55,457 bases of DNA. It comes from a bacterium. GTDB taxonomy: Bacteria; Patescibacteriota; Gracilibacteria; JAUYGZ01. Below the pieces are notes generated by a model. The model was given only the letters and a program-made list of their open reading frames with translations. It made no database searches and was not told the origin of the DNA. The stretch is from positions 1 through 55,457 of the forward strand of contig JAUYGZ010000020.1 in the NCBI GenBank assembly GCA_030690415.1, written 5' to 3'. Made by a program: the position numbers and the translations under genes. The stretch's first letter is position 1, and the number at the start of each line of letters is the position of its first letter. This document shows positions 1-55,457 of the stretch, one piece after another.

Positions 1-118
1 GGATTAGCCAAGTGGTCCCGCTCTACGGGATGAAGGCACTATCCGACTCGTTCCTCGTCGCATATTGCTCTTCATAAGGCATCCCGCCTTGGCGGGACAT
101 TCCGGGGGTCTCTCTCAT
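1..118 (+). pseudogene. Broken tRNA-Gln-like copy (cut by window edge)
   Basis: Positions 1-16 match the acceptor/D-arm part of the intact tRNA-Gln at 132-206. An unrelated stretch (17-74) follows. The tRNA-like sequence then resumes at 75-110 with AAGGCA, a 16-bp palindrome (82-97, TCCCGCC-TT-GGCGGGA) where the anticodon arm should be, and a degraded variable/T-arm region. It cannot fold into a tRNA. It may be a decayed duplicate or one boundary of the element around the GIY-YIG gene. Confidence 0.55.
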
Positions 119-131
119 CTGTTATCTTTAT

Positions 132-206
132 TGGGGATTAGCCAAGTGGTAAGGCACCGGGTTTTGGTCCCGGCATTCGGGGGTTCGAGTCCCTCATCCC
201 CAGCCA
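132..206 (+). tRNA. tRNA-Gln (anticodon TTG)
   Basis: Folds as a full cloverleaf. The acceptor TGGGGAT (132-138) pairs with ATCCCCA (196-202). The D-arm contains AGTGGTAA. The anticodon stem CCGGG/CCCGG (157-161/169-173) closes a 7-nt loop with anticodon TTG at 164-166. The T-loop is TTCGAGT, the discriminator is G203 and CCA is encoded (204-206). It decodes CAA, and CAG by wobble. The last 33 bases plus the two following are repeated exactly at 527-561. Confidence 0.95.
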
Positions 207-208
207 AT
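174..208 (+). repeat. 35-bp direct repeat, left copy (tRNA-Gln 3' end)
   Basis: The variable-arm, T-arm, acceptor and CCA part of tRNA-Gln, identical base for base to 527-561. The two copies flank the GIY-YIG gene like the attL/attR repeats left when an element integrates at a tRNA 3' end. That interpretation is inference; the identity is directly visible. Confidence 0.7.
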
Positions 209-245
209 ATTCATAAGTCTGTTGAGTAATTCTTAGGAGAAGATT

Positions 246-506
246 ATGTATACGGTCTATGTCTTAAGAAGTGAAAAGGACGGAAATTGTTACATCGGAC
301 AAACCTCTTCGCTGGAGGAACGTTTACTGAGACATTCCTCGGGTCAGGTTACTTCTACACGGAATAGGAGACCCTTAAAGCTCATTTACTCTGAGGTATT
401 ACCGTCTCAATCTGAGGCTATGAAAAGAGAAAGATATCTCAAACAACTTAAGGGTGGGAATGAGTTTAAAAAAATCATTGGGGCTAATCCCCATACGTTA
501 TGGTAA
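246..506 (+). CDS. GIY-YIG nuclease domain protein (UPF0213/YhbQ-like)
   Basis: 86 residues, essentially one GIY-YIG domain. It has the first motif as YTVYVL (2-7), the second as YIGQT (16-20), a basic residue at R26, and the conserved acidic helix with E57/E62 followed by K66 near the C-terminus. GIY-YIG proteins cut DNA using one metal ion; small stand-alone members are repair-related or mobile. The start ATG is preceded by AGGAGA at 235-240, the only clear Shine-Dalgarno sequence among the starts inspected here, which hints at foreign origin. The last codons and stop lie inside a tRNA-Gln-like remnant. The gene sits between two identical 35-bp tRNA 3' ends. Function as a homing or integration enzyme is inference; a chromosomal YhbQ-type role is the alternative. 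Confidence 0.85.
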   Translation: MYTVYVLRSEKDGNCYIGQTSSLEERLLRHSSGQVTSTRNRRPLKLIYSEVLPSQSEAMKRERYLKQLKGGNEFKKIIGANPHTLW

Positions 507-559
507 GGCATCCCGCCTTGGCGGGACATTCGGGGGTTCGAGTCCCTCATCCCCAGCCA
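479..559 (+). pseudogene. tRNA-Gln-like remnant with altered D and anticodon arms
   Basis: TGGGGCT (479-485) can pair with ATCCCCA near the 3' end at six of seven positions, and GGTAAGGCA (502-510) and everything from 527 to CCA (557-559) match tRNA-Gln. The D-arm region is replaced by unrelated sequence. The anticodon arm is replaced by the perfect palindrome TCCCGCCTTGGCGGGA (511-526), which leaves only a 6-nt loop. It is unlikely to be a working tRNA. The GIY-YIG stop codon lies inside it. Confidence 0.6.
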
Positions 560-568
560 ATTTGATTC

Positions 569-1666
569 CTACCCGGATATCCAAAGCACTGAAACAATGA
601 AAAGGGCCACCAACACGGCATCTGTTTTCAGATTTTTCGGAAGAAAGAAAAGTCGGAGGCTCATTAAAGCAAACAGGCTGAACAGGAGGACAACAATTTG
701 CTTGAAGAGGGTCGTGTCGTAGATCCGCACCAGAAAGTGATCCTCTACTCCGTTTCGCTTGAGGTAATAGGCGAAGAAAAAGCAGACCAGGTAAAATGCA
801 AAAAGCGCTGCTCCGAATCGCTGCGCCTCGCTCCAGACCGACTCGTACTTTTGTTTGGTGAGAACTTCCCATTCGTTGTGAAGGTTTGGCTGGTTAATGA
901 TCTGCAGCCAGGTAAGAGGCTTGGAGGGTTTTACAGTTGAAACGGGATTCTGTGTGGGGAAGGAGGCCTCAGCTTCTTCGAAATCATTGAAAGAATTAAT
1001 TTTAACGACCTCCCCCTGACTCTCAGCCTGTTTCCATTTTTTATCCCGATATGCCTTGATCTCCCTCTCGGCTATTTTTTGAGCATCGCGAATCTTGGCT
1101 TTGAGATTTTTCCATCTCTTTTTGTCCTGAGACTCGCGGACAAGGTCGATCAGTCCGTCGAGATGGAGAATCGTCCCCCTGGTTGATTCGGAAATCCCCG
1201 CCCCTTGTTCTGTCAAGAGACTCTGAAGGTCTTCATGCACCCGAACCAGTTCTTCTTCCGCGATGCTGGGCCTCCGAATGACATGAGGCTGATGAGAGGA
1301 AAAGATGATGGAGTCATTCGGTGCATCCGACTTCATGGCGGAGGGTCTCTGTTCCGGAGAACTGACTATTGGCTGATGATCACCTTTTGTTCTTAAGCCA
1401 AGAACCCGATACCCAAATTCTTTCTCCAACATCTCTCTTACGCTTCCCTCCTCCGTCCCCTGGACTGTCCCCTGAACCATTTCACCGCTCTTGTCCTGTG
1501 CATCAAAGATAAAGGCTTTGAGCTGCTCTTTCACTTCTTCAAGGGAGATGAGCTCCAATCCCTGTCCTCTGACCTCTCCTGTAGCATCGTGAAAACTGCT
1601 CGTCTTGAGCTTTCCTTCAATAATCATCCCCTGTTCGTTCCTTGCCTTGTACTGGAAAGTTTTCAT
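569..1666 (-). CDS. Membrane protein with type II secretion F-like N-terminal repeats
   Basis: 365 residues from the ATG at 1666, chosen because the longer reading frame (to 1774) would overlap the SPFH gene by about 90 bp. Residues 1-42 and about 46-95 are two copies of the short beta-rich motif found at the N-terminus of GspF/PilC proteins (F-x-Y-x-A....G....G.l....A....r..G). A charged coiled region follows. Three hydrophobic segments lie near 280-300, 320-340 and 347-363. The cytoplasmic helical bundles of true GspF/PilC are absent, so this is not a pilus platform protein. It lies 19 bp downstream of the SPFH gene and probably forms an operon with it. Specific function unknown. Confidence 0.65.
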   Translation of the reverse strand: MKTFQYKARNEQGMIIEGKLKTSSFHDATGEVRGQGLELISLEEVKEQLKAFIFDAQDKSGEMVQGTVQGTEEGSVREMLEKEFGYRVLGLRTKGDHQPIVSSPEQRPSAMKSDAPNDSIIFSSHQPHVIRRPSIAEEELVRVHEDLQSLLTEQGAGISESTRGTILHLDGLIDLVRESQDKKRWKNLKAKIRDAQKIAEREIKAYRDKKWKQAESQGEVVKINSFNDFEEAEASFPTQNPVSTVKPSKPLTWLQIINQPNLHNEWEVLTKQKYESVWSEAQRFGAALFAFYLVCFFFAYYLKRNGVEDHFLVRIYDTTLFKQIVVLLFSLFALMSLRLFFLPKNLKTDAVLVALFIVSVLWISG

Positions 1667-1685
1667 GAAAGAAGATGGGTGAGGA

Positions 1686-2450
1686 CTATTTCTTCCCCAT
1701 CCCTTCCACCGCCCGCAGTGCCTCAATCGGGAGCATCCAGATCGTGGTGTTGGACTGGTCTGAAGAAATATCATTGATAGATTGAAGGGTTCGAAGATGA
1801 AGAGCTCCGGGAGCTGAAGACAACATTTGCGCGGCCTTTGCCATGTTTTCCGCTGCCATAACCTCTCCCTCCGCCTTAATGATCACCGCTCTTCTCTCAC
1901 GCTCCGCTTCGGCTTCTTTCGCCATCGTTCTCTTCATGTCTTCCGGAAGTATCACATCCTTCAACTCCACTGTGTTCACCTGAATCCCCCAGGGATCACT
2001 GGCTTCATCCACAATCTTTTCGATTTTCTTTGAGACCGCGTCACGACTACTCAGCAGGTCATCGAGGGAGGTTTCTCCCACGACATTTCTCATGGTCGTC
2101 TGAGCCAGCTGACTAACCGCGTAGAAAAAGTTCTCCACTTCAATAATGGCTTTTTCAGCGTCTCGAACCTTGTAGTAGATCACGGCGTTGACCTTGCAGG
2201 AGACATTATCTTTTGTGATGGCTTCCTGGCTTGGCACGTCAACGGCCTTCACCCGCATGTCAACCTTTCGCATGGTCTGGAAGATAGGAATAACGAGTCT
2301 CCATCCAGGCTCTTTAACTTTTTGAAATCTTCCCATAAGAAACACTACGCCACGCTCATACTGTTTGATCTGGCGGATAAAGACGACGGCGAGGACGATT
2401 CCGAGTGGTAGAAGTGTTGTGACACCTCCGAAGAGAGCAAGAATTTCCAT
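1686..2450 (-). CDS. SPFH/Band 7 (stomatin/slipin-like) membrane protein
   Basis: 254 residues. An N-terminal membrane helix (about 6-27) is followed by the slipin signature around residues 30-60 (QYERGVVFLMGRF, then PGWRLVIP), the SPFH core with DNVSCKVNAVIYY, and a C-terminal charged helix (about 175-205, rich in A-E-R-K) typical of oligomerising stomatins. The family forms rings or microdomains on membranes and often partners with a protease. No NfeD or FtsH-type partner is adjacent; the neighbour downstream is a membrane protein with GspF-like repeats. No Shine-Dalgarno site; the leader is an A/T-rich TAGGA-type repeat. Confidence 0.93.
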   Translation of the reverse strand: MEILALFGGVTTLLPLGIVLAVVFIRQIKQYERGVVFLMGRFQKVKEPGWRLVIPIFQTMRKVDMRVKAVDVPSQEAITKDNVSCKVNAVIYYKVRDAEKAIIEVENFFYAVSQLAQTTMRNVVGETSLDDLLSSRDAVSKKIEKIVDEASDPWGIQVNTVELKDVILPEDMKRTMAKEAEAERERRAVIIKAEGEVMAAENMAKAAQMLSSAPGALHLRTLQSINDISSDQSNTTIWMLPIEALRAVEGMGKK

Positions 2451-2454
2451 GATT

Positions 2455-2505
2455 TAAGAATTAGGAATTAGGAAGTAGGAGATAGGATGGTAGGACTAAG
2501 CTGTG
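2455..2505 (-). repeat. Degenerate TTAGGA/GTAGGA repeat in the SPFH leader
   Basis: On the plus strand this reads as repeated attAGGA/gtAGGA/atAGGA units. In the mRNA sense it is a G-poor TCCTAAT/TCCTAC tract ending just before the SPFH start at 2450. It belongs to the class of low-complexity leaders seen at several starts in the window. Confidence 0.5.
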
Positions 2506-2540
2506 ACCAAGGCTATGGTAGTGGGTTATGAACTGAAAAT

Positions 2541-3014
2541 CTATATGTCTCGCAGAATTCGCACTTCACCCTCTTCAAACTTCACCTTCATACCTGCCTG
2601 AAGCTCTCCACTCAGGGCTTTTTCGACCATGCCGCTGATCACCGACTTGGGAATTACTTTGCTCAGTACCTTGCTGACAAAAAAAGAGCTGGGGTCAGTG
2701 TTTTTCAGCTGATCCAGTATCTGAGGGGTGATGATAATCTGTGTGGAACCGCCAAAACTTAATCCGAAGAGGTTGTTTCGGTTGCTTTCGGCAGCTGTCC
2801 TCTCCTGGATTTTTTTATCCCATTTTTCCTGCTGCCAGGATGCCAGCGTGTGCTGCTCAGGGTCTGCTGACTCGGGAGATTCCGGCCCTCCGGTATTGGA
2901 GGACACATCATCGGCTTTTTCTTTTATTCGCCATATAACGAAAAGACCCACCAAGATGATAACAGTCAGGGTCCCTGAACTGATACCGAAAGTGCTTTGG
3001 ATGAACTCTTCCAT
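2541..3014 (-). CDS. Single-pass membrane protein of unknown function
   Basis: 157 residues. One membrane helix near the N-terminus (about 14-30, LTVIILVGLFVIWRI) is followed by a low-complexity acidic linker (about 35-60) and a soluble domain (about 80-157) with alternating hydrophobic residues and a K-V-K-F-E-E-G-E-V end. The short N-terminus and following positive charges suggest an N-out, cytoplasmic C-terminal topology. It lies 90 bp upstream of the SPFH gene on the same strand, so a shared role at the membrane is possible. I do not recognise the family. Confidence 0.7.
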   Translation of the reverse strand: MEEFIQSTFGISSGTLTVIILVGLFVIWRIKEKADDVSSNTGGPESPESADPEQHTLASWQQEKWDKKIQERTAAESNRNNLFGLSFGGSTQIIITPQILDQLKNTDPSSFFVSKVLSKVIPKSVISGMVEKALSGELQAGMKVKFEEGEVRILRDI

Positions 3015-3035
3015 GAACGATAATGATGTGGTAAG

Positions 3036-3041
3036 AGTATA
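3036..3041 (-). promoter_or_regulatory. Extended -10 promoter for the 157-aa gene
   Basis: Minus-strand TATACT preceded by TGC (an extended -10). No convincing -35 at 17 bp. A start about 7 nt downstream would give a leader of about 15 nt before the ATG at 3014. The same CTGCTATA block recurs at 18169 and 33163. Confidence 0.5.
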
Positions 3042-3054
3042 GCAGAAAATTGGC

Positions 3055-3534
3055 CTATCGGTATTTATCTTCTCCGAAAATTCGTCTTCGAAAACCTGAG
3101 GCTGTACCAGAACAAATTCCTATCATACGTAATCGGACAATACCAATGCCATAATAAAGTCCACCCTTCAGGAATGTGTGCGTTTTTTTTCTGATTTCAG
3201 GAATAGGATCCGGATTTACAATAATGTTATTCCCAAATACTTTTTCGAGCGGCTCCGGCGTGAGACTGACGACATCGAGATTGAAAAAATCGTCCTTTTC
3301 TCCCGGAACCTGAACACGACAGACATTGAGAACCTGGATGAGAATGAAGGGGTCAACTGGACTCCTGCTTTCCCAGGCGTTGAGATCGATTAGGGGACCA
3401 AAAGAGGTGGGGAGTTTTATCCGTTTTGACTGTTCCCGAGGGGTTTTCTCTAAGAAGATTTTTTTGTCACCGTTTGCCCTCTCGATGAAAAGAGCATTCT
3501 CTTGATCCACAGAGTCATTTTCAAGAAAGTACAT
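3055..3534 (-). CDS. Hypothetical protein
   Basis: 159 residues. No family recognised. The N-terminal two thirds look like a compact alpha/beta domain (for example FILIQVLNV, and NNIIVNPDPIPEI near residues 101-113). The C-terminus is basic and Gly/Arg-rich (GFRRRIFGEDKYR). It lies between the terminator downstream of clpB and the promoter of the next gene, on the same strand. The long open frame and absence of competing frames support coding, but the evidence is weak. Confidence 0.5.
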   Translation of the reverse strand: MYFLENDSVDQENALFIERANGDKKIFLEKTPREQSKRIKLPTSFGPLIDLNAWESRSPVDPFILIQVLNVCRVQVPGEKDDFFNLDVVSLTPEPLEKVFGNNIIVNPDPIPEIRKKTHTFLKGGLYYGIGIVRLRMIGICSGTASGFRRRIFGEDKYR

Positions 3535-3542
3535 GGGTTGCG

Positions 3543-3571
3543 AAAAAGAGGCTACAATGTAGCCTCTTTTT
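3543..3571 (-). terminator. Rho-independent terminator downstream of clpB
   Basis: A perfect 14-bp inverted repeat (3543-3556 with 3558-3571) containing GAGGCTACA/TGTAGCCTC and flanked by A5 and T5 tracts, so it can terminate in both directions. It lies 55 bp past the clpB stop and separates clpB from the 159-aa gene. Confidence 0.9.
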
Positions 3572-3625
3572 CTGATTTGTCAAATTTTAGAGGAAATCAG
3601 ATCGTTTAAACGAATTATCCCCTCA

Positions 3626-6205
3626 TCATCCCAGCACAACCTTCCCCCCCTTTACCCCCACCTTCACTTTTTTCACTCCCTTTTCGTCACCTATAATCTT
3701 CATCGCTAAAGGATCAAGCAGTTGATTCTGAATAACACGCTTGAGTGGCCGCGCGCCAAAGACAGGATCATATCCCATTTCACCAAGAAGATCTTTCGCC
3801 TGATCACTAACCTCCAGCTCAATGCCCTGTTTTTTTAAGCGTGAATGAAGCTGTTGAATCTGGATATCGACAATGTGCCGTAAATCCTTTTTGCTCAGCG
3901 CTTCAAAGGTCACGATGTCGTCAACACGATTAAGAAATTCGGGTCGGAAGTATTTGCTCAGTTCAGATTTTAACTTGAGTTCGAGGGCTGTCTTTTCCAA
4001 CTTTTGCTCCGCGTATTCCTGGATGAACTGTGAGCCGACATTGGAAGTCATGATAATGATACTGTTTTTGAAATTCACCACTCGCCCCTTGGAATCCGTA
4101 AGTCGTCCATCATCGAGGATTTGGAGCATAACATTAAACACGTCACGATGGGCTTTTTCGATTTCATCAAACAAGATAATGGAATAGGGTCTCCGGCAAA
4201 CAGCCTCGGTGAGCTGCCCCCCTTCGTCGTATCCGACATACCCTGGTGGAGCGCCAATCAAACGAGCGACAGCATGCTGCTCCATGTACTCACTCATATC
4301 TATTCGAACCATGGCGTGTTCGTCACTGAACAGAACTTCGGCAAGAGCCTTTGCGAGTTCAGTTTTCCCAACCCCCGTTGGCCCCATGAAGATAAAGGAT
4401 CCGATAGGTCGGTTTTCCGCCTGAATACCTGCCCGGCTTCGTCGGATCGCGTTGGCTACGGCCTTGATGGCCTCACTCTGGCCGACGACCCGCTGATGCA
4501 ACTCATCTTCCAGCCGCAACAACTTATCCTGTTCACTTTGCAGCATCTTGCTAACCGGAACTCCCGTCCAGCGAGCAACCACCATGGCGATGTCCTCTTC
4601 CGTTACTTCTTCCTGGAGAATAGAACCTTCTTTCTGCATCTTTTGTAACTTTGCGGTGAGATCCTTCATCTCCTTTTCTTTGTTTGGGATCAAACCATAG
4701 TTAATTTCCGCGACCCGCTGAAGATTTCCTCCACGCTCCTCTCTCTCGGCTTCCATGCGGAGAGTTTCGATTTCAGAATTCAGCGTGCGAAGCTGGACGA
4801 TGATGTCTTTTTCGGCTTTCCATCGGATGTCCAATCCTCGTTTTTGTTCGCTGAACTCAGCAACTTCTTTTTCAATCTCTTTCAAACGTTTTTTTGACTC
4901 GTCATCCTTCTCTTTCTTCAGGGCTTCCTTTTCGATTTCAAGCTGAATCAGCTTGCGCTGGAGACGATCGATTTCAACCGGTTGACTATCGATCTGCATT
5001 CGCAAGGCGGAAGTCGCCTCATCGATAAGGTCAACCGCCTTGTCGGGAAGGAAACGATCGGTAATGTAACGGTCACTCAATTGCGCGGCAGCGACTATGG
5101 CAGCGTCTTGGATACGCACTCCATGATGAACTTCATATTTTTCTTTGATGCCGCGAAGAATGCTGATGGTTTCTTCAACACTGGGCTCACTGACAAAGAC
5201 AGGCTGGAACCGGCGTTCGAGCGCCGCGTCTTTTTCAACGTACTTTTGATACTCCTTCAAGGTGGTCGCGCCAATCATATGCAGCTTGCCACGGGCCAAT
5301 TCGGGTTTGATCAAATTCGACGCGTCCATGGAACCTTCGGCAGCCCCTGCGCCAACGATGGTATGCATCTCGTCGACGAAGACGATGTAACGCCCCTCGG
5401 CGGCCACGATTTCTTTGATAACGGCCTTGAGGCGGTCTTCAAATTCACCACGATACTTCGCTCCGGCGATCATTGATCCGAGATCAAGAGCCAACACTTC
5501 TTTGTTCTTCAAATTTTCAGGAACGTCCTGGTCCACGATGCGCTTGGCCAAACCTTCGATAATGGTGGTCTTCCCTGTCCCCGGCTCTCCAATCAAAACC
5601 GGATTGTTCTTCGTCCTTCGAGACAAAATCTGCATGATGCGTCGAATTTCTTCATCACGTCCGATCACGGGATCGATCTTCCCCTCGCGTGCCAGCTTCG
5701 TGAGATTGGATGAATATTTTTCAAGCGCCTGGTACTTGCCTTCCGGATTGTCGTCTGTGACGCGTTGCGAACCTCGGACTTCCTGAAGAATTTCCATCAC
5801 CTTTTTTTTGCCCACGGATTGGCTCGTGAGAATGAGGCGAACAACATTCTCAATTTCGAGAAAACTCAAAAGCAGATGCTCCGTAGAAATGTATTCGTCT
5901 TTTAAATTGGCTGCTTCCTTATTCGACTGGTTGAGCACGCGTTTGAGATCCTGCGTGAGAAAAATATCAGCGGCTCCTCTCACCTGTGGCGCCTTTTCAA
6001 TTTCATGCTCGAGCTGCTCGCGAATCTTATCCGTGTCCGCTTCCAGTTTTTTCAAAATGGTCATGACCAGACTCCCCTCCTGGGCCATGAGGCTGAGGAA
6101 GACATGCGAGCAATCCACCGCCTGATGACCGTTGTCTTGGGCGAGCTTGATGGCGGATTGGAGGGCCTGAGTTGTTTTTTGGGTAAAGTTTTGGCCTAAG
6201 TTCAT
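3626..6205 (-). CDS. clpB: ATP-dependent disaggregase ClpB
   Basis: 859 residues, the usual full length. Order: N-terminal Clp repeat domain (about 1-145), NBD1 with Walker A GEPGTGKT (206-213) and Walker B FVDE (276-279), the coiled-coil M domain (about 400-525), the linker motif [10 protein letters not shown], and NBD2 with Walker A GPTGVGKT (608-615), Walker B LFDE, and a D2 small domain ending in VFGARPLKR. ClpB is a hexameric unfoldase that rescues aggregated proteins with DnaK. The start lies only 9 bp after the stop of the YafQ-like toxin gene, so at least part of its transcription probably comes from the toxin-antitoxin promoter. No CIRCE-type inverted repeat is visible upstream. A strong terminator follows. 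Confidence 0.98.
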
Positions 6206-6214
6206 GTGAAAATA

Positions 6215-6499
6215 TTAAAACAAGTTTGAATGATTATCCGTAGCGTGAAATGTAATGGTTTCGTTTCCCTCTTCATCCACTCCCAGCTTATAAATCAGCA
6301 CCCAATCCCCTTCGATATGACAGTCACGAAAGCCTTTCCAGTCACCCTTGAGCTCGTGATCATTCTTCAAAAGGGACAGCTCCTCCTTCTTTATCAGCTT
6401 TTCCATCACCGCTTTGAGTTTCCTGATATCTCTTCTTCCGGATTTTTTTAACCGCTTAACCTCTCTTCTAAAACGTTTGGTATCTTTCACAATCCTCAT
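6215..6499 (-). CDS. YafQ/RelE-family type II toxin (mRNA interferase)
   Basis: 94 residues. Strong match in pattern to YafQ: H48 in DHELKGDW, H61 and D65 in CHIEGDW, and H85 in TFHATDNH, which correspond to the E. coli YafQ catalytic set H50/H63/D67/H87. YafQ cleaves mRNA on the ribosome. The gene follows its antitoxin by 10 bp and precedes clpB by 9 bp, so all three are probably one transcript. Confidence 0.9.
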   Translation of the reverse strand: MRIVKDTKRFRREVKRLKKSGRRDIRKLKAVMEKLIKKEELSLLKNDHELKGDWKGFRDCHIEGDWVLIYKLGVDEEGNETITFHATDNHSNLF

Positions 6500-6509
6500 G
6501 TTCTCGAGC

Positions 6510-6788
6510 CTATAGCTTATCTAACGCATCAAAAAACTCTTCTGTGTTTTTATAGGTTTTAACCCCTATTCCCATTTCCGCTTCTCTCAGATCTTTTGCC
6601 AATTCATTATTGGGAATACCGGAACACTCTGCCGGAGAGGGCAAGAAAGGAAAGCCTTTTCTTTTCTTCACCTCGATGTAAAACATTGTAATGGCCCATG
6701 TAGGCTTGATCCCCTGAGCCTCTAAGTAAGTTTCTGCTTCCTCCTGAAGATTTGGATCGATACGAGTTTGGATACGTCCTGATGCCAT
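6510..6788 (-). CDS. RelB/DinJ-family antitoxin
   Basis: 92 residues. The N-terminus has the ribbon-helix-helix pattern of RelB/DinJ (a strand with RIQTRIDP, then a helix with EEAETYLEAQGI, then a second helix), followed by the family signature GFPFLP. It should dimerise on operator DNA and cap the toxin with its C-terminal region. The gene order antitoxin-toxin is typical. A promoter with a helical-turn-spaced direct repeat lies just upstream. Confidence 0.88.
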   Translation of the reverse strand: MASGRIQTRIDPNLQEEAETYLEAQGIKPTWAITMFYIEVKKRKGFPFLPSPAECSGIPNNELAKDLREAEMGIGVKTYKNTEEFFDALDKL

Positions 6789-6807
6789 AGCATGGATTAT
6801 TGACTAC

Positions 6808-6846
6808 TTGTACTCCAATTGTACTCTCTTTGACTCCACACGGCAA
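6808..6846 (-). promoter_or_regulatory. Promoter and likely RelB operator of the relB-yafQ-clpB unit
   Basis: Minus strand: -35 TTGCCG (6841-6846), 17-bp spacer, -10 TACAAT (6818-6823). The octamer TTGTACTC (plus strand) occurs at 6808-6815 and 6819-6826, 11 bp apart, overlapping the -10 and the start site, as expected for an autorepressing ribbon-helix-helix protein. The predicted leader is about 23 nt. Confidence 0.6.
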
Positions 6847-6866
6847 GAGTATTTTTTTGAATGGGT

Positions 6867-9800
6867 TTACATCGGACGTCCATCGGGAGAATTATCCGGA
6901 GTTTGTGGGGTGAGGTAACGTGAAAAAATATCATCCAGATCATACTGCATGAGGGTACCAATCTGGTTTTCGTAAGTATAATTTTCTGAAATATAAATCT
7001 TCTTAATGGTGTCTTCCCAGTTGTCCTGAAGCTGCTGAAGGACGTGTAGCTCCAGATGGGCAAGCTGGTATTGGTAAATGGAGTTCTTGACACTGTCTTT
7101 ATTGTAAACTGCATTCACCTCATTCATTTCTTTGAAGATGAAGTCCAGAGCCTTTTTATTTTGAGGAACCTCAAAATATTGTCTTTTTGCAGATTCCCTT
7201 AGTCGCTGAATTTTTTCAGACCCATTTTCCCATTGCTCAAGAATACGATTTTCGTACAAAACAGCGTCAAAGCTTTTTGTTACCTTTTGAGTCGCGTCCA
7301 TTGCCTCCTTTAAGACATTCCCGGAAACAGTCTGCCCCACCCTACCGTTTAATTTGAGTAAGAGGTTGGATATCATTTCACCAATCTCAAAAATATTCTT
7401 TGCGAATTCTCCAACACTGGTGAGCGCAGCTCCTGTCCATTGCCTCTCCGGAAATACTTGCGATCTCAATTGTTTTTCCCAATGCGTATCTCCTCCTGTG
7501 ACATACTGATCCGTTTCACTGGTCAACCCTGTTGACCTGGCAGAAGCATTTCGATCTAGACTTCCTACATTTCTTTCTTCCTGTGTTGGAAATGAGGCCT
7601 CATTGAAAGTATTACCTTCGAGCTGATCCAGGATGAGCTGATATTGCTCCAAATCCTGGAGAATATACCGCAGTGTCATGAGATCTTCCTCAACAACTGT
7701 ATGAGATTCGTTTGGGCTCATAAGATGAGCCATTGGGCTTGCGTGAAGGTCCAGGCTTGAATATCGGGACAACGCCCACCATTCGAAGTGGTGAGTCTGA
7801 AGATCCTGGACACTGAGTTTTTCCCAATCCTTCTTCTGAGTCAGCAGCGCGATCTGCCTGATCACGGAAATACTCAGGGGAGGATTGTTTAACAGCGCAA
7901 GACCCTTTTCCCGTTGATCCGGAGTGAGAGAAAGGTACCGTGAAAGATCCTGAACTCCGCTACTCATGATTTTTTCGAACCGGTAATAAAAATCTCTCAT
8001 CTGCTCCTGGTTCTTTCCTTCGAAGTATCCGAATGCCGTTTCAAAATCAGCGGAATTCATGATCCCCTCTACCTTATTCTTTTTACTCGAAAGACTTCCC
8101 TGAAGCATCGTGTCGAACAACGCGTAGATGTCATCCAGCTCTCCGCCCTCATCGTCCAGGCTCACTTTTTGGTTCTTAAGCTCCTCCATTACACTGGTGT
8201 AGGACAGACACAGCATCGTCATCTCTTTTGCCATGATGAGACTTTCTTTCGTTTTGTCTGATGTTTTTTTCAGCTCATCCCGGGATTGATCAAGCGAAGC
8301 GCTCAATCTCTCATGATACTGAGCCGCGTCGAATCGAACCAGCTCCCCATGCTCTTCCCCCACTACCCCCCGATGCTCACTGAGCCAATGGGGGTAGGTG
8401 ATCTGGTCGTCTCTCATGGCGTGCTCGATGATCTGCAGATCCACATTTTCCAGGGTTGGAACACTTCCCGGAGCCTTTGTATTGATCCCATTGTCAGTAC
8501 ATCCATAGACCAGCCCCCTGTGAATAATCATCGACATCTGTCTCATGTAATGCTCCCGATAGAGTTCCTTGTATCCTGAGTCAGGGAATTGAAGCAAATA
8601 AGCTTGCAATTCGGCTTCCTTTTTTTCCATGAACCTTCCGACCCCGGGAGTGTTCTTAAACAATTCTCCGCTGCTGAAGCGATTGAGCTGGCTATCGACC
8701 TCCTGATCAATTTTTTTCCAGTCGTCGATTCCATTCACTGCAGCATTGTCGAACCAAACGTAGCTGAGAAAGCTGTCGTCAACAGCCGCCTTATTGAGAA
8801 AGGCTATCAGGTAGAGTTGTTTCATTTTACTGACCTGCTCTCGTAGCTCGAAGACCTGCTGAAGCTCTGAAGCGTTTTCTGCTCCCTGGATCTTCAGGAC
8901 CAGCTCAATCATTTTTCCGATATTTGCCCTCATCCTGCCGCCAAACGAATTTTTGTGCGGGCCGGTGATCCCGTGTTCCGGATCATAAATATAGTCGTTG
9001 AGCTCATCGAGGTCTCCCACCATTCCCCAGACCGACCTGTCCAGTGCTTTGTACCGGTCTTGTTCCAGTTTCCCTGAATCATACAATTGTTTCAGTCGGG
9101 CTCTTAACAGATCTTTCGCGGTCTTCAGCACTTCATCCTGTCTTGTCTTCTCCAGTTCCGTGTTTTCAAGGGTTGCTTTCAGGTCGTTGTCGAATTCAAG
9201 CCCATCGAATTGGACAGGATTATCAATATTAATATCAGAGTTCTCATTTTTGAGAAACCATGGTATCTTCCCGTCCGGCAAAGGCCCGATCTGCCAGGCG
9301 TGGATTTCTTCTCCAACCAATTTATAGGCGAAGAGGCCGATGTTACTGAAGCCAGCGAGATACCCCTCCTTGATGAGTTCCGGCGGTAGGATGACATATC
9401 CGGCTTCCACCTCTGAAAGCTGCTTAGAGCCCCCTTCCAGGATTTCCCTGAGTTTTTTTCTAAACTGGCCTCTTTTTCCCCCTATATCGGATCCCGAAAG
9501 CATTTCTTGTTGTTCTCTGAGAAAGGCGGCATAATCCTCCCCAATATTCGCTATACCTTTGTTCGATTCCTCATCGTTGGGGATATAGAATTTGTCATCT
9601 TCTCGTTCGAACATTCGAGGTGACATCTTTTCACAGACTTCAGCCAGGAATTCAATGATGAGAGGATTATCCTCCCAGGAAGGGACCCTTTTGCCCTCGT
9701 ACCAGTCTATAAGCAGTTGCTCCCGTTGTGTTGGAGATGCTGGAGCCTCAAGAATAGGCGCATCATATCCCTCTTTTCTTACGAGAATATTTCCACGAAT

Positions 9801-12800
9801 GAGTTCATCCACTACCCATTTGCTAAACGTGAAATCAGGAGCCATGTCTCCAAAAATTCCAATGTTCACGATTTTCCACTCCTTTCCATCGAAATAAATT
9901 CCCTGGTCCAAGGCTTTATCAGGTGAAAAATACTGCTGAATCAGAGCCTTCTCCATGGGCCCTCGGTAACCAAGCGCCCTGGCAAACGAGTAAAGTCCCT
10001 GAGTTTCCTGCTGTTGTGAGGCATTGAAGTTGAGCTCAATTTCACTGTCACTGATGGCGTATTGAACCAGTCCTGCTTCATCTTTTCCAAACACAATCCC
10101 TTGGCTCCGTTCTTTTGAAAGACTCCGAACCCATTCATGCACCCGTTCTTCATCAAGCTTGTCCATCATGATCACCGGCTGATACGGTACTCCGTACACG
10201 GCCTCGTAGTAGCGGAAGCAGAAGGCGAAGCAGTCATTGAATGCAGCACTTACTTCAGGAGCAAGTCCTCTCACCGGCTGCCCTGCAAACTGTTGTTCCA
10301 ATGCCAGCAGGGTGTACATCTCGTCCATGCGGGATTCGAGAGCGTGGCGGGTGGAGGTGGCTTCAACCTGTTCTTTTTTTTCGGAACCGGGAGCTTCAAA
10401 AAGGGAACCGGAGAGAGGAAAGGCAGAGATGAGACCGGCGTAGTTTTCTTGTTCTTCAGCGCTCGCCAATTCTAAAAATTCTTTCGGCTCTTTATGGTTT
10501 CGCTCGATCAGTTTTTGTATTCCTTCCGCGCGGGCGTGGCCGGTTTTGTCGAGGGCTGAATATTGGTTCAAGTTGAATTCAGTCGCCTGTTGAAAATATT
10601 CTTTCTGGAACTCAGATACCAGCGTTTCGTGCTCAACTTCGAGTGGATCCTCTTCGTCCGCATACTCCTGAAAGGCTCTATAGAATTCGCTTGTTTTCTG
10701 AACTGCTTCGTCGGGAGAAGCAAGCTTTTTGAGTTCTTCAACTTCCCTGCTCAGCTGAGCCTTATCCTTTTTGATCAACGCGACAAGGCGGGCCTGCGTG
10801 AGCAGATGGTTGACTTCAATCGGGCTCTTGGGATCAAACTCAGGCTTCGCACTCTCAATAAAATCCAGCTCTTGTCTGATCATTTGAGCTGCTTCTGATT
10901 TTTTCTCTTCCAATGTATTAGTGTCATAAATTTCATCCATGAGAGATTTTCCTTCCTCCATCTTCTCCACGCCCCAGGATTGCAAAAGTAATGCGGTAAA
11001 ATAGTACTTTCTGAGTTCTTTATTATTGAGAAGGGTAACTCCATCAGGGGCATATTCAATTCCGGGAATCCAGCTCAGATTTTTCCCAATCCAGTCTCCA
11101 TCTGACACCCCGTGCTCCATGCAAACCAGCTTAATAAGGTTTTCACGACTGCGCTCGGTAGCCCAGGCCTGCGGGGATCGAGTACGTCGTTCAGCCGCTT
11201 CAGAAGCGGTGTTCCCGAGGCTCTCATAAAGCAATTGGAGCGCTACGAGAGGGAGCGCACCCGGGATTGTTACTCCTTTCCAGGCCATAAAAAGCCCCAT
11301 GCCAAGACTCACTCCGCTTTGAGCGTATCGCTTCGTCCAAATCCGTTCATTCAAGACTGCTATTCTTTTCGGATCTTCAACCTTCTCCATTTTACTCACC
11401 ATCTCTTCTATCTCATTGGCTTCATACTGATAGAATAAGACCACTGCGAACTCGACCGCTACCCCCACGGCGGTGAGTCTTCCCAACAACCTTGATTGTC
11501 TCGGAAGAGTCTCTTTCGCCGACTGCTTGAGCGTGGCGACCATTACCTGTCTTGTCGCGTCATCAGCGCAGGTAGCCAATTGTTTTTTGCAGCCTTTCAA
11601 AAACTTGTCCCACATTTTCGGCTGAAGCTTTACGGGCTCCAGGTCAGAAAGAATCTTGACGAGATCGTCGGCGTGTTCGGCATTCTGGCGCCCGAGGGCT
11701 AAAAGGGCTTCCCGTCCCTGCTTTGCGGCAAAGGCTTTGAACAGGGCTTTTCCTTCCGCGCTGAGAGCGTTTTCAAAAGTTCGTATGCCTTTCCAGATTT
11801 TGACCATGCGAGCCGTTTCCTTCCCTCTTGTCCAGGTCGAGGCATGCCAAACACTCCTGGGGGTTTCTAACTTAGTTAAGAACTTTTCCGCGTCTTCCAC
11901 GGAATTAATGTTGAGCTGCTTCATCGTTTCGGCAAGCTCGTCCAGCTGGGCGCGATAACCCTGGGCACCTTCCATCACCGCATGCTGGTATGTTCTTGCA
12001 GCTTGTTGCTGCTCTGACAGACTGCGTCGTAGATGCCACCATCTTTGCCTGAAGGCCGGTGTTTCCGCGAGTCTCGCGGCTTCGTGGAGCGGCGTACCCC
12101 CCTCCTTCAAGACTTTTCCCGCCGTCAATAAATCATCCGCCAACCGTATCCCACCTGCTTTTTCGATGTCCATCAGCTCTGAGGCGACCTTGAGACGGCT
12201 ATATTTTTCAGCCCCAAAAAACTTGCTGCCGACAGCATCGGCTATGCTCCCCGTATATCCCTCTTTCACCGCCTTCATGAGGCTTACTCCCAGCTTTCTG
12301 CTTCTCTCAGCATATACTACCGCCCCCAAGCCGAGTGATACCCAAAAAATTTCTCCTCCAAAGAGTGAAGAGAGTACTCTCTCCGCTGTCCCTGGAGCTG
12401 AAGCCACGAAACAATCCCACCACGTTTCCGGAGGCGTCCCTGGGGCGGCGTAATATTGAAGAAGAAAGGCTATTCTTTCATCACAGCGTTCCTTCACGGA
12501 CTCAGTACTGGTGGATTTTTTGAGCTCATTGAGCTTGTCGATAGCAAGGGTGAACGTAGAGATATCTTCTTTTGCCCATGCCTTTTGGCCTCTATCGATC
12601 TTATTCGCAAGGGTCACCGCAGCGAGGTAGCTTTCGCGGCATGTTTTTTCGAGAGATTCATGGGTTTCAAAAGCCGCGAGAGTATCACTGGATTCAGCTT
12701 CAAGCCCTTGCTTTGGCTGGTCAGGAAGTTTCCCTGGTTCCTCTTGTTCATCTTTTCCTTTTTCCCCCTTCCCCTGATGCTGCTTCAAAAACTCCTGTTC

Positions 12801-13217
12801 GTTCCAGTATTGGTATCCGATATAGCCTGCCGCCGCTGCTGAGACAGCCGTGAGCCCCCACTTCGCGCTACTACTGATTTTGTCCCGAAAAAACCAGGCT
12901 CCAATGGCTATGATCGCGGCTCCGGCCAGAATGATTTCTTTGTTCGCGTAGAGCTTGTCCTGCCATTCCGGGGTTTCCAGACGTTTTTCAAATTCCCCGA
13001 TCGCCTGTTCGGCAAGTTTTTTGAGTCCCTCATGATTCTTGGTATCCAGTTTTTTCAGCTCCTCCACCGCTTTCTTCATGGTTTCCGGCGTCGTGGCTTT
13101 TTTTTTCAGTTCTTCAATGAGCTGGATCGTTTGGACTTGCGTCTCGCTCAATGTCGGCACATCGATCTTCAATGCGGTGTATTCAGGTGTTTGTTTTGGT
13201 TTTTCTTGTGTGGCCAT
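6867..13217 (-). CDS. Giant coiled-coil membrane protein, function unknown (2,116 aa)
   Basis: The ATG at 13217 is preferred. A TTG at 13232 would overlap the upstream stop by 4 bp and adds only five residues. Features: a helical N-terminus (about 25-90), a two-helix membrane hairpin (about 94-109 and 119-137) like the one in the neighbouring 1,313-aa protein, a charged linker, a further hydrophobic segment near 285-305, then two more around residues 590-610 and 645-680. After that come more than 1,300 residues of mostly helical, charged sequence with no recognised enzyme motif. The N-terminus lacks the K-R-x-V-F-Q signature found in four neighbours. It sits 11 bp downstream of the 1,313-aa gene and is surely co-transcribed. 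A structural or surface/scaffold role is possible, but nothing in the sequence defines it. Confidence 0.85.
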   Translation of the reverse strand: MATQEKPKQTPEYTALKIDVPTLSETQVQTIQLIEELKKKATTPETMKKAVEELKKLDTKNHEGLKKLAEQAIGEFEKRLETPEWQDKLYANKEIILAGAAIIAIGAWFFRDKISSSAKWGLTAVSAAAAGYIGYQYWNEQEFLKQHQGKGEKGKDEQEEPGKLPDQPKQGLEAESSDTLAAFETHESLEKTCRESYLAAVTLANKIDRGQKAWAKEDISTFTLAIDKLNELKKSTSTESVKERCDERIAFLLQYYAAPGTPPETWWDCFVASAPGTAERVLSSLFGGEIFWVSLGLGAVVYAERSRKLGVSLMKAVKEGYTGSIADAVGSKFFGAEKYSRLKVASELMDIEKAGGIRLADDLLTAGKVLKEGGTPLHEAARLAETPAFRQRWWHLRRSLSEQQQAARTYQHAVMEGAQGYRAQLDELAETMKQLNINSVEDAEKFLTKLETPRSVWHASTWTRGKETARMVKIWKGIRTFENALSAEGKALFKAFAAKQGREALLALGRQNAEHADDLVKILSDLEPVKLQPKMWDKFLKGCKKQLATCADDATRQVMVATLKQSAKETLPRQSRLLGRLTAVGVAVEFAVVLFYQYEANEIEEMVSKMEKVEDPKRIAVLNERIWTKRYAQSGVSLGMGLFMAWKGVTIPGALPLVALQLLYESLGNTASEAAERRTRSPQAWATERSRENLIKLVCMEHGVSDGDWIGKNLSWIPGIEYAPDGVTLLNNKELRKYYFTALLLQSWGVEKMEEGKSLMDEIYDTNTLEEKKSEAAQMIRQELDFIESAKPEFDPKSPIEVNHLLTQARLVALIKKDKAQLSREVEELKKLASPDEAVQKTSEFYRAFQEYADEEDPLEVEHETLVSEFQKEYFQQATEFNLNQYSALDKTGHARAEGIQKLIERNHKEPKEFLELASAEEQENYAGLISAFPLSGSLFEAPGSEKKEQVEATSTRHALESRMDEMYTLLALEQQFAGQPVRGLAPEVSAAFNDCFAFCFRYYEAVYGVPYQPVIMMDKLDEERVHEWVRSLSKERSQGIVFGKDEAGLVQYAISDSEIELNFNASQQQETQGLYSFARALGYRGPMEKALIQQYFSPDKALDQGIYFDGKEWKIVNIGIFGDMAPDFTFSKWVVDELIRGNILVRKEGYDAPILEAPASPTQREQLLIDWYEGKRVPSWEDNPLIIEFLAEVCEKMSPRMFEREDDKFYIPNDEESNKGIANIGEDYAAFLREQQEMLSGSDIGGKRGQFRKKLREILEGGSKQLSEVEAGYVILPPELIKEGYLAGFSNIGLFAYKLVGEEIHAWQIGPLPDGKIPWFLKNENSDINIDNPVQFDGLEFDNDLKATLENTELEKTRQDEVLKTAKDLLRARLKQLYDSGKLEQDRYKALDRSVWGMVGDLDELNDYIYDPEHGITGPHKNSFGGRMRANIGKMIELVLKIQGAENASELQQVFELREQVSKMKQLYLIAFLNKAAVDDSFLSYVWFDNAAVNGIDDWKKIDQEVDSQLNRFSSGELFKNTPGVGRFMEKKEAELQAYLLQFPDSGYKELYREHYMRQMSMIIHRGLVYGCTDNGINTKAPGSVPTLENVDLQIIEHAMRDDQITYPHWLSEHRGVVGEEHGELVRFDAAQYHERLSASLDQSRDELKKTSDKTKESLIMAKEMTMLCLSYTSVMEELKNQKVSLDDEGGELDDIYALFDTMLQGSLSSKKNKVEGIMNSADFETAFGYFEGKNQEQMRDFYYRFEKIMSSGVQDLSRYLSLTPDQREKGLALLNNPPLSISVIRQIALLTQKKDWEKLSVQDLQTHHFEWWALSRYSSLDLHASPMAHLMSPNESHTVVEEDLMTLRYILQDLEQYQLILDQLEGNTFNEASFPTQEERNVGSLDRNASARSTGLTSETDQYVTGGDTHWEKQLRSQVFPERQWTGAALTSVGEFAKNIFEIGEMISNLLLKLNGRVGQTVSGNVLKEAMDATQKVTKSFDAVLYENRILEQWENGSEKIQRLRESAKRQYFEVPQNKKALDFIFKEMNEVNAVYNKDSVKNSIYQYQLAHLELHVLQQLQDNWEDTIKKIYISENYTYENQIGTLMQYDLDDIFSRYLTPQTPDNSPDGRPM

Positions 13218-13228
13218 GGCAGACTTTA

Positions 13229-16200
13229 TCAAGCGGCTGGAGAAGCTGCTGGGGTTTCTTTTTGTTTGAGATACTTCACAAACCCGTCGTAAACTTTTTC
13301 GGGAAGTTCGTAGAGAGAAATGCTGGCGTAATCGTTCAGGTCTTGTTCTGGTTTCTCCATCTTTCCATTTTTCACTGAAACAGAGAAAGCATCGATGGAT
13401 GGCGGAAGTGCAGGGCTTCCTGTATCAACCAAAAATCGGTTGTACTTGGCGATGTAAACATATCTGAGTCCATCTATCTTCGTCTCATAATAATAGCTAT
13501 TCTGTACCCAGTTGACGGGTTCTGTGGGTATGAAGTCAAATCCATCTCCGTTTTTTTTTGTGATGGTTCTTGCAGTGTCATACCAGCGACCTCCCACGAA
13601 AATTTCCTCACCGTAGCTACCGGGTGGTGTTTTTTCCTTCTGAATGCGGTGCAATTTCCCATCATTTGTTCCTTTGAAAAAGAGACCGGAAAAAAGGAGA
13701 TCATCGAGAGTCGTTCCACTGGGCAGGTTGAAACTCTTGATGAAGTCAGCTTCTTTTCCGTTTGTGAATCCTGCAGCTCCGATATCCAGGCTCCCATAGT
13801 CTTTTGCCAATTGTACAAGGAGAGCGCTTTTTTCGGCTTGTTCAAGTTTTCGCGGGTTTTGATTCATCTGGTTCTCGAGAACAGTGCTCATCGCTCTTTC
13901 GAGGTAGTAATGGATGATATTCCTCTTCCCTTTTTCCGGATCGCTGATGTTTTCCTTTTGTTTTTGATGGATGTAGTCATTGATTTGCTCGAGGCTGATT
14001 GTCGCTCCATCCTCAACTTTGAGATCAGTCTTAAGTTTTGCCAGGGCTTCCCCCTCTGGCATGCCACCGTACCCACCCGTGATAAAGTGGACATAAGCCG
14101 CTGACTGCTTGATGTATTCATCCAGGCGTCCTTTTATTATGGGATCCTTTTCCTCCTTTGCCGCCTGGCTGCAGAGTAAATAAAATTTCACGATCTCGTC
14201 ATATTTTCCGAGGCTGTTGAAGAAGTATCGAATTTCGGGATCCAGGGTCGCATCCGCGGCTTCCTGCTTCTGGAACTGATAGAGCTGGGCAGCGTCGGCC
14301 ATTTTTTTCAGTGCATTTCCCAAAAGAGGTTTGATCTTTGTGTACTCCAAAGTTTCACTTGCGGCATACGCCATGGTGTGGAGTTGGTTCTCATATGTGC
14401 CGTTGGTCAATGTGCTGTCTTTAGCCTCTTTTCTCTTCTGGGTCTCGACGCAAACTTCCGCAAGCACTATGGCATTATTTAATATGTCAAGATGGCTATC
14501 TTCTTCACCCTCAGCAGCAACTAAACGGTCGAACGGATATCCTTCTTTCCCTCCTGTAAAGCTGTTGTAGGCCCTTATCATAATTTCCAGCCCCTTGATT
14601 ATCTCCGGCTCCGTGAATCCCCTCAGCTCCATTTCCTGTTGGCCGATGGACTTCATGATTTTTACCCTCATCTCTTTTCGGACATTTTTTTCCGGTTCAT
14701 TTTCGCGGTTATTTGGATCGCCCACGACATATTCTCTAAGAGCCTTTCCGAGATCATTGTCCTGAGCTGCTATCGGCCCGAGTATTTCTTCAGTCGCCCA
14801 GGTGAGTGCTCCCCGTTCATTTCTGTCCGCGTAGAGGGGAAGGAGATGCATGAGTTTATCGACGGGGACCTTGTCCGTGGGAAGATCTTTAAGATCAGCC
14901 AGGATGGATGCATTGTCCGCCCACTTTGCCCCACGAACCCTCGCTTCATCGATCGCTGCCATTATGGCTACGTGCCATATTGCCTTACCAGTTAGTTCAA
15001 ATGGTCCCTTTGTCGTTGCCATCGCTGTTGCCATCCTCGTCCCCCTCCAGAGCTCCAGTGCTCCACCAGTAACATTGATCCCCAGCGATGCGAAGCGGTA
15101 TCCGATCGATTCTGTACTCGTTTCCCTGGGCCGGTTACTGAGCATTTTGTAATCCTGTAGAGCAACTGATGCTGCCCTGTAACCGAAGTACACCCCGATC
15201 CCCAAACCAATGGCACCTTTCGCGACTCCAGGTCCGCCATATTTATCTAAAAAAGCGCTAATTCTCCCTTGTGAAGGATTGGTCATTAGATTGTCAAACC
15301 CTTTAAGGATTTTCCATGGCAGCACTACTGCCGAGGTCCCGATAGAAAGGATACCTCCAAGTCCGATGAGCTGATAAGCGGCCATGGTCGCAAGACCTCC
15401 CACCATGAGTTGGTCGAAAAGATCCGGGTAGAGGAGTTCTTTTGGAATTTTCAAGCTCTGGTGAAAGATCACCTCCATCCCCATGTGCTTGTCGTAGAGA
15501 GTGTTGAGAGCCTGTTTTTTTCCTGTGCCTTCTTTGAGAAAGGTGTTTTTGGAGGCTGTGAAATCATTTTCAAGATCGTTGATCAGCTCTGCCGTCCCCT
15601 GCTGCTTGCCCAGCATATCAGTATAATTCTGTGAAAAGGCCTTGCAGTTGTCGAGTACCAGGTTGAGCCCTGCAAGGCGGGCCTGAAGAGCTTCTTTGTC
15701 AGTAGCACTCATTGTTGTGTCTGCTTCCAACGCCTTCAGTTTCGCATGCTCATCCTTCACTTCTACCTCTCTCGTCACAAGAAAGGTGAGGGTTCGCCCA
15801 AAGCGCCCCAATACATCGGTCTGGACTTTTTTCATGTAGTCCAACCTGGTGAGCGTCTTCTCTGTTCTGTTTTCGACGACTGCCCTGATAGGATTTTCAC
15901 GATTATTAGCTCCGGCTGGTAATTGATCATTGGTAATCTGCTGCTCCAAAAACCATCTCTCTGTAATAATGTCGTGAATTTCCGGTGGGACTTCATTCGC
16001 AAAAGCTTCGTTGAGGGAAACTTCTTCAAGCTTTTTCACTATTCCGTCTAACAAATCCTGACTGGGGGAAGGACTCTGTAGTTCTGTTTTGATTGCATCA
16101 AGCTGTTCCTGAACAAGTTTGGATGATTTCGGTTCTGTCTTCTCCATTCTGTCGATTGTTCTCAAAATCTGAACTTTTATTTCGGCCTGTCCGTTGATCT

Positions 16201-17170
16201 CCGCTTCTTTCTCATAGGAGCTCATATAGATCGTCGATTTCCCTGATTTATAATCCCTCAAAAGGCTGATCAGGTTTTGATACTCGACGGCGTATTCAAT
16301 CCCGGGATCGCGAAGATCCATAGACCGCTCCGCTGCTTCCGCCTGCTGGTATTGGGTCAAGCCAGGCACTGATCTTTCGTACCAGCTGCTCACCTTCGCG
16401 GCATATTTTCCGATTTCCGTGTCCCCGGCGATTCGGTGAATGGCTTCCGCTGCTAGACCCACTCCCGCAAATCCCGCTCCCACTTTGGCGGTCGTCCAGG
16501 CGGTTGATTTCATGCTTTCCCATAAGCTCCCTGATGTAAACCAGCGGTAGAGGAGGAGCCCTCCGACAGCCGCGCCAGCGATGAGGGTGAACTGGGCATT
16601 TTCTTTGGTAAATTTTGGTCCTCCCTTGACCAGCCCCGCTGCCTCGGTTTCAATTCGCTTTTGAACGTTATCGAGATCTTCAAGAGTCACACCACGTTCT
16701 TCTTGTTTTATTGACCGAATCCTCTCCACCAGCCTCTTCTTATGCTCCATCGCCTTCTCCTTCGGCGACATGGTTTTGCTGTATCCCATCACGTCATCCA
16801 TCGTGCCCCGGGTCCACTCCGTCACCTGATCCAAAACCCCTGCCGCCTTTTCGCCAATTCCTTTTTCTTCTCCCTGAGGAATACTTACCTCCGCCTTGGG
16901 GGCAATCGCCTCCGTGTGACTTCTGTAAAAGTCTTCGAGCGTCGTATCGATCTCAAGTTTATCAAGAAGTTGCTTTTCAAGTCCGGCTGTTCTTTCTGCA
17001 TCGTTTTCCAGCTTCCACATCAGCTCCCTCACGGTCATGTCCTCAAGAGCTTTATTAGCAGCAGGCTCTGCTTCAACCGTTTCCGATTTTTCAGGAGCAG
17101 ATGTTGGATTCTGAAACACCAGCCTCTTCTCTCCGATAGCGTCGTCCGATTTTTTACAGGGGAATTGCAT
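13229..17170 (-). CDS. Giant membrane/coiled-coil protein with KR-x-VFQ N-terminus (1,313 aa)
   Basis: Start placed at the ATG at 17170, because the longer frame to 17251 runs into a duplicated non-coding leader element. The N-terminus reads MQFPCKKSDD followed by GEKRLVFQ (13-20), matching signatures in the 385-, 488- and 145-aa proteins of the cluster. Residues about 40-190 are charged helices. A two-helix membrane hairpin lies at about 194-210 and 222-243, aligned in character with the 2,116-aa protein. A second hydrophobic block is rich in Gly/Ala (around 600-730). The C-terminal 250 residues look more beta-rich (GGRWYDTAR, then YYYETKIDGLRYVYIAKYN). No known family recognised. It lies upstream of the 2,116-aa gene by 11 bp and probably forms a two-subunit unit with it. 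Confidence 0.85.
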   Translation of the reverse strand: MQFPCKKSDDAIGEKRLVFQNPTSAPEKSETVEAEPAANKALEDMTVRELMWKLENDAERTAGLEKQLLDKLEIDTTLEDFYRSHTEAIAPKAEVSIPQGEEKGIGEKAAGVLDQVTEWTRGTMDDVMGYSKTMSPKEKAMEHKKRLVERIRSIKQEERGVTLEDLDNVQKRIETEAAGLVKGGPKFTKENAQFTLIAGAAVGGLLLYRWFTSGSLWESMKSTAWTTAKVGAGFAGVGLAAEAIHRIAGDTEIGKYAAKVSSWYERSVPGLTQYQQAEAAERSMDLRDPGIEYAVEYQNLISLLRDYKSGKSTIYMSSYEKEAEINGQAEIKVQILRTIDRMEKTEPKSSKLVQEQLDAIKTELQSPSPSQDLLDGIVKKLEEVSLNEAFANEVPPEIHDIITERWFLEQQITNDQLPAGANNRENPIRAVVENRTEKTLTRLDYMKKVQTDVLGRFGRTLTFLVTREVEVKDEHAKLKALEADTTMSATDKEALQARLAGLNLVLDNCKAFSQNYTDMLGKQQGTAELINDLENDFTASKNTFLKEGTGKKQALNTLYDKHMGMEVIFHQSLKIPKELLYPDLFDQLMVGGLATMAAYQLIGLGGILSIGTSAVVLPWKILKGFDNLMTNPSQGRISAFLDKYGGPGVAKGAIGLGIGVYFGYRAASVALQDYKMLSNRPRETSTESIGYRFASLGINVTGGALELWRGTRMATAMATTKGPFELTGKAIWHVAIMAAIDEARVRGAKWADNASILADLKDLPTDKVPVDKLMHLLPLYADRNERGALTWATEEILGPIAAQDNDLGKALREYVVGDPNNRENEPEKNVRKEMRVKIMKSIGQQEMELRGFTEPEIIKGLEIMIRAYNSFTGGKEGYPFDRLVAAEGEEDSHLDILNNAIVLAEVCVETQKRKEAKDSTLTNGTYENQLHTMAYAASETLEYTKIKPLLGNALKKMADAAQLYQFQKQEAADATLDPEIRYFFNSLGKYDEIVKFYLLCSQAAKEEKDPIIKGRLDEYIKQSAAYVHFITGGYGGMPEGEALAKLKTDLKVEDGATISLEQINDYIHQKQKENISDPEKGKRNIIHYYLERAMSTVLENQMNQNPRKLEQAEKSALLVQLAKDYGSLDIGAAGFTNGKEADFIKSFNLPSGTTLDDLLFSGLFFKGTNDGKLHRIQKEKTPPGSYGEEIFVGGRWYDTARTITKKNGDGFDFIPTEPVNWVQNSYYYETKIDGLRYVYIAKYNRFLVDTGSPALPPSIDAFSVSVKNGKMEKPEQDLNDYASISLYELPEKVYDGFVKYLKQKETPAASPAA

Positions 17171-17203
17171 TGGATTTTGATTTATTTTTGTTGATATAAG
17201 TAT

Positions 17204-17315
17204 CTGGGGGTTTGGGGGTAAAACTGGTCTCTCGGATGATATAGGGTACAAGGTATGCGATCCGCCGCGGCGGATTTCCCCCCAATGGTTTTGGTCCTTT
17301 TGCCATCAAAAGGAC
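17204..17315 (-). promoter_or_regulatory. Structured leader element, copy A
   Basis: 112 bp almost identical to 18018-18130. In the mRNA sense it contains a 9-bp hairpin GTCCTTTTG-ATGG-CAAAAGGAC, the 16-nt perfect palindrome ATCCGCCGCGGCGGAT, and G-rich/C-rich tracts that can pair. The element ends 33 nt upstream of the 1,313-aa start codon. Candidates are a cis-regulatory RNA, a small RNA, or a mobile repeat. Confidence 0.65.
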
Positions 17316-17330
17316 GAAAGAGAAAAAAAC

Positions 17331-17981
17331 CTATCTGCCCCCTACCTCTTTTATCACCTCCAAATCCCTCATATACCCCTTCAAAGTCTCCTGCTTTTCC
17401 TTTTCAACTTTGATCTGCTCGATCAGCACCTGCTTTTTGAAATTTTCTTCAATCTCCCTTGCGGATTTGTACACGTCCGCGGAAAAAGACCGGAGTTTCT
17501 TCACCGTGTCTTCAATATCTTTTTCCTGTCCGGCGAACTTCGGATCCGCTTTCAGTCGTTCAACCGATTTTTCGAGCTTTTTCATCCCGTCCGGCCCCAG
17601 TGCGATCAGGAAAGCCGTCAGCTTTTTGGGGTCTTTAGCCGCCTCGTCTAGAAGTTCCTGGGTCATACGCTCAGCTTCTTTTTTGTCGACCCCCTCCCCA
17701 GCCACCTCCTCTCTCTCCACCCCCATCTCCTGATACAGTTTCTCCATGTCATTTTTAACCTTCTCATCCCGCGCGACGCGCTCTTCAAGGCCTACATGAA
17801 TGGCTTCTTTCTGTTCCTTTTCGATCTTTTCCAAGTCCCTGTGCAATTCTTTCACCGCACTTTCCTCCATCTTCGGCAAAGCAAAGATGAGTTTCTGCTT
17901 TTTCTCATCCGGCAAAGAGGATTTTTGAATGAGTTTGGCGACTTGCGAGCGAAGGTTTGTTTTGGACATAGAAGATAACAT
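17331..17981 (-). CDS. Short helical protein of the cluster (216 aa)
   Basis: 216 residues from 17981 (a second ATG lies at 17969, four codons in). Nearly all helix: charged, Lys/Glu-rich, no membrane segment, no signal peptide. Residues about 20-60 (SLPDEKKQKLIFALPKM, then EELHRDLEKIEKEQ-like sequence) resemble N-terminal regions of the 191-, 147- and 99-aa proteins. The structured leader element B ends 36 nt upstream of this start, the same distance within 3 nt as copy A from the next gene. No family recognised. A coiled-coil partner of the giant proteins is a plausible guess. Confidence 0.75.
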   Translation of the reverse strand: MLSSMSKTNLRSQVAKLIQKSSLPDEKKQKLIFALPKMEESAVKELHRDLEKIEKEQKEAIHVGLEERVARDEKVKNDMEKLYQEMGVEREEVAGEGVDKKEAERMTQELLDEAAKDPKKLTAFLIALGPDGMKKLEKSVERLKADPKFAGQEKDIEDTVKKLRSFSADVYKSAREIEENFKKQVLIEQIKVEKEKQETLKGYMRDLEVIKEVGGR

Positions 17982-18017
17982 TATGGATAATATAAAGATT
18001 TATTGATGATGTAAGCA

Positions 18018-18130
18018 CTGGGGGTTTGGGGGTAAAACTGGTCTCTCGGATGATATAGGGTACAAGGTATGCGATCCGCCGCGGCGGATTTTACCCCCAA
18101 TGGTTTTGGTCCTTTTGCCATCAAAAGGAC
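18018..18130 (-). promoter_or_regulatory. Structured leader element, copy B
   Basis: 113 bp, differing from copy A (17204-17315) by one substitution and one indel. Here the outer arms TGGGGGTAAAA and TTTTACCCCCA form a perfect 11-bp pair enclosing the ATCCGCCGCGGCGGAT palindrome, next to the GTCCTTTTG/CAAAAGGAC hairpin. It lies between the promoter at 18169 and the start at 17981, so it should be part of the 5' leader. Confidence 0.65.
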
Positions 18131-18168
18131 AGAAAAGAAAATGCCTAACTCTCAACAGTTTTCCCCTT

Positions 18169-18174
18169 ATTATA
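18169..18174 (-). promoter_or_regulatory. Extended -10 promoter upstream of leader element B
   Basis: Minus-strand TATAAT preceded by CTGC. The base 17 bp upstream gives only a weak -35 (TTCCAA at 18192-18197). Predicted transcription start near 18162, giving a leader of about 180 nt that contains element B. Confidence 0.55.
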
Positions 18175-18223
18175 GCAGAAAAAGCCCCTTTTTGGAAGGG
18201 AGAGAAGGTTCAATAATAACGGT

Positions 18224-18799
18224 TTATGAGCCCTGATTCTCTAGGACTTTCTTCGCATCATCAATCAGTGCTTGCAGCTCCTCCGACTGCGTCCTCATAC
18301 GCTCAACGTCCTGAGCCAAAGCCTTCTGCTGTTCTTCCTCCTGTTCTTTTTTGAAGGCGGCTTTTTGAAGTCGGGCTTCGTGAAAGAAGCGGTCGAACTC
18401 AACCTGGCTCTCGGGAGAGGCTTTCAGACCCTCATGGATCACGGCTTCCAGTTTGGAGAGAAAAAAATCGTCGCTCATGGCCAGAAACTTCGCGAGTTTG
18501 TCGGGATGCCTGAAGATGTTTTCCATCATTTTGAAAAAAGTAACGACTTCTTCCTTCCCGATCTTCGGCTTTTCTCCCGGCGCCTGATCTGAAATCAGCC
18601 GTTTGCTGCTCTCCTGCTCCCCTACTTTTTCATTGAGAATTTTGAGCGCTTCTTCATCGTGGTCGCGAATGAGCTCAGCCATATGCTGGAGCTGGATATC
18701 GCTCATCCCTTTCAGCTCATTCAACAGCCGGTCCATGTCTTCTTTTTTGAGCATGAGGCGCTGGATTTGTTGGGCGAGAAGGGGGGTAGAGGTGGGCAT
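18224..18799 (-). CDS. Short helical protein of the cluster (191 aa)
   Basis: 191 residues, helical and highly charged throughout, with no membrane segment. The N-terminal 50 residues (LLAQQIQRLMLKKEDMDRLL, then GMSDIQLQHMAELIRDHDEEA) share a spacing of hydrophobic residues and an M-S/E-D/E motif with three other short cluster proteins. The C-terminal 60 residues are a coiled coil rich in Q/E/K. Located between two genes of the same strand with no recognised function. Confidence 0.72.
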   Translation of the reverse strand: MPTSTPLLAQQIQRLMLKKEDMDRLLNELKGMSDIQLQHMAELIRDHDEEALKILNEKVGEQESSKRLISDQAPGEKPKIGKEEVVTFFKMMENIFRHPDKLAKFLAMSDDFFLSKLEAVIHEGLKASPESQVEFDRFFHEARLQKAAFKKEQEEEQQKALAQDVERMRTQSEELQALIDDAKKVLENQGS

Positions 18800-18815
18800 G
18801 GGGAGTGGGGATAGG

Positions 18816-18843
18816 TTGTTGGTTGTTGGTTGTTGGTTGTTGG
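18816..18843. repeat. TTGTTGG tandem repeat (4 x 7 bp)
   Basis: Four 7-bp units directly upstream of the 191-aa gene. In the mRNA sense this is a CCAACAA tract without G, located 17-44 nt before the start codon. Confidence 0.8.
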
Positions 18844-18857
18844 GTATTAGGTTTTTT

Positions 18858-18975
18858 CTGTGTCATTGCGTTGCGACCCCCTTTTGTCACTTCGACTCCG
18901 CTCAGTGCATGCATTCCGACCGACCCGAGTGGAATCCTGGGTGGGGGGGAGCGGAGGAATCTCTTCCTCACGCAT
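18858..18975. repeat. Interspersed repeat of the GGAATCTC type
   Basis: Contains CACTTCGACTCCGCTCAGTG and GCGGAGGAATCTCTTCC, phrases characteristic of interspersed intergenic repeats seen in many environmental bacterial genomes. Imperfect inverted segments (ATTCC with GGAAT) are present. It fills the gap between the 120- and 191-aa genes. Identity as a repeat family is from general recognition, not from a second copy in this window. Confidence 0.4.
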
Positions 18976-18977
18976 TC

Positions 18978-19340
18978 TTACGTAGACGTACTACTTGGGC
19001 TGCTAGCTGCTGAAGTTGTTGTAGGAGGCTGGAAATACTTCTTATTGAGAGCCTCCAATGCGGCTGTTGCGGGTTCTACCTTCGGAGTTTCTGTTGAAGG
19101 AACAGTGGCGGCTGAGCTATCCGGCACTTCAGCTGGGATTAAGGTCTCTAAGTATGTTTTTGCGGCTGCGGCTGCCAGGGTTATTGTCTTTGCCTTTTTT
19201 ACATCAACTAGAACTTTAGCCAGGCTGCTCCTTAGTTCTTTTTCTTTTTCTTTTTCTCCATCTCCTTTTTTAATTTCCGAAACAAGGCTGTCGATCGTTG
19301 TGCTTAAATTTGCTGTAATATCCGTTTTTGCTTCACTCAA
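18978..19340 (-). CDS. Small helical, Ala/Thr/Ser-rich protein (120 aa)
   Basis: 120 residues starting at a TTG that overlaps the stop of the 385-aa gene (TTGA), which suggests translational coupling. An N-terminal helical region (1-60) and an alanine-rich helix (AAAAAKTYLE) precede a low-complexity Pro/Thr/Ser/Ala tail, probably disordered. No family recognised. Its position and coupling suggest it works with the 385-aa protein. Confidence 0.65.
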   Translation of the reverse strand: MSEAKTDITANLSTTIDSLVSEIKKGDGEKEKEKELRSSLAKVLVDVKKAKTITLAAAAAKTYLETLIPAEVPDSSAATVPSTETPKVEPATAALEALNKKYFQPPTTTSAASSPSSTST

Positions 19341-20494
19341 TTTTTTTCTTCTTCGTTGAGTCTTTTAGTTTCCGTCTCATGAAAAGAGAGAATTTCCTGA
19401 ACAAAGTCCGTGTGTGTATCCGAAGTGGGCGTCTTAGTAAAAGCCGTGATGAGATCTTCACCGACTAGCCTTGCTTCCGTAAATTTACGTCCCAAAGCCA
19501 AGGCATCTCTCTCAAGAATGCTTGCAATATCCCTTGGATTTCCTGTTTTATCTTCAACCTGCTGATGTCGAATGAGTGCCTCAATCAGTTTAACCTTTGT
19601 TTCAGGGGCACTAATCCCTCCAAAACAGTCAAAAACTTTCTGAGCTTTCGGACTCAAATGCTCCAAATATGCTTTTATCTCAGGTTCATTCCCTTTTTCA
19701 AAATCAACCGCAGTACCATTTGCATCTGGTGTTTGGATTGAAAATACATTAGCAGTCAGGTTTACAATACATTTCTGATCCGCCCCCAGTACCTTTCTTA
19801 TCACAATCAATTTCCCATCTTTAGCCAAATCCTGAGTCTCCGGAAACGAAATATTTTCTAAACTTTTTTTCTCCGTTTCTTTTCTTGGAAATGCCTCTTT
19901 TACTTCCGGTGGTTTTTCACCTTCCTCTTCCTTCTTCTTGTCGACCGCCTCAGGCTCTGCATCGCTGAGGCCAAAGACGTAACTTATACCCTGAATGTAC
20001 TTTATGAAGTAATCAAAAGAGGTCGAGAAAACTTCGAGAAAATCTTTTGATTGGAGGTCTTTTAAAATCGTACTAAGCCCCTGTATGCTAGGAGTCATTA
20101 ATGCTAATTTATCGCCCCAACCTGCTGCTTCACGAGCGGTAAGCATTCTGATTTTATAGGCTTCATCACCCATTTCTTTCTCGAATGTTTTTCCCTTTGA
20201 TTGTTCTTCGATAGCAGTGGTAATGGTTTTGATCTTCTCGACCAGGTCGTCATTTGCTTTGGCATTTGCTTCTGTTTTAGGAAGCTTTTGAAGATCCTCA
20301 ACAAGCCCCTTCGCCTCCTCCACCTGACCTTTGAGCTTTGCTTTGAGTGCTGTCTTTTCTGTTTCCGTAGCTTCTGTTGTGGTCTCTCCTGCGGGGATTT
20401 CAATTTCTGCTGGCGCTTCTTTCGCATCCTGAAACACCCCCCTCTTCATCAGAAGGCTGACATCATACCCGGCACGGCAATGAAAAGGGAGCAT
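19337..20494 (-). CDS. Cluster protein with KR-x-VFQ N-terminus (385 aa)
   Basis: 385 residues. The N-terminus MLPFHCRAGYD followed by LLMKRGVFQ (14-22) matches the 488-aa protein (P-x-C, G-Y, L-L-x-K-R-x-V) and, more loosely, the 1,313- and 145-aa proteins. A Glu/Thr/Lys-rich coiled region (25-110) follows. An amphipathic segment around 145-175 (FDYFIKYIQGISYVFGL) may touch membrane. The C-terminal half (about 220-370) seems globular, with KLIVIRKVLGADQKCIVNLTANVF. No enzyme motif seen. A clear promoter lies upstream and the 120-aa gene is coupled downstream. Confidence 0.78.
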   Translation of the reverse strand: MLPFHCRAGYDVSLLMKRGVFQDAKEAPAEIEIPAGETTTEATETEKTALKAKLKGQVEEAKGLVEDLQKLPKTEANAKANDDLVEKIKTITTAIEEQSKGKTFEKEMGDEAYKIRMLTAREAAGWGDKLALMTPSIQGLSTILKDLQSKDFLEVFSTSFDYFIKYIQGISYVFGLSDAEPEAVDKKKEEEGEKPPEVKEAFPRKETEKKSLENISFPETQDLAKDGKLIVIRKVLGADQKCIVNLTANVFSIQTPDANGTAVDFEKGNEPEIKAYLEHLSPKAQKVFDCFGGISAPETKVKLIEALIRHQQVEDKTGNPRDIASILERDALALGRKFTEARLVGEDLITAFTKTPTSDTHTDFVQEILSFHETETKRLNEEEKN

Positions 20495-20519
20495 TGGGAA
20501 GGGGGAAGGACTATTAGGA

Positions 20520-20558
20520 CTATTCTCAACTCTTAACTCTCAACTCCTAACTCTCAAC
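20520..20558. repeat. CTCAACTC/CTTAACTC tandem-like repeat
   Basis: Degenerate units of about 7-11 bp (ctcaact, cttaact, ctcaact, cctaact, ctcaacc) inside the leader of the 385-aa gene, between its promoter (20570) and start (20494). Confidence 0.55.
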
Positions 20559-20569
20559 CGTATCCCATT

Positions 20570-20598
20570 ATTATAGCGGAAAAAGGGGGGGAATTCAA
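20570..20598 (-). promoter_or_regulatory. Sigma70-type promoter for the 385/120-aa operon
   Basis: Minus strand: -35 TTGAAT (20593-20598), 17-bp spacer, CGC then -10 TATAAT (20570-20575). Predicted start near 20563, leader of about 69 nt. Very similar in sequence, including the C-rich and T-rich spacer, to the promoter at 21486-21513. Confidence 0.8.
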
Positions 20599-20790
20599 TC
20601 TTGAACTGTGATTTTTTTGATGGTCTGGACTATGAAGGTCTTGAACTGTGATTATTCTGATTGAATGAAGACTATGAGAAGATTTTGATGAGAAAGAAAA
20701 AAAATCATAGCCCCTCAGATAATCAGAAAAATCACAGTTCAGGACTTCAGAAAAATCATAGTTCAAGACCTCTATCAATCATAGTTCAGG
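20599..20790. repeat. Inverted array of GTCTTGAACTGTGATTTTT-type units
   Basis: Units of the form TC(T/C)TGAACT(G/A)TGATT occur on the plus strand at 20599 and 20639 and on the minus strand ending near 20725, 20752 and 20775, with more degenerate copies between. The opposing orientation lets the array form a long imperfect hairpin between the 385-aa promoter and the DUF5615 gene. It creates a short spurious reading frame. Confidence 0.7.
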
Positions 20791-20800
20791 AGCCCAGTCC

Positions 20801-21115
20801 CTATTGCATCACAATAACCCCCAATGGCTGCTTGATTTGAGGCCAGATTTTTTGTAAGCTATCGATTCTTACATCAGGTCGCTGACTGATGAAATCAAAC
20901 AGAATCATATCGACCGTGTTGTACGTGACGGATAAACTGATGAAATCCTTGTCGTTGCTGACAATAATTCTGTCTTCCTTTTGAGCCAGCTTGATTATTT
21001 CAAGATCAGTCATTTCTGGATTCAGATCTCCCACAAAAACGACATCGCATTTATTCTGCTTCAAGTAGACCCCAACTGATTTGGGGACATTATGATCGAC
21101 GATGAATTTAAGCAT
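20801..21115 (-). CDS. DUF5615 PIN-like toxin candidate
   Basis: 104 residues with the DUF5615 layout: V-D7-H-N near the N-terminus, D37 followed by an A-rich helix (LEIIKLAQ), and the terminal V-S-N-D55-K-D57-F motif. The acidic residues match a PIN-like nuclease active site. DUF5615 genes usually follow DUF433 genes as putative toxin-antitoxin pairs, exactly as here, with an 8-bp overlap. RNase activity is family-based inference. Confidence 0.85.
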   Translation of the reverse strand: MLKFIVDHNVPKSVGVYLKQNKCDVVFVGDLNPEMTDLEIIKLAQKEDRIIVSNDKDFISLSVTYNTVDMILFDFISQRPDVRIDSLQKIWPQIKQPLGVIVMQ

Positions 21116-21347
21116 AGGCCTGGCGGGAAGACGACCTTAAGAATCGGATGCGCGAAACAGATTGATAGGCGAAATCGACGCAGGCATTAATATCTTCTTC
21201 AGTGACATTAAATTCTTTGATGATTTCCTTGTGCGTCCATCCTTCAGCCAGGCATCCGAGTACTTGTTCAACGCTGATTCGGGTTCCCTTGATTCGTGGT
21301 TTTCCGAAGAGGATGTTGCCCGATATGGTAATTCGTTTAGGAATCAT
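21108..21347 (-). CDS. DUF433 antitoxin candidate
   Basis: 79 residues with the DUF433 signature: RITIS....GKPRIKGTRISVEQVLGCLAEG, then the helix-turn-helix-like W-T-H-K-E-I-I-K-E-F and EEDINACVDFAYQS. These small winged-helix-like proteins are paired with DUF5615 nucleases and probably repress their own promoter. Two promoters lie upstream (21371-21399 and 21486-21513). Confidence 0.85.
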   Translation of the reverse strand: MIPKRITISGNILFGKPRIKGTRISVEQVLGCLAEGWTHKEIIKEFNVTEEDINACVDFAYQSVSRIRFLRSSSRQAYA

Positions 21348-21370
21348 GTGTTTATTTAAATCCAGCTACT

Positions 21371-21399
21371 AGTATAGTTCAGAGTATCATTGATTGCAA
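21371..21399 (-). promoter_or_regulatory. Promoter for DUF433-DUF5615
   Basis: Minus strand: -35 TTGCAA (21394-21399), 17-bp spacer, -10 TATACT (21371-21376), about 23 nt from predicted start to the DUF433 ATG at 21347 minus the usual 7 nt. Confidence 0.65.
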
Positions 21400-21485
21400 T
21401 TCCCCCCTCTTTGGCAGCATTTCCCCTCGGGCTCGATCTGAGAAACAATGAAGAATTTTCACAACAAAGAGATTTATTTCCCCTC

Positions 21486-21513
21486 ATTATAACGGAAAAC
21501 GGGGGAAATTCAA
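21486..21513 (-). promoter_or_regulatory. Second upstream promoter, similar to the one at 20570
   Basis: Minus strand: -35 TTGAAT (21508-21513), 16-bp C/T-rich spacer, -10 TATAAT (21486-21491), followed by GAGGGG. It would produce a leader of about 130 nt for DUF433. The whole block resembles 20570-20598, so promoter and flank may have been duplicated with the gene pair. Confidence 0.55.
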
Positions 21514-21530
21514 TGGGGAGGGGCGGTTTT

Positions 21531-21650
21531 ATTGTAGAGACGGGTTGGTTTTTTGTAGAGATGTTTTATTTGTTTGTAGAGACAGTTTGAAACCCGTCTC
21601 ATCGGCCAGGAACACCATCCTGGCCTAGGTGGCAAAACGTCTCTATGGGG
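21531..21650. repeat. GTAGAGACG repeat cluster with hairpins
   Basis: GTAGAGA units at 21534, 21555 and 21576, and the inverse CGTCTCTA at 21638-21645. GAGACGGGTT (21537-21546) pairs with AACCCGTCTC (21591-21600), and GGCCAGGA (21604-21611) pairs with TCCTGGCC (21618-21625). The family also occurs at 29161-29193 (inside purL) and 32075-32126. Confidence 0.7.
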
Positions 21651-21724
21651 ATCATGCGTACATGCGCGCGGAACCGTCTGGCGGTGTGGCATTCCCGCGT
21701 GTAAAGACACATTGCCCAGTTCTT

Positions 21725-21780
21725 TTACAAATTGAAAGTCTCATTTTCAATTTGTAAATGTCTCACTTCTTTGCTAAAAT
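21725..21780 (+). promoter_or_regulatory. Promoter with 13-bp operator-like inverted repeat
   Basis: -35 TTGTAA (21752-21757), 17-bp spacer, -10 TAAAAT (21775-21780). A perfect inverted repeat, TTACAAATTGAAA (21725-21737) and TTTCAATTTGTAA (21745-21757) with a 7-nt loop, overlaps the -35. It is a candidate operator for the ATPase gene. Confidence 0.7.
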
Positions 21781-21786
21781 AGAAGC

Positions 21787-21807
21787 ATGATTCTCGTTTC
21801 TTTATGA
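21787..21807 (+). CDS. Six-codon upstream reading frame, possibly leaderless
   Basis: ATG at 21787 lies exactly 6 nt after the -10 (end 21780), where transcription should start. It encodes six residues (MILVSL) and stops with TGA at 21805-21807, overlapping the ATPase start (ATGA at 21804-21807). It may couple translation of the ATPase to a leaderless initiation event. It could also be chance. Confidence 0.35.
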   Translation: MILVSL

Positions 21808-22964
21808 TCCCCCGTGAAGCGGAAAAAACGCTGAAAAAAATGGCACAGGATTTTTCCATCCTGTTGATTACCGGACCCCGACAGTCAGGGAAAACGACGC
21901 TGGTAAAAAAGCTTTTTCCGGACTTTGATTATGTCCTGCTGGAGGACATTGATGAGAGAGAATTCGCGCTCACAGATCCCAGGGGTTTTCTGGATCGTTT
22001 CCCAAAAGGAGTCATTCTGGACGAGGTACAGCGGACTCCTGACCTACTGTCGTATCTCCTGGGTTTATCCGATCAAAATAAAAAACGGCGTTTTATTTTG
22101 ACCGGATCTCAAAACATTCTGCTGATGGATACCATCACCCAGAGTCTGGCCGGAAGAGTGGGAGCTTTTCATCTTCTGCCTCTCAGTCATTCGGAGCTCG
22201 TCTCAGCTTCGATCTCTCTCAAATCACTTGAGAAAAACCTTTTCACCGGCTTTTACCCCAAAATCCATGACGAGAATCTTGACCCTCAAATGTGGTTACA
22301 GAGCTACTATCGGACCTATCTGGAAAGAGATGTCCGCACCCTGTCTGATATCGGAGACCTCAATTCCTTTCAGCGTTTTGTGAGACTCTGCGCGGCCAGA
22401 TCCGGACAGATCCTGAATTTTTCGGCACTGGCCAATGATGCAGGGATTTCTCATCCGACGGCGAAGAAGTGGCTCTCCGTTCTGGAGGCCAGTTTTATCG
22501 TCCGCTTACTGGAACCTCATCATAAGAATTTTTCCAAACGACTGATCAAATCCCCAAAGCTCTATTTTCTCGATACAGGGCTTCTTTGTTATTTGCTGAG
22601 AATTACATCCAGCGAAACGCTTCGGACGCACGCCTTGAGGGGAGCAATTTTTGAAACCTTCGTGGTCTCCGAACTCGTCAAAACTTTTCTGAATAGGAGC
22701 CTTGATGTTCCTCTGTATTATTGGCGAGACCATACCGGAAACGAGATTGATATCCTGGTCGAGTATTCTGACCATCTCCTCCCCCTGGAAATCAAATCCG
22801 GCCACACGATCTCTTCAGATGCATTTAAAGGATTGCGATTTTGGATGGGCTTGCCAAAAAATCCGAATAAGAGAGGAATCCTGGTCTATGCCGGACCAAA
22901 GCGATACCTGCGAGAAAGAATTGAAGTCATGCCCTGGGACACGCTCAAGCTCCCTGTCGATTAG
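21804..22964 (+). CDS. AAA ATPase with C-terminal DUF4143
   Basis: 386 residues. An N-terminal P-loop ATPase with Walker A GPRQSGKTT (24-32), Walker B VILDEVQ (70-76) and sensor LTGSQN (99-104). A winged-helix-like middle (about 200-240, with GISHPTAKKWL) leads to the DUF4143 C-terminus resembling a PD-(D/E)XK fold: ETFVVSELVK, then NEIDILVE and LEIKSG. Members are common in genomic islands and some act in toxin-antitoxin or defence settings; the substrate is unknown. It is the only plus-strand gene in the 20.8-24.5 kb island. Confidence 0.9.
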   Translation: MIPREAEKTLKKMAQDFSILLITGPRQSGKTTLVKKLFPDFDYVLLEDIDEREFALTDPRGFLDRFPKGVILDEVQRTPDLLSYLLGLSDQNKKRRFILTGSQNILLMDTITQSLAGRVGAFHLLPLSHSELVSASISLKSLEKNLFTGFYPKIHDENLDPQMWLQSYYRTYLERDVRTLSDIGDLNSFQRFVRLCAARSGQILNFSALANDAGISHPTAKKWLSVLEASFIVRLLEPHHKNFSKRLIKSPKLYFLDTGLLCYLLRITSSETLRTHALRGAIFETFVVSELVKTFLNRSLDVPLYYWRDHTGNEIDILVEYSDHLLPLEIKSGHTISSDAFKGLRFWMGLPKNPNKRGILVYAGPKRYLRERIEVMPWDTLKLPVD

Positions 22965-23131
22965 GCCTTCTGGATTGCGCCGGAACAGGGCAGCGGGAAA
23001 ATCCCGAATGTATGTTCACTATGCTCTAAAAGAACCTATTAAAACAAGAAAAAATCGGGGGCGGCTATACCTCACCACCTTTGCCTGCCACTCCAAAATC
23101 TCTGGAAATGTCGTGATTCTTCACACCTTTC

Positions 23132-23881
23132 TCATTTCTTAAAAACACACGACGCGGAGTCTATACGATCTTTCAAAAGCAGAATCGTCTCTCTTTTGAG
23201 GGTTTTTCGAATTTGCCGGAAGGTCTCCGGAGGGAGGAGTGGATTGAGGTCTTCATCGAGATTCGTGAGCGTGATGTGCTTTTCTATAAAATCAGATAAT
23301 TCTTTCAGAAAATGAAGAACCTCAGTACTCCTCCTCTCCTCAATCACTGCGGAATTGAAAGGATATCCCTTCAGAAGATACTGATGGATATCGTAGATAT
23401 CTCTTCCCGCGATAGACCCATGACGCTCAAAGCGATCCATAAGCGCCACCATCTTGTTTGCCACAAGAGTGGGGAGGGTCTGGGCAGACAGAATCCGGTC
23501 AATATCAGCGAATCTGACCTTTTCAAAGGTGTTGCTCACGGGCGCGGGACATGTGATATCGACCCTGAGAGAGTTCCGCCCCCCTCGCGGATTCGAATAT
23601 TTGAGAAAATACTGGGGAACCACATTGCTACGGTCATCTCTCTTCAGTCCTAATGAGGCAAAAATACGTTCGAGATGTTTTCCGGACAGGGTAATTTCTT
23701 GAGAATCCTTGAGCTCAAAATCGAGGTCTACTGAAAACCGATCGATAAATCCTCTCATGGCCGCGCAGGTCCCTCCCTTGAAATGTAAGAGGGACGCAAG
23801 AACACTATCATCTGCAATAGCTGTCAGAAGGCGATAGAGCCATGCACGGTGAAGAGCGTCATGGGGTTGGGGAATCAGCAT
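23132..23881 (-). CDS. AbiEii-family nucleotidyltransferase toxin
   Basis: 249 residues with the AbiEii motifs in order: KGGT (35-38) and RFSVDLDF (48-55, D52/D54), a third acidic residue in RVDIT (D108), a lysine near 143 (VANKMVAL) and RDIYD (160-164). This family of type IV toxins adds nucleotides to tRNA or RNA and stalls growth, for example on phage infection. It overlaps the AbiEi gene by 23 bp. Confidence 0.9.
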   Translation of the reverse strand: MLIPQPHDALHRAWLYRLLTAIADDSVLASLLHFKGGTCAAMRGFIDRFSVDLDFELKDSQEITLSGKHLERIFASLGLKRDDRSNVVPQYFLKYSNPRGGRNSLRVDITCPAPVSNTFEKVRFADIDRILSAQTLPTLVANKMVALMDRFERHGSIAGRDIYDIHQYLLKGYPFNSAVIEERRSTEVLHFLKELSDFIEKHITLTNLDEDLNPLLPPETFRQIRKTLKRETILLLKDRIDSASCVFKK

Positions 23882-24449
23882 AACGAGAAGGGGTAAGAGG
23901 ATATCTCAGGGTTTCTTGCAGCATCCGAATCCTGCTCCAATCAGGAGACCGGTCGAAGTGTGCCCGGGGATTGTAGTAGAGTTGATCAGCAATAGCTCTC
24001 TCCACGGAAGCTCGGAAATAGCCTTTCTCAAATCGTATCTCTTCGACCTGATACAGGTACCGGGGATTCATTTGACGACAGAAATATTGATGACCGGCTA
24101 TGGCAAAACGCCTGGAATCGGAAGCGATGAAAGTCATGTATTGAGGTGCCTGATTGATAACTCCTTCCTCAAACAGCACGGTCTCCGTACTCAGATAGCA
24201 GTATTGATGAAGCGCTTTTGCGCCCAGGAGATAAGGATCCAGCCGGTGAACCGGCACCAGGGAATACATCCCCCTATAGATACGATGGATAAGCCCTTCG
24301 CAAACATAGCGTGCGAGGGTCGTCCTGAGCGTATTGGCATTTCCTATCTCCCAGAGATTCGCCAGATCTCCGGTGTGAAAAATCATTTCTCCATTCGCGG
24401 CCAATAGCCTGATCCTTTGTGCCGTTATGTTCTTTTTTAATGTACTCAT
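23859..24449 (-). CDS. AbiEi-family antitoxin/repressor
   Basis: 196 residues from the ATG at 24449. The longer frame to 24506 is rejected because the promoter -10 lies at 24456-24461, inside it. The N-terminal winged helix (about 10-65, ending in YRGMYSLVP) is followed by the antitoxin domain with YLSTETVLFEEGVI and a C-terminal region with VERAIADQLYY. AbiEi represses its own operon and counters AbiEii without direct binding. The A of the ATG coincides with the predicted transcription start, so the mRNA is probably leaderless. Confidence 0.85.
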   Translation of the reverse strand: MSTLKKNITAQRIRLLAANGEMIFHTGDLANLWEIGNANTLRTTLARYVCEGLIHRIYRGMYSLVPVHRLDPYLLGAKALHQYCYLSTETVLFEEGVINQAPQYMTFIASDSRRFAIAGHQYFCRQMNPRYLYQVEEIRFEKGYFRASVERAIADQLYYNPRAHFDRSPDWSRIRMLQETLRYPLTPSRYADSPTP

Positions 24450-24461
24450 GTGTACATTATA
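24439..24461 (-). promoter_or_regulatory. Leaderless abiE promoter with overlapping inverted repeat
   Basis: Minus-strand -10 TATAAT (24456-24461) is followed by exactly 6 nt and then ATG (24449). A weak -35 TTTCAT lies 16 bp upstream. The inverted repeat AATGTAC/GTACATT (24439-24445 and 24452-24458) spans the start codon and the -10 edge, a suitable AbiEi operator. Confidence 0.6.
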
Positions 24462-24542
24462 ACAGAACAAGAGTATAATGAAAGACAAAATAAGCACTGA
24501 CTCCATAGAGTTTGTCTCTGTTTTCGTTTCCGGAAACCATGC

Positions 24543-24986
24543 CTAATCCCCGCCCCCCTCACCCTTGAGCTTGGCGCGGATGGCGGCGATTTCGGAGGAT
24601 TCGGATTCCTGGCCGATATTTTCAAATGACGCCGCAAGATCATTTTCAATATCATTTAGATTTTCTCTGAATTTTGCTACATTTTTCTGGGCAGCGTTTT
24701 CAACTGCCACAACGATTTCCGCCTGTGGTTGCGAGATCTTTTCCTGTTCGATTTTGATCAGCTCTTCAAGCCCTTTCAATAACTCCTTCTTTTCTTCCAG
24801 ACTGAGGTGAATCGCTTGTTCTTCCTGCCCAAATATTTTCTGTAATTCACTCAGCATTTTTTCGGTTACCCCATTCCGCTCAATATAACCCACATAACTC
24901 TCTTTGTGGCTTTCAGGAATGAAGTCAGAAGCATAAATAGCTTCAATAATATTCAGGATGCTTTCTTCGAATTGTTGTGCGTTCAT
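24543..24986 (-). CDS. Short helical protein of the cluster (147 aa)
   Basis: 147 residues from the ATG at 24986 (another ATG two codons upstream). Fully helical, acidic. Residues 5-60 (FEESILNIIEAIYASDFIPE, then EKMLSELQKIFGQEEQAIH) follow the same pattern as the N-terminal part of the 216-aa protein (KELHRDL....KEQKEAIH). C-terminal coiled coil. It lies 33 bp downstream of the 488-aa gene. No family recognised. Confidence 0.72.
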   Translation of the reverse strand: MNAQQFEESILNIIEAIYASDFIPESHKESYVGYIERNGVTEKMLSELQKIFGQEEQAIHLSLEEKKELLKGLEELIKIEQEKISQPQAEIVVAVENAAQKNVAKFRENLNDIENDLAASFENIGQESESSEIAAIRAKLKGEGGGD

Positions 24987-25019
24987 GGTCATAACGAATT
25001 ACTTAATATGAAATACTTA

Positions 25020-26486
25020 TTATTTGCTCGCCTCATTTTGTCTCTTAAAAACATTCTTTATTCTCTCCAATAATCCTTGCCTTCTCTCCACTTTCTTTGT
25101 TTCTTTACCTTCCTCTTTTTTACCCTCAGTTTTTTCTACTTTTTTGAGGGCAAACTCTACCGCCATCGTGTTTTTTGAAACTGTGCTTTTTTCGTCAATT
25201 TCAGCCCTGGAAAAGGTGGGCTTTTCTTCCGATCCATCTGTCTGCATGGTTAGTATCGGTTTCTTTGGATCTTTTGTTGTCAGAAAAGCCATTTTCCTCG
25301 GCTCACTCATCAGCATAAAACCTTCTGCATCCTTCCTCATAAGGGTATATTCCTTTTCTCCAATCTTAATTTTCTGGCCTATCTTGGCGTTGTTTTTGAT
25401 GTAATTAATTTTTTCCGACAACGATTTTTCATTGATTTTTCCAACCTCCACTAATCTTCGCCTAAAATAATTTTGGGTGTCGGCGGATGATATAGCTCCA
25501 ATAAAATCGGCTATTCTTCCTTCTGTGCTTCTCAGGAATGATCGTCTATTACCGTTCATCAGATACTTGCAGAGGTTCCTGGCAGCCACTCGTTCAGAGC
25601 TGTTTTGAATACCATCGATATATTTTGAAAACAATTCGCTTTCAGCATTATAATTTCCTAACACCGCATCTCTGAGAAGAGTTTCAAACTTTGCTTTTTG
25701 TTCTTCAACTGTTTTATCATTAGTTGCTTTAATATTTGGCATGACAATCGAAAGAAGGCTTTGATGCCATTCTTCAATTTTTTTTTCTTTGTTTTCGGCG
25801 CGAAGCTTCATCTTTTCCCGGCTCTCACGTCGAATACTTTCCGTATGTTCTCTCGCTTCTTTTAATCTCTTGATTTTTTGTCTTATGTTTTCATGGCCTG
25901 TCAGTGGTTCTCCAATAAAATCAAAAGCTTTTGACAGGCTAAAAATACCTTTATTAGCTTTTTGGATAATTTTTTGTCGCTGTTCAAGATCCTGTATTTC
26001 CATGCGTAAGTTGCCGGCCAATTTTTCACTGGCCTCGATCTTAAAGCTGAGAATATTCAGGGAACTTTTTGCGTATTCAGTTTGTGCCCCTGTATCACTT
26101 TCAAAGTACTTTTTTGCTTCAGCATTTGCTTGATCAACTGCTATCTTCTGAAGCTGGTCATCAATTTGTTTTTTGTAGAGAGTGTTGACCTTTCCGGTCA
26201 TTGAAAATATTTTCCTCGCGCCCCCCTCCAATAAGCTTCCAATTCCAAGCTCCCAGTCATCTAAAGCTTTTTTCATGTCAGCATCGCTGAGTGCTACAGC
26301 TTTGTCGATGGCTTCATTAAGCTCCGGTGTCTTCTTTCCCAGGTGTTCCAGGATTTTTTTCTCTCCAATATCAGTTTCTTTCTCTTCCCTTGTTTCTTCA
26401 GCTTTTGTCTCTGAACCCTGCAAACACACCCACCTCTTCCCCAAAAGATTCTCTTTATACCCGTCATGGCATGGCAATGGTTTCAT
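25020..26486 (-). CDS. Cluster protein with KR-x-V(x)Q N-terminus (488 aa)
   Basis: 488 residues. The N-terminus MKPLPCHDGYKENLLGKR is the best match to the 385-aa protein (P-x-C-x-x-G-Y-x-x-x-L-L-x-K-R-x-V). A long coiled coil (about 140-250, with EKLAGNLRMEIQDLEQRQ) is followed by a compact helical region (about 255-345, with AARNLCKYLMNGNRRSF) and a small beta-rich part near 370-420 (IGEKEYTLMRKDAEGFMLM). The tail is Lys/Glu-rich. No membrane segment. Function unknown. Confidence 0.78.
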   Translation of the reverse strand: MKPLPCHDGYKENLLGKRWVCLQGSETKAEETREEKETDIGEKKILEHLGKKTPELNEAIDKAVALSDADMKKALDDWELGIGSLLEGGARKIFSMTGKVNTLYKKQIDDQLQKIAVDQANAEAKKYFESDTGAQTEYAKSSLNILSFKIEASEKLAGNLRMEIQDLEQRQKIIQKANKGIFSLSKAFDFIGEPLTGHENIRQKIKRLKEAREHTESIRRESREKMKLRAENKEKKIEEWHQSLLSIVMPNIKATNDKTVEEQKAKFETLLRDAVLGNYNAESELFSKYIDGIQNSSERVAARNLCKYLMNGNRRSFLRSTEGRIADFIGAISSADTQNYFRRRLVEVGKINEKSLSEKINYIKNNAKIGQKIKIGEKEYTLMRKDAEGFMLMSEPRKMAFLTTKDPKKPILTMQTDGSEEKPTFSRAEIDEKSTVSKNTMAVEFALKKVEKTEGKKEEGKETKKVERRQGLLERIKNVFKRQNEASK

Positions 26487-26492
26487 ACGAAA

Positions 26493-26792
26493 TTATTTTG
26501 TTTTTTGTATGGCGTTTTTTATTTTGCTGATTTTCTCCCGGGTTTCCTGTCTTTTTGCCTCTTTGAGCAGGCGGAGACCTTCGGTTTCAAGGGCTTTTAA
26601 CTGTCCGGTGATTTTTTTGGCTCCTTCCACGAGCCTTTTTTCGTAGCTTTCCACTTCGCTGATGAGATCCAATATGAGCTGGTCATCAGCTTCCGGAAGG
26701 TTTTTTTCGATCATTTCTCTGACGTCCCGTGGGAAATCAGGAAGGGAGTCCATCTTCTTTCTGAGCTGTGTTATGAGGTCTCCTCTGAGCAT
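26493..26792 (-). CDS. Short helical protein of the cluster (99 aa)
   Basis: 99 residues, all helix. LRKKMDSLPDFPRDVREMIE, then LPEADDQLILDLISEVESYEKRL parallels the SLPDEKKQ..LPKMEESAVKEL segment of the 216-aa protein. It lies 6 bp upstream of the 488-aa gene and 10 bp downstream of the 145-aa gene, so it is clearly in one operon. Confidence 0.72.
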   Translation of the reverse strand: MLRGDLITQLRKKMDSLPDFPRDVREMIEKNLPEADDQLILDLISEVESYEKRLVEGAKKITGQLKALETEGLRLLKEAKRQETREKISKIKNAIQKTK

Positions 26793-26802
26793 GATAAAGG
26801 GA

Positions 26803-27240
26803 TTAATTAAGTTCAGCTTTTTCAGCTTGTTCCGGCTGCTGTTGTTTGAGTTTTTTCATCATTCGTTTTTCAAACATGGCCTCGGTATTTCCTCTGAGCG
26901 TTGTTTCGGCGTCTTCTTTAATCGCTTCCCATTCACCGCTCACGACTTCAATGCCTTTTTTCACTCCGGCGAGACCAAGTTCAATTCCCTTGGCAATTGG
27001 CCAGGTGCCGGCCCTGATGATGGTTTCTAGAGGCTCGATAACGTATTTATTGAGCTGGAGTAGTGCAGCCCCTGGTCGGGAAATCGTGAAAAACCGCTGT
27101 TCATCGACTTCATACTTATCACCATCCATGTCCGTCTGTATGGTCTTTTTCTCGGTCATCCATTCGCCAAGGTTGCGCAGAGCCTGAAGGAAGACGAATC
27201 GCTTGGGCATAAGTTGGTTTGTGCGTTCACTAATCTTCAT
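26803..27240 (-). CDS. First gene of the cluster operon, KR-x-VF motif protein (145 aa)
   Basis: 145 residues from 27240 (an internal ATG at 27210 would begin MPKRFVFLQ). Residues 11-19 carry M-P-K-R-F-V-F-L-Q, the same K-R-x-V-F signature found near the N-termini of the 385-, 488- and 1,313-aa proteins. The middle has an amphipathic stretch with IEPLETIIRAGTWPIAKGIELGLAGVKKG (two parts), and the C-terminus is Gln/Glu/Lys-rich. A strong promoter lies directly upstream. No family recognised. Confidence 0.72.
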   Translation of the reverse strand: MKISERTNQLMPKRFVFLQALRNLGEWMTEKKTIQTDMDGDKYEVDEQRFFTISRPGAALLQLNKYVIEPLETIIRAGTWPIAKGIELGLAGVKKGIEVVSGEWEAIKEDAETTLRGNTEAMFEKRMMKKLKQQQPEQAEKAELN

Positions 27241-27263
27241 GGGTTTTTATTGTGATTCCTTTT

Positions 27264-27292
27264 ATTTTAGCAGAAAATGGGCTTTTCTTCAA
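27264..27292 (-). promoter_or_regulatory. Promoter of the 145-99-488-147 operon
   Basis: Minus strand: -35 TTGAAG (27287-27292), 17-bp spacer, TGC then -10 TAAAAT (27264-27269). Predicted start near 27257, leader about 17 nt. It is divergent from purL. Confidence 0.75.
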
Positions 27293-27328
27293 GGCTTGAC
27301 CTCCGCTATCCTGAAACCATCACCTCTC

Positions 27329-27366
27329 CTTATCGTCCTTATCGTCCTTATCGTCCTTATTATCCT
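27329..27366. repeat. CTTATCGTC tandem repeat (9-bp unit) in the purL leader
   Basis: Three full copies and partial copies of CTTATCGTC ending 5 nt before the purL ATG. Similar words occur before the ferredoxin start (31740-31762) and around the 43.2-kb gap. The leader has no Shine-Dalgarno site. Confidence 0.8.
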
Positions 27367-27371
27367 TCCCC

Positions 27372-30300
27372 ATGATCCTCAAGCTTTCCGAACCCTTCCT
27401 CGACCAGCCGGCGCTGAAAAAGCGTTTCACACGGGAATTTGAAGGCCTCAAAAATGTCTTCACTCGTCGCGTCGCGCGAGTCCAGACCAGTCGTGAGCTG
27501 AGTCAGGAAGAGCAGGATGCGCTGCATGTCTTATTGCTAAACGGAACAGGTGATGGGAACACTCCGGAACATGCCAAACAGATTGAAATCGCCTACCAGC
27601 CGGCGGTGATGGATCCGGAACATACCGCCATTGAGAAGATGCTGACAAGTGTTGACTTCGGTGATCAGATCGAGGCGGTGAAGTTATCTACTATATATGC
27701 TTTTGAAGGACTGACGGAGGAGGAGTTGGAGACTTTGGTGAACAAATACCTCTTCAACCCCCTACTCCACGTCATCATCATACCTGAATCTAAACCCAAG
27801 CTGACCATTCAGGCTGAGGCTGAAAAAATGCAGATCGTAACGGGATTTCGTGAGCTGAACCTGAGAGAGCTAAAGGAACTGAGTGAGGCAAGGAGTCTTT
27901 ATATGGAAGACGGTTTTTTGGAGGAAGTTCAGCGCAAGTTTCGGGATGATCTGCAGCGGGACCCAACGGATGCAGAGCTGGAGTACCTGGCCCAAAGAAC
28001 CTCGGATCACTGCTTTCACACCACCTGGAAGTCGCTGGGGCTGTTTAAGAAATTGAAAGCGGAGGTGGAAAAGGTCTTGCCGAAGAGACCCGACATCGTT
28101 TCGGTTTTTGTGGATAATTCAGGGGTGATGGAGGCCGACGGGAAACCAGAAAACGAGGAAACGAGGAAACGAGGAAACGAGGAAACCAGAAACCAGAAAC
28201 CAGAAACCACCACCTACCTCATCAAAGGCGAAACCCATAACGCCCCCACCGCCATCGCTCCGGTTGGAGGGGTGGAAACGATGCATGGGGGATGCTTGCG
28301 CGACATTATTGGGACCGGGCAGGGAGGAGTGCCGAGCATGGCAACGCAGGTCTTCATCGTTGGCTCGCAGAGCAAGGAGGAGATGAGCGAGCACTATCAG
28401 GTCGACTCCTTTCTCGATCCGCTCGTTATTTTGAGGGGTATGATCCAGGGTGTGCAGAATTACGGGAACCCCATGGGTGTGCCGAATTTTGGAGGGCGGG
28501 TGTTTTTGCATCCGAAGTTTTTTGGGAAACCCCTGGCCCTGGGGATTTGTCTGGGAGTGGGCGAACGGGAGTATTCAACCATTGGCAAACCTCAGTCCGG
28601 AGACATTGCCCTTCTTGTTGGAAACCCTACCGGTCGGGATGGGATCCATGGCGCGACGATGAGTTCCGCGGCGAATACCGAACAGTCCTCGAAAAAAGAA
28701 GGCGCGTCAGTCCAGATCGGTGATCCGTACACCGAACGGCTCATCATGGAGGCGACCCCTGAGCTCAGGCCTCTGCTTCGAGCTTATGGTGATCTGGGAG
28801 CGGGTGGGATCGCGTCCTGTTTTGGCGAGATGGCTGAAGGCGTGGGGATTGAAATCGATTTGACCAAGATCCCGACCAAGTACGAAGGGCTGGCCCCTTG
28901 GGAAAAACTGGAGTCGGAATCCCAGGAACGCATGGGCATGGCCGTCGCTCCTGAGAATCTGGAGAAGGTTCAGGCAATTTTAGTTCATCATGAAATCCCC
29001 TCTCATGTCCTGGGGACATTTACCGATACGAAACGATTCGTCGTGAAACACGGAACAGAAACCATCGTGGATCTGGATTACGAATGGCTAGAATCCTTTC
29101 CGGTGGCGCAAAAAACGGTGGAACAATATATTGTGCAGTCGGCAGATATTCATCTGCCGACCGTAGAGACGCCGCGCCGCGGCGTCTCTACGGGAGACGC
29201 GCTATTGCGCATCCTGCGGACCCCTGAATTGGCCGACCAATCGATGTTCCTGAGGCGCTGGGACAGCACCGTGCAGGGAAAATCGCTGAGGGAATCGCTG
29301 GCGCCATTTACGAACATGCCCTTCGATCAGGGCATCACAGTGCCAAACCCTGACGACGGCCGAACACAGGTCCTGTCGCTCACGGTCAACCCTTGGTGGT
29401 CCGCCAACCCATACGCCATGACGCAAGCCTGCGTGGCGGGGACGGTTTCCAAGCAGATTGCTGCCGGAGTAAAGCGGAAGAAAATAGCCCTCTGCGATAA
29501 TTTTTACACTCCCAAGTCCCGACCGGAGATTGATTCTCACCTCACGGAAATGGTCCGGGCCATGACGGATATGATGGTAGATCTGGGAACGCCTATTATT
29601 TCCGGAAAAGATTCTTCCAGCGGGACCACGAAGATGATTCGGAAGGCTCATCAGGAATCGGAAGTGAGTGACGGCTTTCATCACGCCGATGAACAGAAAG
29701 AGCATGTTGAAAATTTTGAAATCTCCCCCACAATTTGTATGTCCGCTGTAGGTTCCGGTGACGATGCGATGAAGGTGCCGCCAAAGGCTCTTCAAAAAGT
29801 GGGAAACGAACTGTACTTTCTCTCTGTCGGCATTTCGAATGACGCGAGTGGGTCGGTGCTACTCCCCGATTACGAACGTGCGAACGCCTTCAATTGGTCT
29901 ATCAATATTCAGGAGTACATTCGAACAATCGATCGCCTGGCTGAGTTGATCGATGAAGGCAAGATTATCAGTATCTCAGTCGTCGATGACGGAGGTATTT
30001 TTCACCGGATTTTTGAAATGATGTTGGGGTCGGGATTGGGGGCTGAGCTGAACATCGGTGGGGTGAACATCGGCGAGGATATCGATCCTCGCCTACGGGG
30101 GTTTATCGGCGCGGAAGATATAGATCCCAACCCTACCGTAGCTGAGGATCGATATCCTCAGCTAGCGATATTAGAATTCCTCACCAACGCCCTTCCCGGC
30201 TCCTTCATCGTCGAGGTGGAATCTGCTGATGTTCTTGCTGAACTGGACGCAGTGCGCTTGGGGTCAGTAACGGAACGAGCAGAACTGGTGATTGGCGATG

Positions 30301-31118
30301 AAATCATAACGCTTCACGAAATGCGCTCCACCTGGGAACGAGTCTGGTACGATCAGCTGAACATGCCTTTCGAACCCCAGCGCGTTGAACCACCGACGAG
30401 CATTCTTCCCTTTACGCCAACTGAACTGACCAAGAAGAAAGTGAACATCGTCTACTCCCCCGGGATCAACTGTCACCAGGAAATGGTTCGAACCTGGACG
30501 AAGCTGGGCTGTGATGCGAACCTGATTTCCGTTACCGACTCGAATGCGAAGTTCGCCGATGCGGATATCGTCGTCTTCCCCGGTGGCTTCGCTGATGGCG
30601 ACTACCTGGGCTCAGCAAAGGTCTGGCACCGTATCATGGAAACGCAGTTCAAAGATCAGATGGACTATTTGCGAACGGGAAAGATTCCCGTGCTGGGGAT
30701 TTGTAATGGATTCCAACTCATGACCCGATCCGGATTTTTTGGAAAGAATCTGAGGCTGACTTTCAACGACTCCGCGACCTTTGAACAGCGATGGGTGAGG
30801 GTGAAGTTTACTCTAGAGTCTGCAAACTCCATCTGGACGAAGGGATTGGAAGGAAAAGAAATCGTTGTTCCCGTCGCCCACGGCGAAGGCAAGTTCGTCA
30901 TGGACGGCGAAATGACCGGGGCAACCATTTCCCTGGTCTACGATCCACCCGGATATCCGAACAATCCCAATGGTTCGGATCGGAACATTGCCGGCGTCTT
31001 CGCCGGTGACCGAGGCCAGTTCTGGGGAGGCATGCCCCATCCCGAACGAGCCATTGAAGAGTGGCATTACAGCCAGCATGGGATGTTATTCTTTGAGAAT
31101 GTGCTGAGGAATCTCTAA
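27372..31118 (+). CDS. purL: Phosphoribosylformylglycinamidine synthase, PurS-PurL-PurQ fusion
   Basis: 1,248 residues. Converts FGAR, ATP and glutamine to FGAM in purine synthesis. Order: PurS-like N-terminus (about 1-150), a linker with SDHCFH, two AIRS-type halves (with GETHNAP near 285 and GKDSSSGT near 740), and a class I glutaminase domain from about 1020 with C1111 in GICNGFQ and H1223/E1225 in PHPE. Near residues 256-280 a low-complexity insert is encoded by GAGGAAAC/CAGAAAC tandem repeats. Around residue 600 a GTAGAGACG palindrome is read in frame. Around residues 900-930 two inverted palindromes are also read in frame. All preserve the frame, so the protein seems intact. Divergent from the cluster operon. 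Confidence 0.96.
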   Translation: MILKLSEPFLDQPALKKRFTREFEGLKNVFTRRVARVQTSRELSQEEQDALHVLLLNGTGDGNTPEHAKQIEIAYQPAVMDPEHTAIEKMLTSVDFGDQIEAVKLSTIYAFEGLTEEELETLVNKYLFNPLLHVIIIPESKPKLTIQAEAEKMQIVTGFRELNLRELKELSEARSLYMEDGFLEEVQRKFRDDLQRDPTDAELEYLAQRTSDHCFHTTWKSLGLFKKLKAEVEKVLPKRPDIVSVFVDNSGVMEADGKPENEETRKRGNEETRNQKPETTTYLIKGETHNAPTAIAPVGGVETMHGGCLRDIIGTGQGGVPSMATQVFIVGSQSKEEMSEHYQVDSFLDPLVILRGMIQGVQNYGNPMGVPNFGGRVFLHPKFFGKPLALGICLGVGEREYSTIGKPQSGDIALLVGNPTGRDGIHGATMSSAANTEQSSKKEGASVQIGDPYTERLIMEATPELRPLLRAYGDLGAGGIASCFGEMAEGVGIEIDLTKIPTKYEGLAPWEKLESESQERMGMAVAPENLEKVQAILVHHEIPSHVLGTFTDTKRFVVKHGTETIVDLDYEWLESFPVAQKTVEQYIVQSADIHLPTVETPRRGVSTGDALLRILRTPELADQSMFLRRWDSTVQGKSLRESLAPFTNMPFDQGITVPNPDDGRTQVLSLTVNPWWSANPYAMTQACVAGTVSKQIAAGVKRKKIALCDNFYTPKSRPEIDSHLTEMVRAMTDMMVDLGTPIISGKDSSSGTTKMIRKAHQESEVSDGFHHADEQKEHVENFEISPTICMSAVGSGDDAMKVPPKALQKVGNELYFLSVGISNDASGSVLLPDYERANAFNWSINIQEYIRTIDRLAELIDEGKIISISVVDDGGIFHRIFEMMLGSGLGAELNIGGVNIGEDIDPRLRGFIGAEDIDPNPTVAEDRYPQLAILEFLTNALPGSFIVEVESADVLAELDAVRLGSVTERAELVIGDEIITLHEMRSTWERVWYDQLNMPFEPQRVEPPTSILPFTPTELTKKKVNIVYSPGINCHQEMVRTWTKLGCDANLISVTDSNAKFADADIVVFPGGFADGDYLGSAKVWHRIMETQFKDQMDYLRTGKIPVLGICNGFQLMTRSGFFGKNLRLTFNDSATFEQRWVRVKFTLESANSIWTKGLEGKEIVVPVAHGEGKFVMDGEMTGATISLVYDPPGYPNNPNGSDRNIAGVFAGDRGQFWGGMPHPERAIEEWHYSQHGMLFFENVLRNL
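28155..28208. repeat. In-frame tandem repeats within purL
   Basis: Four units of GAGGAAAC (8 bp) followed by three or four units of CAGAAAC (7 bp), inside the coding sequence, producing an E-T-R-K/N-Q-K-P-E-T rich loop. Confidence 0.85.
29161..29193. repeat. Palindromic repeat within purL (16-bp arms)
   Basis: CCGTAGAGACGCCGCG (29161-29176) and its exact reverse complement (29178-29193) around a single C. The core GTAGAGACG/CGTCTCTAC is shared with 21531-21650 and 32075-32126. Confidence 0.85.
30072..30164. repeat. Pair of inverted palindromes within purL
   Basis: GGCGAGGAT-ATCG-ATCCTCGCC (30072-30093) and TAGCTGAGGAT-CGAT-ATCCTCAGCTA (30139-30164). The second is a reverse-complement copy of the first, including the flanking CCGTAG, with paired changes in both arms that keep the stem intact. 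Confidence 0.8.
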
Positions 31119-31176
31119 GCCTTGACCCAAACCCCCAGCCCAAGTACCTTATTCACACATCATCTAACCTTCAACC

Positions 31177-31731
31177 ATGGACTCCCACGATTGCGACGAA
31201 CTCTGCTTCCACCCGATCCAGGTCGGCTCACCGGCACCTGAATTCAGATGTGAAGCCTTTGTGAATGGAAATTTCGAACATTTGGCTTTGGAAGATTTTA
31301 AGGGCAAGTGGGTGGTGCTCTTTTTCTACCCCCTCGACTTCACCTTCGTCTGCCCAACTGAGATTTTGGAATTCAACAAGCATGCGAAAGACTTTACCAA
31401 GGAAAATGCTCAGCTTCTGGGAATCAGCATCGACTCTGTCTACTCACACCAGGCCTGGGGGAAAGAGCTGGGTGCCTTGAACTTTCCGTTGCTCTCAGAC
31501 ATCACGAAAGAAATCAGTATGGACTACGGAGTCCTTTTGGAAGACAAAGGCATCGCGCTCCGCGGAACCTTTATTATTGATCCGGATGGCATCCTTCGAC
31601 ACGTAACGGTGAACGATTTGCCCATTGGTCGCAGCGTAACAGAAACGCTTCGTGTCCTTCACGCTGCCCAGAGTGGTGAGCTTTGCCCTGTTGGGTGGGA
31701 GAAGGGAGGGAAGACGCTGGGGAAAGCGTAG
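31177..31731 (+). CDS. 2-Cys peroxiredoxin (AhpC/Prx1 type)
   Basis: 184 residues. Thioredoxin fold with the peroxidatic cysteine C59 in FVCPTE and the resolving cysteine C170 in GELCPVGW, the typical 2-Cys arrangement. Reduces hydrogen peroxide and organic peroxides. The ferredoxin gene begins 37 bp downstream, so a shared transcript with purL or with ferredoxin is likely. The electron donor is not defined; no AhpF or thioredoxin lies nearby. Confidence 0.95.
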   Translation: MDSHDCDELCFHPIQVGSPAPEFRCEAFVNGNFEHLALEDFKGKWVVLFFYPLDFTFVCPTEILEFNKHAKDFTKENAQLLGISIDSVYSHQAWGKELGALNFPLLSDITKEISMDYGVLLEDKGIALRGTFIIDPDGILRHVTVNDLPIGRSVTETLRVLHAAQSGELCPVGWEKGGKTLGKA

Positions 31732-31768
31732 AGGAAGGACCTTATCTTCTTTATCATCCTTCCCTCAT

Positions 31769-32074
31769 ATGGCCAAAATCACGTACAAAGATGAACACGG
31801 TAAGGTCATCGAGATTCCGGTGGACTCAAATAAGTCGATTTTGGAGATGCTCGAAGCTGAAGGCATCGACTATCCTTTTTCCTGTATGGCCGGGGCCTGC
31901 AGCAGCTGCAAGATCACCTGCAAATCCGGCAAGGACAAGGTCCAGCTGGATAAGTTTGGCACGCCCATGATGCCCGTGGAGGACAATGAATTTTTGAGCT
32001 GTATCGCCGGAATCGCTGATGACACCGCTGCTGATGAGGGTACTGTGATTGAGCTGGAGAAGGCGGAGGAGTAG
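31769..32074 (+). CDS. 2Fe-2S ferredoxin, plant type
   Basis: 101 residues from the ATG at 31769. Upstream in-frame sequence overlaps the peroxiredoxin gene and is not ferredoxin-like. Cluster ligands C39, C44, C47 and C78 give the C-x4-C-x2-C-x30-C spacing of plant-type ferredoxins, in the loop FSCMAGACSSC. It is an electron carrier; possible partners here are the peroxiredoxin and the flavin oxidoreductase at 41.2 kb. The stop codon sits immediately before a 52-bp palindrome. Confidence 0.93.
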   Translation: MAKITYKDEHGKVIEIPVDSNKSILEMLEAEGIDYPFSCMAGACSSCKITCKSGKDKVQLDKFGTPMMPVEDNEFLSCIAGIADDTAADEGTVIELEKAEE

Positions 32075-32126
32075 AGAGGTAACATTGTAGAGACGCATTG
32101 CAATGCGTCTCTACAATGTTACCTCT
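32075..32126. terminator. Perfect 52-bp palindrome between convergent genes
   Basis: Left arm 32075-32100 and right arm 32101-32126 are exact reverse complements (AGAGGTAACATTG, TAGAGACGCATTG and mirror). It lies between the ferredoxin stop and the polX stop, so it could act as a bidirectional terminator, although the T-run is short. It is also a member of the GTAGAGACG repeat family. Confidence 0.7.
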
Positions 32127-32139
32127 TCTTCCATTCCCT

Positions 32140-33141
32140 TTACTTCTTAATCGCTGCTTCGATTTCCCCGGAATCCGTGCGCATCTCAGGTGGGATATAC
32201 CGGAGCCCCATGGCTTTGTAGACCTCTACTTCCGTTTTCCCGGCAATCTTTTTTCCCTTTTCACCCTTTTTTGTCGGCTTGAAAACCCCGTACTCGTTTA
32301 CGGTTAGACCTTTTGATCGAATTAAAGTTCGCAAATGGACATTGTGATCTTTCGATCCGGTGAAGTACTGGAGTGCCGCGCCCCACTCATCGGCCTTTAC
32401 AACTCGCAAGTCGACCTGGAGATTACCCTCCAAGACGATAGACCCTTTGGTATCCCCTTCGGCGAGAATTTTTTTTGCTTTGGGATGCGAGACGAAATAA
32501 TGGATTAATTGTTGAGGGTTTTTGCTCACGGCAAGAAAATCAAGGTCCCCGATAGTTTCTTCTTTTCGACGATAGGATCCCGCAGCTTCAACTTTTGTGG
32601 TGAGTTTTGACTGCTTGAGGTATTCAAGTATCTCTTCGACCATAGGAACCATATCACCGAATAGTTTTCTTTTTTTGAGCAACTTTCCGATTTCCAATCC
32701 CTCGAGAATATTTTGAACCGCCTTGGCTCCGAAGCCTGGAAGTTTTTCAGCAGAACCGTCTTTGATGGCCTTTTTCAAGTCTCTTTTGTTTTCAACGCCG
32801 AGCATTTTCCAGAGCAGGTGAACTTTCTTTGGGCCGAGAGAGGGCACGTCCATCAGGTTGAGAAGGCTTTGAGGGAAACGGCCTTTGAGTTTTTCATAGG
32901 TCCGGATTTTTCCGGTCGAAATAAACTCAATGATCTTGAGTTCGATGGCTTCGCCGACTCCGGGGACATCCCGAATGTTTCCCGCTTTGTGGAGCTCGAG
33001 TACATCGTTTGGAAAATACTTCAGCGTTTGCGCGACACGACGGTAACTGCCCATGCGATAGCGATCTGATTCCTTCCCACCGAGAAGGTAGAGATCGGCC
33101 ATGTGGTCAAAGATGGAGGCAAGTTCTTTGTTGACGCTCAT
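32140..33141 (-). CDS. Family X DNA polymerase without PHP domain
   Basis: 333 residues from the ATG at 33141; the longer frame to 33333 covers a promoter and structured non-coding region. Order: 8-kDa helix-hairpin-helix domain (1-75, DVPGVGEA at 58-65), a second hairpin (DVPSLGPKK, 98-106), a third (KLPGFGAK, 133-140), then the palm with GSYRR (188-192) and the catalytic acids D199, D201 (GDLDF) and D244 (QVDLRVV). Fills gaps in base-excision or end-joining repair. Typical bacterial PolX is about 570 residues with a C-terminal PHP exonuclease; that part is absent here, so no intrinsic 3'-5' exonuclease or AP-endonuclease activity is expected. Confidence 0.93.
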   Translation of the reverse strand: MSVNKELASIFDHMADLYLLGGKESDRYRMGSYRRVAQTLKYFPNDVLELHKAGNIRDVPGVGEAIELKIIEFISTGKIRTYEKLKGRFPQSLLNLMDVPSLGPKKVHLLWKMLGVENKRDLKKAIKDGSAEKLPGFGAKAVQNILEGLEIGKLLKKRKLFGDMVPMVEEILEYLKQSKLTTKVEAAGSYRRKEETIGDLDFLAVSKNPQQLIHYFVSHPKAKKILAEGDTKGSIVLEGNLQVDLRVVKADEWGAALQYFTGSKDHNVHLRTLIRSKGLTVNEYGVFKPTKKGEKGKKIAGKTEVEVYKAMGLRYIPPEMRTDSGEIEAAIKK

Positions 33142-33162
33142 GTTCACAAAAAAGCTGCCTTC

Positions 33163-33168
33163 AGTATA
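33163..33168 (-). promoter_or_regulatory. Proximal extended -10 promoter for polX
   Basis: Minus-strand TATACT preceded by CTGC, no good -35. Predicted start about 15 nt upstream of the ATG at 33141. Same block as at 3036. Confidence 0.45.
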
Positions 33169-33174
33169 GCAGAG

Positions 33175-33299
33175 GATGAAAGGGAGTGGTGCCAGACCAC
33201 TGAACCATGCTACCCCCGGGTTTGGGGGAAGTGTGGGGGGACCCGAGGACATAATCCATGCGGCCTGGCACCGGTGACCTAATGCTTGGGCACAAGGTC
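33175..33299 (-). ncRNA. Candidate structured RNA or polX leader
   Basis: Downstream of a strong promoter (33306-33333) and upstream of the polX start. In the minus-strand RNA, GGTGCCAGGCC and GGTCTGGCACC form an 11-bp stem (one G-U pair) enclosing G/C-rich hairpins (C5...G5 tracts, CGGGT/ACCCG). No match to SRP RNA, 6S, tmRNA or RNase P signatures was seen. Confidence 0.35.
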
Positions 33300-33305
33300 G
33301 ACCGA

Positions 33306-33333
33306 ATTTTATATGATTGTGTAGAACTGTCAA
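33306..33333 (-). promoter_or_regulatory. Distal promoter upstream of polX
   Basis: Minus strand: consensus -35 TTGACA (33328-33333), 16-bp spacer, -10 TAAAAT (33306-33311). Predicted start near 33299, leaving about 158 nt of leader or a separate RNA. Confidence 0.7.
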
Positions 33334-33355
33334 GATGATGTGAAAAATATCAGCC

Positions 33356-34321
33356 TTATTGTTTAGCCTCTCCTCTTCCGTGCTTCGCCACGTACTCCTC
33401 GATGGCCTTCTTGGTCGTCACCCAGTTGCGATCCCGCTTGTGAGCATCAAGCCTCCCCTCTTTGGCCAACTTGCCGAGATAGGCCTGGGAGTAGTCGCAG
33501 AACTCAGTGGCCTCCGCAAGGCTAATGAACTCATCTTTTTTCTTTGCCGGTGTCAGAGCGTCTAGGTACAGATTCAAAGAACGAATGGCTGCTTGAGCGA
33601 TGAACTGAATGAGCGCCTTGTAACGTCCTTTGTCCGCCATGCGCAACGCCCGATAGTATTTTTGCCGATCGTTTTTCAAGATAATCACGAGAGGGAACCC
33701 TGTTCGCATCAGGAAAAGATTCATCAGCAAGCGAGCTGTCCGTCCGTTGCCATCGAGAAAAGGATGTATGTGAACAAACTGATGGTGAAAAAGGGCTGCA
33801 AACTCGATGGGGTGATACCGGTGCTGCTCATTTCGAACCCAGCGGATAAGCTGCTTCATCTGCTGAGGAAGCACGCCCGGCTCAACCGGTTTATGGTCAC
33901 TGCCTGAAATAAACACATCCGTCTGCCGATACCCATGGTCATCCCCTTCTTCTGAGAGCTCAATCACCGCCTGATGCAGTTCTCTCACGAAGTGTTCACT
34001 GAAATCCAATTCCGTCGGCGATTCGACGAGCTGGTAAAGTTTTTCTAAAGCTCTTTTGTGGTCTTTAACCTCCAGATGTTCTTTGAGCGATTTGCCCTTC
34101 ACGGTCATCCCTTCCTGGAAGACCCAATAGGTTTCGTTCAGCGTGAGGGTATTGCCTTCGATTCCATTGGAATTGTACGTCATCTCGACCTGAAACTGTT
34201 CTTTGAGTTTTTGAAGGTGAACCGGGGATATCGGACGCATCGCATTCAGCTTCTCAAGTTTTTCATCGATGAGCTCTCTGAGCGCATCCTTGATGGGATC
34301 ACTCTTTTTAAGGGAAATCAT
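33356..34321 (-). CDS. Fic family protein (AMPylase-like) with N-terminal inhibitory helix
   Basis: 321 residues from the ATG at 34321; upstream ATGs fall at or before the predicted transcription start. The autoinhibitory motif S51-N-G-I-E55-G-N marks a class II Fic protein. The active-site loop HPFLDGNGRTAR begins at H186. A C-terminal DNA-binding-like region (about 270-315, with SLAEATEFCDYSQAYLGKLA) follows. Fic enzymes transfer AMP (or other nucleotide parts) to protein hydroxyls; the target is unknown. Stand-alone gene with its own strong promoter. Confidence 0.93.
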   Translation of the reverse strand: MISLKKSDPIKDALRELIDEKLEKLNAMRPISPVHLQKLKEQFQVEMTYNSNGIEGNTLTLNETYWVFQEGMTVKGKSLKEHLEVKDHKRALEKLYQLVESPTELDFSEHFVRELHQAVIELSEEGDDHGYRQTDVFISGSDHKPVEPGVLPQQMKQLIRWVRNEQHRYHPIEFAALFHHQFVHIHPFLDGNGRTARLLMNLFLMRTGFPLVIILKNDRQKYYRALRMADKGRYKALIQFIAQAAIRSLNLYLDALTPAKKKDEFISLAEATEFCDYSQAYLGKLAKEGRLDAHKRDRNWVTTKKAIEEYVAKHGRGEAKQ

Positions 34322-34346
34322 GGAAGGGTTGGATAATAGCATTATT

Positions 34347-34375
34347 ATTATATCCAACCTTCGCGCCTTATTCAA
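34347..34375 (-). promoter_or_regulatory. Promoter of the Fic gene
   Basis: Minus strand: -35 TTGAAT (34370-34375), 17-bp spacer, -10 TATAAT (34347-34352). Start near 34340, about 20 nt of leader before 34321. Confidence 0.8.
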
Positions 34376-34435
34376 GAAAAAACTCCTGCTCCGTTGACTT
34401 TCCACTCCCTTTTCATTACAGTCTTTTGGCTTATT

Positions 34436-34510
34436 GCAGGTATCGTATAGTGGCTATTACGCCGCCTTGCCAAGGCGGAGACACGGGTCCGATTCCCGTT
34501 ACTTGCTCCA
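34436..34510 (+). tRNA. tRNA-Gly (anticodon GCC)
   Basis: Acceptor GCAGGTA (34436-34442) pairs with TACTTGC (34500-34506), including one G-U pair. The anticodon stem CCGCC/GGCGG closes the loop TTGCCAA with GCC at 34469-34471. T-stem ACGGG/CCCGT; discriminator T and encoded CCA (34508-34510). The T-loop reads TCCGATT, so position 55 is C rather than the near-universal T. A TCCTCCGC-TT-GCGGAGGA hairpin follows at 34511-34528. Confidence 0.9.
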
Positions 34511-34528
34511 TCCTCCGCTTGCGGAGGA
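34511..34528. repeat. Micro-palindrome after tRNA-Gly
   Basis: TCCTCCGC-TT-GCGGAGGA, 8-bp arms with a 2-nt TT loop and no T-run. The same design (7-bp arms, TT loop) occurs in the tRNA-Gln-like remnants at 82-97 and 511-526. Confidence 0.6.
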
Positions 34529-34725
34529 TGCCGCTTCGTAGCTTGAGAGGTTTTCAACGTGGGAGCGAAGAATGGCCACCTTTAATCTTTATTCCCCCTC
34601 CCCCTTCTTCATTTTACATTTTAAATTCCCTCTCTCTTTCTCTTTTTTGAGATTTCCTCATTTTTAAGAGAGTCATTTCATCGTGACAATATGCCAAAGT
34701 TGTCAGGTTAATACTCTTCTTTTTC

Positions 34726-34754
34726 TTGACCTCGAGCCATATGAGAACGATACT
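34726..34754 (+). promoter_or_regulatory. Promoter of the histone-like gene
   Basis: -35 TTGACC (34726-34731), 17-bp spacer, -10 GATACT (34749-34754). Predicted start near 34761, leader of about 24 nt, U-rich. The rest of 34529-34725 holds no gene that I can see; it includes a TGACAA/TTGTCA inverted pair (34684-34705). Confidence 0.6.
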
Positions 34755-34784
34755 TTTTTTATCTTGTATTCTTTATTCTTTTTT

Positions 34785-34925
34785 ATGCCCGTTGCAAAAA
34801 AGAAGCCTGCTAAAAAGAAAACAGCTGCCAAGAAGCCTATGAAAAAGGCTGTTAAGAAAGCTGTGAAGAAGCCTATGAAAAAGGCTGCTCCAAAAAAGAA
34901 GGCTGCTCCTAAGAAAAAGAAGTAA
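34785..34925 (+). CDS. Lysine-rich histone-like small protein
   Basis: 46 residues from the ATG at 34785, which follows a U-rich leader; upstream in-frame codons precede the promoter. The sequence is almost entirely K, A, P with repeats PAKKK, KKPMKKA and PKKKAA, like bacterial histone H1/Hc1-type tails. It should bind DNA or RNA without sequence specificity and compact the nucleoid. A terminator follows at 35020. Confidence 0.85.
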   Translation: MPVAKKKPAKKKTAAKKPMKKAVKKAVKKPMKKAAPKKKAAPKKKK

Positions 34926-35019
34926 TACGTTTTCATACTTACTTTTTTCTTGTGGAAGATCACTGTGCTTGTGGTTCCGACTGTTCGCCCTGTGCTGACT
35001 GTGGAGAACCCAAGTACCC

Positions 35020-35050
35020 AACCCTCTGACCTTGCTCGGAGGGTTTTTTT
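35020..35050 (+). terminator. Terminator downstream of the histone-like gene
   Basis: AACCCTC (35020-35026) pairs with GAGGGTT (35039-35045), followed by a run of T to 35050. Confidence 0.8.
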
Positions 35051-35052
35051 GA

Positions 35053-35082
35053 TTGAGCATGCGCAGTTGCATGGGCTATAGT
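35053..35082 (+). promoter_or_regulatory. Promoter of the first ACT-domain gene
   Basis: -35 TTGAGC (35053-35058), 18-bp spacer, -10 TATAGT preceded by GC (35077-35082). Predicted leader about 24 nt. Confidence 0.5.
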
Positions 35083-35112
35083 GTCTAGGCTGTATCCTTA
35101 GTTATCATCCCT

Positions 35113-35514
35113 ATGAAAGTCAGGATCGTCACAGAAATCGCATTCCAGTTCCCCAACGAAGTAGGAATTCTTGCTAAAACAGCTCGTACCTTATCTGAGA
35201 GCGGTATTGGAATAAAAGGCATGTTGAACTATTCCCAGGGATCGACCACTCAGACCTATATGGTGCTTTCAGGAGACTTGGAGAAGGCGAAGAAGATTCT
35301 CACCGATCAGGGCGTGGAGAGCGTCGGCCAGGGAAATGTCGTCGAAGTGGAGCTCGAAGGTGAAACCGGCGCAATCGCTGACATGGCGGAAAAACTTGCT
35401 GAGGCGAACATCAATATCGCCAATATGTATGCTTGTGAGGCGCCACAGGGAGCTTCAGTCATCTATATCTCCACCAATGATGATGATAAGGCGGTGGAGG
35501 TCTTGGGGGGGTAG
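35113..35514 (+). CDS. Tandem ACT-domain protein (133 aa)
   Basis: 133 residues, two ACT domains: 5-70 (RIVTEIAFQFPNEVGILAKTA.. type) and about 75-133 (VVEVELEGETGAIADMAEKLAEANINI). ACT domains bind amino acids or other small ligands and regulate metabolism. No catalytic domain is attached, so it is a stand-alone sensor. A paralogue at 40670-41167 begins with the same R-I-V-T-E motif. Convergent with the next minus-strand frame. Confidence 0.88.
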   Translation: MKVRIVTEIAFQFPNEVGILAKTARTLSESGIGIKGMLNYSQGSTTQTYMVLSGDLEKAKKILTDQGVESVGQGNVVEVELEGETGAIADMAEKLAEANINIANMYACEAPQGASVIYISTNDDDKAVEVLGG

Positions 35515-35519
35515 ATAAC

Positions 35520-35690
35520 TCAAAATACCTGCTGGGCAGAGGCCGTACAATAGTAGACGGAAAGAGCAGCAATAATGAGTGACCTCATATATTGTGCTTG
35601 ATTCAGAAGCTTAATTACATCCGCCTGCTTTAGTTCCTTCACCACTTTCGAAAGCTTTACCTTCGTTTCCTCTGGGAATGTTTGGCATGT
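35520..35690 (-). CDS. Possible small protein, start unclear or frameshifted
   Basis: The frame ending at 35520 reads like real protein for 56 codons: PEETKVKLSKVVKELKQADV, then a hydrophobic segment MRSLIIAALSVYY. It lacks an ATG near the predicted transcription start. The ATG at 35688 is in another frame and yields only 25 residues. A one-base shift in the A-rich leader, a GTG start (leaving about 42 residues) or decay would all fit. A perfect promoter precedes it. Confidence 0.35.
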   Translation of the reverse strand, partial: TCQTFPEETKVKLSKVVKELKQADVIKLLNQAQYMRSLIIAALSVYYCTASAQQVF

Positions 35691-35710
35691 TTTTATTTTA
35701 GTTTCACTTC

Positions 35711-35739
35711 ATTATACCGGAAATCGTGGCTGATTTCAA
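35711..35739 (-). promoter_or_regulatory. Promoter upstream of the 35.5-kb small frame
   Basis: Minus strand: -35 TTGAAA (35734-35739), 17-bp spacer, -10 TATAAT (35711-35716) preceded by CCGG. Confidence 0.75.
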
Positions 35740-35781
35740 TCCGCAAGTCTGATTTACAGACAAGGGCTAATTGAACAGTGC

Positions 35782-36180
35782 TTATATTCTCACGGCTGGA
35801 AAGGCCATTGACTTTTTATCGGTTGGATACAGCATTTTGGTTTCGCCATTTGCTTTCTGAATGTGGATGCTTCCATCCCTGAAAATAAGGGCCTCATCGA
35901 AGGCTATATCAAGCGGGATCAGATAATCAAGTTTGGTCCCGACTCCAGCACTTTTGACCGTCAAGGTGAGGCCGCATTTCCTTTCAACCGGTACCAATTC
36001 AAAACCTCGAATGCTCAGCGTACTGAGGCAGCGTTTCCTCATCTCATTCGCTATTGTTAAAAAAAACGAGGAATGAACCAGAAGCTGATCTCCTGAGGGA
36101 ATAGAGTCTAGATGAACTTGTCTCCCATCAAAGGAAAGTTTGAGGGCATTTGAAGATCCAGACCTCATAGTGTCAGCCAT
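35782..36180 (-). CDS. Hypothetical protein (132 aa)
   Basis: 132 residues. No family recognised. The N-terminus is Ser-rich; a predicted mostly beta domain follows (LKLSFDGRQVHLDSIPSG, then KCGLTLTVKSAG and EALIFRDGSIHIQKA). No membrane segment. It has its own strong promoter, located in the 3' end of the kinase gene, and stands just downstream of that kinase. Confidence 0.65.
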   Translation of the reverse strand: MADTMRSGSSNALKLSFDGRQVHLDSIPSGDQLLVHSSFFLTIANEMRKRCLSTLSIRGFELVPVERKCGLTLTVKSAGVGTKLDYLIPLDIAFDEALIFRDGSIHIQKANGETKMLYPTDKKSMAFPAVRI

Positions 36181-36200
36181 CGCAAAGACAAAAGGAGCTT

Positions 36201-36230
36201 ATTCTAGCCCTTATTACATGAATTTGTCAA
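36201..36230 (-). promoter_or_regulatory. Promoter of the 132-aa gene
   Basis: Minus strand: consensus -35 TTGACA (36225-36230), 18-bp spacer, -10 TAGAAT preceded by GC (36201-36206). It overlaps the last codons of the kinase gene. Confidence 0.7.
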
Positions 36231-38850
36231 CTATTCTGCCTGGTTTTGCAGCTGATTGCTCGAGGATGATGATCTGAGCGGAAAGAGTAATTAATTGCTG
36301 AACGTCCTCCATGATCGTATCAATCGAGTAAATCTGTAGTCCGTTCTGAAATAATACTCTTAAGAGTTCTTTTTTTTCGTTCATAAGCTCTGAGATCCCC
36401 TTCGTGATAACCATTTCCGGATTCTTTCTCGCCATCAAGTAACCCCTGTCTCTCACATAAACATCCAACTCCTGTAGTGAGTTGATTGAGTGACATAGCT
36501 CAAGAGCTTCGCTCATCTCTTGCATGGAGGAAAATCTTTCACCTGGTCTCACGGTCAAAGCTCTTTCGATAACTTTCCTGAGAACCTGATTCTTCATCTG
36601 ACCAAAGAGACGCTCCCGTTCGGAATTCTGCGGATCGTGAATCTGTCGCGCAAGATCGAACACGGCTTCTGAACCACTCAGACCTGATCTAAACTGGAAA
36701 GGCGGTTCGCCGGACACCATTTCGATGAGGCTGACTCCCAGCGCCCAAATATCGGACTGAACCGAACTTTTTTGGGAACTTCCACCGATCAGTTCGGGAG
36801 CAAGAAAGGCTGGTGTCCCGACAACGATGCCTTCCGGCGTGAGCCGTTTGGTCATTTTCACTTTCAGTCCTGGCGCTTGATACAGGCGTGCCTCTTCTTC
36901 AAATGCCTCCTCCAAATCCCGTGTCTGCCGGATCGCCTTGACCAGTCCCCAATCGATTATTTTTACCTGACCGTTTTTTGCAAGCATAAGGTTATCCGGT
37001 TTGATGTCACGATGAAGTATCCCTTTCTGATGAGCCTTCTCGAGTCCGCCACAGATTTCACGGGTAATTTCAATAATGACCGCTTCATGCGTATCCCGGA
37101 TGGCCTTCATCACCTCCAAAGCGTCTGCTTTTGAGAAAATGTGTCGGGCATCAGATGCCAGAATATCCTGGAAAGATTTTTTCGCGTCTTTGAGGTAAGG
37201 ATTGATGATGACCTTTCGAAAAGAAAACTGTTGCGCGTCATGGGGAAAGTCGTCAAGCGTCACGGATTCTCCCCGCAGCAGTTTTCCATCCAGCTCCTCC
37301 ATCGCCATATGGTACTGAAACCGGAGATTTTCCAGGCTGTCTCCATCAATCAGTTCTGTCTCGAGCAGCCACATATCAGCTGAGTTTTCAATGCCTGGAA
37401 CACCTTTGGAACCGACGACTTTGAGATAGCTCCCCTGGAGAATTGCCTGGGATTCTCCACCGATGGTCACCAGCGTTTTCATTTCTTTGATCACTCTCTC
37501 CATGGATTCCGGATCAAGTTCTTTGATGAGTTTTTGGACTATCCAATCGCCTTCTCTCGTCTGGCGCTTGTAAACCTGACCGAAGGCTCCTTCACCAATC
37601 ACTTCGGTGTGAATATAAGCGCTGGGAATTTCACTGATGCTCTTCTCAAAATCCCTGAGAATGTTTTGAGAAGCCAGCCATTTTCCAAGTTCTTTCTGCG
37701 CATTCTCTGAAGGCTCTCGGTTTTCGTCTTCCCTGATTCGTATCCTCTCTTCTTGTCGCTCAGTGATCATTCTTGAAAGCTTTTCTTTTAAGAACTGAAT
37801 ATCGGATTTGATTTGGGCTCCCAAAAACATCCTTAAGAGCTTCTCACTATATTCATAGCTGTCTCTAAGCGTATTCAGACTTTCAACAGCTACTTCGATA
37901 TCAGACTCATGCTTCTCACCTAGTCCAGCATAAAAAAGAAAACTTTTCTTGAGATCAGATCTCAATCTAATTTCGTTTTCTTCTCTCTCGTAAACGTGGC
38001 GATACCATTCAGAAAGCTCAACAAGTTCTTCGCGCTGATAGGCATCTCTATCTTTATCAGGAATCGCTTGAAGTATTGTGATTCTCTCTCGACAGGACTG
38101 TATATCTTTTAGCGGCGAAATAGCGGCGAGTTTTTCAATTCGTTTCAGGAGTTTTTTGATATTTTCCATGTCCCGCTTATCAGAAGTGGGAGACCCTGAT
38201 AAACCCATTAACGTACTGTAAAGTTCTTCAATTTCTCCTGTCGAGTTTGCTTCCTTTTTTTTATAAAATTCTTCAAGCTTCTCTATTTTCTCCGTAAGCC
38301 GAAACTTTGACTGCTCGCTGAGATCACTCTCTCGAATGATTTCTGGAATTTCCCAGAGATAGGATCGAGAAACAGATGTCTCGGCATCGTACCCTGACAC
38401 ATGCCAGATCTCTTCACGAAGAGATCTGATTATGGATCTGATGGCAGGCGTATTCCTAACTATTCCATCTTCCGGAGCTTCAAAGTCTCTGGCAACCAGA
38501 ATGTCTTCAGATGTAATAAGCTTCTCGAGAGGGATTACTATTTTTTCTTCTTCCCCCTCGTCTCCTTCAGGAACCATGAATACGGACGAAGTGAAATCAA
38601 TGCTCAGACTTTCAGGCGCTACATTCATCGGAATAACTTTCCCCATAAGTTCTCTCGTATTCTCCACCTCATAGGCTACCCCAAGACTTGCTTCAAAATT
38701 CGTCCGCTCCTGAGAAACGCGTTGCCGTATTGCTCTCAATTCCTGAGTCGTAACTTCTCTGGTCGGTGGTTTTTGGCGCAAAATCCGTGAGGCTTCCATG
38801 ATGGGTGATGATTGATTTTTGTGTTGATTGAAAAAGGAGAATCCCTTCAT
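36214..38850 (-). CDS. Ser/Thr protein kinase with long N-terminal helical region
   Basis: 878 residues (a second ATG at 38799). Residues 1-400 are charged and largely helical with no recognised domain. The Hanks-type kinase domain follows: Gly loop IGEGAFGQVY (418-427), probable ATP lysine K440, catalytic loop HRDIKPDN (613-620, D615), metal-binding motif DWG (633-635) in place of DFG, and activation/P+1 region GTPAFLAPE. An insert of about 100 residues lies between the N-lobe and the catalytic loop. No membrane helix, so cytoplasmic. It lies 29 bp downstream of the SLH gene and is probably co-transcribed with it. Target unknown. Confidence 0.93.
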   Translation of the reverse strand: MKGFSFFNQHKNQSSPIMEASRILRQKPPTREVTTQELRAIRQRVSQERTNFEASLGVAYEVENTRELMGKVIPMNVAPESLSIDFTSSVFMVPEGDEGEEEKIVIPLEKLITSEDILVARDFEAPEDGIVRNTPAIRSIIRSLREEIWHVSGYDAETSVSRSYLWEIPEIIRESDLSEQSKFRLTEKIEKLEEFYKKKEANSTGEIEELYSTLMGLSGSPTSDKRDMENIKKLLKRIEKLAAISPLKDIQSCRERITILQAIPDKDRDAYQREELVELSEWYRHVYEREENEIRLRSDLKKSFLFYAGLGEKHESDIEVAVESLNTLRDSYEYSEKLLRMFLGAQIKSDIQFLKEKLSRMITERQEERIRIREDENREPSENAQKELGKWLASQNILRDFEKSISEIPSAYIHTEVIGEGAFGQVYKRQTREGDWIVQKLIKELDPESMERVIKEMKTLVTIGGESQAILQGSYLKVVGSKGVPGIENSADMWLLETELIDGDSLENLRFQYHMAMEELDGKLLRGESVTLDDFPHDAQQFSFRKVIINPYLKDAKKSFQDILASDARHIFSKADALEVMKAIRDTHEAVIIEITREICGGLEKAHQKGILHRDIKPDNLMLAKNGQVKIIDWGLVKAIRQTRDLEEAFEEEARLYQAPGLKVKMTKRLTPEGIVVGTPAFLAPELIGGSSQKSSVQSDIWALGVSLIEMVSGEPPFQFRSGLSGSEAVFDLARQIHDPQNSERERLFGQMKNQVLRKVIERALTVRPGERFSSMQEMSEALELCHSINSLQELDVYVRDRGYLMARKNPEMVITKGISELMNEKKELLRVLFQNGLQIYSIDTIMEDVQQLITLSAQIIILEQSAAKPGRIVDKFM

Positions 38851-38879
38851 TCTACCATTTTTTACGTCTTAAATCGATC

Positions 38880-40496
38880 TTATTCTTCATTTTCCTCACA
38901 ATCCTCTACTCCCCTCTCCCGATCGTCTTTGGAGCAGTGTTTGCGCAGGCCTTCAGCAGGACACTCAGTCGATGATGAACCGACGCACCAGGCAATCTCC
39001 TGGCTGAACCGGTTCTCAATTTGTGTCCCGAAATGGTACTGAATATCAAAAGCATGAAGGTCTTCCGGTTCATCTAAATAGAGGCGAATCGTATCACTTT
39101 TTCGGGCTGAATCAATGTCCGCCCGCACCTGGAGTGTGCGAGATCGTCCCGCTTCGATCAGGTAATCCGAAACCACGAAGTCGAGGCCCAAGCGGTTGAA
39201 TTCCGGTATGTAAGCCAGCTCGGTACTTCCTACCGTGAGCCGGAAATTGCTGAAGCCGCGATCATCCATCGTCCCCGCGTCGCGCAGCTTAATGCGCTTG
39301 ATAAGCACATCGTGCTCTCCCGCGGTGATTACAAATCGGCCGATGACCTGCCCCGTCTCTTCAATGAAAGGCATTTTCATTTTTGAATCCGTGTTGGCAA
39401 TGGTCACAACATCTGCCGGTCTGCTGGTGGTGAAGATGGGCTGCCCGGAAATAGTAAGACCTTCAGTCAGCTCTTCAGCCATATCGAAGCGGATGAAGTC
39501 CGGCCTGACCTGAAACTGGTATGAAAGATCCCCTCTTGCTTCCGCATCAAAGTCCACGTTCATCTCGATAAGCAAGGGCGAGGATGGAATGACGGTTTTA
39601 TTCAGCTCAGACCAGGTGACCAGTGAGTCTTCAACGTCGAATTGACCTTCCTGAATGGTCATTCCGTTGATCAGCAATCTTCCTTTGCTCAAGTCTCTTG
39701 TCTGACCGACTGAAGTTCGTTGAATACTGAGCTGCTTCAACACGCCTGGCTTCTGCACTTCGAGATAAAACTGAATGGCCGGAACATAAAGAGCTCCTTT
39801 CGCGACCAAGAGACGATCTGAAGAACTGCCGAATGGCCGGATGAGTGCTCCGACATTCCCGATCAATTGATCAGGAGAGGAGAATGATTCGAGCGAAGAA
39901 GGAAGCATGAGCTCCGCGAGGAAGGCGTCATATAACAACGTGTGATATCGGGCGTTGGCGATAGTCCTGAACAGGATTTCAGCCGCCTGTGAACGCGTCA
40001 TCAGATGGTGGGGCTGAACTGACGATTCCACCAGTCCTGTCTTGAGTGCGAAACTATAGGCTGAAGAATACCATGCGAATCCTTCACTGCCTGGCCATTT
40101 GAACACTCTCTCCAGTGTCACCAGGAGCTCCGCGAGGATAATGGGGTCAGATGGTCTCTCATGATGAATAATACCAGTTTGAAGAGCCCAGCAGTACTCT
40201 GGAGTAAACCAATCTTGAGGAAGATCCAGAGTACAGTCAGAAGGAGTCTCGATCGAATTTTTCTTCATCCAACGCCCCAACATGACCAGCCATTCGGCCC
40301 TGCTCACGAGGATTTCTGGCCCAAAGGTGCCAGTCTCTCCTCTCCCTTGAAGAACCCCTTCTTGCGTCAGGAACTCAACCGCCGGATGATTCGGATCTGA
40401 TTTCGTGACATCTGAAAAAGCAAATACAGATGCTGAGCTTAGGGATATGATACCCAGCACAAGTATTAGCCCTCTTATTATGGTCAATTTTTTCAT
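38880..40496 (-). CDS. Secreted S-layer-homology (SLH) protein
   Basis: 538 residues from the ATG at 40496 (the frame extends to a TTG at 40508). Signal peptide about 1-26 (MKKLTIIRGLILVLGIISL, then SASVFA). SLH-like repeats fill about 27-190: FSDV....HPAVEFLTQEGVL....F.P...VSRAEWLVML, then FTPEYCWALQTGII, then YSSAYSFALKTGLV with TRSQAAEILFR. The remaining 330 residues look beta-rich (QFQVRPDFIRFDMAEE) and may bind or display on the cell surface. SLH domains anchor proteins to cell-wall polymers. The next gene is the Ser/Thr kinase. Confidence 0.85.
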   Translation of the reverse strand: MKKLTIIRGLILVLGIISLSSASVFAFSDVTKSDPNHPAVEFLTQEGVLQGRGETGTFGPEILVSRAEWLVMLGRWMKKNSIETPSDCTLDLPQDWFTPEYCWALQTGIIHHERPSDPIILAELLVTLERVFKWPGSEGFAWYSSAYSFALKTGLVESSVQPHHLMTRSQAAEILFRTIANARYHTLLYDAFLAELMLPSSLESFSSPDQLIGNVGALIRPFGSSSDRLLVAKGALYVPAIQFYLEVQKPGVLKQLSIQRTSVGQTRDLSKGRLLINGMTIQEGQFDVEDSLVTWSELNKTVIPSSPLLIEMNVDFDAEARGDLSYQFQVRPDFIRFDMAEELTEGLTISGQPIFTTSRPADVVTIANTDSKMKMPFIEETGQVIGRFVITAGEHDVLIKRIKLRDAGTMDDRGFSNFRLTVGSTELAYIPEFNRLGLDFVVSDYLIEAGRSRTLQVRADIDSARKSDTIRLYLDEPEDLHAFDIQYHFGTQIENRFSQEIAWCVGSSSTECPAEGLRKHCSKDDRERGVEDCEENEE

Positions 40497-40519
40497 CACA
40501 GAAAACAAAACGAGCGCTT

Positions 40520-40549
40520 ATATTACCCCATTTTGCTTTATTTTTGCAA
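40520..40549 (-). promoter_or_regulatory. Promoter of the SLH-kinase unit
   Basis: Minus strand: -35 TTGCAA (40544-40549), 18-bp spacer, -10 TAATAT (40520-40525). Predicted leader about 17 nt. Confidence 0.6.
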
Positions 40550-40622
40550 GTTTTTGGCTTCCTGATCAGCACTCACATTCCGTCGTCCACTAATTGACAA
40601 CAGCTCATTTTTCTTTCATTTA

Positions 40623-40651
40623 TTGTTGGTATATGTTGTAATATTTATATT
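40623..40651 (+). promoter_or_regulatory. Promoter of the second ACT gene
   Basis: -35 TTGTTG (40623-40628), 17-bp spacer, -10 TATATT (40646-40651). Predicted start near 40658, leader about 12 nt to the ATG at 40670. Confidence 0.5.
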
Positions 40652-40669
40652 CGTTCTTTTCTCGTGCTT

Positions 40670-41167
40670 ATGAGTGCTCGTATTGTCACTGAAGTCTCCT
40701 GTTATATGAAAAAAGCTCCGGGGACCTTGGGCCTTCTCAGTGAAGAAGTGGCCAAAGCGGGGGTGAATATTCAGGGTATTCAGGTTTATGAAGGACAACT
40801 TCAGTCTCTGCTCATGCTCGTGGTGGACAAAATCGAGATCACGGAGGAGGTGCTTCGCAAGATGGGGACTGATCTCATAGCTCGTACCGACATCCTGGAG
40901 GTGGATTTTCCGAATCGGGTGGGAGGATTCGCCGGCGTCGCCAAAGTTCTGGGGAAAAATGACATCAATATCCTTTCGATCTACTTTTCAGGGACGCCTC
41001 ACTCCTCAGGAGATCAGGACTGGTGTCGTATTGGATACGTCAAAGTCGATGATGTGGAAAAGGCCCGGAGACTCCTCAATGAGGTTGAATCTGACCATCG
41101 TCACCAGAGAAGCCTGGACTCCTCTCATCCGGAAGAAAGTCGTGAAGAAACCCATCAAATAGGGTAG
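40670..41167 (+). CDS. Tandem ACT-domain protein (165 aa)
   Basis: 165 residues from the ATG at 40670 (a GTG two codons upstream is possible). Two ACT domains: about 3-70 (ARIVTEVSCYMKKAPGTLGLL) and 74-145 (ILEVDFPNRVGGFAGVAKVL). The C-terminal 25 residues are polar and His/Ser/Glu-rich. Paralogous to the protein at 35113 by its N-terminal R-I-V-T-E start. The flavin oxidoreductase gene begins 26 bp downstream, so the two form an operon; the ACT protein may sense a metabolite and influence it. Confidence 0.85.
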   Translation: MSARIVTEVSCYMKKAPGTLGLLSEEVAKAGVNIQGIQVYEGQLQSLLMLVVDKIEITEEVLRKMGTDLIARTDILEVDFPNRVGGFAGVAKVLGKNDINILSIYFSGTPHSSGDQDWCRIGYVKVDDVEKARRLLNEVESDHRHQRSLDSSHPEESREETHQIG

Positions 41168-41193
41168 GATAAGCATACATTTAAGCCTATCTC

Positions 41194-41904
41194 ATGTCTT
41201 CCTACCATCTTTCTCGCGTTCTTTCGAATGATCTTATCGGAGAAAGTGTTCGCCATCTCGTCATCTCTACTCCGGAACCCATACCCTATCAAGCCGGACA
41301 ATTTTTTCTTATGCGTCTCCGAGACACCGAAGGGAACTATGTGGAACGATCCTATTCCGTCGCCAACTTCGACGAGAATGGGGAGCTGCGGTTTGTCATC
41401 AGAATCGATTCAAAAGGTCACATGTCTCAGCTCATTAACGCGCTGATCCCCGGTGATCCGGTGGATATCAAAGGTCCTTTTGGTCACTTTGGCTACCAGT
41501 CCCTTCCTGAGCTTCCCCAGAAACTGGTGCTGATCGCCGGTGGCGTCGGCATCTCACCTTTCTACAGCATGGCTCAGCACAGCTTTTTGAAGCAGGAGTC
41601 CTTCCCGATACAGCTGTTTTACGGATTTCGTAGGCCTGATGACTACTTGTTTCGGACTGAACTGGAAGGCTTTGCTGAAGCCCCTCGCTTGCAGATTTTT
41701 CCTGCCATCAGCGAAGAGGGTGAGTATCCCGACTGGAATGGGAAAAGAGGATATATCGGAGACTGTCTCGACGGCGATATATTCCCTCCTGAGCCCGGAA
41801 CCCACTGCTATATTTGCGGGCCTCCTGTCATGGTGAAAGCGACCCGAGATAAACTCTTTGAGCTGGGTTTTGACCGGCATCATATCCACGTGGAGGCCTG
41901 GTGA
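41194..41904 (+). CDS. FAD/NAD(P)-binding ferredoxin reductase-like oxidoreductase
   Basis: 236 residues. FAD domain (1-100) with the R52-S-Y-S-V motif that binds flavin, then an NAD(P) domain with GGVGISPF (116-123) and CGPPVMV (208-214), and a C-terminal HVEAW. It resembles the flavin subunits of phenol hydroxylase or dihydroorotate dehydrogenase electron-transfer proteins, but lacks a 2Fe-2S domain. The ferredoxin at 31.8 kb could be its partner (inference). Confidence 0.9.
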   Translation: MSSYHLSRVLSNDLIGESVRHLVISTPEPIPYQAGQFFLMRLRDTEGNYVERSYSVANFDENGELRFVIRIDSKGHMSQLINALIPGDPVDIKGPFGHFGYQSLPELPQKLVLIAGGVGISPFYSMAQHSFLKQESFPIQLFYGFRRPDDYLFRTELEGFAEAPRLQIFPAISEEGEYPDWNGKRGYIGDCLDGDIFPPEPGTHCYICGPPVMVKATRDKLFELGFDRHHIHVEAW

Positions 41905-41932
41905 TCTGATGCATTCAGTGTTTGGAATCGCA

Positions 41933-43168
41933 TCAATCGCACAAATCCTTCTCCCCTACCCTGTTCATTTTTTGGAGAGCCTCATCCTGACCTGCAGCTT
42001 CGGTGAGAAAAGCGACATTTTTTTTCGTGAAAAATCCTTGGAAGCCATTGTATCGCTGAACGTACTCGGTAATCAGGAGAGAATAGTTGGAGGTGCGGGA
42101 AAAGATTTGTTTCAATCCTTCTTCGGCGGAACCGATCACCTTCAGAAGAAATTCCATCCCCTGATCTTTCAAGGTGTCGACAACGATATCAATGTTGTCA
42201 TGCGTTTGTCCCTCGGCATTGTCAGCTACACCGTAGGCTATATGATGCATTCGCTTGCCGTAATGCAGCACAAAAGATTCTGTAGGAGATGGCAACTGAA
42301 CGATATGGTCGAGATAATGAGGCGTGTTAGCAGCGGTAAAAACTCTTGCGGGAGAAACTGATTCGTCCAAATTGAGGCTATTTCTCGTCACATTCGTGGA
42401 AGAATTTTGATCGGCAATATCGTAAGAACCCCAATAGTAGTATGAAGTAAGCTTTAGGTGTTCGAGGATAGCGTGCTCCCGATCCTGATGGAGTACCCTG
42501 GTCGCAAGGTGATCGATCGGTTTGATCAGAGAGTCAATGCCCAGCTCACTCTGCTTCTTCTTGATTTCATCAAACCGTACCAGAACGCCTTCTGGCTCAT
42601 TAAGCTCAGGGAACTGTTCAAGATAGTACTGGCGCTCCTTCCCTTGGTACTGAATGTAGGCAACTGTATTCCAAGTATACTGTGAAGGACTGGTGCGGCA
42701 GAAACGAATCCTGGAATGTGCCGAAACACTGTCAGGGTCGAATTCGACCCCTGATTTCTCCAGGATTTGTGTGACCTTTTCGAAATCTGTCACCCGGTAA
42801 ACCTCCCCGATGTATCGGGTATTGGGCTTTTTCATGGAAACCGGAGACAAGCTATTCATCGCTCGAACCGGGGATTTTTCCGGGTTTTTTCGGCTCCGAA
42901 TAATAAAGCCTGGAGACAGTTGATCGATCTCCAAAAGAGAATATCGGAACTGTTCGTTTTCGTAGCTCTTGCGAAATCGATACGGTGTCATCAAAGAAAG
43001 CTCTTCGATATAGGTGTGTCGGTCCTCTTCGCCGACCTCCACCGTGAAGGAATGCATTTCTCGAATCATTTCGTGTAGCCCAACCCCTTCTCTCCAGGTA
43101 TATATTTTTCCAAGATACTCTTCGAAAAAATCAGAATTGCTGATATCGCCGAAGCGTTCGTAATTCAT
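41933..43168 (-). CDS. VOC-superfamily protein with HPPD-like metal triad
   Basis: 411 residues. The C-terminal half follows the 4-hydroxyphenylpyruvate dioxygenase pattern: H220 in PIDHLATRV, H309 in MHHIAYGV, and E368 in LLITEYVQR, the spacing of the two-His-one-Glu iron site, with GFQGFF after it as in HPPD (GFG-NF). The N-terminal 210 residues may be a divergent VOC half. It could be an iron dioxygenase or other VOC enzyme. The substrate is not predictable; aromatic degradation is unusual in this type of organism. Single gene, followed by the FAD oxidoreductase on the opposite strand. Confidence 0.65.
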   Translation of the reverse strand: MNYERFGDISNSDFFEEYLGKIYTWREGVGLHEMIREMHSFTVEVGEEDRHTYIEELSLMTPYRFRKSYENEQFRYSLLEIDQLSPGFIIRSRKNPEKSPVRAMNSLSPVSMKKPNTRYIGEVYRVTDFEKVTQILEKSGVEFDPDSVSAHSRIRFCRTSPSQYTWNTVAYIQYQGKERQYYLEQFPELNEPEGVLVRFDEIKKKQSELGIDSLIKPIDHLATRVLHQDREHAILEHLKLTSYYYWGSYDIADQNSSTNVTRNSLNLDESVSPARVFTAANTPHYLDHIVQLPSPTESFVLHYGKRMHHIAYGVADNAEGQTHDNIDIVVDTLKDQGMEFLLKVIGSAEEGLKQIFSRTSNYSLLITEYVQRYNGFQGFFTKKNVAFLTEAAGQDEALQKMNRVGEKDLCD

Positions 43169-43181
43169 ACAGAAAGATGAT

Positions 43182-43263
43182 AAGGACTATTATGACGATA
43201 AGGATGATAAGGAAGGAAGTCCTCCTATTCAATACTCAGATCCTTATCGTCTTTATAGTCCTT
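43182..43263. repeat. Long imperfect inverted repeat between VOC gene and rpoC
   Basis: Arms 43182-43205 and 43240-43263 match at 22 of 24 positions, built from GATAAGGAC/GTCCTTATC words also found in the purL leader. It may be a transcription terminator for rpoC or simply a repeat. Confidence 0.7.
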
Positions 43264-43283
43264 ATTGTCCTCATAGTCCTACT

Positions 43284-46200
43284 CTACGCTTTTGCCATTT
43301 CTTCCTGTCGGGCAATCTCTTCTTCTGTTCTCACTCGTTTTGGCCGAACAATCTCCGGAACATCGTAAAAGTTGTCCTCCAAACCCATCTTCTTTCGATA
43401 GATGTGTCCTGCGTTAATCAGACGTCCCAGAATCACGTTCTCTTTCAGTCCGTCCAGCCGGTCAATTCGTTTCGTGACGGCTGCGTCGACCAGTACTCGT
43501 ATTGTCTCCTGGAATGACGCCGCGCTGAGCCAGGAATCAGTATGAAAGGCGATGCGAGTCAGACCCAGAAGTATGCGTTCTCCGAAAGCCTGATGCTTCT
43601 TGGCTTTGCTCATCGTTTCGTTCACCCGCTTGAAGCGCATGTTGTCGACGATCTGACCAGGGAGAAATTCTGTTTCTCCCGGCTCAATAATGCGCACCTT
43701 CGAAAACATCTGCTTGATGATGATCTCAATATGCTTGTCATTGATGGATTGTCCCTGGGAAGCATAGATGGTCTGCACCTCCTTCATGATATAGGCCTGA
43801 GTGGTCGGAATATCCGTCTTGAGCATGTATTCGTGGAGGTCGTAGTGTCCATTGGTAAGTGCTTGTCCTTTTTTCACTTCCTGATTGTTTTCCACAATCA
43901 GGTAATCCTTGTCTGTGAGTTTGTAGGAAATTTCACGGCGCTCTTTGTGGCGAAGGAGCACGCGATCCTTTCCTGCTTCAACAACGGTTCCGGTGACCTT
44001 TGACTTCATAGTATTGTTGTAAACTTCTGATCGAGCAATCACTTGTTTTTCTCTGATATCATCTCCTTTCTTGATCTCAATGATGAATCCTGAGGGGATT
44101 AAAATTTCTTCGGTCGACTGTTCTTTTTCACTCACCATGAGCTCCATGGTCCCCTTCGTTCGCTTGATGTGAACGACTCCGTTGATATCACATAAGATAG
44201 CGGCAGACTTGGGGGGTCGAGCCTCAAGCAACTCTTCTACTCGAGGAAGACCCTGGGTAATGTCAGACCCTTCAGCAACTCCTCCCATGTGGAAGGTTCT
44301 CATGGTCAGCTGGGTACCCGGCTCTCCGATACTTTGTGCCGCGATAATTCCAGCGGCCAGACCGAAATCAACTGGTTTGTTGTTCCCCAGATCCAGTCCA
44401 TAGCACTTCTGACAAATCCCTGTTTCTGTCTTGCAGGTCATCAGTGAGCGAACCGCAACTTCGTTGATCTTGTTCTCCAGGATGAGGTTGACCTCCTCGT
44501 GACCCAGGATGGTCTGGTCTTTGAGGAGTTCTTTTCCCTTGCTGTCCTTCACGGAAGCAGCCAAAGTCCGTCCATAGAGACTTGTCTTAAACTCAAATCC
44601 CATTCGAACACTTTCAGCTCCGTTAAGGATGAACTGATGATCCTGCCCACAATCTTCTTCTCGAACAATAACGTCCTGAACAGCGTCAACCAGTCTTCTC
44701 GTGAGGTATCCCGCCTCCGCGGTCTTGAGAGCGGTATCAGATTTTCCTTTTCGTCCTCCGTGTGTCGCGATGAAATACTCCAGGATACTAAATCCATCCT
44801 TGAGGTTGGAAAGGATTGGAAGCTCTATGGTTTTACCGGATGGATTGGCTACGAGCCCCTTCATTCCACACAGCTGTGTGATTTGTCCCCAGTTACCACG
44901 GGCACCTGAATCGATCTGGTAATACAAATCATTTTCATTGTGATTTTTGAAGTTCTCAATCAACTTCTTCATCACATCATTCTTCGCATTGGTCCACACC
45001 CTAAGATTGTGCTGGTACCGTTCGTCAGCGGTAATGAAACCTCTCCAGTAATAATCATTAATTTTTTTGACCACTTCAGATGCCTCTTCGATGATTTTGT
45101 ACTTGGCATCGGGAACAATCATATCAGAAGAGCTCACCGTCAAACCGGACTTCGTGGCGTACTTGAATCCAACATCCTTGATGTAGTCTGAAAGCAATGC
45201 CGTCTCCTCAGGCCCGATGTCGTTATAACATTCTGAAATGATGTCCTTCAGCTGATTCTTCTTGAAACAGTAGTTTTTGAAGGGAAGTCGAACCCGTTCG
45301 GTGACCTGTTCATGGAAGATCAGTCTCCCGACGGTGGTCTCCACCATTTCAATACCGCTTCCAATATCCATGCGGACCTTGATCTTTGCCTGGAGATGAA
45401 CCCCTCCAAGATCGTAATCCATGAACACTTCTTCCCGATTGGCATATACTTTTCCTTCTCCCTTCTTGCCGTCGATCATTCGGGTCAGGAAGTAGCAACC
45501 CAGCACCATGTCCTGAGTCGCGTTGGTGATCGGTTCGCCCGCGGATGGCTTGAGCAGGTTCCGAGAAGAGAGCATCAGCTCTTTGGATTCTTTTTGAGCT
45601 AGTCTGGAAAGTGGTACATGAACCGCCATCTGGTCTCCGTCAAAGTCAGCATTGAATGCCACACAAACCAGCGGGTGTATCTGGATCGCTTTCCCTTCGA
45701 TGAGGACGGGCTGGAAAGCCTGGATACTCAGACGGTGAAGCGTTGGAGCACGGTTGAGAAAGACGTAGTGGTCTTTCGTAATGCGTTCGAGAATATCCCA
45801 AACTTCCTTTCTTCCGGAAGCGATGACACGCTCCGCGTTTTTGACATTGTGAGCCATCCCCTCTTCGATCAGGTCTCCAATCACAAAAGGCTTGAAGAGC
45901 TTCAGGGCCATTTCCTTGGGAATACCACACTGGTGGAGCTTGAGCTGTGGTCCGACCACGATCACACTTCGTCCGGAGTAATCCACACGCTTTCCAAGGA
46001 GATTTTGTCTGAAACGTCCTTGTTTTCCCTTCAGCATATCAGAGAGTGATCGGAGCTTGCGCTTGTCATTGGTCGTGAAAGCCGCCTTCCCAGATCGGAC
46101 GGAGTTATTGAGCAGGGTATCAACTGCTTCCTGAAGCATTCTTTTTTCATTACGGCAGATGACCTCCGGAGCACCCAGACGAATAAGTTTTTTGAGACGG

Positions 46201-47222
46201 TTGTTTCGGTTGATCACTCGTCGGTAGAGGTCATTCAGATCGCTCGCTGCATACCGTCCTCCATCGAGCTGAACCATCGGTCTCAGATCAGGCGGAATTA
46301 CTGGCAAAGCCGTCAGGATCATCCAGGCTGGGCCAATATTATTATTGAGGAGTGAGGTTGCCAGCTTGATGCGCTTAAAGATTTTTTTCTGCTTCATTTC
46401 CGTTGTGTTCATGAGCTCTTCTTCTCGCCTGACGATAAATTCTTTGAGATCAATATTTTCGATAATTTCACGAATGGCCTCCGCGCCGATACCTGCTGTG
46501 AAAACCTGACCAAACTTCATAGAAAGCTCCCGGTACTCCATCTCAGAGATGACCCGGTTGGGGTGAATCATCTTGAGCTCGTTCTTGGCACGATCAAAGG
46601 AATCGGCCAGTTCATCGAGCTGAGTCACTCCCGCTTCTTCTGCCTTGAGAATTTCTTCGTCAAGATTTTTTGATTCCTTCATCTCTGATCTGAGATGCCT
46701 GATGCGTTCTTTGAGGGCTTCTTTTGATTTCTTAGTGTAGGTCTGATACTCCTCTTCAAGCTGTTTTGCCACAGCCTTCTTACCCTCCTCGTCTACAGTC
46801 TTGATGATGTAGGCGGCAAAGTAGACGACCTGCTCCAGACTCTTGATGGGGAGATTGAGTAACAGTCCGATCCGACTTGGTGTGCTACGGAGGAACCAAA
46901 TGTGCGCGATAGGCACGGCTAGCTCGATATGAGCCATTCTTTCCCGTCGCACGGAATTTCGGGTGACCTCAACTCCACATTTTTCACAGATTACTCCCTT
47001 GTAAATAATTTTCTTGTACTTGCCACAGTAGCATTCCCAATTCTTGGTTGGTCCGAAAATACGCTCGCAGAAGAGTCCATCGCGTTCGGGTTTTTGGGTC
47101 CGATAGTTGATCGTCTCCGGCTTGGTCACTTCGCCATGAGACCAATTGTGGATCTGATCTGGTGACGCGATCGCAAGAGAGATCGAATCAAATGACTTTT
47201 GAGGTCGCTTCTTGTCGTGCAT
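43284..47222 (-). CDS. rpoC: RNA polymerase beta' subunit
   Basis: 1,312 residues. N-terminal zinc site C64/C66/C79/C82, the clamp and rudder regions, and the catalytic Mg motif N-A-D526-F-D528-G-D530-Q. The bridge helix region and the C-terminal domain with the lid-like QSIGEPGTQLTMRTFHMGG are present. Complete by length. It follows rpoB by 76 bp; the gap holds a 13-bp inverted repeat. No Shine-Dalgarno site. Confidence 0.99.
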   Translation of the reverse strand: MHDKKRPQKSFDSISLAIASPDQIHNWSHGEVTKPETINYRTQKPERDGLFCERIFGPTKNWECYCGKYKKIIYKGVICEKCGVEVTRNSVRRERMAHIELAVPIAHIWFLRSTPSRIGLLLNLPIKSLEQVVYFAAYIIKTVDEEGKKAVAKQLEEEYQTYTKKSKEALKERIRHLRSEMKESKNLDEEILKAEEAGVTQLDELADSFDRAKNELKMIHPNRVISEMEYRELSMKFGQVFTAGIGAEAIREIIENIDLKEFIVRREEELMNTTEMKQKKIFKRIKLATSLLNNNIGPAWMILTALPVIPPDLRPMVQLDGGRYAASDLNDLYRRVINRNNRLKKLIRLGAPEVICRNEKRMLQEAVDTLLNNSVRSGKAAFTTNDKRKLRSLSDMLKGKQGRFRQNLLGKRVDYSGRSVIVVGPQLKLHQCGIPKEMALKLFKPFVIGDLIEEGMAHNVKNAERVIASGRKEVWDILERITKDHYVFLNRAPTLHRLSIQAFQPVLIEGKAIQIHPLVCVAFNADFDGDQMAVHVPLSRLAQKESKELMLSSRNLLKPSAGEPITNATQDMVLGCYFLTRMIDGKKGEGKVYANREEVFMDYDLGGVHLQAKIKVRMDIGSGIEMVETTVGRLIFHEQVTERVRLPFKNYCFKKNQLKDIISECYNDIGPEETALLSDYIKDVGFKYATKSGLTVSSSDMIVPDAKYKIIEEASEVVKKINDYYWRGFITADERYQHNLRVWTNAKNDVMKKLIENFKNHNENDLYYQIDSGARGNWGQITQLCGMKGLVANPSGKTIELPILSNLKDGFSILEYFIATHGGRKGKSDTALKTAEAGYLTRRLVDAVQDVIVREEDCGQDHQFILNGAESVRMGFEFKTSLYGRTLAASVKDSKGKELLKDQTILGHEEVNLILENKINEVAVRSLMTCKTETGICQKCYGLDLGNNKPVDFGLAAGIIAAQSIGEPGTQLTMRTFHMGGVAEGSDITQGLPRVEELLEARPPKSAAILCDINGVVHIKRTKGTMELMVSEKEQSTEEILIPSGFIIEIKKGDDIREKQVIARSEVYNNTMKSKVTGTVVEAGKDRVLLRHKERREISYKLTDKDYLIVENNQEVKKGQALTNGHYDLHEYMLKTDIPTTQAYIMKEVQTIYASQGQSINDKHIEIIIKQMFSKVRIIEPGETEFLPGQIVDNMRFKRVNETMSKAKKHQAFGERILLGLTRIAFHTDSWLSAASFQETIRVLVDAAVTKRIDRLDGLKENVILGRLINAGHIYRKKMGLEDNFYDVPEIVRPKRVRTEEEIARQEEMAKA

Positions 47223-47240
47223 AGCGGAGAATTAAAGATG

Positions 47241-47293
47241 AAAAATTCAAAATGGGAAAGGCTCTTCATTTTTATTTTTTATTTTGAATTTTT
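47241..47293 (-). promoter_or_regulatory. Inverted repeat in the rpoB-rpoC gap
   Basis: AAAAATTCAAAAT (47241-47253) and ATTTTGAATTTTT (47281-47293), perfect 13-bp arms with a 27-nt loop. A processing, attenuation or DNA repeat role is possible; A/T-rich, so it would be a weak RNA hairpin. Confidence 0.5.
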
Positions 47294-47298
47294 AATTC

Positions 47299-50200
47299 TC
47301 ACGCCATCATCTCCTCTTCTACATCTTCCTCTATTTCAGCCTCCTCCTCCTCCATCTCATCAAGACTCTCGGTGCTGTGCATACCCGGCTCGAGGATTCC
47401 AGACTCTCCGCCGACCATTTCCAGGGTCTTATCACGGCTGGCCTTATCAATGATTTCGGCATCTTCCTCCGGTGTTTCAATCACCTCTTCTACTACGACA
47501 TGCTCTCCACTGAGAGAATCGATCAGGTCAACGTCCAGACAAAGGGACTGGAGCTCTCGGGTCAGGACATTGAAGGACTCGGGAGTCGATGGTTTTCGGA
47601 TTTCCTCGTGTTTTACGATTGATTCATAAGCTTTTGATCGTCCGAAGATATCGTCTGATTTGATGGTGAGCATTTCTTGAAGAGCGTGTGCAGCTCCGTA
47701 GGCCTCGAGTGCCCAGACCTCCATTTCACCGAAACGCTGTCCTCCATGCTGCGCCTTTCCACCAAGGGGTTGCTGGGTGACCAGAGAGTAAGGTCCAACA
47801 CTTCGCGCGTGGATTTTGTCTTCTACCAGATGGAGAAGCTTTAACATGTAGACTTTTCCTACGGTCGTCTTGTGATCAAAGGGCTCCCCTGACATTCCGT
47901 CATAAAGCTGAACTTTCCCATCGACAGGAAGACCTGCCACTTCGAGGAGCTTGTGGATGGTATCAGTCGAAACTCCATCGAGCACCGGAGAAGCCACGTT
48001 TATCCCGAGAATGTCTGCAGCCCATCCCAGATGGGTCTCGAGGATCTGACCGATATTCATTCGAGAAGAAACACCGAGAGGATTGAGAATAATATCAACC
48101 GGAGTCCCATCGGGCATGCAGGGCATGTCCTCTTCGGGAACAATCCGGGAGATCACTCCTTTATTTCCATGTCGTCCGGCCATCTTGTCTCCCACCTGAA
48201 TTTTTCGAGTCTGAGCGACGTAGACTTTGGTCTGCTTGATAATCCCCTGTGGCAACTCGTCACCATCGGCACGAGAGAATACCTGGATATCGACTACTTT
48301 TCCTCCGCTTCCTCCCGGAAGTCGAAGTGAAGAATCTTTGACATCCTTCGCCTTGTCTCCGAAGATGGCCTGAAGCAGTCTTTCTTCCGGAGTCAGATCG
48401 GTCTCTCCTTTCGGAGTAATTTTCCCAACCAGAATATCTCCTTCTTTGAGAAAGGCTCCAACCCTGACAATACCTTCACTGTCCAGATCCTTAAGCTTTT
48501 CTTCTCCGACATTGGGGATATCCCGGGTGATTATCTCCGGACCAAGCTTGGTATCTCGAATATCAGTGGTAAAAGCCTCAATATGAATTGAGTCATAGAG
48601 CCCCTCCCGAACGACCCTTTCAGAGACAACCACCGCGTCCTCGAAGTTGTAACCTTCCCAAGACATATAGGCCACGAGAAGGTTTTGCCCCAAGGCAAGC
48701 TCCCCGTTTTGAATGGCAGCACCGTCGGAAAGGACCTGATCTTTTTTGACCTTCTCCCCTACGGTCACCAGAGGTCTCATGTGGATACATGTGGCCTGAT
48801 TGGAACGCTGGTAGTTCGCCAGGTTGTACGTCTTCTTCTTTCCGTTTTTGTAGAGGACAGAGATCTGTGAAGCATCGACGGATTCGATCACCCCTTCGCG
48901 TTCTGCCAGGATCACGTGACCTGAGCTACTCGCGGTGATGGACTCCATTCCTGTCCCGACGATCGGTGCGGTAGGACGAATAAGGGAAACCGCCTGACGC
49001 TGCATGTTTGTCCCCATGGATGCGCGAGTATTATCGTCATGCTCCAGGAAGGGAATAAGAGATGTCGACTCGGAAATGATCTGCTTGGGGGAGATATCGA
49101 TATGGGTGATATCGTTGATATGGGCTGTGGTTGGATCTCCCATTTGTCGAGCAGAAATGTGCTTTTCGACAAACTGTCCCTTCTCGTCAATTTGAGTATT
49201 GGACTGAGCAATAACCAATTCCTTTTCGTCATCCGCGTCGTAGTACTTCACCTCTTTCCCCAGGTACCCCCAAACTGGTATTTCCTCATAGTTCTTGAGC
49301 TTTTCCAGCTTCTGAGCCGCCACAAGGTCGATAACACTGTCTTTTTTATAGAGGATCTTGCCTTTATCATCTTTAATATCCTCCCGGAGCTTGCGTCCCT
49401 CGAGGTCTTCGTCCTTTGGAGCCGTGTTCTTCACTTCCCGGAAGGGAGTCTCAATGAACCCATATTCATTGACCTTGGCGTAGGTGGCCAAATGTACGAC
49501 AAGTCCGATATTCGGTCCTTCCGGAGTCGCGATGGGACAAATTCGGCCGTAATGTGAGGTGTGAACGTCTCGAACATCGAAGGATGCTCTCTCTCGTGAG
49601 AGACCTCCTGGCCCCATAGCGGAAAGTCTTCGTTTGTGAGCCAACTCGGAGAGCGGATTGGTCTGGTCCATAAACTGTGACAGCTGTGAGCTCGCGAAGA
49701 ATTCTCTCATCACTGCCGTGATAGGACGAGCATTGATGAGCTGCGTTGGGGTCACCTTGTCGAGCTCGAGCACGGTCATTCGATCCTTGGCGATGCGCTC
49801 GGTTCGGAGGAGCCCGATACGGAACTTGTTCTGGACGAGCTCACCCACACTGCGGACTCGTCGATTGGAAAGGTGATCAATATCATCTGCTTCTCCGATT
49901 CCGTTGTTGAGGTTGATGAGGTGTTTGCAGATATGCACGAGATCGCTCACCTGGAAGACCCGATGCTTGATGTCAAAAGGAAGAGTGATCACAAATCGCT
50001 TATTCATCTTATAACGAGCGATCACGGACATATCATAGCGCTTGAAATCAAAGAACATGCTGTCGATCAGCTGCTTGGCGTTGGAAGCAGTCGCCATATC
50101 TCCCGGGCGGAGCTTACGGTAAATCGCCTGGTACGCGTCCTCAACCGTCTTGGCGGAATCCTTCTCGAGGGTATTGAGAATGTAGTCCGCCTTCCCTTCC

Positions 50201-50919
50201 ATGCGCTGGTCCGCAAAGAGGTCGAGGATCTGCTTGTCAGTCTCGTATCCGAAAATCCGGAGAAGAGAAGTCAGGAAGACTTTTCGGCGTCGGTCAATTT
50301 TGACGTGAATCACGCCTTTTTTGTCAGTCTCCAGCTCCAGCCAGACTCCCCTCTTCGGGATGATCTTGGCGGTGAAATGGTCGGGGAAAGCCGCGTTGCG
50401 GGCAAAGAAAACCCCCGGACTTCGAACGATCTGATTGACCACCACTCGTTCAATTCCGTTGACTACGAAAGTCCCTCGATCTGTCATGAGGGGAACATTG
50501 CCCAGATAAATATCCTGCTCTTTGATTTCCCCCGTCTCTTTATTCACCAGTCGGACATGAACCTTGAGTGATGATTCATAGGAAAGGTTTCGTTTTTTGG
50601 CGGTTTCGGGGTCGTACTTGGGGTCCTCGAAAGAATGGTCGAGAAAGTGCAGCTCAATCTTTTTTCCTGAAAAATCAATAATGGGTGATATCTCATCAAA
50701 AAGCTCTCGAATCCCTTCTTCCAAAAACCACTTGTAGGAATTCAGCTGAACCTCAATAAGATTGGGAAAAGGATACTCTCCACGAGGCGTAAAAAAATAC
50801 CGACCATTTTCATCGCAGCGGGTGGTCATCTCCAGAGCCTTTTTTTTGGCAGCATCAAGATCCGCAACGGTTGAAATCTGATACTTCATGAGTTGCTTAG
50901 TGCCTTTCTTCTTGGACAT
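47299..50919 (-). CDS. rpoB: RNA polymerase beta subunit
   Basis: 1,206 residues from the ATG at 50919; the longer frame would begin in non-coding leader. Key segments: the rifampicin-pocket region with SQLSQFMDQTNPLSELAHKR and RRLSAMGPGGLSRERA, then GDKMAGRHGNKG near the C-terminal third and the C-terminal anchor with KLLHLVEDKIHARS. The C-terminal 60 residues are a very acidic extension (EEEEAEIEEDVEEE). Upstream neighbours are not rplJ/rplL but an HD-hydrolase gene. Confidence 0.99.
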   Translation of the reverse strand: MSKKKGTKQLMKYQISTVADLDAAKKKALEMTTRCDENGRYFFTPRGEYPFPNLIEVQLNSYKWFLEEGIRELFDEISPIIDFSGKKIELHFLDHSFEDPKYDPETAKKRNLSYESSLKVHVRLVNKETGEIKEQDIYLGNVPLMTDRGTFVVNGIERVVVNQIVRSPGVFFARNAAFPDHFTAKIIPKRGVWLELETDKKGVIHVKIDRRRKVFLTSLLRIFGYETDKQILDLFADQRMEGKADYILNTLEKDSAKTVEDAYQAIYRKLRPGDMATASNAKQLIDSMFFDFKRYDMSVIARYKMNKRFVITLPFDIKHRVFQVSDLVHICKHLINLNNGIGEADDIDHLSNRRVRSVGELVQNKFRIGLLRTERIAKDRMTVLELDKVTPTQLINARPITAVMREFFASSQLSQFMDQTNPLSELAHKRRLSAMGPGGLSRERASFDVRDVHTSHYGRICPIATPEGPNIGLVVHLATYAKVNEYGFIETPFREVKNTAPKDEDLEGRKLREDIKDDKGKILYKKDSVIDLVAAQKLEKLKNYEEIPVWGYLGKEVKYYDADDEKELVIAQSNTQIDEKGQFVEKHISARQMGDPTTAHINDITHIDISPKQIISESTSLIPFLEHDDNTRASMGTNMQRQAVSLIRPTAPIVGTGMESITASSSGHVILAEREGVIESVDASQISVLYKNGKKKTYNLANYQRSNQATCIHMRPLVTVGEKVKKDQVLSDGAAIQNGELALGQNLLVAYMSWEGYNFEDAVVVSERVVREGLYDSIHIEAFTTDIRDTKLGPEIITRDIPNVGEEKLKDLDSEGIVRVGAFLKEGDILVGKITPKGETDLTPEERLLQAIFGDKAKDVKDSSLRLPGGSGGKVVDIQVFSRADGDELPQGIIKQTKVYVAQTRKIQVGDKMAGRHGNKGVISRIVPEEDMPCMPDGTPVDIILNPLGVSSRMNIGQILETHLGWAADILGINVASPVLDGVSTDTIHKLLEVAGLPVDGKVQLYDGMSGEPFDHKTTVGKVYMLKLLHLVEDKIHARSVGPYSLVTQQPLGGKAQHGGQRFGEMEVWALEAYGAAHALQEMLTIKSDDIFGRSKAYESIVKHEEIRKPSTPESFNVLTRELQSLCLDVDLIDSLSGEHVVVEEVIETPEEDAEIIDKASRDKTLEMVGGESGILEPGMHSTESLDEMEEEEAEIEEDVEEEMMA

Positions 50920-50985
50920 AGCGAATTGCGGTGAGGATATAACAAGAGTTTTCTCTCCGTGTGAAATCCTCAACTCATCCTGTAC

Positions 50986-51000
50986 ACGGCTATGATAGCC
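50986..51000. repeat. Hairpin upstream of rpoB
   Basis: CGGCTAT-G-ATAGCCG, perfect 7-bp arms, in the 185-bp gap upstream of rpoB. No T-run. No clear rpoB promoter was identified with confidence; a TTATAT near 50937 is a weak candidate. Confidence 0.4.
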
Positions 51001-51104
51001 GAGATAGTGTAGGATAGAGTAGGCGGATTACCGAAGAGATTTGCTTGACTGTATATTAAATTGTTTTGGAGCTGCCTATTGTTCCTCACTCTCAAATTGT
51101 CCAG

Positions 51105-51659
51105 TCAGCCCTCCTCATGGCGATCAATAACTTTCTGAAGTTTGGCGACCAGCTCGTGATACAAGTCTCGCTGAAAGTCAGGTATCAAGTGGAAGTTCTT
51201 CAGAAAATTCATGAGGTAATAATTCTTCAGTTCATGGATCCAGCGATCTTGACGCTCTCGTGAGAGGTATTTGAGTGTTGAAACATTGTGAAGAAGATCT
51301 GCTGCCTTGAGAAAGATCACTGCAGGATCTCTTTTCATAGCGGTTGTTTGTTGTTCGAAGTAATGATGGGCACGTTCTTTCTTATCTCTTATTTTGGCAT
51401 CCTTTGAGACCGCTCCAACTAAGAAAAACACTTCATCTCCAAACTCTTGAAAAAGCTCCTTCTCTGTTTTCTCACGATCATTGGTATCCTCAAGCACATC
51501 ATGAAGTACCGCAGCAGCTAATACTTTATCTGAAAACCCATGCTTTTGAAGGGTTTTCATTACAGCAAGAGGATGACTGATATAAGGTTCTCCAGATTTA
51601 CGAAAAGTTCCTTTATGGATTTTTTCAGCGTATTGTATTGCTTTTTGGAGGAGCTCCAT
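51105..51659 (-). CDS. HD-domain hydrolase, small alarmone hydrolase type
   Basis: 184 residues. Contains the RelA/SpoT hydrolase set: R20, H29 (ISHP), H53-D54 with E57-D58 (LHDVLEDT), and D121/N125 (AADLLHN). Length fits the MESH1-type single-domain enzymes that degrade (p)ppGpp with Mn2+. No synthetase domain. Lies upstream of rpoB on the same strand and divergent from a TrmB-type regulator. Confidence 0.9.
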   Translation of the reverse strand: MELLQKAIQYAEKIHKGTFRKSGEPYISHPLAVMKTLQKHGFSDKVLAAAVLHDVLEDTNDREKTEKELFQEFGDEVFFLVGAVSKDAKIRDKKERAHHYFEQQTTAMKRDPAVIFLKAADLLHNVSTLKYLSRERQDRWIHELKNYYLMNFLKNFHLIPDFQRDLYHELVAKLQKVIDRHEEG

Positions 51660-51730
51660 AGTTGAAAAGACTTGAAAATGGCTTGAGAAAAGCTACTCTT
51701 ATAGTCTGAGCTCTTCCCTATCAATCTCCT

Positions 51731-52492
51731 GTGAGTGAACTCCTCCCTCTCCATATCAGACAGAACCTCAGAAACCTGGGTTTTAGCGATAACGACATCC
51801 TCGTCCTCAGCTATCTATTCCATGCAAAAAAGTCTACCCTAAAAGATATCAGTCGCCAAACAGCTGTCTCTTTTAGCACCTGTCATTACATTACGGCCAA
51901 TCTTGCTCGTCTTGGTATTTTGGAGGTAGGGGTTCAGGAAGGAGCAGAGTATTTCAGAATCTGCTCCCATCAGGATTTTCTCAATTGGATTGATGAAAAG
52001 AGACTTCAGATGGACGAACAGTATCGGAACACTCAGAAGGAAATCCAGCAATTCCTGGTAATGGAACAGGAAAGCTCCTGGAAGCCTAGTGTTACCTATT
52101 TTGAGGGTGTAGAAGGCTTAAGAGATATCTATCAGGATATGATTAGCACAGGAAAGGCCATCAGGGGCTGGACAGATATTGAGCTGATCAGGAATACTAT
52201 AGGGCAGCAATATATGGATGACTTTATTCAACGGCGAATAGAGAACAATATAGAGACCTTTGCCATCATGCCTGATAATCCCACCAATCGTGAATATTCC
52301 AAAAAAAAGGAAAAACGCCAGACCAAGCTCGTGAAACACTTTCCCCTCGAAGGAGAAATCCGAATCTATGGTAACAAGGTAGGAGCCATTAGCTTCGACA
52401 AAAAAACTCCAGTGGGTTTCATTATGGAAGGGAAAACAATGGCCGAAATCTATCGATCGATCTTTGAGCTGGCCTGGAATGAAATAAACTAG
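51731..52492 (+). CDS. TrmB-family transcriptional regulator
   Basis: 253 residues from a GTG at 51731. An N-terminal winged helix (10-70, with DNDILVLSYLFHAKKSTLKD and SFSTCHYITANLARLGIL), a short coiled coil (about 90-115), then a TrmB-type effector domain (115-253) with EGVEGLRDIYQDM and YGNKVGAISFDKKTPVGFIME. TrmB proteins are mostly archaeal sugar-responsive regulators but occur in bacteria. Divergent from the HD gene and followed by the methyltransferase on the opposite strand, either of which may be regulated. Confidence 0.88.
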   Translation: MSELLPLHIRQNLRNLGFSDNDILVLSYLFHAKKSTLKDISRQTAVSFSTCHYITANLARLGILEVGVQEGAEYFRICSHQDFLNWIDEKRLQMDEQYRNTQKEIQQFLVMEQESSWKPSVTYFEGVEGLRDIYQDMISTGKAIRGWTDIELIRNTIGQQYMDDFIQRRIENNIETFAIMPDNPTNREYSKKKEKRQTKLVKHFPLEGEIRIYGNKVGAISFDKKTPVGFIMEGKTMAEIYRSIFELAWNEIN

Positions 52493-52518
52493 AAATCTTG
52501 TGATGATGGAACACTTTT

Positions 52519-53709
52519 TCAGATTAATTGCGCGAATGGTTGAGTCCCCTGACCTGCTGTATCATAGTCGATCACATCGAATGAAGATCTGAGGAGAGAC
52601 TGAAGTTGTGCTTCTTGGCTTCCCATTTTGTTGCTGCTATTGATAAGTCTAATGAGTTCCTGAAGATCACGAAAAAAACGAATCTGTGAGTCTCCATTCA
52701 GCCAGACTCTTTTGTAGATTCGAGGGAGATCCCGTTCCTCCTGTGCTAGCTTCTCATCTCTTATCAAAGCAATGCCTTCCCCATCATAGGAAGCTCCGGG
52801 GAGCTTAATGGCAAAGGCTAGGTGTCCTCCTGGTTTAAGCGCCTGTCGTATCAGTGACATGAGTCTTTCAAAGGTTTGATTGTCAAAGTAGTGAAAGCAG
52901 GAATGCGCATATATTGTGTCAGTTTGCTTTTCATCTCGGATCATCTGCTCCAAGAATTCAAACATCCCTACCGGTTCTTCGGGAAGGATGAGTCTTTTTC
53001 TCAAATATTTTGGATTAAACTGATCTCTTCTCTCACGAAGTCTTTCTCTTGCATACGGACTATCATCGATAGAAGTGACAGATGCCGCCTTCAATTGAAG
53101 AAATCGCAGATCATCAGAACCATAGCCGCTCCCAAGTACGACCACGTCCTTGCCTTCGATAAGCGACTCTGCATGATCTGGCCCGTTTCTGTAGGGCTCA
53201 ACACCAGTGTCAACGAACAGATTTGGTTGCTCTCTATCCATGAAAAGATAACGATGCTGACGATGGAGTTGATCGTATGTAATAGGAGGAAGAAGGTCTC
53301 CCAAGCGGAGCAAACCGGATCCCATCTGCTGCTGTTCTGTATTTTCAGGTATGTGCTGCAACTGATAGCTACTCGCCGAAATGAGCAGGTGAAGTAGGGC
53401 GTGAGGGATGAATCCATGAGATGTCAGCATTTCTGCTGGGATCAATATCCGATCCCTCAAAATATCCAGGATGGGTGTTTTTTTAGTAATTCTGTCCCCC
53501 ACTTCATTAAGAACTTCTTTCTTGATAGAAATTATGCTCTTTGGAAAACTCAGATGCACGGCTCTCTCAAGGGATTGCACGTAAGCTCCATTGATCTGTT
53601 TCCCCGACTCGTTGGGGATGTCGGCCTTCAACTTCAGGGCAAGCCGTCGGGACTCTTTCAGCATATTCTTGCCAAGAACTGCTCCGATTTCATCTAGATG
53701 CTCTAACAT
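52519..53709 (-). CDS. Class I SAM-dependent methyltransferase
   Basis: 396 residues. A Rossmann methyltransferase core begins at about 188 with motif I VVLGSGYGSDD (190-200), an acidic end of strand 2 (SIDDSPYARE), and motif with LKPGGHLAFAIKLPG. Residues 1-185 are helical and not recognised. Product unknown; the N-terminal domain may provide substrate binding. It has its own promoter. Confidence 0.85.
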   Translation of the reverse strand: MLEHLDEIGAVLGKNMLKESRRLALKLKADIPNESGKQINGAYVQSLERAVHLSFPKSIISIKKEVLNEVGDRITKKTPILDILRDRILIPAEMLTSHGFIPHALLHLLISASSYQLQHIPENTEQQQMGSGLLRLGDLLPPITYDQLHRQHRYLFMDREQPNLFVDTGVEPYRNGPDHAESLIEGKDVVVLGSGYGSDDLRFLQLKAASVTSIDDSPYARERLRERRDQFNPKYLRKRLILPEEPVGMFEFLEQMIRDEKQTDTIYAHSCFHYFDNQTFERLMSLIRQALKPGGHLAFAIKLPGASYDGEGIALIRDEKLAQEERDLPRIYKRVWLNGDSQIRFFRDLQELIRLINSSNKMGSQEAQLQSLLRSSFDVIDYDTAGQGTQPFAQLI

Positions 53710-53738
53710 GGGATAATAATGATGAAAAGTCGGCCGCG

Positions 53739-53769
53739 ATTATATTCTATGTCTTAATATTATCAAGAC
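53739..53769 (-). promoter_or_regulatory. Promoter of the methyltransferase gene with overlapping palindrome
   Basis: Minus strand: -35 TTGATA (53761-53766), 16-bp spacer, -10 TATAAT (53739-53744). The imperfect palindrome GTCTTAATATTATCAAGAC (53751-53769, one mismatch) covers the -35 and could be an operator, perhaps for the TrmB-type regulator. The remaining part of this 206-bp gap shows only a short CCCGA/TCGGG hairpin (53884-53897). Confidence 0.65.
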
Positions 53770-53915
53770 AGATCTCAGCTCTTCCTCCAGCTCATGAGTT
53801 AACAATCCTAACAAAAAAGTTTACCCAATACCAGAAAAAATCCTGCTTGTGTCGTGTGTCTCTCCCCTTCTTAACCTCTATCTCCCGATAAGTCGGGGCT
53901 AGGGTCCATCCACTT

Positions 53916-55394
<1,479 letters not shown>

Positions 55395-55395
55395 T

Positions 55396-55457
55396 TAGGT
55401 GGTAGGTGGTAGGTGGTAGGTGGTAGGTGGTAGGTGGTAGGTGGTGGGTGGTGGGTG
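55396..55457. repeat. TAGGTGG tandem repeat (7-bp unit) upstream of guaB
   Basis: Seven perfect TAGGTGG units followed by TGGGTGG variants to the window end; the array continues outside. In the mRNA sense it is a G-free CCACCTA tract ending about 11 nt before the guaB ATG. Confidence 0.9.

Follow-up and report, generated by a model that had tools for sequence, protein, structure and literature searches.

Two nearly identical elements, A and B, lie shortly before two start codons in a contig of a gracilibacterial genome, and raise the question of whether such a sequence is a cis-acting RNA that controls the genes of a cluster or a mobile repeat that landed in their leaders. The original prediction, made from the letters of the window (the whole stretch of 55,457 nucleotides that was analysed), allowed for both. 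Our analysis makes it probable that A and B belong to a non-autonomous, interspersed, REP-like mobile repeat, some 120 nt long, whose recognised form is single-stranded DNA so folded that one stem (P1) carries a triplex and a second (P2) is pseudoknotted. Behind this reading stand multiple copies at unrelated sites and in different orientations, presence or absence of the element between paralogues, an architecture common to members of the phylum and to phages, and conserved pairing.

Structured bacterial repeats are usually described through their palindromes alone. In this family, correlated change across a phylum and among phages also preserves two relations of another kind: a mirror relation, which would place a third strand, and a loop-to-linker complementarity, which would form a pseudoknot. 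For triplex repeats, evidence from living cells is weak (PMC4666352). Correlated change of this kind offers evidence from evolution that what matters in the cell is a DNA strand in its folded form, which may include a natural purine triplex. The element also points to a novel mobiliser in bacteria of reduced genome, and its covariance model makes it searchable.

Structure and setting of copies A and B

By global alignment, A (17204-17315, 112 nt) and B (18018-18130, 113 nt) are separated by a single substitution and a 1-nt gap, as first described, and a whole-genome search excludes chance similarity of the pair (E = 2.6e-50). Their flanks, said to differ, are indeed unrelated except for a common TGATNTAAG about 12 nt upstream; this shared sequence and the R1 covariance model together define a somewhat longer conserved unit for each copy (Table 1). 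The 9-bp hairpin GTCCTTTTG/CAAAAGGAC and the 16-nt palindrome ATCCGCCGCGGCGGAT are present in both copies, as claimed. The perfect closing stem of B, here named P1, is real, and it extends over 12 bp, TTGGGGGTAAAA/TTTTACCCCCAA, rather than 11; in A it is damaged by that copy's substitution and indel. The B-type P1 is backed by compensatory changes in copies C, E, and F, and appears in the DNA fold centroid. R1 and R2 also match the complementary strand at these sites (window 17293-17356, for instance), which reflects the self-complementarity of P2; such matches were left uncounted.

The distances of 33 and 36 nt to start codons given in the original prediction are right, although the arrangement is antisense: the ATG codons, at 17170 and 17981, both belong to genes on the minus strand, so that the G-rich 5' end of the plus-strand element faces them. 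A run of large minus-strand ORFs (2121, 1340, 216, 191, and 385 aa) occupies window positions 6867-20494, with the 216-aa ORF flanked by A and B; none of these five has a Pfam match.

Table 1. Copies of the element in the genome and parts of copies A and B. Positions without a contig prefix are those of the window; pairings and third strands are predicted.
Feature	Position	Strand	Remarks
Copy A, full conserved unit	17192..17316	+	R1 149.8 bits, R2 75 bits
Copy A, purine tract G1	17206..17210	+	proposed reverse-Hoogsteen third strand; mirror of G2 family-wide
Copy A, 3-nt loop TTT	17211-17213	+	follows G1
Copy A, P1 5' strand	17212..17223	+	includes G2 (17214-17218); partner 17275-17285; 1 mismatch
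Copy A, conserved core CTGGTCTCTCGGATGATATAGGGTACAAGGTATGCG	17224..17259	+	22-nt core near-invariant in six subfamily-1 copies
Copy A, 16-nt palindrome ATCCGCCGCGGCGGAT	17260..17275	+	optional apical hairpin, without counterpart in E, F
Copy A, pseudoknot triplet TGG	17286..17288	+	predicted pairing with loop CCA 17303-17305
Copy A, hairpin P2 GTCCTTTTG-CCAT-CAAAAGGAC	17294..17315	+	compensatory C-G to A-T in copy F
Copy B, full conserved unit	18007..18131	+	R1 155.8 bits, R2 83.7 bits
Copy B, purine tract G1	18020..18024	+	then loop TTT 18025-18027; mirror of G2 family-wide
Copy B, P1 5' strand	18026..18037	+	includes G2 (18028-18032); partner 18089-18100; 12/12 pairs
Copy B, conserved core	18038..18073	+	22-nt core near-invariant in six subfamily-1 copies
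Copy B, 16-nt palindrome	18074..18089	+	optional apical hairpin, without counterpart in E, F
Copy B, pseudoknot triplet TGG	18101..18103	+	predicted pairing with loop CCA 18118-18120
Copy B, hairpin P2	18109..18130	+	compensatory C-G to A-T in copy F
Copy C	C23:84117-84241
Copy D	C8:43547-43673
Copy E	C22:7078-7195		in frame inside RHS gene
Copy F	C30:31285-31404	minus
Subfamily-2 copies (three)	C27:57808-57982, C27:58542-58720, C9:74600-74773		core ~97 nt

Copies across the genome

A covariance model, proposed at the outset as one way to check the element, was built and searched in this genome and its relatives, and it found both extra copies and distant relatives. The assembly (1.45 Mb in 30 contigs) holds nine copies in two subfamilies, six in subfamily 1 (A to F) and three in subfamily 2. 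The core CTGGTCTCTCGGMTGATATARGGTAC is common to all six, and a 22-nt core varies among them at two positions only. The cores of subfamilies 1 and 2 alike contain a motif resembling GNTGAWATARGR. Relative to genes, orientation is mixed: A, B, and the copies on contigs C23 and C8 are antisense, the C30 copy is sense, and the C22 copy is intragenic. Most of the other intergenic copies also lie shortly upstream of start codons in this streamlined genome; distance and orientation are not fixed among them, and the downstream genes are unrelated. Copy D, for example, sits antisense within a ribosomal-protein operon, in the gap between two genes read as adk and map, while copy E is embedded in a 1892-aa RHS ORF whose frame is kept.

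Copies at unrelated loci and in both orientations are what the original prediction had named as the mark of a simple interspersed repeat. Its other refuting sign, homologues without covariation, is not what we find. The P1/P2 structure is real and covaries, so this is a structured repeat rather than plain junk.

Shared architecture and correlated change

Members of the family follow a common plan, (T)GGGGGT - TYT - GGGGG.. - core - ..CCCCC - NNN - TTTTGG - hairpin with loop N'N'N'; that is, purine tract G1, a 3-nt loop, a second tract G2 that opens P1, a variable core, the C-rich strand of P1, a triplet, TTTTGG, and P2. P1 stems are 7-14 bp long, have their own sequence in most members, and contain few G-T pairs (15/338). 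Within subfamily 1, compensation in P1 is seen between CTGGGGGTAAAA/TTTTACCCCCAG and CTAGGGGAATCAC/GTGATTCCCCTAG, and subfamily 2 behaves likewise.

The triplet is complementary to the P2 loop, in exact register, in 15 of 18 phylum haplotypes against 2.1 expected, and in 22 of all 34 haplotypes against 3.2 under permutation; the 34 were compiled by hand from the sequences, with phage matches that fail the pairing included. Among 36 phage matches picked solely by their P2 hairpin, 13 have at least 3 complementary nucleotides against 6.6 (p=0.005), and 5 have at least 4 against 0.8 (p=0.0008, permutation test). Triplet and loop change together, as TGG/CCA, CGC/GCG, CAG/CTG, AAC/GTT, GAC/GTC, GGC/GCC, CAC/GTG, and TAC/GTA; phage contigs L133 and L134 show extended forms, AATGAC/GTCATT among them. 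In genome G038, both AAC/GTT and GAC/GTC occur, and mixed forms do not.

G1 is related to G2 as a mirror image rather than as a direct repeat: the mirror fit is 5.39 of 8, against 4.72 (sd 0.11) in permutations and 3.53 for the direct relation. A or T faces A, and G faces G, which matches the needs of a purine-motif triplex, and the order of parts is that of class I (third-strand purine, purine, pyrimidine). Such a mirror is what would be expected, from sequence, of an intrastrand triplex of the purine motif. Because G1 is plain GGGGG, and thus uninformative, in most members, the signal comes from few informative copies, such as GGGAG-TTT-GAGGG in G038 and GAGAGGGGG-TTT-GGGGGAGAG and GGGGTGAGG-TTT-GGAGAGGGG in phages. 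The run of triads is just 5-6 in most copies. The element falls outside the ITxF loop limit of 1-6 nt, with a first loop of 3-5 nt and a second "loop" that is the core itself, 11-97 nt long.

DNA or RNA fold

With DNA parameters, the centroid fold of B consists of P1 and P2, at a z score of -3.5 (-4.4 for copy F). Under RNA parameters, the preferred fold of the plus strand is instead a rival pairing, rich in G-U, with poor covariation. RNA is reported not to form triplexes of the purine motif (PMC4666352). Taken together with the rarity of G-T pairs, these points favour, but do not prove, that the element folds at the DNA level.

Relatives in the phylum and in phages

R1 recovers this architecture from further families (G002, G031, G003, G025, and G038, the last with 18 copies), and a gapped pattern of the architecture adds G522, G537, and G626, with 0 matches for its reversed control. 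R2 reports 23 of 287 phylum genomes at E<=0.001, a count that includes many weak matches, provisional below about 40 bits; G000, G522, G537, and G352 are strong. Phage contigs carry the architecture too, so that both distant bacteria and phages are recognisable carriers. The invariant core is not common to these relatives. A search of 288 genomes from the class (287 others) for the core, allowing 3 mismatches, matched the genome of origin only. A DNA-level search of 60 relatives also returned only that genome, because the core diverges. The exact core pattern gave chance matches only, as checked by eye, in GTDB contigs and IMG/VR. Plasmids searched with element B gave no match; a phage relative as query gave a distant plasmid match of partial coverage, between an IS3 transposase gene and finO. 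A literature search on such repeats in this phylum found nothing relevant, and a search for the sequence strings in papers found none.

Several arrangements in these relatives deserve mention. Phage contigs L133 (3180-3580) and L134 (6540-6980) carry the element as inverted pairs about 80-130 nt apart that enclose an AT-rich palindromic spacer, with two pairs per contig in a REPIN-like composite. Viral contigs L093-L097 have a mirror-symmetric TTTGAGCGNAGCGAGTTT, containing a GCGNAGC mini-hairpin, in the apical part of similar stems, and the motif is also seen in the G038 and G537 cores as TTTGAGCG...AGCGAGTTT. The combination TTTGAGCGNAGCGAGTTT plus CTTTTGGTTACTTTTGG may be common in Bacteroidota, which offers no more than a lead; in a search of viral contigs, patterns for the two parts match 6 and 15 contigs.

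Evidence for mobility

In an RHS paralogue on contig C9 the element is missing and a different palindromic repeat takes its place, with both frames open; protein identity between the paralogues is 79% just before the insertion site and 58% after. This element-free paralogue rules out the element as an original coding part of the RHS gene. Since the paralogous site holds another repeat, there is no clean empty site, and the region is best viewed as a repeat-tolerant linker. At this site the paralogue (L196; G000:C9, ~10069-10277) carries a tandem palindromic repeat, GTCATTGCGAGGAGC...GCAATCTC, twice and in frame. Of the features of a MITE, terminal inverted repeats are missing within single copies, and no target-site duplication could be made out; the 5' boundary is fuzzy. 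A TGANATAAG-type sequence is a putative target.

Genome G038 contains 18 near-identical copies in unrelated intergenic sites, variable in orientation and position, one of them between genes that read as the ribosomal protein genes rpsH and rplF. Left and right flanks of these copies are drawn from several other repeat families. In two cases (L063 at G038:C6:38856 and L064 at G038:C6:57947), P2 breaks off within its loop, and both copies continue from there into one and the same foreign repeat, GAAACTCTGATAAA.

Nine copies in both orientations, together with an in-frame RHS insertion absent from the paralogue, identify an interspersed mobile repeat rather than a leader riboswitch, and so support the second of the two readings first offered.

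Proposed mechanism and alternative explanations

In the mechanism we envisage, the G-rich strand, when single-stranded (as lagging-strand template, or as phage or transformation DNA), would collapse into a compact DNA structure. In P1, the third strand would be G1, bound in reverse-Hoogsteen fashion (G1-loop-G2 ... C), and P2 would be locked by a short pseudoknot with the nucleotides preceding the T-rich linker. A trans-acting recombinase or transposase would then recognise the fold and copy or move the unit, and any effect on neighbouring genes would be incidental. A broader proposal, which we advance tentatively and think rather less likely than otherwise, is that the element represents a phylum-crossing class of mobile DNA whose recognition unit is a tertiary fold of single-stranded DNA (class I intrastrand triplex plus pseudoknotted hairpin), with a novel enzyme family as mover.

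A passive, fold-prone repeat, spread by horizontal transfer, recombination, and template switching during replication with no dedicated enzyme, would owe its covariation to quasipalindrome correction. Compensatory changes could partly stem from such correction rather than from selection on the fold, which also tells against the reading we favour. Pairing changes nearly always run from one Watson-Crick pair to another, with no intermediates, and the two chimeric G038 copies are broken exactly in the P2 loop, as template switching predicts, a junction that is suggestive of that process. Holder et al. saw no transposase remnants near comparable TM repeats (PMC4666352). We nevertheless consider the passive explanation rather unlikely, for one complex architecture is maintained across very distant genomes and phages, and palindrome correction does not yield a mirror (non-inverted) relation.

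An element of REP/REPIN type, mobilised in trans by a Y1 transposase (TnpA_REP/RAYT) that was lost from the genome or is missing in the assembly, would account for small palindromic intergenic repeats with single-stranded hairpins and for the inverted copy pairs in two rumen-type phage contigs. A Y1 gene does occur in 4 of 9 element-bearing genomes, but also in 4 of 11 element-free ones, no association over the 20. The Y1 domain (PF01797) is absent from the genome of origin, which is 98.8% complete, while control genomes give matches; and in G038, which has 18 copies, the sole RAYT-like Y1 gene lies between copies of another palindrome, GAGTTCGAACTC, likely its own REP (L103). On the plus strand of A, B, and their flanks there is neither a GTAG nor a CGTC tag. 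We therefore judge this origin unlikely. Integron attC core sites (RYYYAAC / GTTRRRY) are likewise absent from the plus strand of A, B, and their flanks.

That the element is a regulatory RNA, a riboswitch or protein-binding leader of the minus-strand genes, now appears very unlikely. It would fit the position of A, B, and most other intergenic copies near start codons, and a minus-strand transcript would fold P1 and P2 too; against it, orientation and spacing are inconstant, one copy lies inside an ORF, downstream genes are unrelated, Rfam gives no match at gathering score and none credible at a loose E-value, and the invariant core is missing from relatives that retain the architecture.

A scaffold RNA serving an RNA-guided nuclease (IS605/IS607-type omega/reRNA), or a retron- or intron-like RNA, is of the same order of size and would likewise suit a pseudoknotted, stem-closed, mobile unit of ~120 nt, but is highly improbable, since the nine element-bearing genomes contain neither a TnpB/Cas12f-like zinc-ribbon (PF07282) nor a reverse transcriptase, controls giving matches for both, and HEARO and RAGATH matches are none. 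Y1, reverse transcriptase, and TnpB are thus unsupported as movers by gene absence or lack of association; with no candidate gene supported, we infer the mechanism of movement of the REP-like repeat that we favour.

Comparison with known systems

Among described systems, the closest is the BoxC/PIT/TM intrastrand triplex repeat of E. coli, also present in more than 260 further prokaryotes (Holder et al. 2015, PMC4666352), for which no mover is known; it is associated with local genome instability, and stable formation in vivo has not been shown (PMC4666352). Both kinds combine a mirror-repeated polypurine tract, a 3-nt loop, and a C-rich strand into a potential purine-motif intrastrand triplex (PMC4666352), and both are interspersed, indifferent to orientation, often in inverted pairs, and with no associated transposase known. 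BoxC/PIT/TM repeats, however, are 34-37 nt long and of class II (Y-R-RH, C strand first) with loops of 3-6 nt, whereas the element has ~120 nt, class I order (RH-R-...-Y), and a 3' pseudoknotted hairpin; its core, mostly 30-97 nt between R and Y, exceeds the loop length of 1-6 nt allowed in that survey (PMC4666352). Copies do not fit the BoxC/TM consensus CCCTCNCCC-N3-6-GGGNGAGGG-N3-GGGNGAGGG (PMC4666352), the C-rich strand being 3' rather than 5'. The phage GAGAGGGGG-TTT-GGGGGAGAG also resembles synthetic PPRH (PMC8466063), two antiparallel polypurine mirror repeats with a T loop, but PPRH are designed oligonucleotides that target other molecules (PMC8466063), while here the C-rich target strand lies within the same element.

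Like REP/REPIN sequences with RAYT (TnpA_REP), the element is a short structured intergenic repeat, of a kind thought to be moved in trans, and forms inverted doublets in phage contigs; unlike them, it is ~120 nt long with two stems and no GTAG/CGTC tag, and this genome has no cognate Y1 gene. Its behaviour is that of a mobile repeat of REP type, yet it lacks the REP/RAYT features that were looked for. Rickettsia palindromic elements are structured repeats inserted in frame within protein genes. The in-frame RHS copy recalls them, although sequence and structure are unrelated and most copies here are intergenic.

Other repeats in the window

A tRNA gene occupies 132-203, and repeated stretches are found at window 75-110, 174-208, and 504-561. 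The 3' 35 nt of the tRNA and an upstream 36-nt palindromic stretch recur some 353-429 nt further on, an arrangement that is attachment-site-like or a partial duplication. An array of the 7-mer GGTAGGT closes the contig (window 55387-55449), and similar GGTTGTT repeats lie at 18803-18837.

Follow-up and report, generated by a model that had tools for sequence, protein, structure and literature searches.

Repeats of three dispersed families are read in frame within the purL gene of a Gracilibacteria-like bacterium

We suggest that the intact purL gene of a Gracilibacteria-like bacterium was probably entered by three dispersed repeat families: a RAYT-linked REP, a REP-like GAGGAT palindrome and a tandem array of the GGAAACGA type. 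The three repeats would have been retained since the reading frame was kept and since the sites fall where the length of PurL can vary.

Integrity of purL and its variable sites

The window (the whole analysed stretch of 55,457 nucleotides) carries purL on the forward strand at positions 27372–31118, with an intact frame for a large-type phosphoribosylformylglycinamidine synthase of 1248 aa. The product contains the Pfam domains FGAR-AT linker, AIRS, AIRS_C and GATase_5, is matched by Salmonella PurL chains (E about 1e-50) and keeps the GETHN, GICNGFQ and MPHPERA motifs. An assembly error or a decaying pseudogene has to be considered here because the genome of this uncultured small bacterium (1.45 Mb) is a draft of 30 contigs and assemblers are misled by repeats. 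However, the 1248 codons run through the repeats without a stop or frameshift, the protein is 69 and 71% identical to relatives with its motifs preserved, and the genome is 98.79% complete, which makes an artefact of this kind extremely improbable.

The initial annotation had listed three repeats read in frame in purL. All three are present: a tandem array (28141–28209, given earlier as 28155–28208), a palindrome at 29161–29193 and a palindrome pair at 30072–30093 and 30139–30164; a further palindrome at 29138–29161 had been overlooked. Four perfect palindromes (stem of at least 9, loop of at most 8) occur in purL, against a mean of 0.12 and a maximum of 2 in 200 codon-shuffled versions, while nine further long ORFs in the window have none or one each. 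At the three repeat sites, PurL exceeds its counterparts in the closest two genomes, G001 and G002, by 21, 6 and 32/33 aa. A broader length comparison drew on the loci of 29 relatives, from which L040 (TGA recoding) and L044 (ORF shorter than 650 aa) were left out, leaving 27. Sites 1 and 3 proved longer than in most of the 27, with no conserved alignment in all PurL, so the proposal that the segments are inserts holds for these two sites; for site 2 it holds by half, about 56 nt of palindromic DNA giving a net gain of 6 residues only.

A fourth insert, around RKAHQESEVSDGFHHADEQKEH (29640–29705, forward strand), adds 16/17 aa with respect to G001/G002 and contains no recognised repeat. Directly upstream of the purL start lies a forward-strand array of the TCCTTATCG 9-mer (27327–27360), and this 9-mer is also found in frame within a DHH-family ORF elsewhere in the genome (L151). 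The insert segments would represent surface loops; an AlphaFold2 model of residues 150–1020, built from 3 sequences, gave a pLDDT of 29.6, too low for use.

Insert 1 is the 69-nt array on the forward strand, composed of six 8-mers of the GGAAACGA type followed by three 7-mers (GAAACCA); TRF describes it as period 8 with 9 copies. It is read as a peptide around KPENEETRKRGNEETRNQKPE, with a net gain of 21 aa. Site 1 comprises 47 residues here, exactly 26 in 13 of the 27 relatives, 20–23 in 12 that represent a shorter PurL type, and 46 and 75 in the other two. The doubled 8-mer was matched 20 times in the genome, against 0 for the reversed-pattern control. These matches occupy 9 places, four in genes (purL, trmD, guaA and an RmlD-like gene) and five in intergenic DNA or ahead of a likely start; no such array was found in G001–G003. 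The trmD and RmlD-like arrays coincide with segments, about 9 and 28 residues long, that are additional to solved structures, and the guaA array lies in a region variable among solved structures, the sole comparison set, so its status as an insert is unproven. None of the three reading frames of the 8-mer contains a stop. The purL array would derive from a dispersed GGAAACGA tandem repeat, its 69 nt preserving the frame; no mobiliser of the array was identified.

Insert 3 follows directly after a 15-bp tandem duplication (30044–30073) and contains two GAGGAT-type palindromes on the forward strand, at 30069–30096 (read as GEDIDPRL) and 30138–30165 (read as VAEDRYPQL). PurL gains 32/33 aa through the stretch between about 30060 and 30165, and site 3 reaches 72 residues, against 36–50 in 26 of the 27 relatives and 84 in one. 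Genome-wide, 10 palindromes of this type occur at 8 places (0 for the reversed-pattern control), three of them between genes and five inside ORFs: purL, argS, valS, a 985-codon secreted-type ORF without a Pfam match and a lamin-tail/nuclease ORF. Four of these five genes use the matching frame (VAED..PRL type), and valS uses another. At its copy ValS is about 15–21 residues longer than in G001–G003, ArgS only 1–2. An unrelated palindrome was seen at the same ValS position in G054, which belongs to another lineage. In the GAGGAT palindromes the end GTAG pairs with CTAC, and the elements occur in pairs; they may constitute a second REP-like family, probably with a RAYT of its own. No further RAYT was detected in the own-genome loci examined, and a palindrome resembling the GAGGAT type lies inside one RAYT of G047 (L166).

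It had been held that few bacterial housekeeping genes tolerate such repeats. This is contradicted by in-frame members of the same families in argS, valS, guaA, trmD and the RmlD-like gene, by in-frame heptamer-type arrays in dnaG and epmA of this genome, and by the intragenic REPs reported for many bacteria in the available part of PMC3733652. Palindromes in genes are rare overall: in a blind 300-kb sample, 8 of 10 perfect palindromes (stem of at least 10) lay between ORFs, and neither palindrome family of purL was present in any conserved gene. The proposal that intergenic repeats became protein segments is supported by the other family copies, which lie largely or partly between genes.

The segments might alternatively have been co-opted, either as mRNA hairpins slowing translation at domain borders or as partner-binding loops. 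Such a role would suit the perfect stems, the long site 1 of two other PurLs and the fact that one gene was hit three times, by all three families (rough post hoc estimate 0.00013). It is very unlikely, however, since the segments are missing from G001 and G002 and since unrelated repeats occur in unrelated genes with no conserved feature connecting them. Most likely, the segments are functionless or neutral and are simply tolerated by the host.

The GTAGAGACG palindromes and the RAYT of the same genome

The palindrome of insert 2 (29161–29193, forward strand) has a 16-bp stem and a 1-nt loop. Its core at 29163–29191, GTAGAGACG..CGTCTCTAC, is translated in purL as VETPRRGVST. It is adjoined by the palindrome at 29138–29161 (forward strand, 10-bp stem, 4-nt loop), for which no second copy was found in the window and about 550 kb of overlapping own-genome loci. 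Site 2 has 54 residues, which is not unusual because the 27 relatives span 47–60.

The pattern GTAGAGACG..CGTCTCTAC was matched 15 times in the genome (two matches are nested, giving 13 distinct palindromes) and 0 times in the reversed-pattern control. The 13 palindromes are 28–29 bp long with GTAG..CTAC ends, in accordance with the double-foot definition of a long hairpin that opens with GT[AG]G (5′) and closes with C[TC]AC (3′). Their varied inner arms pair fully in 12 of 13, and in some copies the unique flanks are mirrored as well (8, 10 and 12 bp); a copy at 32075–32126, outside recognised genes, forms a 26-bp stem with its flanks included. Only two of the 13 have a recognised gene as host (purL and a transposase gene); no recognised gene was seen around the other eleven, one of which precedes a lipoprotein-like start. 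Both palindrome types, GTAGAGACG and GAGGAT, have a TAG stop in one of the three frames and are open in the others. From these features and those of the transposase gene described below, we assign the purL palindrome to the double-foot REPs of TnpA_REP subclass 2.4; since it matches the subclass features given in the accessible text of PMC6006769, it belongs to an already known kind.

The transposase gene is a RAYT of 277 codons at 65661–66491 of contig C23 (locus L009, ORF 1069–1899). It is matched by the NCBIfam REP_Tyr_transpos model (E 3.6e-13), and its translation contains PNHFH, FSWQ (WQ) and YIRNNP. Its score with this general, not subclass-2.4-specific model (NF047646) is 49.6, split in two stretches, below the 80-bit cut-off; its Pfam score of 20 is below the 23-bit cut-off, and the Pfam Y1_Tnp search of the genome gave no match. 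The gene may therefore be decayed, and 13 palindromes are few for a live REP family.

This RAYT is the likely mobiliser of the GTAGAGACG REP, as the arrangement of the palindromes at the locus suggests: one lies 123 bp upstream, one 15 bp downstream and one inside the gene in frame (C23:66093). The internal copy falls in the linker between the HUH and Tyr motifs and is read as VETPRRGVST, identical to the decapeptide in PurL. The two copies are identical at 27 of 29 bases; the remaining two positions are base-paired to one another, and neither difference alters an encoded residue in purL or in the RAYT. By analogy with the E. coli TnpA_REP, the RAYT would mobilise copies of the REP by cutting it at GTAG in single-stranded form. 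Translation of a GTAGAGACG copy inside the transposase shows that the REP can be read in the GTA-GAG-ACG frame; purL shares both this frame and the decapeptide, and GTAGAGACG insertions may therefore be mild.

At purL site 2 and in argS the proteins gain fewer residues (net +6 and +1 to 2) than the palindromic DNA there would encode, so these are not simple insertions. Template switching in place, in which one hairpin arm is copied onto the other without a transposase while the array arises via slippage, would account for these small gains, for the full pairing of inner arms in 12 of 13 copies with some flanks mirrored, and for the palindrome at 29138–29161, found only once in the DNA searched. 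Yet identical GTAGAGACG and GAGGAT cores at distant sites together with a cognate RAYT require copying between sites, and the gain at insert 3 is about the element length. Template switching as the origin of the segments is thus unlikely, although it may still polish copies after insertion; entry of dispersed families into purL is the reading that we prefer.

RAYTs of relatives and the readability of REPs

A GTAGAGACG palindrome occupies the same RAYT position in G026, G014, G047 and G013, the set being biased since all these loci except that of G047 were located via the palindrome; in G013 the frame breaks after the palindrome. The GTA-GAG-ACG frame is used in five aligned palindrome-bearing RAYTs and in purL. 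The exception is RAYT L237, in which the GTAGAGACA variant reads another frame.

A broader survey of the Pfam Y1_Tnp domain gave 67 rows in 60 genomes; 60 rows were retrieved, one without an ORF, leaving 59 ORFs. Perfect palindromes (stem of at least 9) are present inside 26 of the 59, against 2.9 expected from codon shuffles. In 21 the palindrome was assigned by eye to the stretch between the HUH region and the WQ/LW motif; in the remaining five it lies before the likely start (L171, L172, L213), at the C-terminus (L229) or in a fragment (L210). The palindromes vary among RAYTs, and some equal the flanking ones (L178, L217, L229, L237). Among the first 20 Y1_Tnp neighbourhoods fetched, in which only the GTAGAGACG palindrome was looked for, one had it. 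Over the 60 genomes, Y1_Tnp was present in 11 of 16 with the palindrome and in 12 of 44 without it (Fisher p = 0.006, from Pfam calls only and with relatedness ignored; the present genome, G014 and G026 were counted as RAYT-less despite the homologs there).

Four aminoacyl-tRNA synthetase ORFs contain an internal Y1_Tnp domain. Three are tRNA-synt_1 ORFs of G009, G039 and G030, IleRS-like as judged from sequence, with HUH and YI.NP-type motifs visible in all three copies; the fourth, also of G009, carries a LeuRS editing domain. Tentatively, and with more doubt than confidence, one can suggest that REPs of this class stay translatable because their master copy is translated as a transposase linker, which would fit them for in-frame entry into essential genes, and that the RAYT domains read in frame in these IleRS-/LeuRS-type genes of relatives (G009, G030, G039), with HUH and Tyr-type motifs kept, have found a safe harbour in an essential gene.

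The purL gene is a clear example from nature of selfish intergenic DNA becoming part of a core enzyme, and the genome also encodes the likely mobiliser of one family. The peptide common to the transposase linker and purL offers a testable reason for the in-frame readability of such elements. Annotators and protein modellers should bear in mind that parts of a core enzyme in these lineages may stem from repeat DNA.

Relation to known repeat systems

Cyanobacterial heptameric STRRs and small dispersed repeats form 7-mer tandem arrays and short palindromes, located mainly between genes. The repeats described here are alike in kind, but their units differ and the arrays lie in frame in several conserved genes.

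The available passages on Rickettsia palindromic elements (PMC10969869) describe palindromic DNA of about 150 bp, in frame in unrelated genes and with a conserved peptide. The present palindromes are likewise in frame in unrelated genes (purL, argS, valS and two large secreted-type ORFs), but their units are of 28–33 bp.

Intragenic GTAG REPs, in frame in known genes including tRNA synthetases and repair genes, are reported for many bacteria in the sections of PMC3733652 covered, where REP dimers encode 20 to 30 residues. Those REPs carry at one end a GTAG tag that stays unpaired, whereas here GTAG is paired with CTAC, and the present palindromes are therefore not filed with them. Also in contrast to those sections, from which CPR/Gracilibacteria are absent, three repeat types occur here in one gene.

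The closest likeness is to subclass 2.4 of TnpA_REP, for which the class of double-foot REPs and their in-frame self-insertion are already published, with the motifs NH[IFV]H, WQ and YIxNNP (PMC6006769, in the passages available). Common to both are the GTAG..CTAC ends, the REP-flanked gene, the in-frame REP between the HuH and Y motifs and the motif set. Those passages mention Cyanobacteria, Bacteroidetes and various phyla but not the present group, and the present genome has in addition the purL copy with the same frame and the same peptide.

Literature searches, with subscription papers mostly outside their scope, gave no report of palindromes or REPs in Gracilibacteria, the Candidate Phyla Radiation or Patescibacteria; for RAYTs in frame in tRNA synthetases they gave PMC3733652 only, the other matches being seemingly unrelated, and for GTAGAGACG as text the titles among the matches listed look unrelated. 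As far as we have searched, two observations are thus new: an essential-type enzyme hit by three repeat families, and whole RAYT domains in frame in IleRS-/LeuRS-type genes.

RAYT domains and palindromes in coding frames

At four loci, tRNA-synt_1 ORFs enclose an entire Y1_Tnp/RAYT (REP-associated transposase) domain, which carries its own palindrome in frame: L169 (G009:C40), L173 (G039:C64), L175 (G030:C3), and L170 (G009:C6). The host ORFs are IleRS-like in three genomes (G009, G039, and G030) and LeuRS-type in G009. Across the class, a perfect palindrome (stem of at least 9) is present in 26 of 59 Y1_Tnp ORFs, counted over loci L165–L184 and L205–L244, versus 2.9 expected from codon shuffles; in 21 of these 26 ORFs it is located in the inter-motif linker, between the HUH region and the WQ/LW motif.

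In G009 and G039, the RAYTs embedded in IleRS-like ORFs contain the 7-mer TAGGTGG in their palindrome; an array of this 7-mer (×8.9) occupies the contig end (window 55396–55457).

Tandem arrays and inserts in other genes

In a blind 300-kb sample, in-frame tandem arrays of the 7-nt type, plus one 9-mer, were found in five ORFs: dnaG (L162, 10921–12675), epmA (L154, 1866–2981), an SLH-domain ORF (L162, 50–1402), a DHH-family ORF (L151, 12140–14353), and an unnamed ORF (L159, 3834–5096). The second insert in argS (L103, 837–2639) is NKAPLVRGGANESEQGVF, derived from a repeat of the CCCCCCTT..AAGGGGGG type.

Mirrored flanks and inverted arrays

Unique DNA flanking some copies of the REP palindrome GTAGAGACG is mirrored over 8–12 bp on each side (window 32075–32126; L001 and L003), as if produced by hairpin copying. 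Among arrays of the 8-mer GGAAACGA, inverted pairs are frequent (L185, L187, L198/L199, and L202) and could form long hairpins; some of these pairs directly precede start codons.
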